Assembly (NCBI GenBank): GCA_025356275.1
Contig: JANXUK010000095.1
Coordinates: 1 to 44,288 of the forward strand
Source: Sphingomonadales bacterium
GTDB lineage: Bacteria > Pseudomonadota > Alphaproteobacteria > Sphingomonadales > Sphingomonadaceae
Reading direction: 5' to 3'
DNA: 44,288 nucleotides
Positions 1 through 44,288 of the stretch are shown here, piece by piece; within the stretch, counting starts at the first letter, position 1, and each line of letters begins with the position of its first letter. The notes under the pieces are model-generated. The model was given only the letters and a program-made list of their open reading frames with translations. It was not told where the DNA came from and did no database searches. Both the position numbers and the translations under genes were made by a program.

Positions 1-339
1 GCGATTGTCGTCGAGCAGGTCATGGACATCGATTTCCTCAAGGAAGCGGAAACCAGCGTGGCCGTCGCGCTGCCACATCAATTCCATCGCATGCCGCTCG
101 CCATTGCCCAGCTCGACGGCCATGGCGCGTCCGGAAGGCACATCGTGGAACAGGCGGGCCTTGATCCCCGTCGATGAGGCATCGCGCAGCACGCACAGGA
201 ATTCCCGGCCGTCGATGATCAGCTTGGCGGCGCGAACCAGTATGGTAAATCGCTCCGCCCGACGCGCCTCTATGCCCTGCGCCGCCAGTGGCGGCGTATC
301 GACGGGGGCTGCGCCGGCATGATCGCTCGACAATTGCAC
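1..339 (-). CDS. PilZ-domain protein, C-terminus cut by the window edge
   Basis: This minus-strand frame runs off the left edge of the window. About 113 codons are visible. After a variable N-terminus it shows a PilZ-like pattern: RRAER (an RxxxR c-di-GMP contact) about 25 residues in, then DASSTG (a D/NxSxxG motif) about 30 residues later. Both are hallmarks of PilZ domains, which bind cyclic di-GMP. No ATG is available in frame. I chose GTG at 339; TTG at 333 is also possible, and an in-frame stop near 416 limits how far upstream the gene can start. The partner or process it controls cannot be told from the sequence. The PilZ call is fairly secure; the start is uncertain. Confidence 0.7.
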   Translation of the reverse strand, partial: MQLSSDHAGAAPVDTPPLAAQGIEARRAERFTILVRAAKLIIDGREFLCVLRDASSTGIKARLFHDVPSGRAMAVELGNGERHAMELMWQRDGHAGFRFLEEIDVHDLLDDNR

Positions 340-483
340 TCTGGCGGGGTCCTGTCCGACATAAATATGCGTATCCCTAGGTGGCGGGACACGGGCTATG
401 TCGCACAATTCTCATGGAATGGGTAAAATTGACGTTAAATGCGATTAAGCATTCGGTGCAATCGCCGCAGAATTCCGCGCCTG

Positions 484-3186
<2,703 letters not shown>

Positions 3187-3280
3187 GGAAATATCCTGAA
3201 ATTGAGGTTTCTGCCGCGCGAGGTCAGCGCCGCAAGGTCACCGGTCGAGGGGCCAGCGTGAATGGGTAGCCAACGGCGCC

Positions 3281-3553
3281 CTATTGCCGGGCGCGGTCGA
3301 TCCCGATGCGCACCGTCTGAACGGGCAGCGCAAACGCCTCTGGCAGCGCCGCATCTGGCGCGGCACGGGCGGTCTCGGCAAATTGCCGCACTGCCCGAGG
3401 TTTAGCCAGAACCGCCGCCAAAGTCGCTGCCTTGGCCGATACGCCCGCGCCAATCTCGGTATCATGGCCCAGACACACCCACGCCTGCGCCGGCGCGCCT
3501 TGCGCGGCAAGGCCCGTCAGGAGGGCAATCAGGGCGAGGAGCAAACGATTCAT
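3281..3553 (-). CDS. Small exported protein of unknown function
   Basis: A 90-residue protein with a clear Sec signal peptide: MNR, a hydrophobic run LLLALIALLTGLAA, then an APAQA cleavage region near residue 24. The mature part is short, holds a single Cys (AWVCLGHD) and is Ala-rich, with no motif I recognise. It lies 94 bp upstream of secA on the same strand and is divergent from argJ, so it may be co-transcribed with secA. The signal peptide and its position between two conserved genes argue that it is real. No function can be proposed from sequence alone. Confidence 0.6.
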   Translation of the reverse strand: MNRLLLALIALLTGLAAQGAPAQAWVCLGHDTEIGAGVSAKAATLAAVLAKPRAVRQFAETARAAPDAALPEAFALPVQTVRIGIDRARQ

Positions 3554-3633
3554 ACGGACGCGCGATATAGTGCGCGCGAACGCCCGCGTCCAGTCGGTTT
3601 GCCACCGCCGACTGGCGCCGCTAAAGCGACCGC

Positions 3634-4860
3634 ATGTCCGACGCCATCTCCCCCCTCGCCTCGCCCTTCCCCGCGCTGCCGCCGATCGCCGGGGTCACGC
3701 CCCGCGTCGCCCGCGCCCATTACAAAAGCTGGGACCGCTGCGACCTCACCTATGTCGAACTGGCCGAGGGCACGGCGGTGGCCGGCGTATTCACCCGCAA
3801 CGTCTGCTGCTCCAGCGAGGTCGAGATCGGGCGCGAGCAGGTCAAGGCCGGCGTTGCGCGTGCCCTCATCGTCAACGCCGGCAACGCCAATGCCTTCACC
3901 GGCTATCGCGGGCGCGAGGCGGTGGAGGCGATCATGGCGCAGGTCGGCGCGCACCTCGGCTGCGCACCCGCCCAGGTGTTCGTCTCGTCGACCGGCGTCA
4001 TCGGCGTGCCCCTGCCGCGCGACAAGGCCCAGGCCGGCGTCGCCGCCGCGCTCACCGCGCCGGCGTGCGGCTGGGAGGATGCCGCGCGCACCATCGGCAC
4101 CACCGACACGTTCCCCAAGGGCGCCACCGCCACCGCCATCGTCGGTGGCCGCAAGGTCACGCTCAGCGCGATCATCAAAGGCAGCGGCATGATCGCGCCC
4201 GATATGGCGACGATGCTCGGCTATATCTTCACCGACGCCGCCGTCGCCCCCGCCTTCCTGCAACAAATGCTCAGCGCAGCCGGCGCCGAAACCTTCAACT
4301 GCATCACCGTGGACAGCGACACCTCCACCAGCGACACGGTGCTGGCCTTCGCCACCTGCAAGGCCGGACACACGCGGCTGGACAGCTTTGACAGCCCGGG
4401 CGCCGACGCCTTTGCCGCAGCCCTCCACGATGTCTGCCGGCAACTCGCGCATCTTGTGGTCCGCGACGGCGAAGGCGCGCAAAAATTCATCGCCATCACC
4501 GTGACCGGCGCGGTCAGCGATGCCAGCGCGCGCATCATCGGCCTCGCCATCGCCAACTCGCCGCTGGTCAAGACCGCCATCGCCGGGGAGGATGCCAATT
4601 GGGGCCGCGTGGTGATGGCCGTCGGCAAGGCGGGCCAACCGGCGGACCGTGACCGGCTCTCGATCGGCTTCGGCGGCATCTGGGCCGCGCGCGATGGCCA
4701 ACCCCTGCCCGACTATGACGAGGCCCCGGTCACCGCGCATCTGAAAGGCAGTGACATCGCCATCGCGGTCGACCTCGGGCTCGGCGACGGGCGTGCGACG
4801 GTGTGGACCTGCGACCTGACGCATGGCTATATCGCTATCAACGCCGATTACCGCTCATGA
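3634..4860 (+). CDS. argJ: Bifunctional glutamate N-acetyltransferase / N-acetylglutamate synthase (ornithine acetyltransferase)
   Basis: ArgJ moves the acetyl group from N-acetylornithine to glutamate in the cyclic arginine pathway, and bifunctional versions also use acetyl-CoA. The 408-residue proenzyme carries the self-cleavage signature: KGSGMIAPDMATMLG, with the scissile bond between Ala192 and the nucleophile Thr193. The conserved NAGNANAFTG, SSTGVIG and C-terminal NADYRS segments are present. The reading frame overlaps the next gene by the sequence ATGA, so the two are translationally coupled. Divergent from the small exported-protein gene and secA. Whether it is bifunctional or monofunctional cannot be told from sequence. 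Confidence 0.96.
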   Translation: MSDAISPLASPFPALPPIAGVTPRVARAHYKSWDRCDLTYVELAEGTAVAGVFTRNVCCSSEVEIGREQVKAGVARALIVNAGNANAFTGYRGREAVEAIMAQVGAHLGCAPAQVFVSSTGVIGVPLPRDKAQAGVAAALTAPACGWEDAARTIGTTDTFPKGATATAIVGGRKVTLSAIIKGSGMIAPDMATMLGYIFTDAAVAPAFLQQMLSAAGAETFNCITVDSDTSTSDTVLAFATCKAGHTRLDSFDSPGADAFAAALHDVCRQLAHLVVRDGEGAQKFIAITVTGAVSDASARIIGLAIANSPLVKTAIAGEDANWGRVVMAVGKAGQPADRDRLSIGFGGIWAARDGQPLPDYDEAPVTAHLKGSDIAIAVDLGLGDGRATVWTCDLTHGYIAINADYRS

Positions 4861-5669
4861 TAGACGCGCTGGCGCTGACCCCGGCGGTGGCGGCGATTAT
4901 GCAAGAGGCCGCCGCGCGCGCGATCCTGCCCCATTATCAGCGCCTGACCGCCAGCCAGATCATCGAAAAGGCCGCCGATGACCTCGTCACCATCGCCGAC
5001 CGTGAGAGCGAGGCGATCCTGGCCGACGGCCTTGCGCGGCTGCTCCCGGAGGCGGCGATTGTCGGTGAGGAGGCCGCGTTTGCCGATCCCACGGTTCTGG
5101 CTGGGCTGAGCGGGCCGCTATGCTGGATCATCGACCCGATCGACGGGACGCATAATTACGCGCATGGCCGGCCGCCCTTCGGCATCATCATCGCGCTGGC
5201 CGATGCGGGGGAGGCGATTGCCGGCTGGATCTACGATCCGCTGAGCGGGCGGCTGTGCCATGCGGCGCGAGGCAGCGGGGCGTTTATCGACGGCAAACGG
5301 ATCACCGCACGGGCCAGCGATTCAAACCCGCCCATCGCTGCCATTTCGCTGATGTTCGCCGACTCCGCGCGGCGCGCGGCGCTCGCCAGCCATATCGCGC
5401 GCCATTACGCGCTCACCGACATCCCGCGCTGCGCCGCCGAGCAATATCCGCGCCTGTTGCTGGGCGCCAATGATGTTGCGCTGATGGAACGCACGCTGGC
5501 TTGGGATCACGCCGCCGGGGTGCTGCTGCTGAACGAGGCCGGCGGGATGGCCGCGCGAGAGGATGGCAGCGCCTACCGCGTCGACGATGCAAGGCGCGGA
5601 CTTATCGCCGCCGCCAGCCCGGCCCTGTGGGAACAGATGGCCGGGCGGCTGGCGAATTTACGCACCTAA
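4857..5669 (+). CDS. Inositol monophosphatase-family phosphatase (possible histidinol-phosphatase)
   Basis: A 270-residue Mg-dependent, Li-sensitive-type phosphatase. Metal-binding motifs are in order: GEE at residues 70-72, WIIDPIDGTHNY at about 90-101 (the DPIDGT signature), and WDHAAG near residue 210 (second IMP signature). The start is the ATG at 4857 inside the argJ stop (ATGA overlap); an earlier in-frame start would lie inside argJ. In alphaproteobacteria the same fold serves as histidinol-phosphatase HisN, inositol phosphatase or CysQ. The coupling to argJ favours an amino-acid role, but this is inference. Its last 4 bases overlap the end of the convergent trxA. Confidence 0.9.
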   Translation: MIDALALTPAVAAIMQEAAARAILPHYQRLTASQIIEKAADDLVTIADRESEAILADGLARLLPEAAIVGEEAAFADPTVLAGLSGPLCWIIDPIDGTHNYAHGRPPFGIIIALADAGEAIAGWIYDPLSGRLCHAARGSGAFIDGKRITARASDSNPPIAAISLMFADSARRAALASHIARHYALTDIPRCAAEQYPRLLLGANDVALMERTLAWDHAAGVLLLNEAGGMAAREDGSAYRVDDARRGLIAAASPALWEQMAGRLANLRT

Positions 5670-5986
5670 AGCGCGGCTTCCAGCCAGCCCTTAAGCTGAC
5701 CCTTGGGCGCCGCGCCCAGCTTTTGTGCGACCGGCTTGCCATCCTTGAACAGGATCATCAGCGGGATCGACTGGACGTTGAACTGCGGCGGGATCGTGGT
5801 GTTTTCCATGATGTCCATCTTGGCGATGGTGACCTTGCCGGCCAGTTCCTCGCTGATTTCCTCCAGCGCGGGGGCGATCATCTTGCATGGCCCGCACCAG
5901 TCGGCCCAGAAATCGACCAGCACCGGCGTGCCGGCCCCCAGCACATCATAGGCAAAGCTGGCGTCGGTTACCTTGATCGTGGCCAT
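5666..5986 (-). CDS. trxA: Thioredoxin
   Basis: A 106-residue cytoplasmic thioredoxin with the redox centre WCGPC at residues 30-34, the VDFWADW strand before it and the cis-proline loop SIPLM. It reduces disulfides in client proteins using electrons from thioredoxin reductase. ATG at 5986 has a strong AGGAGA ribosome site. It was evidently the last gene of the addB-addA-trxA minus-strand operon, but a transposon now separates it from addA. A promoter-like pair remains in its 5' leader (see 6008-6035). Confidence 0.97.
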   Translation of the reverse strand: MATIKVTDASFAYDVLGAGTPVLVDFWADWCGPCKMIAPALEEISEELAGKVTIAKMDIMENTTIPPQFNVQSIPLMILFKDGKPVAQKLGAAPKGQLKGWLEAAL

Positions 5987-6007
5987 GAATAGTCTCCTTT
6001 GCGTGCC

Positions 6008-6035
6008 TATCTAGGGATTGGCGCGGGCTTGGCAA
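6008..6035 (-). promoter_or_regulatory. Candidate sigma-70-like promoter of trxA
   Basis: Read on the minus strand, TTGCCA (6035-6030) and TAGATA (6013-6008) are separated by 16 bp and lie about 22 bp upstream of the trxA ATG. Both boxes are on the trxA side of the transposon insertion, so trxA could still be transcribed although it is cut off from addA. This is pattern matching only; alphaproteobacterial promoters are loose. Confidence 0.35.
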
Positions 6036-6039
6036 CCGC

Positions 6040-6047
6040 CGCTTGTC
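6040..6047. repeat. Left 8-bp target-site duplication
   Basis: CGCTTGTC lies directly outside the left end of the transposon and is repeated exactly at 9456-9463, directly outside the right end. An 8-bp duplication is typical of IS1- and IS1595-type DDE elements. It marks the insertion point between trxA and addA. Confidence 0.93.
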
Positions 6048-6066
6048 GGGACTGCATCACTTTGAA
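6048..6066 (+). repeat. Left terminal inverted repeat
   Basis: A 19-bp end beginning GGGACTGCATCACT. It pairs with 9437-9455 with one mismatch at position 15 (T versus C). Homology stops abruptly after position 19. Confidence 0.93.
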
Positions 6067-6137
6067 TGTGGCAGGCTAACCCTATCGCCATCCGCGCTAT
6101 GAGCCTATATGCTTAGCGTGAAGCATGGGGAGCGCGC

Positions 6138-6494
6138 ATGGCGGCGGATAAAATACCGGTTGATTCGACAATCGAGAGCGTCTGGACTCGTCTTACGCAT
6201 CAACGGAAATATGTCAGCGGCGTGCTCAGCGCTATGCGCAGGTGCCGTGCTGAGCACGGCGAGGCATCCGTTCGCATAGGAATAACGGGCAGCGGGCAAA
6301 AGCCATACTATCGTGTCTTTTGCCCCAAGGTCGATTGCGGCGAGACGATCTTCGGGTCTTTTTACGACAATCACGATCCATTGGAGAATGCATTTGCTCA
6401 GACCTACAATTGGAGCGTCTGCTCAATGACGTTTGCCGAACTGGAAGACTTCTACGCTGCTCAAATTGGTTATTCAGGGAAAAGGCCGCTCTGA
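6138..6494 (+). CDS. Transposon cargo protein of unknown function, 118 aa
   Basis: First gene inside the transposon. The ATG at 6138 follows GGGGAG at a good distance. The 118-residue soluble protein has no signal peptide or membrane segment. It contains CPKVDCGETIFG, a CxxxxC pair that might be structural or bind metal, and an aromatic C-terminal half with an acidic stretch (FAELEDFYAAQ). I do not recognise a family. Its stop overlaps the next start by one base (TGATG), so the two are translationally coupled and probably work together. Confidence 0.65.
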   Translation: MAADKIPVDSTIESVWTRLTHQRKYVSGVLSAMRRCRAEHGEASVRIGITGSGQKPYYRVFCPKVDCGETIFGSFYDNHDPLENAFAQTYNWSVCSMTFAELEDFYAAQIGYSGKRPL

Positions 6495-6724
6495 TGCCTA
6501 AAACACCGACCGGCGCGAAACGCCCAGCCGACGTAATCGGCAACGCCGTGCACGTTATGCGCGTTCTGACGGGCGAGGCTGACGATGATGCGCCAGACGA
6601 TGGGAAGGACAAAGCGGCGCAATCGATGGGCCGCAAGGGCGGCGCGGCGAGGGCCGCGTCGATGACGCCAGAGCGGCGGGCGGAGATTGCCAAGGGGGCG
6701 GCGGCGAAGCGGTGGAGCAAATAG
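6494..6724 (+). CDS. Small basic KGG-like protein, transposon cargo
   Basis: A 76-residue protein starting at the ATG overlapping the previous stop. Residues 1-40 hold an acidic middle (GEADDDAPDDGKD). The C-terminal half reads MGRKGGAARAASMTPERR, then AEIAKGAAAKRWSK. That is strongly basic and resembles the KGG/GsiB-type stress-protein motif (xxDPEKxxEIAxKGG) and the many short alphaproteobacterial proteins ending in ERRAEIAKKAAxxRW. Such tails suggest nucleic-acid contact, which is inference. It is coupled to the 118-residue protein upstream. Confidence 0.65.
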   Translation: MPKTPTGAKRPADVIGNAVHVMRVLTGEADDDAPDDGKDKAAQSMGRKGGAARAASMTPERRAEIAKGAAAKRWSK

Positions 6725-6735
6725 GCACTTGACCC

Positions 6736-6777
6736 GGTCACTTTTTGTCGCCACGATCGAGATGGCAAAAGGTGACC
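6736..6777. promoter_or_regulatory. Inverted repeat over the start region of the two-gene cargo operon
   Basis: GGTCACTTTTTG (6736-6747) and CAAAAGGTGACC (6766-6777) are inverted repeats matching at 11 of 12 positions with an 18-bp gap. They lie between the end of the KGG-like gene and the GTG start at 6790, and overlap a loose promoter-like pair (TTGACC 6729-6734, then CACGAT after 17 bp). The operon encodes an XRE-type DNA-binding domain, so this is a plausible autoregulatory operator. An mRNA hairpin is the alternative. Confidence 0.4.
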
Positions 6778-6789
6778 AAGGGGGCTTTC

Positions 6790-7428
6790 GTGGCTGTTGT
6801 TGTCCGTGAAGAATCGTGGGACGTTGATCGCCGCCTAAGGGAACTCGGCCTAAATCGGGCGGGCCTTAATTCGGCGATTCGCGCCGCCGTTGCCGCCGTT
6901 GCAGGTTGCACTGATAATTCCCCTCCAACAGCGCGAGGCTTAATGGCTTGGTTTGCAGGCGTGGTGCGCTTGCGGGAGGAGTTTGGCATGCACGGGTGGG
7001 TACGAGACGATACCGCCAACTTCTCCACAATCATTAATCATAGGCAATTGGCGAAGATAGCTGTCGCAAACACTGACGACGCCACAGGCAATGTTCGAGT
7101 TTTCCCTACAAATCGATCAAAGAAAGGTGAATTGGGAAAACAAGCCGCTTTTCTTAATCAATTACGTCTGCCATTTGATGGCTGGTCGGCAGAACCCGAT
7201 GAGGCCAAAATTCCGGGTTTTGCGACGTGGTATTTGTGCATCTATGTTAATGAAGAAACTGTTCGGGCCGAGCTTTCATTACCAACTCGAATTGAGAACG
7301 GATTTTTTGCTGACTGGAGCGAGCGCATTATCCTCGTCGCCAATGACGATGGCTGGCGTCGCACGGCGTCACCAGACGTTGATGAAGGCGACGGGCCGGA
7401 GTTCCAGGTTATCGTCAGTCGAAAGTAA
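6790..7428 (+). CDS. Unknown cargo protein paired with an XRE-ImmA peptidase
   Basis: I chose GTG at 6790 because AAGGGGG sits five to six bases upstream; TTG at 6745 or GTG at 6772 would add up to 15 residues. The 212-residue protein is soluble. Its N-terminal third is helical with a conserved-looking MAWFAGVVRLREEFGMHGWVR segment split by several tryptophans. The C-terminal half has a mixed strand pattern (FATWYLCIYVNEETVRAEL) ending in VIVSRK. I recognise no named family. The gene lies 4 bp upstream of the XRE-ImmA gene, so the two form one operon. It could be the toxin, antitoxin or peptidase target of that pair. Codon use is more AT-rich than in host genes. Confidence 0.7.
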   Translation: MAVVVREESWDVDRRLRELGLNRAGLNSAIRAAVAAVAGCTDNSPPTARGLMAWFAGVVRLREEFGMHGWVRDDTANFSTIINHRQLAKIAVANTDDATGNVRVFPTNRSKKGELGKQAAFLNQLRLPFDGWSAEPDEAKIPGFATWYLCIYVNEETVRAELSLPTRIENGFFADWSERIILVANDDGWRRTASPDVDEGDGPEFQVIVSRK

Positions 7429-7432
7429 GTTT

Positions 7433-8515
7433 ATGTTCAGTGGACAGCGCCTGAGACTTGCTCGGCGTCGAAAAGGCCTTTCCAAAAAGGGGCTGGCCGA
7501 AGCATTAGCTATGCACCCTCGCACCGTTACCCGGTGGGAGGATGACGACCGCTCTCCTACCGACGCAGAACTTGATAAGATTTGCGCTATCCTAGGGTTC
7601 TCTAGAGATTTCTTCTTCGGTGAAGAAATCGATGAGGCGGATGTCGAAGCTGCCAGTTTTCGATCCCTATCGAGTATGCCGGCCCGGTATCGTGATGCGG
7701 CGCTGGCCGCTGGATCGTTTGGCTTTATTTTTGGAGACTGGGTGGAGGATAGGTTTAATTTGCCCGCCCTTGATCTGGAAGACCTTTCCGGCGAGACCCC
7801 CGATGGGGCGGCGCGCGCTTTGCGAGAAAAATGGGGGATTGGAGAAAAGCCCATCTCTCACATGCTTAATCTCTTAGAATCAAAGGGAGTCAGGGTTTTT
7901 TCACTGGCTGAGGATACCGATACCGTCGATGCGTTTTCGATGTGGAGGCGCAATAAGGCGTATGTTTTTCTGAACTGCATAAAGACTGCGGAGCATCAGC
8001 GGTTTGATGCAGCACATGAGCTTGGGCATTTGGTACTACACAAGCATGGGGGTCCGCGTGGCCGAGAGGCCGAGCATGAGGCTAATCAATTTGCGTCTTC
8101 ATTCCTCATGCCAAGGTCCGACGTATTAGCACAACTTTCATATGTTGATACCTTGGACAAATTAATTGCCCATAAAAAGAGATGGAAAGTCTCACTGGCG
8201 GCGCTTAATCATCGCGTACATAAGTTAGGAATGACTAGCGAATGGGAATATAGGACGTTCTGTATTCAAATTCAACAAATGGGCTATCGTAAGATTGAGC
8301 CGAGGGGGATCGATAGAGAAACGTCGTCTGCTTGGCAGCAGGTTTTATCGGATCTTCGTAATGACAAGATCACAAAGAGCAAAATAGCCGATGATTTGGC
8401 GTTGCCTACGCACGAAATTGAAAACTTGGTGTTTGGTCTTGCCAACATGCTGAGCGTTGAAGGCGGTGGCGCTGGAGACGGCGTCAAGCGCGGAAAGCTT
8501 GCGCTCGTGCATTGA
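7433..8515 (+). CDS. XRE-family HTH fused to ImmA/IrrE metallopeptidase
   Basis: A 360-residue protein with two recognisable domains. Residues 4-60 form an XRE helix-turn-helix (QRLRLARRRKGLSKKGLAEAL, HPRTVTRWE). Residues about 130-230 form an ImmA/IrrE zinc peptidase, with HELGH at 195-199 and a probable third ligand Glu216 in HEANQFASSFLMP. ImmA cleaves the ICEBs1 repressor and IrrE/DdrO-type pairs cleave an XRE repressor after DNA damage; here both activities may lie in one chain. A helical C-terminal tail (230-360) of unknown role follows. ATG at 7433 fits the HTH start; the frame is open further upstream, but that part overlaps the preceding gene. AT-rich compared with the flanks, consistent with transfer on the transposon. 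Confidence 0.92.
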   Translation: MFSGQRLRLARRRKGLSKKGLAEALAMHPRTVTRWEDDDRSPTDAELDKICAILGFSRDFFFGEEIDEADVEAASFRSLSSMPARYRDAALAAGSFGFIFGDWVEDRFNLPALDLEDLSGETPDGAARALREKWGIGEKPISHMLNLLESKGVRVFSLAEDTDTVDAFSMWRRNKAYVFLNCIKTAEHQRFDAAHELGHLVLHKHGGPRGREAEHEANQFASSFLMPRSDVLAQLSYVDTLDKLIAHKKRWKVSLAALNHRVHKLGMTSEWEYRTFCIQIQQMGYRKIEPRGIDRETSSAWQQVLSDLRNDKITKSKIADDLALPTHEIENLVFGLANMLSVEGGGAGDGVKRGKLALVH

Positions 8516-8555
8516 ACATTTATGCTTGACGTCATGCATCGGAGTCCATATAGAA

Positions 8556-9446
8556 ATGGGCATGAGAAAGCTCGCCCCCAAAGCCCGCGTCCAAATCCTC
8601 AACCTTCTGTGCGAGGGCATGTCGATGCGCGCCGTCGCCCGGATCGCCGATGTCAGCTTCAACACTGTCGCAAAGCTGCTAATCGACGCGGGCACCGTCT
8701 GCGCCGAAATGCACGACGAAATGGTGCGGAACGTGAAGGCGAGCCGCATCCAGTGCGATGAGATTTGGGCGTTCAATTACTGCAAGCAAAAGTCGGTGGC
8801 ATCGGCGAAATCCGCGCCTGCCGACGCTGGCGATATTTGGACGTGGACGGGCATCGACGCCGATAGCAAACTCATTGTCAGCTACCTTGTCGGCGATCGG
8901 TCGGGCGAGACGGCAATCGAACTTATGGACGATCTGCGCTCGCGGCTCGCCAATCGCGCCCAGCTTTCGACCGATGGGCACCGTGCCTACCTAGAAGCCA
9001 TTGAGGGCGCGTTTGGTGCCGATGTGGATTATGCTCAGATCATCAAGCTCTATGGCCCAACAATCGACAAAGGCGGTCGCTACAGCCCTGCCGAATGCAC
9101 CGGCATCAAGAAGGTGCGCGTCGAGGGAAATCCCGACATCGCCCATGTCTCGACCTCGTTCGTCGAGGCGCACAACAAAACGATGCGGATGCATATGCGC
9201 CGCTTTACCCGCCTCACCAATGGCCACAGCAAGAAAGTCGCCAATCACGCGCACATGGTCGCGCTCTACACTATGTTCTACAATTTCATTCGGACCCATT
9301 CCAAGCTGCGCATGTCACCCGCAATGGCCGCTGGCATCGCCGATACGTTCATGGGCTTCGAAGCCATCCTGGCGCGGATCGATGCCGCGCAAGCTCCGAA
9401 GGCTCGCGGCCCGTACAAAAAGTGCGCCCCGGTGATTTCAGAGTGA
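8556..9446 (+). CDS. IS1-like DDE transposase
   Basis: A 296-residue transposase. The N-terminus has a helix-turn-helix (GMSMRAVARIADVSFNTVAKLL, about 21-42). The catalytic triad is visible as Asp68 (QCDEIW), Asp140 (STDGH) and Glu204 (SFVEAHN), followed by RRFTRLTNGHSKK and YNFIRTHSKL. This matches the single-frame IS1-family type. I chose ATG at 8556, with GGAG 11 bp upstream; ATG at 8562 is an alternative. It presumably recognises the GGGACTGC ends at 6048 and 9455. The stop codon lies inside the right terminal repeat. All catalytic residues are present, so the element is potentially active. Confidence 0.93.
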   Translation: MGMRKLAPKARVQILNLLCEGMSMRAVARIADVSFNTVAKLLIDAGTVCAEMHDEMVRNVKASRIQCDEIWAFNYCKQKSVASAKSAPADAGDIWTWTGIDADSKLIVSYLVGDRSGETAIELMDDLRSRLANRAQLSTDGHRAYLEAIEGAFGADVDYAQIIKLYGPTIDKGGRYSPAECTGIKKVRVEGNPDIAHVSTSFVEAHNKTMRMHMRRFTRLTNGHSKKVANHAHMVALYTMFYNFIRTHSKLRMSPAMAAGIADTFMGFEAILARIDAAQAPKARGPYKKCAPVISE

Positions 9447-9455
9447 TGCAGTCCC
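9437..9455 (-). repeat. Right terminal inverted repeat
   Basis: Inverse copy of the left end (TTCAGAGTGATGCAGTCCC on the + strand), 18/19 identical to 6048-6066. It contains the transposase stop codon. Confidence 0.93.
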
Positions 9456-9463
9456 CGCTTGTC
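9456..9463. repeat. Right 8-bp target-site duplication
   Basis: CGCTTGTC, identical to 6040-6047. Its last two bases are part of the addA stop codon (9462-9464), so the duplication kept the addA stop intact. Confidence 0.93.
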
Positions 9464-12400
9464 ACAAGATTTGCGGCGTGACCGGCAAGCTGGCCTTGTG
9501 TAGCGCGATGACATCGGCGGGGATTTCGATCAGCAGCGGTTCCTGGGTATACAGCAACGCCGCATCCACGCTGCGCCCCGGATAGGCCGCGCTCAGGGCC
9601 GCCGCATAGGCCGCCATCTGGCGCAGCGCCGCCAATGGCACCCCGGCCAGATCGGTGGGCGGGCGCCGCGCGGTCTTGAAATCGACCAGCCTGATCCGCT
9701 CCGCCCCGATCAGCAACCGGTCGATCGTACCGGTGATCACCTGCCCGCCCACCAGCGCCGCAATCGGCACCTCGGCCAGGGCGTCCGGCCCGAACAGATC
9801 GGTCCAGCGCGGATCGCCGATCACGCGTAGCGCGGCCCCGGCCATCTCGGCATGCGCCGCCGCATCGAGATCGGGCGCCATGCGCGCCAGCCAGCCTTGC
9901 GCCGCCGCCTCGCGCACATCCGGCGCGGTATCAGGCAGACGCTCCAACAACCGATGGATAAGCGTGCCGCGCCGCGCGGTTTCCTTGGGCGCCGCCCCGG
10001 CCAGCGGCGGATCGGCCGACAGATCCTCGCCCAAAGCCGACGGCACCAAGGGCCGCGCCGGCACCGGCTCATCACCCGGCGCGCGGGTCAGCCAGCCGGG
10101 CAGCGCCGGGTCGAACGGCAATTCCATGCTGGCTGCCGCGCCGGCCGGCATTACCGGCAAAGTCCCGCGCTCCAGCCGCGTGCCCCAGATCGGGTCCTCC
10201 ACGAGCGCCCCCGCGCCCCACATCGCGGCCAGCTGCGCATACCAGCTGCCGGGCGCAGGCTCCTTTTCGCGCGCGCCCAACGCCCCGCAGACGTACAGCG
10301 CCTCCTCGGCCCGGGTCATCGCCACATAGAGCAGCCGCCAATGCTCCTCGCCCTCGGACTTCGCGGCGGCCAGCGCCGCCTCGGCAATCGGCCCAAGCCG
10401 CTCGTGCTTGGCCAGCGGCGGCAAAGGCACGCGGCGCGGGGCTTCATCGCCGCCGATCACGCTGGCCGGGTCGATCAGGGCCAGGGGCGACGCGCGCGCC
10501 GTATCCGGGTTGGCAGCGGCATCGGCAAGGATGACGATCGGCGCCTGCAACCCCTTGGCGCCATGCACGGTCATCACCCGCACCGCGCCGTGCTCGCGCC
10601 CGGCCTCACGCTTCAACTCGCCGTCGCCGGCATCGAACCACGCGAGGAACCCGGCAAGGCTGGGTGTCGCGGTGGCGGCAAAGGCGTGTGCGGCATTGAT
10701 CAGCTCATCGATCGGATCGTTCGCCTCGCGCCCCAGCCGCGCTACCAGCGCCTCCCGCCCGCGCCACGGCCCGACCAGCAGCCAATGCAGGAGCGCCTGC
10801 ACGGGCTGGAAATCGGCGCGCGCCAGCAATCCGCCCAACCGCTCCATCGCCATCGCCACCTCGGCATGGCTGCTGCGCCGCAGATGGCTCCACAAATGTG
10901 TCCGCTCGGGGCGATAGCCATGGGCCAGCAATTGCTCCTGACTCCAGCCGATCAGCGGCGACACCAGCAGCGCCGCCAGATTGAGGTCATCGAGCGGCTG
11001 CGCGGCAAAGCGCAACGCCGCCACCAGATCGCGCACTGCCAATGGCGCGCCCAGCCTCAGTCGGTCCACCCCGGCCACCGCCACCCCGGCCGCATGCAGC
11101 CGCGCGACGATCAGCCCGGCCAGCTCCTTGCGCTTGCGGACCAGCACCATGACGTCGCCCTCATGCGCGCGGCGTGGCGGATCGCCGGGCTTCAGCCCCT
11201 TGAGCAGCGGGAAGCCATTGGCTTTCCAAGCCGCAACCTGCCGCGCGATGCGGTTGGCCAGCTCCCGGTCGGGCTTGCCCAGCCAGCGTTCGGCACCCTC
11301 ATCGGCGTCTTCGGTATCGTCGCTGGCGCCAATCGGCTGGAGCAGCGCGACATAGCCGGGGCGCACCTCGCCCACATGCCGCTCGGGCGCTGTGGCCAGG
11401 CCGAAGCGCGCATGACCAACATGCGCAATAGTCGCATCGACGAAATCGAGCACCGGGGCCGCAGTGCGGAAACTCTGCCCCAACCCCAGTTCCTGCAAAT
11501 CGCGCGCATCGGGCCCGCCGCGCAGGATCGCCGCATTGTCGGAGGCGCCGCGCATCGCGGCTGCCACCCGCGCGCGGGCATCTTCGAAGTTCTCAGGCGA
11601 TGTGCCCTGAAAGCCGAAGATCGCCTGCTTGTAATCCCCCACCACGAACAATGTGCGGATACGGTCGCCCCGCGCGCCTTCGCCGGCAAAGAAATCGCCG
11701 GTCAGCGCATCGATGATCCGCCATTGCGCGGCATTGGTATCCTGCGCCTCATCGACCAGCAGGTGATCGAAGCGGCGATCCAGCTTATAGCGAATCCACT
11801 CCGACATCTCCGATCGGCCCAGCAATTCGGCGGCGCGGCGGATCTGGTCGTCGAAATCGATCAGCCCCTCGCGCGCCTTCGCCTCCTCCCACGCCAGCGC
11901 ATAGGCCCGGCCCAGTTCAAGCGCGGGCGTCAGCCAGCCAGCCAGCGCGATCAGCGCCGCCGCCTCGCGCACCGCAAGGATGTATTCGCCAACGCGGGCC
12001 GCATAGTCGGCATAATCGGGGGTCAGTTTTTCGAGCGCGACGGCCTTGCGCTCCTCGCCGGTCTTGGTGAAAAACACGTCGAACAGATCGTCGATCAGCG
12101 ACGCGCGCTCCGCCGCATCCCCGGCCAGCCAACCGCCAATCCGCGCCGCCGCCGCCAGACCGGTCTTGGTGCCCCATTGCGTCTGCACCGCCATGCAACC
12201 CCGCAGCGACGCGACATCGAACACGCCATCCTCGCACAGCGCCGCCACGCTGTCCGCATCGGCATCCGCCGCCAGCCCGAGCAGGCCGTTCACCCGCTCC
12301 CGCAAGGCCCCCTGCCACGCCCCCGGCCCCAGCCACAGATCGCGCGCCGACGCACAGGTCAGCAGATACGCCTCGACCGCATCCGGCCCCATCCGCAGCG

Positions 12401-12950
12401 ACAGCGATGCGACGGCATCGAGCATCGCCGCATCGCCTGTCGCCTCGGCATCGAGCAACAGATCGCCCAGCACGCGCCGCGCCAGCAATTTGCGCTCGTG
12501 ATCCTCCATCGGCCGCGCGCCGGCACTCAACCCCGCCTCGCTGGGGAACGCCGCCAGCAGCCATTGCGCAAAGGCGTGGATCGTATCGATCCGCAGGCCT
12601 CCTCCCGGGCAATCAAGGACCGAGGCAAACAAGGTCCGCGCCCGCGCCTGCGCCTCTGGGGCGATGTCGGCGCCGATGGCCTTCAACTCGCGCGCCAGCG
12701 ACGCCGCATCCGCCCGCACCCAGCGGGCCAGCACATCGTTGATCCGCGCCGCCATCTCGGTCGCGCCGGCCTTGGTGAAGGTGAGGCACAGGATCTGGTC
12801 CGGGCTCACCCCCGGCTCCAGCAACAGCCGCAGCACCCGCGATGACAGCACCTGGGTCTTGCCGGTCCCGGCGGAGGCCGACAGCCACACCGACCGCCCC
12901 GGCGCCACCGCCAGCGCCTGATTGCCCGCAAGGGGATGGAGTCCGCTCAT
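9462..12950 (-). CDS. addA: Double-strand break repair helicase-nuclease AddA
   Basis: AddA is the UvrD-like helicase and nuclease subunit of AddAB, which resects double-strand ends and loads RecA. With the ATG at 12950 the protein is 1,162 residues. It has Walker A SASAGTGKT at about 24-32, LLVDEAQDTN (motif II), VVGDYKQAIFGFQG (motif III), VMTVHGAKGLQAPI (motif V), VAMTRAEEALY (motif VI) and a C-terminal RecB-type nuclease motif (RLVDFKTARRP). The start overlaps the addB stop as ATGA; a start at 12995 would overlap addB further without need. A transposon inserted at the very end of the gene but left the stop codon intact. Confidence 0.97.
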   Translation of the reverse strand: MSGLHPLAGNQALAVAPGRSVWLSASAGTGKTQVLSSRVLRLLLEPGVSPDQILCLTFTKAGATEMAARINDVLARWVRADAASLARELKAIGADIAPEAQARARTLFASVLDCPGGGLRIDTIHAFAQWLLAAFPSEAGLSAGARPMEDHERKLLARRVLGDLLLDAEATGDAAMLDAVASLSLRMGPDAVEAYLLTCASARDLWLGPGAWQGALRERVNGLLGLAADADADSVAALCEDGVFDVASLRGCMAVQTQWGTKTGLAAAARIGGWLAGDAAERASLIDDLFDVFFTKTGEERKAVALEKLTPDYADYAARVGEYILAVREAAALIALAGWLTPALELGRAYALAWEEAKAREGLIDFDDQIRRAAELLGRSEMSEWIRYKLDRRFDHLLVDEAQDTNAAQWRIIDALTGDFFAGEGARGDRIRTLFVVGDYKQAIFGFQGTSPENFEDARARVAAAMRGASDNAAILRGGPDARDLQELGLGQSFRTAAPVLDFVDATIAHVGHARFGLATAPERHVGEVRPGYVALLQPIGASDDTEDADEGAERWLGKPDRELANRIARQVAAWKANGFPLLKGLKPGDPPRRAHEGDVMVLVRKRKELAGLIVARLHAAGVAVAGVDRLRLGAPLAVRDLVAALRFAAQPLDDLNLAALLVSPLIGWSQEQLLAHGYRPERTHLWSHLRRSSHAEVAMAMERLGGLLARADFQPVQALLHWLLVGPWRGREALVARLGREANDPIDELINAAHAFAATATPSLAGFLAWFDAGDGELKREAGREHGAVRVMTVHGAKGLQAPIVILADAAANPDTARASPLALIDPASVIGGDEAPRRVPLPPLAKHERLGPIAEAALAAAKSEGEEHWRLLYVAMTRAEEALYVCGALGAREKEPAPGSWYAQLAAMWGAGALVEDPIWGTRLERGTLPVMPAGAAASMELPFDPALPGWLTRAPGDEPVPARPLVPSALGEDLSADPPLAGAAPKETARRGTLIHRLLERLPDTAPDVREAAAQGWLARMAPDLDAAAHAEMAGAALRVIGDPRWTDLFGPDALAEVPIAALVGGQVITGTIDRLLIGAERIRLVDFKTARRPPTDLAGVPLAALRQMAAYAAALSAAYPGRSVDAALLYTQEPLLIEIPADVIALHKASLPVTPQIL

Positions 12951-15900
12951 ACCGCCGCTTCCGGGCTGCTGTCCGGCGTGAGATTGGCGAACCATTCATC
13001 AAGCCGCATCAGCTGATCGTAATCGGTATAGCCACCAAGATCGGGGTTGAGCCGCGCGGTAAACGCCTCATCGCCCATGATCCAACGGGCGATGGCCTCG
13101 TCCAGAAAATCCTCGGTAACGCTGAGGAAATCCTCGGGCAGCACGCCGCTGCGTTTGCCTTCGGTGCGCAACGGCGAACCGCGCCAGCCAAAGCCGCCGG
13201 GGCGGTCCTTGGCGCGGGTCAGCGACCAATATTCGAACTGTGCCGGTACACCGTTGACACCGCGAAACCCGCCAGCCTGCGCGATCATGCCGATCAGGCC
13301 CAGTTGCAGCGCATAGCCCTGCTCCACCTTTTTGGCCGATGGCGGCGCGCCGGTTTTGTAATCGATGATGGCCAGCTGGCCGTCGCCGAGATCATCGATG
13401 CGGTCGGCGCGGCCGTGGATGCGGATGCCCCGGTGACGCATATCGCCGCGCACCTCGGTGGTGGCAACGCTTTGTCCCTTCGCGGCGAGCCCGGCGATCT
13501 CGCCATCGATCCAGCCCAGCGCCGCCAATAAGCGCGGCCGCCACAGGCTGCGCGCCAGCGGATGCGCGCTCATCCTGTCAAGCACCGCCTCGGCCGTCGG
13601 GATCAGCGTGCCCGGCCGGCCACCGGCCTTATGCCACGCATCGAGGATGTCATGCACCGCAGTACCGCGCCACGCCGGGCTGGGTTCAGCGTCCAGCCCA
13701 TCGAGCCGGCGCAGGCCGAGGATGGCCGAGGCGTAGAACTGATAAGGATCGCCGCGCAACGTATCGAGCGCGGTGACCGCAATATCGACGCGGCGCTGGG
13801 CGGCGGAAGGCATCGGCTGGGGGCGCGGAGCGGGGTCCTGTGTACGCCCCAGATCGATCGCGCGGGCCAGTGCGACGGCAGCGGTCTCGGCATGGCTGCC
13901 CCGCAATCTGGCGCCCAGCATTGCGGACACCCGCAGCACAAAGCGCGAGGCGATCACCGGCCCGCCCTCATCGCGCCGCGCCCAGCTCAGCACGACTTGC
14001 GGTGCGCCCAAAGCCCCGGCCAGATCATGCGCGGCCAGGCCAATGCGCATCTCGGCGCCGGGCACCCCCAGATGGCGTAGCACGGCGGGCGGCAGCAGCG
14101 CGTCGGGCGCCGGGCTGGCGGGCCAGACGCCCTCGGTCAGGCCGCCGCAGATGACCAGATCGGCGCGCGCCATCCGCGCTTCCAACAGGCCGAGGATCGC
14201 GACGCGCGGATGCCCGCCCCATGGCGGACGCACCGCGCTGCGGTCCATCGCCTCGCGCAACACGGATGGCAGTTCGCGCGCGGGTAGCACCGTGCCGGCG
14301 GCCTGTGCGGCGGTGCGCAGGTCCTCCACAAACGCCGAGAGCGCGCGGCCATCGGCATTCGCCCACAGCCCCTCGCCGCACAGCGCCTCGCCAGCAGCGG
14401 CAAGCGCGGTCAACTGATCGGCGAGCTGAGCCTCTTCGGGCAGCGCGAGCAACGGTGCCAGCGCTGCCTCAACCTCGCCCCACCACGCCAGCATCGCGAG
14501 GTTCTCCCGGCGATCATGCGCGGCTGGGACCAAGGCCGCCAGCGGCGCCAGACCCGGCCCCGGACGCGGTCCGCGCAGCATCAGATCGAGGCTCCGCACC
14601 TGCTCCAGCCACGCCGGCCGCGCCGCCCCGGCACGCACCAGCGGATGGCCCAGCAACGCCACCAGAGGCACCGGCGCCGCCCCCTCGCCCAGCACCTCGG
14701 CCAGCAGTAGGAGCACGCGCCCGGCGGCGGTCTGCGGCAGCGGCTGCCCCGCCGAATCATCGGCCACAATGCCCCAGCGCAGCAGATGCGCCACCACCCG
14801 GCTGGCCAGACCCCGGTCGGGCGTGACCAGCGCAACCCGGCGTTCCGGGGTCTCCAGCGCCTCGCGGATCAGGATGGCGATGGCCTGCGCCTCCTCGCCC
14901 GGATGCGCGCTTTCCATCAGCCGCACGCCTGACAGGCGCCGGCGGTCCTCGGGCAGATCGGCCCAGGTCGCCGAGGCAGCGGGCGGCAGAAACAGGCTGG
15001 AGATCGCACGGCTGCGTGCAGGCGGCGCGGCGGACGGCCCGGCGCGGTGCCACGCCCGCACCTCACCGCGCGCGACGCCCATGCGGGCCAGCAGCAGCTT
15101 GAGATGGTATTGCGGATGCGTCGCCGCGTCGCCGCGCCCAAACGCCGGCTCGCCGGGCGCAGGTGGCGTGCCGGCACGGCCCAGCTCATCCCACACCGCA
15201 TCCTCAAGCGCGAGGTCGAGATCGGGCAGGATCACCGCCCCACCCGGCAACTCGGACACCACGCGTAACAACCGCGCCAATGCCGGCGAAGCGCTGGTGA
15301 CGCCAGCCGCGACGATCGGATGCGCCGGCGGCGATGCGCGCCATTGCCGGGCCGCGCGGGCGAACAGCAAGTTGCGCCGATCGGGCGGATCGACCTCCCC
15401 CCGCGCCTGCAACTCCGCCAGCCAATGTTGGTGCAACCGCAGGAAGGCGAGCGTAGTGGCGCGCCAGTGATCAGCCTCACCGCCGACCAGCGCCACCACC
15501 TCGGGCGACAGCAGCGCGGTAGGCGCGATGCCCTCCACCGCCAGCCGGTCGATGGTGCGCGCCGCCTCATAGGCGCGGCGGAGAAGCGCGGCGCCGCGCG
15601 GGGCCTCATCGCCCTCGATCTGCGAGATCAGCGCGGCCAGCCGCAGCCAGCGCTTTGTGCGATCAGCCGCCGGGGGAATCGCGGCATCCGCATCCAGCGG
15701 ATCGAGCAGCGGCCCCAGCGCCTCGTCCAGATCGAGATCGCCCACCGCCACCATGCGCGGCAACAGCAAGCCGCCATCCTGCGCGGCGCGAATGAAAGCC
15801 TCGGTAATAGTGCGCGCGGCACGCTGGCTCGGCACCAGCAGCGTCAGCCGCGCCAGCCCCAGATCGCCCCCGCCGTAACGCGGGATCAGCCCCGCCACCA

Positions 15901-15970
15901 GCGCATCGGCAAAGCCCCTATGCGCGGCGATAGAGTAGACGCGGGGGTGGGTTGCGCTGCGCTCAGGCAC
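12947..15970 (-). CDS. addB: Double-strand break repair protein AddB
   Basis: The 1,007-residue partner of AddA: an inactivated helicase fold with its own nuclease domain and often an iron-sulfur staple. The N-terminal LTLLVPSQRAARTI region and the C-terminal RecB-family nuclease motif IIDYKTGAPPSAKKVEQGYALQL are clear. In alphaproteobacterial AddB the Walker A is degenerate, as here. The start is GTG at 15970, overlapping the end of murU by 8 bp; the stop overlaps addA as ATGA. Both overlaps fit tight co-translation. Confidence 0.95.
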   Translation of the reverse strand: MPERSATHPRVYSIAAHRGFADALVAGLIPRYGGGDLGLARLTLLVPSQRAARTITEAFIRAAQDGGLLLPRMVAVGDLDLDEALGPLLDPLDADAAIPPAADRTKRWLRLAALISQIEGDEAPRGAALLRRAYEAARTIDRLAVEGIAPTALLSPEVVALVGGEADHWRATTLAFLRLHQHWLAELQARGEVDPPDRRNLLFARAARQWRASPPAHPIVAAGVTSASPALARLLRVVSELPGGAVILPDLDLALEDAVWDELGRAGTPPAPGEPAFGRGDAATHPQYHLKLLLARMGVARGEVRAWHRAGPSAAPPARSRAISSLFLPPAASATWADLPEDRRRLSGVRLMESAHPGEEAQAIAILIREALETPERRVALVTPDRGLASRVVAHLLRWGIVADDSAGQPLPQTAAGRVLLLLAEVLGEGAAPVPLVALLGHPLVRAGAARPAWLEQVRSLDLMLRGPRPGPGLAPLAALVPAAHDRRENLAMLAWWGEVEAALAPLLALPEEAQLADQLTALAAAGEALCGEGLWANADGRALSAFVEDLRTAAQAAGTVLPARELPSVLREAMDRSAVRPPWGGHPRVAILGLLEARMARADLVICGGLTEGVWPASPAPDALLPPAVLRHLGVPGAEMRIGLAAHDLAGALGAPQVVLSWARRDEGGPVIASRFVLRVSAMLGARLRGSHAETAAVALARAIDLGRTQDPAPRPQPMPSAAQRRVDIAVTALDTLRGDPYQFYASAILGLRRLDGLDAEPSPAWRGTAVHDILDAWHKAGGRPGTLIPTAEAVLDRMSAHPLARSLWRPRLLAALGWIDGEIAGLAAKGQSVATTEVRGDMRHRGIRIHGRADRIDDLGDGQLAIIDYKTGAPPSAKKVEQGYALQLGLIGMIAQAGGFRGVNGVPAQFEYWSLTRAKDRPGGFGWRGSPLRTEGKRSGVLPEDFLSVTEDFLDEAIARWIMGDEAFTARLNPDLGGYTDYDQLMRLDEWFANLTPDSSPEAAV

Positions 15971-16700
15971 GCGTCAGCGCGGCTTCGGTGGGAGCAATAT
16001 GCGCCGGCTCGCCCACCTCGAACCATTCGCCAGTATGGACACAGCCGTAGAGCCGGCCCTCCTCGATTGCCCGGCTCCACAGGACATTGGTCGAGAACGG
16101 GCCCTCGGGCGCGTCGCGCAGCAGGCGGTGCGACACCAGCTGGATGCCGGTGAAGATGAAAGGCGCGATCCGGCCTGGTCTCCGCCGGCTGATCTGGCCC
16201 AGCGGATCGAGCCGGAAATCTCCTTTGCCCTCATAATTATGCGCGCCATTATGCCGCACCAGCAGAAGCATAGCGTCCATGATCGCGGGGTTCCACGCCG
16301 CCGTCAGCTCGCGCAGGCAATCGCGCGGGCCGTCCAGCCAGATCGCATCGCTGTTGAGGCAAAAAAACGGATCGGGCAGCAGCGCCTGCGCCTTGAACAT
16401 GCCGCCGCCAGTCTCCAGCAGCAGTGCGCGCTCATCCGAGATGGTCACCGCCGGCAACTTGCGCTGGCCCAGATGCGCGATCAGCGCGTCGGCGAGGTAA
16501 TGCACATTGACTACGGCATCGGTAATCCCGCCCTCCCCCAGCCGGTCGAGCACATGATCGATCAGCGGCTTGCCCGCCACCTGCACCATCGGCTTGGGCC
16601 GGCTGGCTGTCAGCGGACGCATCCGCTTGCCCAGTCCTGCCGCCATTACCATCGCGGCGGTGGAGGCGAGCGGACGATCTGTGCCGATCTGCCCCTTCAT
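15963..16700 (-). CDS. murU: N-acetylmuramate-1-phosphate uridylyltransferase (MurU-type nucleotidyltransferase)
   Basis: A 245-residue sugar-1-phosphate nucleotidyltransferase. The signature AAGLGKRMRPLT, then RPKPMVQVAGKPLIDH, spans about 20-48. FFCLNSDAIW carries the metal-binding Asp. MurU turns MurNAc-1-phosphate into UDP-MurNAc, bypassing de novo peptidoglycan precursor synthesis. Its direct coupling to an amgK-type kinase (ATGA overlap at 16697-16700) is the arrangement of the Pseudomonas/Caulobacter recycling pathway, which gives intrinsic fosfomycin tolerance. A generic mannose- or glucose-1-phosphate nucleotidyltransferase is the alternative. Confidence 0.87.
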   Translation of the reverse strand: MKGQIGTDRPLASTAAMVMAAGLGKRMRPLTASRPKPMVQVAGKPLIDHVLDRLGEGGITDAVVNVHYLADALIAHLGQRKLPAVTISDERALLLETGGGMFKAQALLPDPFFCLNSDAIWLDGPRDCLRELTAAWNPAIMDAMLLLVRHNGAHNYEGKGDFRLDPLGQISRRRPGRIAPFIFTGIQLVSHRLLRDAPEGPFSTNVLWSRAIEEGRLYGCVHTGEWFEVGEPAHIAPTEAALTRA

Positions 16701-17686
16701 GCCGCGATGCCGCCGCCGCCGCTGGCGCGCACATCGGCGGGCACATTAGCGGCGAACCATGCTGCCACCGGGGCCAGCGCCGGATGCGCCAGATCACGTT
16801 CCATCAGCGCCCAGACGCGCGGGATCAGCGCGAGGTAGCGCGGCTTGCCGTCACGCCGCCACAGCCGCACGAAAATGCCAATGATCTTGGCATTGCGCTG
16901 GGCGCCCAGCACTGCATAATCGGCGAGAAACTCCGCCCGGTCGACCCCGGTCGCGGCAAGGTAATGCTCCAACATTTTCGCCTCCAGCACGGGTGCAACA
17001 TCGCGCCGCGCATCCTGCAACAGCGACACCAGATCATAGGCCGCATGCCCTGCCAGCGCGTCCTGAAAATCGAGCAGGCCCTGATCGGCCAGCGTTTCCA
17101 GCAGCATGATATTCTCAGCATGGTAATCGCGCAGCACCATCACCGGCGGGCTCTGCCGCCCCGCGACAGGGCCAAGCACCTGTGCCCAAGCCGCCGCATA
17201 GCCTGCCATATCGACGGTCAGCCCCAGCGCGGGGCAAAACCACTCGGTGAACAGCGCCGCCTCGCGCTGATAGACCGCCATGTCATAAGCCGCGACCGGG
17301 CCCGCCGGCAGCCGGCGCAGCGCGGCCAGCGTGTCGACAGCAGCGGCGTAGACCGCATGCTCGTCACCGGGCGCGGCGTCGAGGTGATCGCGCATCCGCC
17401 GATCGCCGAAATCCTCCAGCAGCACCAGCCCGTCCCCGGCATCCTCGGCCAGAATCCGGGGCGCGCGCAGGCCATTCTGCGCCAGCCATTGCGCCACGGC
17501 AAGGAACGGGCGCGGGTTCTCATGCGGCGGCGGGGCATCCATCAGCATCGCGCGGCCCGCCGCACGCGTCACCCGGAAATAGCGACGGAACGAGGCATCC
17601 CCGGCCAAAGCCACGACCTGCGCATCGCCCCAGCCGGCGGCGGTAAGAAACGGTGCGAAATGCGGGGGCAATGCGGGCTCGGCCAT
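16697..17686 (-). CDS. amgK: N-acetylmuramate/N-acetylglucosamine anomeric kinase AmgK
   Basis: A 329-residue aminoglycoside-phosphotransferase-fold kinase. It shows GDASFRRYFRV (nucleotide-binding strands), the catalytic loop LRDYHAENIML and the metal-binding LLDFQDALAGHAAYDLVSLL. AmgK phosphorylates MurNAc or GlcNAc at the anomeric carbon, feeding MurU. The order tsaE-amgK-murU is conserved in many alphaproteobacteria. ATG at 17686, 65 bp after tsaE. Family membership is secure; substrate is inferred from the MurU neighbour. Confidence 0.88.
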   Translation of the reverse strand: MAEPALPPHFAPFLTAAGWGDAQVVALAGDASFRRYFRVTRAAGRAMLMDAPPPHENPRPFLAVAQWLAQNGLRAPRILAEDAGDGLVLLEDFGDRRMRDHLDAAPGDEHAVYAAAVDTLAALRRLPAGPVAAYDMAVYQREAALFTEWFCPALGLTVDMAGYAAAWAQVLGPVAGRQSPPVMVLRDYHAENIMLLETLADQGLLDFQDALAGHAAYDLVSLLQDARRDVAPVLEAKMLEHYLAATGVDRAEFLADYAVLGAQRNAKIIGIFVRLWRRDGKPRYLALIPRVWALMERDLAHPALAPVAAWFAANVPADVRASGGGGIAA

Positions 17687-17751
17687 GCGCGGCGTCCTAT
17701 CGCATTTTTCCGGCCTGGGAAATCATTGCCGCGCGCGTTGCCGGGGACAGT

Positions 17752-18228
17752 TCACAGCACCGCATCCAGCCCCGCCAGCCGGTCCTGCCAGCCCGCGCCG
17801 GCAGTGATCAGGGCCAGTCTGACGTTGGCATTGGCCCCCTCCGGCGCGGTGATCTCGATGGCGAGGCAGCCCGCCTCATGCGCGAAGCCGCCGGCATGTT
17901 CCGGCCATTCCGCGATCAGCAACGCGCCGTCGCGATACTCGTCGAGCCCCAGCTCGCCGGTCTCCGCAGCACTGCCAAGGCGGTAGAAATCGGCGTGGAC
18001 CACCGGCAGGCGCACCGCCGGAGGCTCATAGATTTCGATGATCGCAAAGCTGGGCGAGGGCACCTCGCCGGCATGCCCCAGCGCGGCGATGATGCTGCGC
18101 GCCAGCGTGGTTTTGCCCGCGCCCAACCCGCCCAACAGCGCCACGACATCACCGGCCCGGCACACCTTCGCGATGGCCGCGCCCAGCCGCGCGGTGGCGG
18201 CGGGATCGGGCAAATCTCGCGAAATCAC
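17752..18228 (-). CDS. tsaE: tRNA t6A-modification ATPase TsaE
   Basis: A 158-residue protein with Walker A LLGGLGAGKTTLAR at about 31-44, the switch region PSPSFAIIEIY, HADFYRL and LIAEWPE. TsaE is the ATPase of the TsaBDE complex that makes threonylcarbamoyl-adenosine at position 37 of ANN-decoding tRNAs. The start is GTG at 18228, overlapping the divL stop as GTGA, so it is coupled to divL. Length and motif order are normal. Confidence 0.95.
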   Translation of the reverse strand: MISRDLPDPAATARLGAAIAKVCRAGDVVALLGGLGAGKTTLARSIIAALGHAGEVPSPSFAIIEIYEPPAVRLPVVHADFYRLGSAAETGELGLDEYRDGALLIAEWPEHAGGFAHEAGCLAIEITAPEGANANVRLALITAGAGWQDRLAGLDAVL

Positions 18229-20594
18229 GGCAGGTCGACGATCGCGGTGGTCCCCTGCCCCGGCTCCGACATTAGTTCCAGCGTGCCGCCATGCGCCGCG
18301 ATCAACTGGCTGGCCAGCGGCAGGCCGAGGCCCTGCCGCCGCTCCACCGCGCTGCCATCGGCCGACAGTTTCACGCCGCCCAATGCGCGCGCCAGCGTGG
18401 CCGTATCCATCCCCGCGCCATTGTCCGAGATGACGATCCGCGTGTGTTCGCTACGCCGCTGCCTGCGCCGCGACAGCTCCACCAGAATGCGCCCGCCCTG
18501 CGGGGTCGCGGCGATGGCATTGTCGATCAAATGGCCCAGCGCGCGGCTCAGCCGGCGCGGATCGCCGACGATCCGCCCCGCCGCATCCGACCCGCGCAGA
18601 TCGAGGTTGATCCCGGCGCGGGTCAGCCATGCCGCGCGTTCCTCGACCAATTTGGTGACAAAGGGAAACAGCTCAATGTCCTCCGCCGCCAGGGGCAGCA
18701 TCCCCGCCTCGCTCTGCGACAGGTCCAGCACATTCTCGATCTGCTCACCCAGCCGCCCGACCGAGGTCAGGATCGCGGCGACATATTCACGCCCGCTGTC
18801 GGACAGATCGCCGCCCAACCCCGCCTCCAGCAGTTCGGCAAAACCGCCGATCGAGGTCAGCGGCGTGCGGAATTCATAGCTCATATTGGCGAGGAACCGC
18901 GTCTTCAGCGCGTCCGCCTCGACCAATGCGGCGTTGCGCTCCTTCAGCGCATCCTCGGCCTTTTGCGAATCGGTGATATCCAACACGGTCAGCAGCCCAT
19001 TGCCATCGGGCAGCGGCACCCCCGCAAATTCCAGCGTCCGCCCATCGGCCAAAGCCACACGCCCGCCGGTCTCGCGCCGCTCCAGCGTGGCGGCCAATAC
19101 GCAGTCGCCCACCGCCTTGGCCTGCGCCGGCTTGGCGAGGCGCGCCGCGATACGCGTCAGCAGGTCGTCGATCTTGGGATGGCTGTCCAACACCTCGGGC
19201 TCGATACCCCAGGCGGCGGCAAAGCGCCGGTTCCACAGCTGCATCCTCCCATCGGGCGCGAAGGCCGCGACTGCCTCGAACAGGCTGTCAAACGTCGCGG
19301 TGCGGGTGCGCAGAAGGGTGTCGCGCATCGCCGAAATGCGCAAGGTCTCGGTGCGGTCCTCGACGATCAGCAGCAAGCCCCCGTCCGGCATCGGCTGGGC
19401 GACAATGCGCAGATGCGTGCCATCGCTGAGCGGCCACGCCTCCTCCTGCGTGGTGCGCGCGGCGAACCAACCGGCCCGCTCGCGCCGCCACTCGGGGAAA
19501 TTGCGAACCTCGGGCAGGCGGCCGCCGTCGCGCGCGCTGTCCAGCACGCGTTCGAACAGCGGCGGGTTGAGCAGCATGGTCGGCGGCAGTGCGAAGATGC
19601 GCTGGAACGGCTGGTTGGCAAAGGTCAGCTGCCGGCGCGCGTCGAATTGCGCCACGCCGGCCGAAAGTTCGTCGAGCATCGCACGCTGCGCCTCACGGAA
19701 CGCGCGAAAGGCGCGCGCCTGCTCCTCCATGTCCTCGACATCGATGGCATAGCCCGCCACCCCGTCCGTGCCCAGCGGCAGGTCGCTGACCTTGAGCGTG
19801 CGGCGCTGGCCGGCGATGGTGGTGGTAACCATGCGCTCGATCGGCACTTGCTGGGCCACCGCGTGGCGGGCGACATCGGCAGGGCCCTGGCCATCGTTGC
19901 GCTCGATCAGCTCGGTGCCGGCCGCGATCACGGCAGCGGCATTTTCGCCGCCCACAGCCGCAACATATGCCGAATTGACCAGCCGCAGCGCGCCCTCGGG
20001 CGTGCGGAACCACATCGGCAGCGGCGCCGCCTCGATCAGGCCGACCAATGCTGCGAAATCATCCTTTGCCCGCGTGGTTTCGCCGCGCAACCGGGCGAGT
20101 TCCCCCTCGCTGTCGCTGGCGTCGAACACCCAGACCAGCGCAGCGCCGCCCGGCGAGATCTGCGGATCGGCCAGACGGCCGCGTAGCGATAGGCTGGCCG
20201 TGGACCCACGCGGGGTCAGCGCCATGCGGAACGGCGCGCCGGTTTTCTGGGTGCGGCGCACCGCCTCAGTCAGCTGAGCCAGTTGGTCGGGAGTGATTGC
20301 ACCGCGCGCCTCATCACCCGGAGCGCCCGCCAGTTCGGAGAGGAATTGCGGCACAGAAGGCAGGCCCAGCCACTGCGCCAGCCGCTGCGGCGCCTCGATC
20401 CTTCCGTCGGCGCGGACCAGCAGCGGCACCGCCGGCGATTCGTCGATCATCCGCGAGAGCCTGCGCCCCTGCCGCACTGCGCTCTCAGCCCGGCGCTGGC
20501 GGGCGCGCGCGGCAAGGATCGCCCAGCCAGCTGCCAGCGTCCACGCCGCAAGCAGCAGCCCGATCAGTACCAGCGCGGTTTGCGACAAAATCAT
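18225..20594 (-). CDS. divL: DivL-type tyrosine pseudo-histidine kinase (cell-cycle regulator)
   Basis: A 789-residue membrane sensor kinase: one N-terminal membrane helix (residues about 5-29), PAS-like domains between about 45 and 540, a HisKA dimerisation helix, and a HATPase domain with N-box LGHLIDNAIAATP, G1 ISDNGAGMD and G2 RQGLGLPLA. The phosphoacceptor site reads NMSYEFRTPL: the usual His is Tyr573 (codon TAT, 18878-18876). This substitution is the hallmark of Caulobacter DivL (Tyr550), which controls the CckA-CtrA phosphorelay through DivK-P. The tsaE-amgK-murU-addBA neighbourhood also fits an alphaproteobacterial divL locus. First gene of its operon. A substitution in an unrelated PAS kinase is the alternative, but less likely. 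Confidence 0.87.
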   Translation of the reverse strand: MILSQTALVLIGLLLAAWTLAAGWAILAARARQRRAESAVRQGRRLSRMIDESPAVPLLVRADGRIEAPQRLAQWLGLPSVPQFLSELAGAPGDEARGAITPDQLAQLTEAVRRTQKTGAPFRMALTPRGSTASLSLRGRLADPQISPGGAALVWVFDASDSEGELARLRGETTRAKDDFAALVGLIEAAPLPMWFRTPEGALRLVNSAYVAAVGGENAAAVIAAGTELIERNDGQGPADVARHAVAQQVPIERMVTTTIAGQRRTLKVSDLPLGTDGVAGYAIDVEDMEEQARAFRAFREAQRAMLDELSAGVAQFDARRQLTFANQPFQRIFALPPTMLLNPPLFERVLDSARDGGRLPEVRNFPEWRRERAGWFAARTTQEEAWPLSDGTHLRIVAQPMPDGGLLLIVEDRTETLRISAMRDTLLRTRTATFDSLFEAVAAFAPDGRMQLWNRRFAAAWGIEPEVLDSHPKIDDLLTRIAARLAKPAQAKAVGDCVLAATLERRETGGRVALADGRTLEFAGVPLPDGNGLLTVLDITDSQKAEDALKERNAALVEADALKTRFLANMSYEFRTPLTSIGGFAELLEAGLGGDLSDSGREYVAAILTSVGRLGEQIENVLDLSQSEAGMLPLAAEDIELFPFVTKLVEERAAWLTRAGINLDLRGSDAAGRIVGDPRRLSRALGHLIDNAIAATPQGGRILVELSRRRQRRSEHTRIVISDNGAGMDTATLARALGGVKLSADGSAVERRQGLGLPLASQLIAAHGGTLELMSEPGQGTTAIVDLP

Positions 20595-20841
20595 CAGGCC
20601 GTGGCTATGCGCCGGGGCAGCGGATTACAACCATTGCGTCAATCATCAGGCAAAGCGCGCAATCCGCGCCTCATTGCGATTGCCGCGGCGAACGCCGCCT
20701 CGCGATGAAAAGGCGGGCACAAACCTCGCCTTTTTAACACGCGGTGCCCCCCTTCATAACGCAGCGCAATTATATGAAAATTTTATTGGCGCCCAAGCCA
20801 CGACAGCCTAACGCTGCGTCCCGCAACATCAGGGGATAATA

Positions 20842-21855
20842 ATGCGTTTTATCGTGCCTTTGGCGATATCTTTCGCCGTATCGATGACTGTTCCTGCAGC
20901 GATGGCGCAGACGTTGGGCCAGCAGGTCGAGCATGGCAAGTTCGTCCAGCATGGCTGGCTCAACACGCGCAAGGAGATCGAGCCGCTCGATATCCGCAAC
21001 ACCGGCGCGGGCGACCAGATGAAGGGCGCGCACCGCGTGGCGATCACCGTTTTCAACGTGGCCTTTCCCGACGCCTTCAAACTGGAGGCGAAAAGCCATG
21101 GTTCGGTAGCCTTTGCGTTGGTAACGTTGAGCCAGACGCGCAAAAGCACGATGCAGACGCGGATCGCAGGGATCGACCTTGCCACCCGGCAAAGGATCGC
21201 CGATGCCGCCTATGCCGATCTGGTCGCCCAGTTGAAGGCGGCGGGGTTCGAAGTCGTCGATGCGGCGGGTCTGGCCGCCGCTGCGCCTGAATTCGCCGCG
21301 TGGGATGCTCTGCCCAACGGCTCGCCCGGACGTTTTGGCACTTATGTCGCGCCGACTGGCATGAAATTGCGGTTCATGCCTGGCGATACCGCCAAACGCG
21401 CGTCAAACGGCATGTTCAGCAGCCAGATGCTGGCGTTCCGGACGCTGGACACCACGCAGGGTTATACGCGATCACCCTATGTCGCGCGCGACGCCAATGT
21501 GACGGCTTTGGCGGTGACGATGGTGGTCGATTACGGCGTCTATAGCACTACCGGCAACCGCAAGGGCTATGGCCGCAAGGTCTCGACCGGGTTCGAAGAA
21601 GGCGCGACCGTAGCGGCCGGAAGCGTGATGGACAGCGCCACCGTGGTGCGCGTGTGGAATACCCATTCAGGCGGATTCCCCACCCAGATCACTTTGCAGC
21701 AGCCAGTGATCTCCGACGCCGACATCGGCCCGGCGGTGGGCGCTGATGGCGATTACACCGTGCAGGCAGACCCGGCTACCTTCGTGCCGGCAGCGCTCGA
21801 CGTGACGCAGCGGGTCAATGCCGCCATCGTCGGCACGATGTTGGCGCATAATTGA
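20842..21855 (+). CDS. Exported protein of unknown function, 337 aa
   Basis: The ATG at 20842 has a strong AGGGGAT ribosome site. A Sec signal peptide covers residues 1-22 (hydrophobic IVPLAISFAVSM, cleavage after AMA-Q). The mature 315 residues are rich in small and beta-forming residues (ALAVTMVVDYGVYS) with no Cys and no recognised motif. It is predicted periplasmic or surface exposed. It stands alone, divergent from divL and convergent with ahcY, behind a hairpin at 21862-21900. A family of sphingomonad periplasmic proteins seems likely, but I cannot name it. Confidence 0.75.
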   Translation: MRFIVPLAISFAVSMTVPAAMAQTLGQQVEHGKFVQHGWLNTRKEIEPLDIRNTGAGDQMKGAHRVAITVFNVAFPDAFKLEAKSHGSVAFALVTLSQTRKSTMQTRIAGIDLATRQRIADAAYADLVAQLKAAGFEVVDAAGLAAAAPEFAAWDALPNGSPGRFGTYVAPTGMKLRFMPGDTAKRASNGMFSSQMLAFRTLDTTQGYTRSPYVARDANVTALAVTMVVDYGVYSTTGNRKGYGRKVSTGFEEGATVAAGSVMDSATVVRVWNTHSGGFPTQITLQQPVISDADIGPAVGADGDYTVQADPATFVPAALDVTQRVNAAIVGTMLAHN

Positions 21856-21861
21856 TCGCGG

Positions 21862-21900
21862 GGCCCACCGATCCGGCTCAGGCGCCGGGTCGGTGGGGCC
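21862..21900. terminator. Bidirectional hairpin between convergent genes
   Basis: GGCCC-ACCGATCCGG pairs with CCGGGTCGGTGGGGCC with one bulge and one mismatch, between the + strand exported-protein gene and minus-strand ahcY. There is no long T-run on either side, so it is a plausible but not classical intrinsic terminator. Confidence 0.55.
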
Positions 21901-21903
21901 TGC

Positions 21904-23310
21904 TCAATAGCGGTAGTGATCGGTCTTGAACGGGCCATTCTCGGGCACATTGATGTAATCGGCCTGACGCTTGGACAGCTTGGTCAGCTTGACCCCCAGC
22001 TTCTCCAGATGCAGCGCCGCGACCTTCTCATCGAGATGCTTGGGCAGCACATAGACGTCGTTCTTATACTGCTCGGTCTTGGTGAACAGTTCGATCTGGG
22101 CCAGCGTCTGGTTGGTGAAGCTGGCGCTCATCACGAAGCTGGGGTGGCCGGTCGCGCAGCCGAGGTTCACCAGCCGGCCCTTGGCGAGGATGATGATCTG
22201 CTTGCCATCAGGGAAGGTGACCAGATCGGTGCCCGGCTTGACCTCGTTCCAGCCATAATTGTCGAGCGCGGCGATCTGGATCTCGCTGTCGAAATGGCCG
22301 ATGTTGCAGACGATGCTCATCGGCTTCATCGCCTTCATGTGCTCGGCGGTGATCACGTCCTCGTTGCCGGTGGCGGTGACGAAGATGTCGGCGCGGGTGA
22401 TCGCCTCTTCCATGGTCACGACCTCATAACCCTCCATCGCGGCCTGCAGCGCGCAGATCGGATCGATCTCGGTCACCATCACGCGGGCGCCGCCGTTGCG
22501 CAGTGACGCCGCGCTGCCCTTGCCGACATCGCCAAAGCCCGCGACGCAGGCGACCTTGCCGGCCAGCATCACATCGGTGGCGCGGCGGATCGCGTCGACC
22601 AGCGATTCCTTGCAACCGTACAGATTGTCGAACTTCGACTTGGTGACGCTGTCATTCACATTGATCGCGGGGAACGGCAGCTTGCCCTCCTTGGCGATCT
22701 GGTAAAGGCGGTGGACGCCGGTGGTGGTTTCCTCGGACACGCCCTTAATCGCCTTGACCGAGGCGGTGAGGTAGTCTGGCTTGGCCTTCAGATAGGCCTT
22801 CAGCGCGCGGACGAATTCGATCTCCTCGGCATTGCCGGGCTCGAACAGGGTCTCGCCCGCCTCAACCCGCGCGCCCCACAGCGCGAACATCGTCGCGTCG
22901 CCGCCATCGTCGAGAATCAGGTTGGCGGTGGTGTCGTCGCCCCAGTCAAAGATCTTGCCGACATAATCCCAGTAATCGGCCAGGCTCTCGCCCTTGATCG
23001 CGAACACCGGGATGCCCGCAGCGGCGATGGCGGCGGCGGCGTGGTCCTGGGTTGAGAAGATGTTGCAGGTGGCCCAGCGGACCTCTGCGCCCAGCGCGGT
23101 CAGCGTCTCGATCAGCACTGCGGTCTGGATCGTCATATGCAGCGATCCGGTGATCCGCGCGCCCTTCAGCGGCTGCGAAGCGCCAAATTCTCGGCGCAGC
23201 GCCATCAGCCCCGGCATTTCGGTTTCGGCAATGGCGATCTCGGCGCGGCCAAAATCGGCGAGGCCGATGTCGGCAATGACATAGTCGCGAGTGGCTTGAA
23301 GGGTCGACAC
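21904..23310 (-). CDS. ahcY: Adenosylhomocysteinase
   Basis: AhcY hydrolyses S-adenosylhomocysteine to adenosine and homocysteine, relieving product inhibition of methyltransferases. With GTG at 23310 (AGGAG eight bases upstream) the protein is 468 residues, normal for bacterial SAH hydrolases. The NAD-binding loop [13 protein letters not shown], the substrate segment [16 protein letters not shown] (schiff-base-type Lys region) and the C-terminal KTDHYRY end are present. An earlier ATG at 23331 would add seven residues but lacks a ribosome site. A perfect palindrome sits about 100 bp upstream. Confidence 0.97.
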
Positions 23311-23412
23311 GGGGGATTCTCCTGAATGCAAGACGGCGCCGGGCGGCCATTGCGGCGGCCAGCCCAGGCGCGAGATGCGCAGGCCCCTAACGATTCACCC
23401 GCCCGAAAGCAA

Positions 23413-23432
23413 ATATAAAGAAAACTTTATAT
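23413..23432. promoter_or_regulatory. Perfect 20-bp palindrome, candidate operator of ahcY
   Basis: ATATAAAG-AAAA-CTTTATAT, 8-bp arms with a 4-bp centre, in the 139-bp gap between the small exported-protein gene and ahcY. It is strikingly AT-rich in a GC-rich setting. Such a site fits a dimeric repressor; in Proteobacteria an ArsR-family regulator (SahR) controls ahcY and methionine-cycle genes. Assigning this palindrome to SahR is inference. I see no SAH riboswitch here. Confidence 0.5.
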
Positions 23433-23449
23433 GTTGCAGAATGGCGCAG

Positions 23450-24013
23450 TCACCGCCGGGGCAAACCACCCATCGCCAGTTGCGGGCGATCCGCGCTGGT
23501 CAGCGCAGCATCAGACGCGACCAACACCGGAGCGGTTTCGTCACCCGACGCCAATTGCGGCACGATGTCCTGCATCGGCGCATCGCCCGACAGCATCGCA
23601 TCCGCCGCCGCCAGCAGAGGTTCCGCGCCCTGCGCCGCTGCCAGATCGCGCGCCGCACCCTTCAGCTCATGGCAGCCGAGCCACGGATGGCCTCCCCCAT
23701 AGGCATTCGCCATCGCGACGCTGATCCTGTCCAGCGCATTATCGGCGCCCCGCGCGCCAAATTGCCTGGCCAGTTCGGCACGCAATTGACGACTGGCGGC
23801 ATTGAGTTCGGCCAGGTGATGCGCCTCGAAATCCTGATAATCGCCCTGAAAATCATCGGATGTGGTCCGGCAGCGCAGCCCCGTCACCATCAGCATGATA
23901 TCCAGCCGCCGGAGCTTCTCCGCACTGCTGATCGTATCGGCCTGCGCCGGCACAGCCGCCACCAGCATCGCCAGTGCAGCCATCGCCGCGCCGGCTGATT
24001 TTGTCCGTCCCAT
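23450..24013 (-). CDS. Small exported protein upstream of ahcY
   Basis: A 187-residue protein with a Sec signal peptide (hydrophobic AMAALAMLVAAVPAQA, cleavage near residue 25). The mature part is helical and has two Cys (LRCRTT, LGCHE) that could form a disulfide, a conserved-looking KLRRLDIMLMVTGLRC segment and an Ala-rich C-terminus. Proteins of this type in sphingomonads are sometimes labelled S-adenosylhomocysteine hydrolase by transfer from the neighbour; this sequence has no NAD-binding or hydrolase motif. It lies 139 bp upstream of ahcY on the same strand, with the AT-rich palindrome between them. Confidence 0.72.
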   Translation of the reverse strand: MGRTKSAGAAMAALAMLVAAVPAQADTISSAEKLRRLDIMLMVTGLRCRTTSDDFQGDYQDFEAHHLAELNAASRQLRAELARQFGARGADNALDRISVAMANAYGGGHPWLGCHELKGAARDLAAAQGAEPLLAAADAMLSGDAPMQDIVPQLASGDETAPVLVASDAALTSADRPQLAMGGLPRR

Positions 24014-24189
24014 AAAGTGTCTCCCGTCCGTCCAGTACCCCGCAAGGCGAAAGCTACGGGGCCATGCTGTGTTTGGTGTGAAGACATCGGGTTAAGCCGA
24101 AATTACCATGATGCGCTGTTGCCGCCCGGCCACGGCAGCCTATATGTGGCGGCAAGGCGGCGTTTTGTCCGCACCCTAAGGAGACCCAC

Positions 24190-24669
24190 ATGAGCATCGC
24201 AATTGGCGACACCCTGCCCGATACCAAGCTGATCAAGGCCACCGACAATGGTCCCGACGCGGTTCAGTCCGCCGATTTCTTCAAGGGCAAGACCGTGGCG
24301 CTGTTTTCGCTGCCGGGTGCGTTCACGCCGACCTGCTCGGCCAAGCACCTGCCCGGCTTTGTCGCCAATGCCGCCGCGCTGAAGGCCAAGGGCATCGATG
24401 AGATCGCCTGCACCGCGGTCAATGACGCCTTTGTGATGGGCGCGTGGGGCAAGGTCAGCGGCTCGGCCGACGTCACCATGCTGGCCGATGGCAATTGCGA
24501 ATTTGCCAGCGCGCTGGGCCTGACCATGGACGGCAGCGGCTTCGGCCTCGGCAAGCGCGGACAGCGGTTCTCGATGGTGGTCAAGGACGGCGTGGTCGAC
24601 CAGCTTTTCGTCGAGGCGCCGGGCGCGTTCGAGGTGAGTTCAGCCGAGCATATGCTGGCGCATCTGTAA
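24190..24669 (+). CDS. Peroxiredoxin, Prx5 type
   Basis: A 159-residue thiol peroxidase. The peroxidatic site PGAFTPTCSAKHLPGF holds Cys49, and GKRGQRFSMVVKDGVVD is typical of the Prx5/hybrid subgroup. It reduces H2O2 and organic peroxides in the cytoplasm, using glutathione/glutaredoxin or thioredoxin. The ATG at 24190 follows TAAGGAGACCCAC, a strong ribosome site. Monocistronic, followed by a large hairpin. Confidence 0.94.
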   Translation: MSIAIGDTLPDTKLIKATDNGPDAVQSADFFKGKTVALFSLPGAFTPTCSAKHLPGFVANAAALKAKGIDEIACTAVNDAFVMGAWGKVSGSADVTMLADGNCEFASALGLTMDGSGFGLGKRGQRFSMVVKDGVVDQLFVEAPGAFEVSSAEHMLAHL

Positions 24670-24722
24670 GCGAAGGCTGTCCGGGTGGGACATGGTTTGA
24701 TGGATCGCCTTGCGGCGGTTGA

Positions 24723-24766
24723 GCCTGTGCGTTTGGTTGCCGCCTGCGGCAACCAAACGCACAGGC
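24723..24766. repeat. Perfect 21-bp inverted repeat hairpin
   Basis: GCCTGTGCGTTTGGTTGCCGC (24723-24743) and its exact complement (24746-24766) are separated by CT only. A second nested pair, GCGAAGG (24671-24677) and CCTTCGC (24769-24775), encloses it. It lies between the peroxiredoxin and the DUF3147-like gene, both on the + strand. Without a T-run it is more like a REP-type or extragenic palindromic element than a classical terminator, though it could end peroxiredoxin transcripts. Confidence 0.75.
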
Positions 24767-24809
24767 ATCCTTCGCAAAAAGCGCCCTTTTGCGGTTTTCG
24801 CAAAACACC

Positions 24810-25166
24810 ATGATCTGGGGCCAACTGGTTGGCAAAGCGCTGGTTTCCGGCGTGGTGATCGCGCTGGCTTCGGAGGTCGCGCGGCGCAATCCGGGATGGG
24901 GCGGGCTGATCGCCTCGCTGCCGCTGACCACGCTTCTGGCGCTGATCTGGCTGTGGCGGGCGAGTGACGATCCGGGGCGCGCCGCCGATTTCCTGATCGG
25001 CACGGTGCTCTATGTTATCGCCGCCCTGCCCGCGCTGATCGGAATCGCGGTGTTGTTGCGGCAGGGGGCGGGGTTTGCCCCCTCGCTTGGCGCGGGCGTC
25101 TTGCTCGCAATCGGCGGGTATCTGGCATTGGGCGCGGTGGGGCGGGCGTTGGGCTGGCCGGTTTAG
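24810..25166 (+). CDS. DUF3147-like inner-membrane protein
   Basis: A 118-residue hydrophobic protein with about four membrane helices (for example VVIALASEVARR, LIASLPLTTLLALIWLW, LYVIAALPALIGIAVLL, GVLLAIGGYLALGAVG). The ASLPLTTLLALIWLW segment matches the small DUF3147 family. Function unknown. I chose ATG at 24810; TTG at 24789 would add seven residues from the repeat-rich leader. No operon partner: the next gene is convergent. Confidence 0.75.
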   Translation: MIWGQLVGKALVSGVVIALASEVARRNPGWGGLIASLPLTTLLALIWLWRASDDPGRAADFLIGTVLYVIAALPALIGIAVLLRQGAGFAPSLGAGVLLAIGGYLALGAVGRALGWPV

Positions 25167-25181
25167 CCCACACGCCCTCGC

Positions 25182-25925
25182 TTAGCCCACACCCTCATCG
25201 CGCAATTTCAGCTCGATCGCGCGCCACAGCCGCTCCAGCGCCTGTGCCGGCTCGCTCGATGGCGCGAAGGTGCCGATCGGCGCGCGGCGGAACGCCACCT
25301 GTTCGATCTGGCTGGCTTGCGGGATCACCGGATAGGGCGCCATCGCCCCTTCGCGCGCGGCGCGGTGTGCCTTGCGGCGCGGATCATACATCGAAAGCAC
25401 CGGCAGCAAAGGCGGGTGCCGCCCGGTAAAGGCCGCCAGATCGCGGCGTAACAGGCCCAGCGCCCGCGCCGACAGCGGCGAGGCCGGCAGCGGCACGATC
25501 ACTACGTCCGCTGCCGCCAAAATCTGATCGCTGAGTTCGTTCTGCATCGGCGGGCAATCGAGCACGATGCGCGGAAAATCCTGCCGCAGCGCCAGCGTCA
25601 TGCTGGCCAGCCGCTTGCGCTGACCCAGCCGCGCCAGGTGCAGCGGCAGCGAGCGCAGCGAATCATCGGCGCTGAGCAGCGACAGGCCAGGGTGCACGGT
25701 CGGGGAGATCAGCTGCTCGGGCTTGCCTTCGCGCTGAAACAGCGAGGCGGCGCGCATTCGCGGCACCGCATCCAGCCCCAGCAGATAGCCCGCCCCGCCC
25801 TGCACATCGAGATCCCACAGCAGCGTCGAGTGCCCGCCCTGCACCGCGCAACGCCAGGCGATATCCACCGCGATGGTCGATTTGCCGACGCCCCCCTTGG
25901 CGCTGTAGACTGCGATAACTGCCAT
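25182..25925 (-). CDS. ParA/MinD-family ATPase, orphan
   Basis: A 247-residue P-loop ATPase with the deviant Walker A KGGVGKST at residues 10-17, the A'-type LLWDLDVQGG and the Walker B region IVLDCPPM. These place it among ParA-type proteins that position DNA or protein cargo. There is no parB or parS-type partner beside it, and it is not the chromosomal parAB. A chemotaxis or cellulose-complex positioning ATPase (ParC or BcsQ type) is possible, but no such genes are near. ATG at 25925. Confidence 0.88.
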   Translation of the reverse strand: MAVIAVYSAKGGVGKSTIAVDIAWRCAVQGGHSTLLWDLDVQGGAGYLLGLDAVPRMRAASLFQREGKPEQLISPTVHPGLSLLSADDSLRSLPLHLARLGQRKRLASMTLALRQDFPRIVLDCPPMQNELSDQILAAADVVIVPLPASPLSARALGLLRRDLAAFTGRHPPLLPVLSMYDPRRKAHRAAREGAMAPYPVIPQASQIEQVAFRRAPIGTFAPSSEPAQALERLWRAIELKLRDEGVG

Positions 25926-26091
25926 TTGCGGTTGCGATCCAGGTCAAGGTTTGCCCAAGCGTCGCCTGTGGCATGTTGCCACGATACACAACGCCGCAAT
26001 TCGATGTGTTCCAAAGCGGGAGGGTTTGTCGGCAAATATTAACCGATGAACCGGCCACTCCCCAGAAACAAAACCGGCCGATCAACCGCCG
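25926..26091. other. Intergenic leader upstream of the ParA-type gene
   Basis: The space between the ParA-type gene and the repeat block. I see no gene, RNA or convincing promoter; AAAACCGGCCG and nearby CCGGCC words are short and unremarkable. Confidence 0.4.
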
Positions 26092-26165
26092 CTAGTGGTT
26101 CGATTTTGACACTCGAGTCCCGCTTGCGGCAAGCGCGTGTTCGAATGTCAAAATCAATCCACTAG
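26092..26165. repeat. Dispersed palindromic repeat, copy A
   Basis: A 74-bp imperfect palindrome. The ends CTAGTGGTTCGATTTTGACA and (reverse) CTAGTGGATTGATTTTGACA match at 18 of 20 positions. The centre holds CGAGTCCCGCTTGCGGCAAGC. The same sequence, in opposite orientation, occurs at 36924-37000. It has no coding potential; it behaves like a small MITE- or REP-type element. Confidence 0.85.
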
Positions 26166-26166
26166 A

Positions 26167-26263
26167 GCGTGATGACAAAAGTGGGTGCCGGCTTTTGTCG
26201 ATAAATCACGCGAAAACAAAGACTCTGGAGCATGATGCGATTCCACCTTATCGCATCATGCTC
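26167..26263. repeat. Paired hairpins of a second extragenic repeat family
   Basis: Two hairpins follow copy A. The first is GCGTGATGACAAAAG (26167-26181) with CTTTTGTC (26192-26199) and ATCACGC (26205-26211). The second is GAGCATGATGCGAT (26228-26241), perfectly complementary to 26250-26263 with an 8-nt loop. The GAGCATGATGC...GCATCATGCTC form is common between genes of alphaproteobacteria. It ends 6 bp before the stop of the beta-helix gene and may terminate it. Confidence 0.8.
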
Positions 26264-26269
26264 TGGCGT

Positions 26270-27058
26270 TCAGTTGAGGATCACCAGATTGGACGGCGCA
26301 TCACCGCCGTTGATCACATTGTTGCCATAGGACGTGACCAGGCCGCCGTTTTGCAGATCCAGTGCCTTTGCGCTGCCGACGATCTGGCTGGCATAGACGG
26401 TAGCGTTGTTGCCCGAGCCGATCACCCGAACCCCGAAACTCGTATTGGCCATCAGCGTCGCTCCGAGCATCTTGAGTCGGCCCACCCCCCCGGTCGTCCC
26501 GACACGCACGCCCCCCGCATTGTTGAACAGCGTAACGTCGCGCAGCGTCACCCGCACCGTGCTGACCGAGGCAATGTTGATCGCCTGCCCGCTGGAATTG
26601 GCGCCGCGGTAATCCTTGAACTCGCAATTTTTGACCAGCACCTCACCGGCCTGCGCGATGGTCAGCCCGGTGACATAGGTGGTGTCGGGGCTGGTACCCT
26701 CCATATCGAGGCCTTCCAGCGCGATAACGTCCGTCGGTCCGGCGGCGATAGTAAAAGCGCCAATGATCAGCGGACGTGTGCCATCGCCGCGCAGGGTTAG
26801 CGATTTGGTGATGGAGACCGCGCCATAGTTGCCCGAATCGGCGATGTTGAGGATGCCGCCGGCGGCGGTGCGTCCCTCGGCATAGGCGATGGTGACGCAA
26901 GGATAGAGCGACGTGCAATTGCCGGTGTCCGCCCCCTCGGCAATCACCCAGGTCTGCGGCAGGGGCGCGTCATCGGCGAGCGCCGGAGCGGCGGGCACGC
27001 AGGTCAGCGTCAACGCGGCAACAGCGCCCGCGACGGCTTGATAACAGGTTTCGCGCAT
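26270..27058 (-). CDS. Exported right-handed beta-helix protein
   Basis: I chose ATG at 27058, preceded by GGAGGGG; ATG at 27070 would add four residues. The 262-residue protein has a signal peptide (AGAVAALTLTCVPAAPALA, cleavage near residue 28), then TWVIAEG, a CTSLYPCVTIAYA segment typical of sphingomonad pectin-lyase-fold proteins (NPC..TAPCKTFA type), and repeating strands such as SITKSLTLRGDG and NCEFKDYRG. It should be secreted or surface bound. The substrate, if any, is unknown; no catalytic Asp/Arg set of a polysaccharide lyase is evident. Confidence 0.82.
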   Translation of the reverse strand: MRETCYQAVAGAVAALTLTCVPAAPALADDAPLPQTWVIAEGADTGNCTSLYPCVTIAYAEGRTAAGGILNIADSGNYGAVSITKSLTLRGDGTRPLIIGAFTIAAGPTDVIALEGLDMEGTSPDTTYVTGLTIAQAGEVLVKNCEFKDYRGANSSGQAINIASVSTVRVTLRDVTLFNNAGGVRVGTTGGVGRLKMLGATLMANTSFGVRVIGSGNNATVYASQIVGSAKALDLQNGGLVTSYGNNVINGGDAPSNLVILN

Positions 27059-27386
27059 GGGCCCCTCCAAGCGCCGCCGGACATCCAGCAGGCTTCCCCG
27101 CGAAATGCCCTAGGTAGACGCGCCTAGCGAGGGTGGTTGGGTTCAGTTTGGAGGCGAGCGGCTCGGGATGGAGCCGAAGCCGAGCGAGTGAGCTGAACGC
27201 GCGCGAATTTCGCGATCTGGCAGCGGCGGTCGAGATTTGGGCCAGGCCGCAGCGAGCCATAGGCGATCGCAGGGTAAAATGGTGGATGAACGCGACCCGG
27301 CGCGCAGCACACTTCAGTACGTGAGCACCGGAAGCGCGAACAACCGCCATTTGCAGCCCCGCATGGGCCGAATGTCGACAGCCCCT
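27059..27386. other. Gene-poor spacer between the beta-helix gene and folE
   Basis: About 330 bp with no convincing gene. Short open frames exist on both strands, but none has a ribosome site, signal or recognisable motif. GAGCGGCTCGGGATGGAGCCGAAGCC contains partly self-complementary words. It may be a decayed repeat or insertion; I see nothing decisive. Confidence 0.4.
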
Positions 27387-28010
27387 TCAATATCCCATCA
27401 GGCTGAGCACTTCCTTCCGGCTGCGATGATCGTCGAGAAAGCAGCCGAGCAGCCGGCTCGTCACCATGCTCACCCCCGGCGTCCGCACGCCGCGCGCGGT
27501 CATGCAGGCGTGGGTGGCATCGATCACCACCGCGACGCCATGCGGGCGCAGATTGTCCCAGATGCATTGCGCCACCTCGGCGGTCAGGCGCTCCTGAATC
27601 TGCAGCCGGCGGGCGTAACCGTGCAGCACCCGCGCCAGCTTGGAGATACCCACCACCCGGTCGCGCGGCATATAGGCGATGGCCGCCTTGCCGATGATCG
27701 GGGCCATGTGATGCTCACAATGCGACTGGAACGGGATGTCCTTGAGCAGCACGAGTTCGTCATAGCCGCCGACCTCGCCAAACTGGCGTTCCAGGTGCGC
27801 GGCGGGATCCTCGCCGTAACCCTGGCAATATTCGCGCCACGCCTTGGCGACGCGGGTGGGGGTGTCGCGCAGGCCCTCGCGCGCCGGGTCGTCACCAGCC
27901 CAGCGGATCAGCGTGGCGATGGCATCGGTTACCTCGCGGGGGACCGCAGGTTTGATCGCGGTGCCGATTACGGCGGGTAACAGCTCGGCAGGATTGTCGT
28001 CGCGGCTCAT
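27387..28010 (-). CDS. folE: GTP cyclohydrolase I
   Basis: A 207-residue FolE-type enzyme that makes 7,8-dihydroneopterin triphosphate, the first step to tetrahydrofolate (and to queuosine in some species). Zinc ligands are visible in SHCEHHMAPI and THACMTARG, and GISKLARVLHGYARRLQIQERLT is the family signature. ATG at 28010, one base after the stop of the phospholipase D-type gene, so probably co-transcribed with it. Length and motifs are normal. Confidence 0.97.
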   Translation of the reverse strand: MSRDDNPAELLPAVIGTAIKPAVPREVTDAIATLIRWAGDDPAREGLRDTPTRVAKAWREYCQGYGEDPAAHLERQFGEVGGYDELVLLKDIPFQSHCEHHMAPIIGKAAIAYMPRDRVVGISKLARVLHGYARRLQIQERLTAEVAQCIWDNLRPHGVAVVIDATHACMTARGVRTPGVSMVTSRLLGCFLDDHRSRKEVLSLMGY

Positions 28011-28011
28011 A

Positions 28012-29526
28012 TCACATCCCTTCGCCGGGCCGTCTGAGCAGCCCGCCCTTTCTGAACAGCCCGCGCCGGCGGGCGATGGGCTCGAACAATTCTTCGGCCC
28101 GCTCCGGATCGAGGAGGCTGTTGTCCGCCAGCACCTTCTCCGTATCGCTCAGTGCGCCCAAGTCCAGCGGCACGAGCCGTTTGCCGCGCGGACGGCAATT
28201 TTCAATAAGACTCGCCATGCTGCCGGTATGCCTTGCCACATCGCCTCGCGGAATGCCGCAATGTTCGGCCAGCAGGCGGTGACGCAGACGGGTTATCGCG
28301 CCGGTGATATGCGCATTGGCGGGGCGCCGGCTGTCGAGGAACACATCGCATTCGCTGTCCAGCCCCATCGAACGATTGTTGAGATTGGCCGAGCCGACGC
28401 GCAGGATCTCATCATCGACGATCATCAGCTTGGAATGGACATAGATCGGCTGGCCGCCCGCCGTCAGCGGCACATAGGCGCGAAACCGCCGCGCGGGGTC
28501 GACCGCAGCCAGCGCCTGCATCAGGCGCACCCGCGCCGAATCCATCGCCTCGCGTTGCAGCCAGCCCTCGGCAGTCGCGGCGGTGATCAGGATGATCTCG
28601 GGCGGATCGGGGGCGGCCAAACGCTGTGCCATGGCCTCGGCGATGCGGCGCGAGGCGAAATACTGGCTCTCGGCATAGATGAATTTCTGCGCCCGCGCGA
28701 TATGCGCGACGAACAAAGCCTCGATCTCGCGGATTTCGGGGGCGCCATTATAGGCGGCGCGGGTGCGGGCGATGCCGATCTCGACATCCCGGAAATCGGT
28801 GCGGGCTTCGGCCGGCCAGGGGCTCTCGGCCTGAGGTGCACAAGGTGCCAGCATGCCGGCGCCGGCGCGTTCCCAGCGCTCCCGCGCCAACTCGCCCAGT
28901 GCGGCGGCGGCCTCGCCATCGACGACCATCGAAAGGTCGTGCCACGGCTGATAGGTCTTGCCATTGGGCGAGCGACGGGTGGGCGCATCGTCCAGATGCT
29001 CGGGTGTGTCGCGCCGCGACGAGGTCAGGTCGATGCCCCCGCAGGCTGCGAAGCAATCGTCGATCGCCACGATCTTCTGATGATGGCTGCACCCCAGCGG
29101 ATGCGCCGAATCGAGCCGGAACGTCACCCGCCGGTTCCACGACCAGCGAATAATATCGAGCAACATCGAGCCGCGCAGCAACGCCTTCAGCGCGCCGAAA
29201 TTCCACCGCAGCACATGGACGCCAAGGCTTAGCCGCCGCCGGACCAGCCACACGATAAAACCGCCGAACCGCGCCGGATATTGCGCGCGATGCGGAACTT
29301 TCCACCAACGGCGCCCGCCGGTCAGCTGAATCCGCGTATCGAAGTCCCAGCCAATCAGCATGATGCGCTGCCGCGCGCCCAGCATCGCCTGTTGCAGCAG
29401 GTCAAAATAATCGGCAGCGTCGATCACCACATGCGCGCGGGCGGCGCGGGCATAGCGCCAGACGGTTTCGGAAGGGGCGGGATCGGGCGCGGGCAGCGCT
29501 GGTGCCGTATCATCTCCGCTGGTCAT
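28012..29526 (-). CDS. Phospholipase D-family protein (cardiolipin synthase-like)
   Basis: A 504-residue protein with two HKD motifs: HPLGCSHHQKIVAIDD (HxK, near residue 175) and VHSKLMIVDDEILRVGSANLNNRS (near residue 380). This is the two-domain PLD architecture of phosphatidyl transferases. There is no strong N-terminal membrane segment, unlike ClsA, so it may act on phospholipids at the inner face or as a PLD hydrolase. I prefer ATG at 29526; a GTG at 29559 is possible. Upstream of folE by one base, likely one transcript. Confidence 0.88.
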   Translation of the reverse strand: MTSGDDTAPALPAPDPAPSETVWRYARAARAHVVIDAADYFDLLQQAMLGARQRIMLIGWDFDTRIQLTGGRRWWKVPHRAQYPARFGGFIVWLVRRRLSLGVHVLRWNFGALKALLRGSMLLDIIRWSWNRRVTFRLDSAHPLGCSHHQKIVAIDDCFAACGGIDLTSSRRDTPEHLDDAPTRRSPNGKTYQPWHDLSMVVDGEAAAALGELARERWERAGAGMLAPCAPQAESPWPAEARTDFRDVEIGIARTRAAYNGAPEIREIEALFVAHIARAQKFIYAESQYFASRRIAEAMAQRLAAPDPPEIILITAATAEGWLQREAMDSARVRLMQALAAVDPARRFRAYVPLTAGGQPIYVHSKLMIVDDEILRVGSANLNNRSMGLDSECDVFLDSRRPANAHITGAITRLRHRLLAEHCGIPRGDVARHTGSMASLIENCRPRGKRLVPLDLGALSDTEKVLADNSLLDPERAEELFEPIARRRGLFRKGGLLRRPGEGM

Positions 29527-29611
29527 GGCAGCGGTGATAGCACCGCTGTGGGTGGGCACAAGTTTGCGGATGGTGCGGGCGTGGGATCTCGGCGTACCGC
29601 TCCGAAATCAG

Positions 29612-29648
29612 AAACTCCCGCCAAGCCCTTAAGACTTAACGGGAGTTT
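29612..29648 (-). terminator. Terminator hairpin of tRNA-Arg
   Basis: On the minus strand AAACTCCCG and CGGGAGTTT form a 9-bp stem just after the tRNA 3' end, followed by TTTCTG. It lies two bases beyond the encoded CCA, the right place for termination of the tRNA transcript. Confidence 0.7.
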
Positions 29649-29649
29649 A

Positions 29650-29726
29650 TGGTGCGCCCGGAACGATTCGAACGTCCGACCCTCAGATTCGTAGTCTGAT
29701 GCTCTATCCAGCTGAGCTACGGGCGC
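29650..29726 (-). tRNA. tRNA-Arg (anticodon ACG)
   Basis: A 77-nt tRNA on the minus strand with a 7-bp acceptor stem GCGCCCG/CGGGCGC, D-arm TAGCTCAGCTGGATAGAGCA, anticodon stem-loop CAGACTACGAATCTG (anticodon ACG, read as inosine-CG after editing), T-arm GGACGTTCGAATCGTTC and an encoded CCA. It decodes CGU, CGC and CGA. It is preceded by mutT on the same strand. Confidence 0.96.
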
Positions 29727-29783
29727 GGGGTGAGGGGCCGCATACGGGCGCGCCTGCGGCTTGGCAAGGGGCTTATTGCGGCG

Positions 29784-30233
29784 CTATTGCCCGGCGTCAT
29801 CGCCCCCGGCCCGGATCGCGGTCAGCAATGCGGCGGCCAGCGGGTAATCCAGCGGCGGCATCGCCAGGGCCGCCAGTGATTCGGGGGCAAACCAGCCGAG
29901 CTGCTCGGCGGCATGCGGCGCGGGTATTCCTGCCCAGTCGCAGCACATGTAAAGAAGTATTACATGTGGCGCGCGGGGCGCTGGCGGCGCGATTTCGTCG
30001 GCGGCAAAGCCCACCGCCACCAGGCGGGCCGGATCGACCGTGACGCCCAATTCCTCCCAAATCTCGCGAATAGCTGCGGTTTGCGGGACCTCGCCGGGCT
30101 CGATCTTGCCGCCCGGAAACTCCCACAAGCCCCCATGCGACGCGCCCGTCCGCCGCTGCTGGAGCAAAACATGCCCGTCCCCGCGCAGCAAAGCCACCGC
30201 GACCACCGGCACCAATGTCGGACAAATTTTCAC
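29784..30233 (-). CDS. mutT: 8-oxo-dGTP diphosphatase MutT (Nudix hydrolase)
   Basis: A 149-residue Nudix enzyme. The Nudix box spans GGKIEPGEVPQTAAIREIWEELGV with all GX5EX7REUXEEXGU positions matched. The N-terminal VVAVALL and QQRRTGASHGGLWEFPGG fit the MutT subgroup, which removes 8-oxo-dGTP from the nucleotide pool. ATG at 30233. Its neighbours (tRNA-Arg, pilins) give no functional hint. Confidence 0.92.
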   Translation of the reverse strand: MKICPTLVPVVAVALLRGDGHVLLQQRRTGASHGGLWEFPGGKIEPGEVPQTAAIREIWEELGVTVDPARLVAVGFAADEIAPPAPRAPHVILLYMCCDWAGIPAPHAAEQLGWFAPESLAALAMPPLDYPLAAALLTAIRAGGDDAGQ

Positions 30234-30308
30234 AATGCTCTCCCGCGTAAACTACTTCTTAACAAGATCCTGCGATTAACCGTTACAGAGGGCAAATCGG
30301 CGGGGGCA

Positions 30309-30506
30309 ATGAGTAAATCTTCATTCTTCCACCGGCTCAGACGCGATCAAACCGGTACGTCAGCGTTAGAATACGCGCTGATCCTGTCTTTGATCGTCCT
30401 GGCAATGTTTGCTGCTCTGACTGGCTTTGCCAATGCGATAAAACAAACATGGGGCAACGTTGCATCGCAATCTGCGTCGGCAACAAGTCAGGCGACTGCA
30501 AGTTGA
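30309..30506 (+). CDS. Flp-type (class IVb) pilin, divergent copy
   Basis: A 65-residue prepilin with a short basic leader (FFHRLRRDQTG) and the pilin core TSALEYALILSLIVLAMFAALTGFANAI. The Glu-Tyr pair at +5/+6 of the cut after Gly is the Flp motif recognised by the TadV/CpaA prepilin peptidase. ATG at 30309 follows GGGGGC. It is less like the other two pilins in this cluster. Flp pilins form tight-adherence fibres; the assembly genes are not in this window. Confidence 0.85.
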   Translation: MSKSSFFHRLRRDQTGTSALEYALILSLIVLAMFAALTGFANAIKQTWGNVASQSASATSQATAS

Positions 30507-30546
30507 ATACGGGTCAATCTTTCCATTTCAAACCAGGAGACTTAAC

Positions 30547-30726
30547 ATGAAGTTCATCAGCAAAATGTTCCGCGACGAAGCTGGCGCCACCGCGATTGAG
30601 TATGGCCTGATTGCCGCTCTCATCGCCGTTGCCGCGATCACCGCGATGAACGGTCTGGGCAATCAGCTGAAGACCACCTTCAACACGACTTCGAGCTCGA
30701 TGAGCTCGGCCAACGCCGCCGCTTAA
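30547..30726 (+). CDS. Flp-type pilin
   Basis: A 59-residue prepilin. Leader MKFISKMFRDEAG, cut after Gly, then ATAIEYGLIAALIAVAAIT, the classical Flp core. The mature 46 residues differ from the third pilin at one position. CCAGGAG lies just upstream of ATG 30547. A strong intrinsic terminator follows at 30750, so this copy and the first can form one transcript. Confidence 0.92.
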   Translation: MKFISKMFRDEAGATAIEYGLIAALIAVAAITAMNGLGNQLKTTFNTTSSSMSSANAAA

Positions 30727-30749
30727 TAGCGAAGGCTTTGCCAAGGATC

Positions 30750-30780
30750 GGGGCGGCAGGGAAACCTGCCGCCCCTTTTC
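30750..30780 (+). terminator. Intrinsic terminator after the second pilin
   Basis: GGGGCGGCAGG-GAAA-CCTGCCGCCCC followed by TTTTC: a perfect 11-bp GC-rich stem with a GNRA-like tetraloop and a short T-run, 24 bp after the pilin stop. Confidence 0.9.
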
Positions 30781-30917
30781 GTTGAAAAAAAACAGTTTTG
30801 TTGGAAAGACCCTGGGGCCGACTAACGGATAATCAAGGATATTATACTAAGCCACCAACAACGATTGGCAAGATCGCGGGCAAACCGCTGTCTGGCCTAT
30901 CGACAGGAGACCCGGTC

Positions 30918-31103
30918 GTGAAAATTTCCACACTCTGCTGTCTGCTGCGCGACGATGAAGGTGCCACCGCGATCGAATATGGCCTGATCGCGGCGCTGAT
31001 AGCGGTTGCGGCCATTACCGCCATGAACGGGTTGGGCAATCAGCTGAAAACGACCTTCCGCACCACTTCAAGTTCGATGAGTTCGGCCAACGCTGCTGCG
31101 TGA
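30918..31103 (+). CDS. Flp-type pilin, third copy
   Basis: A 61-residue prepilin starting at GTG 30918, with AGGAGA seven bases upstream. Leader MKISTLCCLLRDDEG, then the same ATAIEYGLIAALIAVAAIT core. The mature part is 45/46 identical to the second pilin although many codons differ. It has its own leader region after the terminator at 30750, so it may be expressed separately. Its stop abuts the convergent accA stop. Confidence 0.9.
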   Translation: MKISTLCCLLRDDEGATAIEYGLIAALIAVAAITAMNGLGNQLKTTFRTTSSSMSSANAAA

Positions 31104-32045
31104 TTATGCGCCGATCCGCAGGAAGCGTTCTTCCCGCTGATGCAGAATATCGCGCGGGCTGAGCTTCGCCAGCGCGCCCAGTTCCTCGCCCAATGCCTTG
31201 CCCAGCGCGCCCGCAGCCGCCGCGCCGTCGCGGTGCGCGCCGCCCATCGGTTCGGGGATGATGCGGTCGATCACGCCCAAGGAAAGCAGATCCTGCGCGG
31301 TCACCTTCATCGCTTCGGCGGCATCGGCAGCCCTTTCGGGCGAACGCCACAGGATCGACGCGCAGCCTTCCGGGCTGATCACCGCATAGACCGCGTGTTC
31401 AAGCATCATCACCCGGCTGGCGCTGGCCAAAGCCACCGCGCCGCCCGATCCGCCCTCACCCACGATCACCGCCACCATCGGCACCGGCAGCGCCAGGCAA
31501 GCCTCGGTCGAGCGCGCAATGGCCTCGGCCTGGCCGCGCTCCTCCGCCTCGACGCCGGGGAAGGCGCCTGACGTATCCACCAGGCTGACCACCGGCAGGC
31601 CAAACCGCCCGGCCAATTCCATCAAGCGGATCGCCTTGCGATAACCCTCGGGCTTGCCCATACCGAAATTGTGACGGATGCGGCTTTGCGTGTCATGGCC
31701 CTTTTCGTGGCCGATCAGCATAATTTTGTGGTCGCCCAGCCGCGCAAAACCGCCGATGATCGCCTGATCCTCGCCAAAATGGCGATCGCCGCCCAGCGGC
31801 ACGAAATCGCTGAAAATATGCCCGACGTAATCGAGGAAATGCGGCCGCGCCGGATGCCGCGCGACCTGTGTCTTTTGCCACGGGGTCAGCGACGCGTAGG
31901 TGCTGGCTAGCAACGCCGTCGATTTGCCCTCCAGCCGGGCGATTTCGGCCGAGATGTCGACATCGGCGCCCGATGCGGCTTTGAGCTCGGCGATGCGCGC
32001 TTCGAGCGCGGCGACCGGCTTTTCGAATTCGAGATAGGAGATCAT
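31104..32045 (-). CDS. accA: Acetyl-CoA carboxylase carboxyltransferase alpha subunit
   Basis: A 313-residue AccA. It shows YLEFEKPVAALEARIAELK at the N-terminus, GEGGSGGAVALASASRV (oxyanion/CoA-binding loop) and SPEGCASILWRS. With AccD it transfers CO2 from carboxybiotin to acetyl-CoA, making malonyl-CoA for fatty acid synthesis. ATG at 32045, 9 bp after the xerD stop, so the two are co-transcribed. Normal length for alphaproteobacteria. Confidence 0.97.
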   Translation of the reverse strand: MISYLEFEKPVAALEARIAELKAASGADVDISAEIARLEGKSTALLASTYASLTPWQKTQVARHPARPHFLDYVGHIFSDFVPLGGDRHFGEDQAIIGGFARLGDHKIMLIGHEKGHDTQSRIRHNFGMGKPEGYRKAIRLMELAGRFGLPVVSLVDTSGAFPGVEAEERGQAEAIARSTEACLALPVPMVAVIVGEGGSGGAVALASASRVMMLEHAVYAVISPEGCASILWRSPERAADAAEAMKVTAQDLLSLGVIDRIIPEPMGGAHRDGAAAAGALGKALGEELGALAKLSPRDILHQREERFLRIGA

Positions 32046-32054
32046 GCGCAGCGC

Positions 32055-32945
32055 CTAATCGCCCGAGCGATGTACGGCAAGAGGGGTGTGATTTTGAGCG
32101 AGCGGATGCCGCGCATTGACCAGCGCAACCAGCCGCGCCGCGTCGACATGGGTGTATATCTGCGTCGTCGCGATATCGGCGTGGCCGAGCAGGGTCTGCA
32201 ACACGCGCAAATCAGCCCCGCCCTCCAACAGGTGCGTGGCAAAGACGTGGCGCAGCACATGCGGGCTCAGCCGCTCGGGCGCGATGCCGGCGCGGGCGGC
32301 CAGATCGCGCAGCAGCTGAAACAGGCGGATGCGCGTCAGATGCCCGGCGACGCCGCGCGAGGGATAGACGAAGCGCGCCGCCAGAGCAGAGGCTGGTTTG
32401 GCCCGCACCGCCAACCACCGGCTCAGCACATGCCCGGCGCGCTGGCCGATCGGCACCATCCGCTGGGCGCCGCCCTTGCCGGTGACCGTCAGGAACGGCG
32501 CATCGCGCGGCACCGCCGCCAGCGGCAGCGATACCAGCTCGGTCGCGCGCAGCCCCGACCCATAAAGCAGTTCGAGCAGCGACAGCGTGCGCAGCGGCTC
32601 GGGGCGGTCCGTGGCCGCCTCGGCCTCGGCGGCGGCGAACAGCGCGGCGATATCGGCATGGCCGATCAGGCGCGGCAGGGGTCGCCTTGCGCGCGGGCGC
32701 GGCAAAGCGGCGGAGGGATCGTCGGCGCGCCAGCCATCCTCGACCAGAAAGCCATAAAACTGCCGCAAGGCCGAGCATTTGCGCGCCAGCGATGACGGCG
32801 CCAGATCGGCCCAATGCGCCCCCAATCGCGCCAGAGCGGCACCATCTGCGGCGGTGAGATCGCTCAGCACCTCCCCGGCCCCCGCCAGATCGCGGGCATA
32901 GGCGGCGATAGTGTTCGCAGCGGCACCCCGTTCCGCCGCCAGCAT
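32055..32945 (-). CDS. xerD: Tyrosine recombinase XerD
   Basis: A Xer-type recombinase resolving chromosome dimers at dif with XerC and FtsK. All catalytic residues are visible: Arg133 (GSGLRATEL), Lys157 (VTGKGG), His229 and Arg232 (HVLRH), His255 (LLGHAD) and Tyr264 (QIYTHVD). The first in-frame start, ATG 32945, begins at LAAERGAAANT. This misses about 10-15 residues of the usual N-terminal helix, although upstream codons still encode IAAFLA before any stop. XerD is favoured over XerC by the accA neighbour; not certain. Confidence 0.87.
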   Translation of the reverse strand: MLAAERGAAANTIAAYARDLAGAGEVLSDLTAADGAALARLGAHWADLAPSSLARKCSALRQFYGFLVEDGWRADDPSAALPRPRARRPLPRLIGHADIAALFAAAEAEAATDRPEPLRTLSLLELLYGSGLRATELVSLPLAAVPRDAPFLTVTGKGGAQRMVPIGQRAGHVLSRWLAVRAKPASALAARFVYPSRGVAGHLTRIRLFQLLRDLAARAGIAPERLSPHVLRHVFATHLLEGGADLRVLQTLLGHADIATTQIYTHVDAARLVALVNARHPLAQNHTPLAVHRSGD

Positions 32946-32994
32946 CGCGAGAAACGCTGCGATCGCGCCTGGCGGGTCGTTGGAGTCGATATGC

Positions 32995-34926
32995 CTAGCC
33001 GCGCGCGACCGCTTCGGCGGCGATCATTCGTGCCTCGGCGGTCAGGCCGACGCGATCGAGCGCGCCGACGATGTGATAGAGATAGCGCGGCGTCATCCGG
33101 TCCCACCCCTCGCCCTGCATCCCCAGCGCGGCCAGCAGCGACACCAGCGCCGGGTTGTCCGCCGCCGCCGCGCGGTCGATAGCAGCGCTCCACGGCGTCC
33201 GGCGGTCGAGATCGGTCCCAAGCTGGCCGGCGAAATCCTTGCGCGTGCCGTCGCTGATCCGGCCCAGACCCGCCAGCCCCGCCAGCAGAAAGCCGGCTTT
33301 GCGGCCCCCCGGGCTGCCATCGGTGCTGGCAAAACTTTTCAGCGAGCCATCGCTGACCTGCAAGGCATTCGGCTCGGCCAGCGCCAGCAGCGCCCAGCCC
33401 AGCGTTCCATCCCCCGTCACCCCCTGCCAGCGCAGCGCATTGCCATCGAGGCCGGCGGCCAGCATCGCGGTGATGAGATCGGGCGCGGCGGCGGATTGAT
33501 CCGCGCTGACCGGCATCCGCGCGGCGGCAAACGCGGTCAGGGTCAGCCGCGAATAACGCGCCACCGGCCCGGCCCCGCCATCCCACAATTGTTGCATCGC
33601 GGTCAGCCGCGCCGCCGGCGTATCGCCGACATAGGCATCGCGCAGCAGCAACGCGCGGTCCGCCGGGGCGTCGGTGACCTCGTCATTGGCATAGATCTGG
33701 CTGTACAGATCGACCATCGCCGCCGCCGACAGGATGCCGTCGCCTCCGGCCCGGTCCGCCGCATCGGCCCGCGCGCCCAACCCCAGCATCGGCGCGGTGG
33801 CGGCAGTGTAGAGATAGCGCGAGCCGCCGGCCTGCATCAGGCTGGCCGGCGGGGTCAGGCCCGTCGCGCTGGCCAGTGCATAACGCCACGGGGTCAGCTC
33901 GCTGGCGCCGGCCCATTCGATAGTGACTGCGCGCCGTCCCTTGCCCGCCGCGCCTGCGTATTTCTGGGCCAGCAGCATGTCGATATGCGGCATCAGGCCC
34001 ATGTAGGTCTGGTGGTCAAGCTGCGCAAAGCCGCCCGCCGCATTGCCCGAGAACGCCTGGCACATTGCGCGCATCACCTGCCACTGCGGGTCTTTGCGCG
34101 TGGCGCCCTGGATCGCGATGACCGGGCAGATCCCGGTGAAATCCTCGGTGGCAACATAGGCATCCATCGCCGCTTGGGTCAGCGCGGGCGAATAAGCGTC
34201 GGGGTCGACATCCTGCACCAGCGCGCGCGCGGCATCGCCCTCACCCATCCGCGCCAGCAGCCCGGCGCGCAGCGCGGCAAACTCCGCCCCGTCCATGCCC
34301 GCCGGCGCGTCCATCCGCGACGCCAGCGTGCGGCGCAGCAATATGTGACCCCAGCGCGAGACCAGCCGGCCGGAGTTGCCCGCCATCACCGCCCGGACCA
34401 GCCCGGCATCCTGATGCGCCAGCGCGCCGGGGGGCAGCCCGCCCTCGGCGCTGGCGATGATACCGACCCGGCGCAGCGCGTGGCGCTCGGCAGGCGGGAT
34501 GTCCTGATGCGGCTTGATGCCGAGCAGCTCATCGATCTGATCGGGTGGCAGCGCCATCAATTGCGCGAAACTGGTGATGCGGGTCGGGAGCCCGCTTGCG
34601 GCAGGCGTGCCGTCGGCGGCGGTGCCCGGGGCCGCGCTGGACGTCGCATCGGGGATCAGCGGCCCGGCCGCAAGGCTCGGCACCGCGAGCGGCAGCGGCG
34701 CGGCGGCGGCGGGCGCGGCAGCGGGTGCGGCAGCGGGTGCGCGCGCGGCGGGCGGCTTGGCGGCAGCGGGGGTGTGGCTGGGACGCGGTGCCGCACGGTC
34801 GAAGCCTGCGGGTAGCAGCGATTCGGGCGCCTGCTGCGCCAGCGCCCATGCCGAGGGTACCACCAGCGCCGACACCAACGCCAGCCGGATTGCAACGCGG
34901 CTTATGTAAAGGCGCTGGGCGCTCAT
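32995..34926 (-). CDS. Exported protein of unknown function, 643 aa
   Basis: A large protein with an N-terminal signal segment (AIRLALVSALVVPSAWALA, residues about 12-30), an Ala/Pro-rich linker (about 45-105) and a long helical body with many Leu/Ala repeats, suggesting an alpha-solenoid. No catalytic motif is visible. It is predicted periplasmic or membrane anchored. Its ATG overlaps the stop of the small membrane-protein gene upstream (ATGA), and xerD and accA follow. Similar large hypothetical proteins are found beside aroK in sphingomonads; a role in envelope maintenance would be a guess. Confidence 0.72.
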   Translation of the reverse strand: MSAQRLYISRVAIRLALVSALVVPSAWALAQQAPESLLPAGFDRAAPRPSHTPAAAKPPAARAPAAAPAAAPAAAAPLPLAVPSLAAGPLIPDATSSAAPGTAADGTPAASGLPTRITSFAQLMALPPDQIDELLGIKPHQDIPPAERHALRRVGIIASAEGGLPPGALAHQDAGLVRAVMAGNSGRLVSRWGHILLRRTLASRMDAPAGMDGAEFAALRAGLLARMGEGDAARALVQDVDPDAYSPALTQAAMDAYVATEDFTGICPVIAIQGATRKDPQWQVMRAMCQAFSGNAAGGFAQLDHQTYMGLMPHIDMLLAQKYAGAAGKGRRAVTIEWAGASELTPWRYALASATGLTPPASLMQAGGSRYLYTAATAPMLGLGARADAADRAGGDGILSAAAMVDLYSQIYANDEVTDAPADRALLLRDAYVGDTPAARLTAMQQLWDGGAGPVARYSRLTLTAFAAARMPVSADQSAAAPDLITAMLAAGLDGNALRWQGVTGDGTLGWALLALAEPNALQVSDGSLKSFASTDGSPGGRKAGFLLAGLAGLGRISDGTRKDFAGQLGTDLDRRTPWSAAIDRAAAADNPALVSLLAALGMQGEGWDRMTPRYLYHIVGALDRVGLTAEARMIAAEAVARG

Positions 34927-35105
34927 CGCCCGTCACCCTGAACTGGCAGATCGACAATCATCACATGCACCGGTTCCGGCCCACCCTTCTGCCAAGCCAG
35001 CGCGATCACGCCGCCGCACGCCGCCAATAGCGCCAGAACGGTCACCGCCGCCGCAAACCTGCCGCGCTTTGGCTGACGCGCCTCCCGGCGAATAATCACG
35101 CTCAC
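34923..35105 (-). CDS. Small single-pass membrane protein
   Basis: A 60-residue protein: a basic N-terminus (VIIRREARQPKRGR), one membrane helix (FAAAVTVLALLAACGGVIALAW) and a short outer tail ending DLPVQGDGR. I chose GTG at 35105, with GGAG six bases upstream; GTG at 35099 is also possible. A Cys lies within the helix, but there is no lipobox pattern at the right place. It is first in the operon and translationally coupled to the 643-residue exported protein, suggesting the two work together at the membrane. Confidence 0.65.
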   Translation of the reverse strand: MSVIIRREARQPKRGRFAAAVTVLALLAACGGVIALAWQKGGPEPVHVMIVDLPVQGDGR

Positions 35106-35169
35106 CCGCAACTCCGCCGCAATCGGCCCACTTGCCGTATGGCCTAGCCCAAGTATAGGCCAAGCCGCA
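35106..35169. promoter_or_regulatory. Divergent control region between aroK and the membrane-protein operon
   Basis: A 64-bp gap from which aroK-aroB runs rightward and the small membrane protein, 643-aa protein, xerD and accA run leftward. Promoters of both operons must lie here or just inside the first codons. TATGGCCTAGCCCAAGTATAGGCC includes a short repeat of TAGGCC/GGCCTA. No clear operator. Confidence 0.35.
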
Positions 35170-35814
35170 ATGGACCTTGATGCACCCATCCCCACCGGCG
35201 GTACGCCCACCGGTACCACGATCGCCGCGCTGGCGCGCCGGCTGGACCGGCCGATCGTGCTGGTCGGGATGATGGGGGTCGGCAAGTCGAGCCTGGGGCG
35301 CAAGCTGGCGAGCGCGCTGGGGGTGCCGTTCATCGATGCCGATGATTCGATCGAGCTGGCCGCGCAAATGACGATTGCCGAGATCTTTGCCACGCATGGC
35401 GAACCCTATTTCCGCGATGGCGAGCGGCGGGTGATCGCGCGGCTGCTGCGCGGCGGTGACGAGCAAAACGTCAGCGTGATCGCGACCGGCGGCGGCGCGT
35501 TCTGCAACCCGGCCACCCGCGCGCTGATCCTGGAGCAGGCGCTGGCGGTGTGGATCGATGCCGATCTCGATACGCTGGTCGAGCGGACCGCGCGCAAGGG
35601 CAATCGCCCGCTGCTGCACGGCGGCGATCCGCGCGCCATTCTGGGGCGGCTGCGCGATGAACGCGCCGCCGATTACGCACAATGCCCAATCCATGTGATG
35701 AGCGACAACACCCCGCAGAGCCGGACGCTGGGCCGGGTGCTGGGGGCGATTGCGCTGTGGCTGGACGGCAAAGGCGGCAACGGCAACGGCAACAGCAGGG
35801 CAGCGGCGGTATGA
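35170..35814 (+). CDS. aroK: Shikimate kinase
   Basis: A 214-residue AroK: P-loop GMMGVGKSSLGRKLA near residue 36, FIDADDSIE (shikimate site), YFRDGERRV and IATGGGAF. It phosphorylates shikimate in aromatic amino acid synthesis. It ends in an Asn/Gly-rich tail coded by a low-complexity AACGGC repeat. The stop overlaps the aroB start as ATGA. The order aroK-aroB is standard. Confidence 0.96.
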   Translation: MDLDAPIPTGGTPTGTTIAALARRLDRPIVLVGMMGVGKSSLGRKLASALGVPFIDADDSIELAAQMTIAEIFATHGEPYFRDGERRVIARLLRGGDEQNVSVIATGGGAFCNPATRALILEQALAVWIDADLDTLVERTARKGNRPLLHGGDPRAILGRLRDERAADYAQCPIHVMSDNTPQSRTLGRVLGAIALWLDGKGGNGNGNSRAAAV

Positions 35815-36917
35815 TCAGCATCGATGTGGCATTGGGGACCCGCGCCTATGAGGTTCGCGCCGGCAGCGGGCTGCTCGGTGATCTGGCGGCGCAATGCGGC
35901 GCGCGGCTGCGCAAGCGGGTGGTGCCGATCGTCACCGATGCGAATGTTCATGCCGCGTGGGGTGCGGTGGTCGCCGCATCGCTGGCAGCGGCGGGACATG
36001 AGGCAGCCTGGCGCATCCTGCCGCCCGGCGAAGGCGCGAAAAGCTGGGCCGAGCTGGCCGCGACGGTCGACTGGCTGCTGGGGCTGGAGGTGGAGCGCGG
36101 CGATCATATTCTGGCGCTGGGCGGCGGGGTGATCGGCGATCTGACCGGCTTTGCCGCCTCGGTCCTGAAGCGCGGGTGCCATTTCATTCAATTGCCGACG
36201 TCGCTGTTGGCGCAAGTCGATTCGTCGGTGGGGGGCAAGACCGCGATCAACACGCCGGCGGGCAAGAATCTGGTCGGCGCGTTTCATCAGCCGGCGCTGG
36301 TGCTGGCCGATCTGGACACATTGGCTACCCTGCCGCCGCGCGAATTGGCGGCCGGTTATGCCGAGGTCGTGAAATACGGCTTGCTGGGTGACGCCGCGTT
36401 CTTTGCGTGGTGCGAGGGCAATGCGGCGGCAGTGCTGGCCGGCGATGCAGCGGCGCAGCAGCATGCCGTTGCGGTGTCGGTTGCGGCCAAGGCGCGGATC
36501 GTGGCCGAGGATGAGTTCGAGACGGGCGGCGCGCGGGCCCTGCTCAATCTGGGGCACACGTTCGGGCATGCGCTGGAGGCGGCTACGGGATTTGGCGCAA
36601 GGCTGCTGCATGGTGAGGGCGTGGCTTTGGGCATGGTGCTGGCAGCACGGTTTTCGGCGGCGCGGGGCCTGATGCCGGGCGCGGAGGCGGAGCAGATCGC
36701 GGCGCATATCGCCGGGCTGGGCCTGCCGGCGCAGTTGTCCGATCTGGGGCTGAATGTGTCGGGCGACGCGCTGGCAGCGCACATGCTGCATGACAAGAAG
36801 GTCGATGCCGGGCGGGTGGCCTTCGTGTTGATGCGGGGGATTGGCGAGGCCTTTTTGACACGCGACGTGGCCTTGCCGGAGGTCTCGGCGTTTTTGAGCG
36901 CCGAACTGATGCGCTGA
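35811..36917 (+). CDS. aroB: 3-Dehydroquinate synthase
   Basis: A 368-residue AroB: RVVPIVTDANV, LALGGGVIGDLTGF (NAD site), PTSLLAQVDSSVGGKTAIN and NLGHTFGHALE (zinc ligands). It converts DAHP to 3-dehydroquinate, the second step of the shikimate pathway. The start is ATG at 35811 inside the aroK stop; an earlier in-frame start would lie inside aroK. A palindromic repeat lies between it and the convergent thioesterase gene. Confidence 0.97.
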   Translation: MISIDVALGTRAYEVRAGSGLLGDLAAQCGARLRKRVVPIVTDANVHAAWGAVVAASLAAAGHEAAWRILPPGEGAKSWAELAATVDWLLGLEVERGDHILALGGGVIGDLTGFAASVLKRGCHFIQLPTSLLAQVDSSVGGKTAINTPAGKNLVGAFHQPALVLADLDTLATLPPRELAAGYAEVVKYGLLGDAAFFAWCEGNAAAVLAGDAAAQQHAVAVSVAAKARIVAEDEFETGGARALLNLGHTFGHALEAATGFGARLLHGEGVALGMVLAARFSAARGLMPGAEAEQIAAHIAGLGLPAQLSDLGLNVSGDALAAHMLHDKKVDAGRVAFVLMRGIGEAFLTRDVALPEVSAFLSAELMR

Positions 36918-36923
36918 AGCGCT

Positions 36924-37000
36924 CTAGTGGATTGATTTTGACATTCAAAGGCACCCTTTGCCGCAAGCGGGACTCGAAGGTCAAAATCAACACACCCTAG
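36924..37000. repeat. Dispersed palindromic repeat, copy B
   Basis: Inverted copy of 26092-26165: CTAGTGGATTGATTTTGACATTC, then CCGCAAGCGGGACTCGAAGGTCAAAATCAA. Both share the GATTTTGACA arms and the GTCCCGCTTGCGGC core. It fills the gap between convergent aroB and the thioesterase gene and overlaps the thioesterase stop by a few bases, so it may also act as a bidirectional terminator. Confidence 0.85.
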
Positions 37001-37779
37001 CCGAAGATCGCGATCGACTGTATGCCGCTCAGCACCGGTTCGCCTGCGCTGTTCCATATTCGCATGGTCTGGCTGGAACAGCCGCCGCCCGCGTAATCGC
37101 CTGAGGAGCGCAGCAACCACCAGCCGCCTCGCGTTTCGGGGGTCGCGGTGAGCAGATTGACCTGCCAGCCCATCGAGCTGGCGGGGACCCGGGCGCCGAG
37201 CATCGGCATCACGCCGGGGGGTAGCGCGTCGGCAGTGAGCAACAGGCTGGCGACCGGGTCGAGCGCATCGGCCTGCTTCAGACGCACCCACCAGCACAAT
37301 TCGGGGCGCTTTTCGGGGGCGCGCGGAAGGGCGAAGCGCGCCTCAAAATTATGACGCAGGAAAAGGGGGGCGAGGTCGCTGATAGCCGGCCTCGCATCCT
37401 CCACCGCGATCAGGCGATCGGGCAAAGGCGCGTGGTTGAGCGCCAGTTCGCTGGCCACCGGGCGCATAAACACGAAAGTCGCGGTGAGACCGATACCGCT
37501 TTCGCTCCCTACCTCCGCCGCGATCCACACCGCGTTCTTGCCGACGCGCAGCAGCCGCGCGGTGGCGGTGATCCGCGCGGATAGCGGGGCCACAAAGCTG
37601 ACCTGCGCCGAACGCAAGGTTGGCAAATCGGTGCCGCCAACCCGCTTTGCCGCCGCCAGAGCCACGCTAGATGAGAAGCCGCCATAGGCGGTGCGGCCCT
37701 GATGCCATCCCTCAGGCACAACCACGGACAGGCCATCCGCGCGCAGGTCTGCCCCTGCCAGAACCCCGGCGAAGCTCAT
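36997..37779 (-). CDS. Acyl-CoA thioesterase, double-hotdog type
   Basis: A 260-residue TesB-like (4HBT_3-type) protein: WHQGRTAYGGFSSSVALAAA at the N-terminal hotdog, SAQVSFVAPLSARITATARLLRVGKNAVW in the first sheet, and a second hotdog with MGWQVNLLTATPETRGGWWLLRSSGDYAGGGCSSQ. It should hydrolyse acyl-CoA to free acid and CoA. It overlaps the carboxylase alpha-subunit stop as ATGA, so it is translationally coupled to acyl-CoA metabolism. Chain-length preference is unknown. Confidence 0.88.
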   Translation of the reverse strand: MSFAGVLAGADLRADGLSVVVPEGWHQGRTAYGGFSSSVALAAAKRVGGTDLPTLRSAQVSFVAPLSARITATARLLRVGKNAVWIAAEVGSESGIGLTATFVFMRPVASELALNHAPLPDRLIAVEDARPAISDLAPLFLRHNFEARFALPRAPEKRPELCWWVRLKQADALDPVASLLLTADALPPGVMPMLGARVPASSMGWQVNLLTATPETRGGWWLLRSSGDYAGGGCSSQTMRIWNSAGEPVLSGIQSIAIFG

Positions 37780-39812
37780 TCGAGTTCGAGGATCACCGCA
37801 TCGACTGCCAAGCTGTCGCCCGCCGCGGCGTTGACGGTTTTGACCACGGCGGATTTTTCGGCGCGCAGGATGTTCTCCATCTTCATCGCCTCGACTACCG
37901 CCAGCGGCTGCCCCGCCTCGACCCGGTCGCCCGGCGCGACATGCAGCGCCACCAGCAGGCCTGGCATCGGGCAGATCAGGAATTTCGACAGATCGGGCGG
38001 GATCTTGGCGATCATATGCCGCGCCAGATGCGCGATATCGGCGGGCAGGATCTGGACCTTGTGCGCCCGCCCCCGCGTCGTCATGCGCAGGCCCATGCGG
38101 GTCGGCGCGATCCTGACGCTCAGCTCCTCGCCATCGATCAGGGCGTGCACCAGACGGTCGCCCGGCGTGTATTCCATCTCCAGATGCACCGCCGCGCCAT
38201 CGACGGTGACGTCATCATGGTCGATGGTGACGGCATGGACGCACTCGCCAATGGTGACGCTCCAAGCACCCGGCGGCGCCAGTTCCCGCGCCAGTTGCCC
38301 ATCGACCCGGCGCGCGCGATCGGCGCGGGCGGAGGCGATAAAGCCGGCGATGGCGGCCAGATGCGCGGTGAGGCCTTCGGGCGTCGCGGCGCCGTGGAAA
38401 CCGTCCGGGTATTCCTCGGCGATGAAGCCGGTGGTGAGGTTGCCGCTGCGGAAGCGCGGGTGCTGCATGATCGCGGAGACGAAATCGATGTTGTGGCCCA
38501 CCCCCTCGATCTCGAACGCGTCGAGCGCGGCGATCTGCCGGTCTGCGGCCTCGTCGCGAGTGGCGCCCCAGGTGACCAGCTTGGCGATCATCGGGTCGTA
38601 GAAGATGCTGACCTCGCCGCCCTCGACCACGCCGTCATCGACGCGGATGCCATCGACGCCGCGCCCGGTGTAGGCACCCCCATGGTTAGAGGCGTCATCG
38701 TCCTCCCAGCCGTCCACGGGGGGCGCATAGCGGATCAGCCGCCCGGTGGAGGGCAGGAAACCGCGATAGGGGTCCTCGGCATAGATGCGGTTTTCGATGG
38801 CCCAGCCGTCGATTTTCACATCGCTCTGCGCGAGGGCAAGTTTTTCGCCCGCCGCGACGCGGATCATCTGTTCCACCAGATCGATGCTGGTGATCGCCTC
38901 GGTGACCGGGTGCTCGACCTGAAGGCGGGTGTTCATTTCGAGGAAGTAAAAGCTTTCCCCCGTCGGATCGGCGCCGCTGACGATCAGCTCCACGGTGCCG
39001 GCGCTGTAATAGCCGACCGCCCGGGCGAGAGCGACGCATTGCTCACCCATCGCCTTGCGCATTTTGGGGGTGACGAAGGGCGAGGGCGCCTCTTCGACCA
39101 CCTTTTGATGGCGGCGCTGGATGCTGCATTCGCGTTCGTTGAGATAGAGGATGGTGCCGTGCTGATCGCCGAGGATCTGGATCTCGATGTGGCGCGGGTT
39201 GAGGATGAATTTTTCGATGAACACGCGATCATCGCCGAAGGAATTGAGCCCCTCGCGGCGGGTGGCCTCGAAACCTTCGCGCACATCGGCCTCGCTATAG
39301 GCCAGCCGCATGCCCTTGCCGCCGCCGCCTGCCGAGGCTTTCATCATCACCGGATAGCCGATTTCGGCGGAGATTTTGACGGCATGCTCGGTGCTGTCGA
39401 TCTCGCCCACGAAGCCGGGGACGACGTTGACGCCGGCCTTTAGGGCGAGCTTCTTGCTCTCGATCTTGTCCCCCATCGCGGCGATGGCGTTTACCGGCGG
39501 GCCGATGAAAGCGATGTTTTCTTTCGCCAGCGCCTCGGCAAAAGAGGTGCGCTCGGATAGGAAGCCATAGCCGGGGTGTACCGCATCGGCGCCGGTCTGC
39601 TTGGCCGCTGCGATGATTTTGTCGGCAATGAGATAGGATTGCGCGGCGGGCGACGGCCCGATGTGGACCGCCTCGTCGGCCATCCGAACGAAGGGCGCGC
39701 GCGCATCAGCGTCGGAATAGACCGCGACCGTGGCGATGCCCATGCGGCGCGCGGTCTTGATGATCCGGCAGGCGATTTCGCCGCGATTGGCGATAAGGAT
39801 TTTTTTGAACAC
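37776..39812 (-). CDS. pccA: Biotin-dependent acyl-CoA carboxylase alpha subunit (propionyl-CoA carboxylase)
   Basis: A 678-residue protein joining biotin carboxylase (KKILIANRGEIACR, GGGGKGMRLAYSEADV ATP-grasp loop, EMNTRLQVEHPVTE) to a C-terminal biotin carrier with EAMKMEN (biotinylated Lys644). I chose GTG at 39812 with GGAG seven bases upstream; the start agrees with the usual KKILIANRGEIA beginning. It makes methylmalonyl-CoA from propionyl-CoA together with a beta subunit not in this window. Methylmalonyl-CoA mutase and bioB in the same block support propionyl over acetyl or methylcrotonyl. Confidence 0.92.
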   Translation of the reverse strand: MFKKILIANRGEIACRIIKTARRMGIATVAVYSDADARAPFVRMADEAVHIGPSPAAQSYLIADKIIAAAKQTGADAVHPGYGFLSERTSFAEALAKENIAFIGPPVNAIAAMGDKIESKKLALKAGVNVVPGFVGEIDSTEHAVKISAEIGYPVMMKASAGGGGKGMRLAYSEADVREGFEATRREGLNSFGDDRVFIEKFILNPRHIEIQILGDQHGTILYLNERECSIQRRHQKVVEEAPSPFVTPKMRKAMGEQCVALARAVGYYSAGTVELIVSGADPTGESFYFLEMNTRLQVEHPVTEAITSIDLVEQMIRVAAGEKLALAQSDVKIDGWAIENRIYAEDPYRGFLPSTGRLIRYAPPVDGWEDDDASNHGGAYTGRGVDGIRVDDGVVEGGEVSIFYDPMIAKLVTWGATRDEAADRQIAALDAFEIEGVGHNIDFVSAIMQHPRFRSGNLTTGFIAEEYPDGFHGAATPEGLTAHLAAIAGFIASARADRARRVDGQLARELAPPGAWSVTIGECVHAVTIDHDDVTVDGAAVHLEMEYTPGDRLVHALIDGEELSVRIAPTRMGLRMTTRGRAHKVQILPADIAHLARHMIAKIPPDLSKFLICPMPGLLVALHVAPGDRVEAGQPLAVVEAMKMENILRAEKSAVVKTVNAAAGDSLAVDAVILELE

Positions 39813-40041
39813 TAGCGACTCCAACGCCGAAAAAGGGAAACTGAAATAGCAACATAGCCCACAAGGGCCATGCGAAGGCGAACATGGCAAGCCCTGCGCT
39901 GCCAGTTACGCAGGTCGCGTCAGGCCCCATCCTACAGGGCAGAATAGTTACGAAAATTGCGAGCGCGGAAATGGCCCACCACGCAACCGTAACCAGCAAG
40001 AAAACAAGGTTCGGCTGGCAAGCCCCATAAAACTGGCTCAA
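39706..40041 (-). CDS. Possible small membrane protein overlapping the carboxylase start
   Basis: A frame of up to 111 codons beginning at TTG 40041, which overlaps the DUF2442 stop as TTGA. It encodes two strong hydrophobic stretches (LVFLLVTVAWWAISALAIFVTILP and GLAMFAFAWPLWAMLLFQFPFF), then a basic tail that runs about 107 bp into pccA in another frame. The hydrophobic pattern is unusual for noise, but the overlap and TTG start are weak points. Either a small two-helix membrane protein or a chance frame in a 225-bp spacer. Confidence 0.35.
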   Translation of the reverse strand: MSQFYGACQPNLVFLLVTVAWWAISALAIFVTILPCRMGPDATCVTGSAGLAMFAFAWPLWAMLLFQFPFFGVGVASVQKNPYRQSRRNRLPDHQDRAPHGHRHGRGLFRR

Positions 40042-40298
40042 GCCGCCTTCGGAGCCGGTGCACCGCGCAGCAGGCCTTCGGTGGACAAGTCCTCGTCAAT
40101 CTCCGGCCAATGAATGCCATAACCACCGCCGCACTTTTCCCAGTGGGCGCGGGCAGCGGGCGTGGCGTGACGCAGGCGCGGATACCAGGCGAGCGGAACC
40201 GCGATGGTCCGCCCGTCCATCAGGTCCACCACCAGCCGGTGCCCGTCGCAGTGGACATCTAGCAGGCGTTCATCGGTCACTTTAGCTGAAATATTCAT
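40038..40298 (-). CDS. DUF2442-family protein
   Basis: An 86-residue protein with the DUF2442 pattern: CDGHRLVVDLMDGRTIAVPLAWYPRLRHA, then IHWPEIDEDLSTEGLLRG. DUF2442 genes are usually the second half of a DUF4160-DUF2442 pair, proposed to be toxin-antitoxin-like. Here the ATG (40298) overlaps the last codons of a broken DUF4160 frame. Intact itself, so it may be an orphan partner. Confidence 0.87.
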   Translation of the reverse strand: MNISAKVTDERLLDVHCDGHRLVVDLMDGRTIAVPLAWYPRLRHATPAARAHWEKCGGGYGIHWPEIDEDLSTEGLLRGAPAPKAA

Positions 40299-40505
40299 GC
40301 CATGCCTCCAGCAGCCGGTTCTGGTTCGCTTCCACCATTTCGACCACTTCCCTTATCTCATGTGCGCGAAAACCGCGAAACTTCGATCCCATCGAGCCAG
40401 ACTTTGATGGTCGCCTCGTCCCGGTCAACGTGGATGTGGGGTGGCTCGTTCGGTTCATGGCTGAAAAAGTACAACCGCCCCCCCCTATTCGCAGCCCGTC
40501 GGCAC
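40282..40505 (-). pseudogene. Frameshifted DUF4160 gene
   Basis: Beginning at GTG 40505, directly after the bioB stop, the parts of a DUF4160 protein occur in different frames: MPT then LRIG, RLYFFSHEPNEPPHIHVDRDEATIKVWLDGIE in one frame, and FRGFRAHEIREVVEMVEANQNRLLEAWHEYFS in another, ending at TAA 40282. The breaks fall near 40495, at an 8-C run (40478-40485, G-run on the coding strand) and near 40380-40390. So it is probably a pseudogene. Sequencing errors in the homopolymer, or phase variation, could explain one break but not all. Confidence 0.75.
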
Positions 40506-41507
40506 CTACTCCGCCGCCTCAAATTCGGCGTGCGTCGCCGACGCCGCCATCGCCCGCAGCCCCAGCCGCGCGAACATCGCCGCGTCCCTGTCATCACCCG
40601 CATTGGGGGCGGTCAGCAGGCGGTCGCCGGTAAAGATCGAATTTGCCCCCGCCATAAAGCACAGCGCCTGCGCCGCCTCGCTCATGCTCTCGCGCCCCGC
40701 CGACAGCCGCACCATGCTGGCCGGCATGCATATCCGCGCCGCCGCCACGGTGCGCACAAATTCGATATCGTCGATCTGGGCCAGCGGCGTGTCGGCCAGC
40801 ATATCGCCCAACACCGTGCCCCGGATCGGCACCAGCGCGTTGACCGGCACGCTCTCCGGATGCTGCGGCAGGGTGGCGAGGGTGTGAATGAAACCGACCC
40901 GGTCGGCCCGCGTCTCACCCATGCCGACGATGCCGCCGCTGCAAACGTTGATCCCCGCCTCGCGCACATAGGCCAGCGTCTCCAGCCGGTCCGCCATGGT
41001 GCGGGTGGTGATGATATCGGCGTAACGCTCGGGCGAGGTGTCGATATTGTGGTTGTAGTAATCGAGGCCGGCGTCGGCGAGCTGGCGGGCCTGCGCCGGC
41101 TCCAGCATGCCCAGCGTCATGCAGGTTTCCATGCCCATCGCGCGCACGCCCTCCACCATCGCCACGATCGCGGGCATGTCGCGGGCCTTGGGGTTGCGCC
41201 ACGCGGCGCCCATGCAAAAGCGGGTGCTGCCATGATCGCGGGCCTGCGCCGCCGATTGCAGCACCGCCTGCACGTCCATGAGTTTCGTCGCCGTCACCCC
41301 GGCATCGGCCTTGACCGATTGCGCGCAATAGCCGCAATCCTCGACGCAGCCGCCGGTCTTGATGCTGAGCAGGGTGGAAAGCTGGACCTCATCGGCGGCA
41401 AAGCGCGCGCGATGGACTTCGGCGGCGCGGAACACCAGTTCGGTGAACGGCAGGTCGAACAGCGCGGCGATTTCTTCGCGGGTCCAGTCGGAACGGGCTT
41501 CACTCAC
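40506..41507 (-). CDS. bioB: Biotin synthase
   Basis: A 333-residue radical-SAM enzyme that inserts sulfur into dethiobiotin. The CxxxCxxC cluster motif [13 protein letters not shown] has Cys54, Cys58 and Cys61. [22 protein letters not shown] and [17 protein letters not shown] are BioB signatures; the last holds the Fe2S2-site Arg/Asn region. ATG at 41507, overlapping the stop of the DUF3445 gene by 4 bp. Its product feeds the biotin-carrying PccA downstream. Confidence 0.96.
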
Positions 41508-42301
41508 GCGGCATTCTCCAGCAGTTTTGTGGCATATTCGGCCAGAGCGCCGGCGTAATGCGGTGCGGCGCGGCGGGCATGCTCGCCCTCGCTCATCGCC
41601 GCGACCCCTGCCGCCAGCTGCCCTACCACGGCGTGCGACAGGTCCGCCAGCGGCGACACCGCAACCCCGATAGTGAACAGCACCGCGCCAGTCTGAGGCA
41701 GGCGGCGCAGGGTCTGGCGCTCACAGCGGATGAACAGCGAGGCGCCGGCGTTGGCGGTGGTGACATGCGCAAATCGCATCGCGGGATCATCCGCCGGCAG
41801 ATAGCGCCAGTCGGCATTGGCGACGATGAACCAGTTGGCGCGGCCATAGATCGCGCCGGGCTTGAGCTTGGCAAAGAAGCGCTCGACCCCGGCGCTGAGC
41901 TGTTCGGAATAGCCGTGGATTGGGGCGTGCATCGCCAGCAGATTGAGCCCCAGCTTGCCGCGCATATCCCAATCGGTGGGGAAACCGACCGCGCCCGCTG
42001 TCAGCCGATACGCGCCGGTGGGATCGGCCTCCATCACGCAGAGGTCTTCCCAAACCTGCGCGGCGGCCCCGGCCAGCGTATCGCAGCCGGCGACCATCTG
42101 CGCGGCCTCACGCGCGGCGGGCTCGGCCTCGGGGGTCACGGCGATCGCTTCGGGATGCGCAGCAAAGACCTGCCGGCGGGCGGCATGGTCGAAGTGGCGA
42201 TTCAGCCACTCGGCCTCGCCCAGCGGCACCAGCCCCATATGCAGCCGCGCTCCGCCGCGCCCGGCGGAGACCAGTTGCTCTACGGTGAAGCCAAGGCTCA
42301 T
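41504..42301 (-). CDS. DUF3445, haem-dependent oxidative N-demethylase-like
   Basis: A 265-residue protein with the DUF3445 core: [38 protein letters not shown] and [22 protein letters not shown]. Family members are haem proteins that oxidatively demethylate amines (HODM/Dmm type). ATG at 42301 overlaps the transporter stop as ATGA; an earlier in-frame ATG at 42322 would add seven residues. Coupled on both sides to transporter and bioB, so it may help cells use a methylated amine; this is inference. Confidence 0.82.
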
Positions 42302-42765
42302 GCCGCGCGCTTCGCCAGCCACACGCCCGCCGCCATCACCGCGATCCCGGCCAGCCGCCGCGCATTCATCGCAAAACGCACCGCGCCGAACCAGCCGAAA
42401 TGATCGATCGCCGCCGCCGCAACCAATTGCCCGAGCAGCACGAAAAACACCGCATTGCCCACACCGATGCGCGGCGCAAACGTGGTCACGGCCAGCACAT
42501 AGGCGACCATGAACAGCGCACCGAAATAATCGACCACCGGCGCACCCCGCAGCCGCCCCCAGTCGGGCGTGCCTTTGGTCGCGGTGATGACGGCAAGCAC
42601 CAGCAGACTCAACGCCAGCGCCATCCCGAACATCACCACGCTCGCACCGGCCGGGCTGCCCAGATTGCGCCCCAACCCGCCGTTCAGTGCCGCCAGCATC
42701 GGGATGCCGAGCCCGGTCGCGAACATGATCGCCGCCGCAACGGCAAAGGAAAACTGGCCGTTCAT
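42298..42765 (-). CDS. DMT-superfamily small transporter (DUF606/YdcZ-like)
   Basis: A 155-residue hydrophobic protein with about five membrane helices (VAAAIMFATGLGIPMLAALNGGL, VVMFGMALALSLLVLAVIT, YFGALFMVAYVLAVTTFAPRIG, AVFFVLLGQLVAAAAIDHFG). The GLGIPMLAALNG and GLGRNLGSP features match DUF606. Start ATG 42765, 13 bp after the mutase stop; the longer open frame upstream would overlap the mutase. Substrate unknown; a metabolite exporter is typical of the superfamily. Confidence 0.85.
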   Translation of the reverse strand: MNGQFSFAVAAAIMFATGLGIPMLAALNGGLGRNLGSPAGASVVMFGMALALSLLVLAVITATKGTPDWGRLRGAPVVDYFGALFMVAYVLAVTTFAPRIGVGNAVFFVLLGQLVAAAAIDHFGWFGAVRFAMNARRLAGIAVMAAGVWLAKRAA

Positions 42766-42778
42766 GTGCGCATCTCGT

Positions 42779-44288
42779 TCACCCGGCCGCCACGCTGGTG
42801 CCTGCACCGGCGTGATCCAGGGGCGGCATGTTGTGGCCCAGCAGGCGCAGCAGGTCGGCGGCGCATTCGACCACGTTGCTGCCTGGACCATAGATGCCCT
42901 GGACCCCGGCTTCGCGCAGGAAGTCATAGTCCTGCGGCGGAATGACGCCGCCCGCCACGACCTTGATATCGGCGCGGCCGGCATCGCGCAGCCGCTGGAT
43001 CAGCTCGGGGATCAGCGTCTTGTGCCCCGCCGCCAACGAGGATGCGCCGATGGCATCGACTGCGTGTTCGAGCGCCAAAGCGGCGGCCTCCTCAGGGGTC
43101 TGGAACAACGGCCCGCTGGTCACCGCAAAGCCCATGTCACCGAACGCCGAGGCGATCACGTTCGCGCCCCGGTCATGCCCGTCCTGCCCCATTTTGGCGA
43201 CCAGCACGCGGGGCGGACGCCCAAGGCGGCGGCCCACCGCTGCGACGCCCTCGACCACCTGCGCATAGCGCGCGTCGCCCTCATAAGCGCTGCCATAGAT
43301 GCCCGTCACCGGCACCGGCTGGGTGCCATAGCGTTTGAAGACCACCTCCATCGCGTCGGAAATTTCGCCCAGAGTGGCGCGGTGGCGTGCCGCCTCAACC
43401 GCCAACGCAAGCAGGTTGCCGGCGCCCCGCGCGCCTTGGGTCAGCGCGGCCAGAGCAGCGCGGCATTGCGCCTCGTCACGATTGGCGCGGGTGGTTTTGA
43501 GGCGGGCGATCTGGCCATCTCTGACGGCATGATTGTCCACCTCCAGCGTCTCCAACCGGTCCTCGCTGGCCAGCCGGTATTTGTTGACGCCAACGATAAC
43601 GTCCTCTCCCTTGTCGACCCGCGCCTGACGCGCCGCTGCCGCTTCCTCGATCATCGCCTTAGGCCAGCCCGCCGCGACCGCCTTGGCCATGCCGCCGCCT
43701 GCCTGCACCCGCACGATCAGCGCCCAGGCCTGATCGACCAGCTGGCCGGTCAGCGCCTCGATGTAATAGGAACCACCCAAGGGATCGACGACATTGCACA
43801 TGCCGGTCTCCTCCTGGATCACGATTTGGGTGTTGCGGGCGATGCGCGCTGAATTATCGGTCGGCAGCGCGATCGCCTCGTCCAGCGCATTGGTGTGCAG
43901 GCTCTGCGTGCCGCCCAGCATCGCCGCCATCGCCTCCACCGTGGTGCGGATGACATTGTTATAGGGGTCCTGCTCCTGAAGCGAAACGCCGCTGGTCTGA
44001 CAATGCGTGCGCAGCATCTTGCTCCGCTCGTCCTTCGCGCCAAGCTGGGTCATCACCCGGTGCCACAGCACGCGGGCAGCGCGCAATTTGGCAATCTCCA
44101 TGAAGAAATTCATACCGATCGCGAAAAAGAAGCTGAGCCGCCCGGCAAAGGCGTCGATATCGAGCCCCGACGCGACGCCGTATTTCACATATTCCATGCC
44201 GTCGGCGATGGTGAAGGCAAGCTCCTGCACTTGCGTCGCGCCGGCTTCCTGCATGTGATAGCCGGAAATCGAAATACTGTTGAATTTC
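42779..44288 (-). CDS. scpA: Methylmalonyl-CoA mutase, N-terminus beyond the window
   Basis: About 503 residues of a B12-dependent mutase are visible; the frame runs off the right edge ([23 protein letters not shown]...). The catalytic domain end [23 protein letters not shown] is followed by the cobalamin-binding domain with DGHDRGAN (DxHxxG, axial His) and GGVIPPQD. It isomerises methylmalonyl-CoA to succinyl-CoA. First known gene of the minus-strand block ending in pccA and the thioesterase. The domain order is that of the single-chain or large-subunit form; the missing N-terminus would decide. Confidence 0.95.

Follow-up and report, generated by a model that had tools for sequence, protein, structure and literature searches.

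A 3.4-kb transposon with an IS1-like transposase and a predicted RosmerTA cargo, and its relatives with differing cargo genes

Positions 6048–9455 of the DNA analysed here, a 44,288-nt contig from a Sphingomonadales bacterium (the window), are best read as a complete transporter insertion sequence (tIS) with an IS1-like transposase, whose predicted RosmerTA toxin-antitoxin (TA) cargo likely moves with it as a unit (Table 1). We put the probability of this reading, which includes a shared control through palindromes and an abortive defence by the cargo, at about 85%. The element is 3408 bp long and, in the ORF list of the window, contains the transposase gene and four other genes, in agreement with the gene count of the initial annotation.

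Table 1. Features of the element and its insertion site in the window
Feature	Coordinates	Strand	Remarks
8-bp target site duplication, left copy CGCTTGTC	6040..6047	.	Exact repeat; no insert here in congeners
Left terminal inverted repeat GGGACTGCATCACTTTGAA (GGnnnTG end)	6048..6066	+	Similar ends delimit relatives
Left palindrome ATGCTTAGCGTGAAGCAT	6109..6126	.	Predicted operator before leader genes
ORF A, 118 aa	6138..6494	+	No family above threshold
ORF B, 76 aa	6494..6724	+	Conserved hallmark gene, KRPADV...KGGxARA...EIAxxAAxxRW
rmrT, 212 aa, predicted RosmerTA toxin	6790..7428	+	PADLOC RmrT, E 5.7e-43
rmrA, 360 aa, predicted antitoxin, XRE + Peptidase_M78 (ImmA/IrrE)	7433..8515	+	PADLOC RmrA, 9.9e-140; Pfam PF06114, 4e-21
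Right palindrome ATGCTTGACGTCATGCAT (1 mismatch)	8522..8539	.	Overlaps predicted -35 TTGACG (8526-8531)
IS1-like DDE transposase, 296 aa	8556..9446	+	Relatives suggest start at 8562
Right terminal inverted repeat (18/19)	9437..9455	-	Overlaps transposase gene end
8-bp target site duplication, right copy	9456..9463	.	Overlaps addA stop codon (9462-9464)

The terminal inverted repeats differ at a single position, both ends of the element read GGGACTG, and the duplication is exact over all eight bases and directly abuts the element on both sides, confirming the repeats and the duplication that had been reported at first sight. When up to three mismatches were allowed, the 19-mer end had two matches in the window, exactly the two ends, whereas 100 shuffles gave no match. 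Across the 3.18-Mb genome assembly as a whole there were likewise two matches, so that the element is single-copy by its ends. A composite transposon made of two flanking IS copies was rejected, because there are just two occurrences of the end sequence in the window, with a single transposase between them.

The transposase is encoded in one intact reading frame, and the three catalytic residues ascribed to it earlier (D68, D140, and E204) were invariant in an alignment of 24 sequences. Its score with Pfam DDE_Tnp_IS1 (PF03400) was 26.2 bits, narrowly above the cut-off of 24.1, whereas that with the nearest NCBIfam model, IS1 (NF033558), was 65.2 bits, below the cut-off of 100; the description "IS1-like" is correct, if loose. 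A weak HTH_7 match was also found inside the transposase. An IS1595-type transposase was rejected (NF033547, 18.1 bits against a cut-off of 75; no ISXO2-type Pfam match up to E = 1), as were Tn3 and Tn7-like transposons, since the five ORFs gave no resolvase or TnsABC-type match above the cut-off in Pfam and NCBIfam. In the IS1 family, the target duplication is about 8–9 bp, and classical IS1 elements are about 0.7–1.2 kb long (IS1 itself, about 0.8 kb) and contain transposase genes only. The element fits this family in its 8-bp duplication and its GGnnnTG ends, which PMC6807381 names as an IS1-family feature, and it exceeds the classical size and gene content.

Loci with relatives of the transposase (86, the window included) were collected from genomes of the species, from samples of the family, order, and class, and from plasmid records. 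A match was present in 26 of 397 genomes of the family, 19 of 296 of the order, and 46 of 385 of the class, with the window's own genome counted each time; mainly full-length matches were taken from these samples, and four of the 22 matching plasmid records were taken. Both ends could be set for 59 of the 86 loci, which gave 56 unique elements after three duplicates were dropped, 48 with a target duplication of 7–8 of 8 bases and eight with ends only. No ends were recognized in the other 27 loci; in 16 of these, the sequence ahead of the transposase is shorter than 2.5 kb or the locus ends at the transposase. A like end test was passed by 37 of 80 loci in viral contigs (the best 80 of 140 confirmed loci), bringing the delimited elements to 93 (296 kb together). 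In the control, none of 300 mismatched flank pairs reached an inverted repeat of at least 15/22 with a duplication of at least 7/8. Ends of the same kind were thus found in relatives, with like or differing cargo, as the initial annotation had suggested looking for; the refuting case that it had set, a chance match seen in no other copy, did not occur. The duplication is exact (8/8) in 80 of the 85 elements with 7–8 of 8 bases duplicated; at these 85 sites, the first duplicated base tends to be C/G and the eighth G/C, which indicates a weak and symmetric preference in target choice.

The 56 elements from genomes and plasmids range from 2047 to 7195 bp (median 3232), and each of them carries at least one further ORF of at least 85 aa. 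The carriage of cargo, which had been called unusual, is therefore the rule in this family, with one cargo-less 1.3-kb element among the 37 from viral contigs. This element (L173, 1323 bp) contains ORF B and the transposase without room for cargo, and is possibly a minimal form of the family; all the other delimited elements, those of viral contigs included, measure 2.0–7.2 kb.

Judging from the compared sequences, what the elements of the family have in common is the ends, ORF B, the transposase, and, in many of them, one or two palindromes; ORF A is variable, as is the cargo lying between ORF B and the transposase gene. ORF B had no match in Pfam or NCBIfam, and one of its relatives is annotated as histone H1 in a plasmid record; a protein search yielded at least 7991 relatives among the 7998 candidates scored. 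The ORF B profile matched 54 of the 56 elements (the exceptions being the distant L020 and L085) and 35 of the 37 viral-contig elements. At the delimited loci, two duplicate loci included, 41 matches fell inside the element and none outside. In the 385 class genomes, a transposase match lay within 4 kb of 30 of the 37 strongest ORF B matches and of 40 of all 60; the remaining 20 were mostly weak. In turn, ORF B lay within 4 kb of 30 of 33 full-length transposases, and two of the three misses were less than 1 kb from a contig end on that side. The cargo slot is the interval from ORF B to the transposase, and in 53 of the 54 elements with ORF B it contains an ORF of at least 60 aa; the position of ORF A is variable among relatives. 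In L115 (element positions 730–1812, minus strand), an ORF B-like KGG/ARA domain is fused N-terminally to a 360-aa cargo protein.

The slot of the window's element holds rmrT and rmrA, which are 4 nt apart. As in RosmerTA, an RmrA with HTH and M78 domains adjoins RmrT, and both PADLOC models were matched, so the two genes are predicted to form an anti-phage TA pair of this type. The model of RmrT bears a weak resemblance to PD-(D/E)XK nuclease folds. The RmrT lineage is rare, with any homologue found in seven of the 385 class genomes, the window's included. RosmerTA is described in PMC12322248 as diverse, with two tested Streptococcus homologues inefficient against most phages. Unlike RosmerTA as known, the predicted pair of the window rides a minimal transposon.

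XRE-ImmA genes were present in 25 of the 56 elements and 11 of the 37 viral-contig elements. At E 1e-10, these 36 of 93 elements (296 kb) compare with no match in 833 kb of their own flanks, although weaker matches do occur outside elements. On the basis of PADLOC counts and partner genes, 12 of the 25 were assigned to RmrA and 13 to PD-Lambda-2_B; single RmrA models match 12 to 16, and RmrT models match up to nine proteins of three types. The PD-Lambda-2_B matches are all in relatives and not in the window; two partner representatives tested gave no PADLOC match, one of them being HigB-like in Pfam. Other cargo comprises Fic/SoFic (L014), GNAT (L006), a ParA-like ATPase (L007), HigB-like proteins (seven elements assigned by sequence cluster, of which one was tested in Pfam), BRO-N with PDC-S13 (L009 and, by cluster, L098), AAA/nSTAND-like ATPases (L010; L091 by cluster), serine-protease-like proteins (L125; L123 by cluster), and P63C domain proteins (L118; L095 by cluster). 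The distant relative L020 carries a helicase-methyltransferase, and L085 (7195 bp), whose transposase is 34% identical, has like ends and an 8-bp duplication without mismatch; its cargo is a gene pair for type III restriction-modification. Many cargo genes matched nothing in the libraries tried.

Exchange of cargo was evident within one genome, where the transposases of L091 and L095 are 97% identical and the main cargo is unrelated. The DNA of these two elements is similar over the first 88 bp, near ORF B, and over a final stretch that begins 34 bp ahead of the transposase and runs to the right end, with homology picking up again at the right palindrome. A like pattern at 92% was observed between L067 (RosmerTA) and L068 (other cargo). 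Cargo changes were also counted on a quick transposase tree of the 56 elements. RmrA cargo required 12 changes for 12 rows, against a shuffled mean of 11.1, and starred branches force nine of these changes; PD-Lambda-2-like cargo was clustered, with seven changes against a shuffled mean of 12.0. The three cargo classes together required 19 changes against a shuffled mean of 22.2, a count as low being reached in nine of 200 shuffles. The unrelated cargo beside near-identical transposases and the tree counts together indicate that cargo is often swapped, with some clade preference.

The frequency of XRE-ImmA cargo, and the TA-like character of some other cargo (GNAT, Fic, and HigB), would also suit a TA pair whose role is addiction to the element or control of its transposition, with phage defence incidental; the TA pairs of Tn3-family transposons have been proposed as part of the transposition module (PMC7157771). 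However, RmrA cargo appears and disappears across the transposase tree, as a fixed role in transposition would not, the constant partner is ORF B and not the TA pair, and the two distant relatives carry cargo that is not of the TA type. We rate this alternative as conceivable but somewhat improbable.

In the tIS with defence cargo that we favour, the transposase would bind both GGGACTG ends and cut out or copy the whole segment, which would then insert at an 8-bp staggered cut, as the ends, the duplications, and the empty sites described below suggest. Homology predicts that RmrA would restrain RmrT until phage infection, and that the cargo would thereby give abortive defence and make loss of the element costly. 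That the element is instead a static relic, inserted once and no longer moving, is unlikely: its single copy in the genome and the one position at which its ends differ would agree with immobility, but the frame and catalytic residues of the transposase are intact, the duplication is exact, the ends still match at 18/19, and one genome has a relative of 2047 bp as identical copies on two contigs; the right flanks of these copies differ, and their left flanks are lost at contig ends.

The insertion lies between trxA (5666–5986, minus strand) and addA (9462–12995, minus strand; named after the initial annotation). Since the duplication reaches into the stop codon of addA with its final bases, the frames of both genes are intact, and trxA is cut off from its upstream sequence. 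With the joined flanks as a query, matches were obtained in 39 of the 99 genomes searched in the genus (that of the window among them), and 11 loci from other genomes were taken from these for comparison. The empty trxA–addA junction that the initial annotation had proposed to look for was found in all 11 congeneric loci, whose flanks aligned without an insert at 71–76% identity and which lack both the cargo genes and the repeats. The notion that the cargo consists of old chromosomal genes of the locus between chance repeats is refuted by these empty sites, is opposed by the repeat's lack of matches in shuffles and by the GC content of the element (0.55) below that of its flanks (0.64 and 0.67), had no evidence in its favour, and deserves practically no credence. 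Inside addA, ARAGORN listed a tRNA-Ile (aat; 10095–10182, minus strand), which is probably a false call because Rfam did not list it; a tRNA at 29650–29726 was listed by both programs.

The palindrome ATGCTTNNNNNNAAGCAT at 6109–6126 recurs with one mismatch at 8522–8539, and two copies were found in none of 100 shuffles. A predicted -10 element, TATAGA (8549–8554), follows TTGACG after a 17-bp spacer and is so close to the start codon that the transposase mRNA may be nearly leaderless. A consensus promoter scan, which found three promoter-like sites against 2.6 expected, did not list this site. The palindrome is present in 36 of the 93 elements (30 left, 24 right, and 18 both), with one match in the 833 kb of flanks; left copies mostly lie 50–70 bp from the end, and right copies lie close to the transposase start. 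Copies so placed, close to the left end or ahead of the transposase, suggest a shared control. We presume that one element-encoded regulator, with ORF B as the best candidate, acts at the left palindrome and at the -35 palindrome of the transposase, and would likely set the level of both transcripts. Such a circuit would not be universal, as the palindrome occurs in only 36 of 93 elements. In type 2 elements that lack it, such as L076, L081, L082, and L121, inspection by eye showed AAACTGAC and GTCAGTT flanking the transposase promoter region. Both motifs match the core of the terminal repeats, suggesting autoregulation by the transposase in these elements.

The element is related to the IS1 family by its matches to IS1 models, its GGnnnTG ends, and its short target duplication, and differs from classical IS1 in that its family has ORF B and a cargo slot and makes the transposase from one frame. 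The ISfinder database has an IS1 subgroup, ISMhu11, with members reaching several kilobases, which we presume may include relatives of the present family. The tIS is an established category in IS1595 and other families, as set out in PMC3129680, PMC9330008, and PMC7986276, so the element is not a new kind (PMC3129680 and PMC9330008). It shares with the tIS of these three sources one transposase, IS-type ends, and passenger genes unrelated to transposition, which are presumably dispensable for it; unlike IS1595 tIS, its transposase reaches 18 bits, against a cut-off of 75, with the NCBIfam IS1595 model. Like the Tn3-family transposons with TA pairs in PMC7157771, it is small and has a TA pair adjoining the transposition genes, but it has no resolvase match, a different transposase, and a cargo that is interchangeable in its family. 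Tn7-like transposons resemble the family in that their cargo is enriched for genes of defence and TA systems (PMC8649781), whereas the window's element has one transposase, no targeting proteins, and a length of 3.4 kb.

The initial annotation had proposed an undescribed transporter IS. The category was already known, while the fixed ORF B and the defence-rich slot look like an undescribed variant of it: neither was found described in the open-library papers searched, a set apart from the standard IS papers and ISfinder, and no described tIS with a constant ORF B and an operator pair was found. We regard as an even bet the broader proposal that the family is a large, undescribed group of IS1-type mini-transposons acting as defence shuttles, in which the constant ORF B and twin operators would control the transposase and an interchangeable slot, and the slot would repeatedly capture TA and other anti-phage genes and spread single defence systems one by one among bacteria, plasmids, and the genomes of phages. 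The routes by which single defence systems and TA pairs pass from genome to genome are a standing problem, and many of the answers given involve phages, plasmids, or large transposons; a 2–4-kb element with clear ends is a minimal and testable vehicle. The ends also delimit candidate new defence genes, since the slots of the relatives hold many genes of unknown family that can be screened directly.

The genome of the window contains a second transposase of the family (L004; G000 contig C13:888-1754), which is 71% identical and lies near a contig start. This locus, which the contig start truncates, carries the C-terminal part of an ORF B, a different cargo gene before the transposase, and a right end of the family type.
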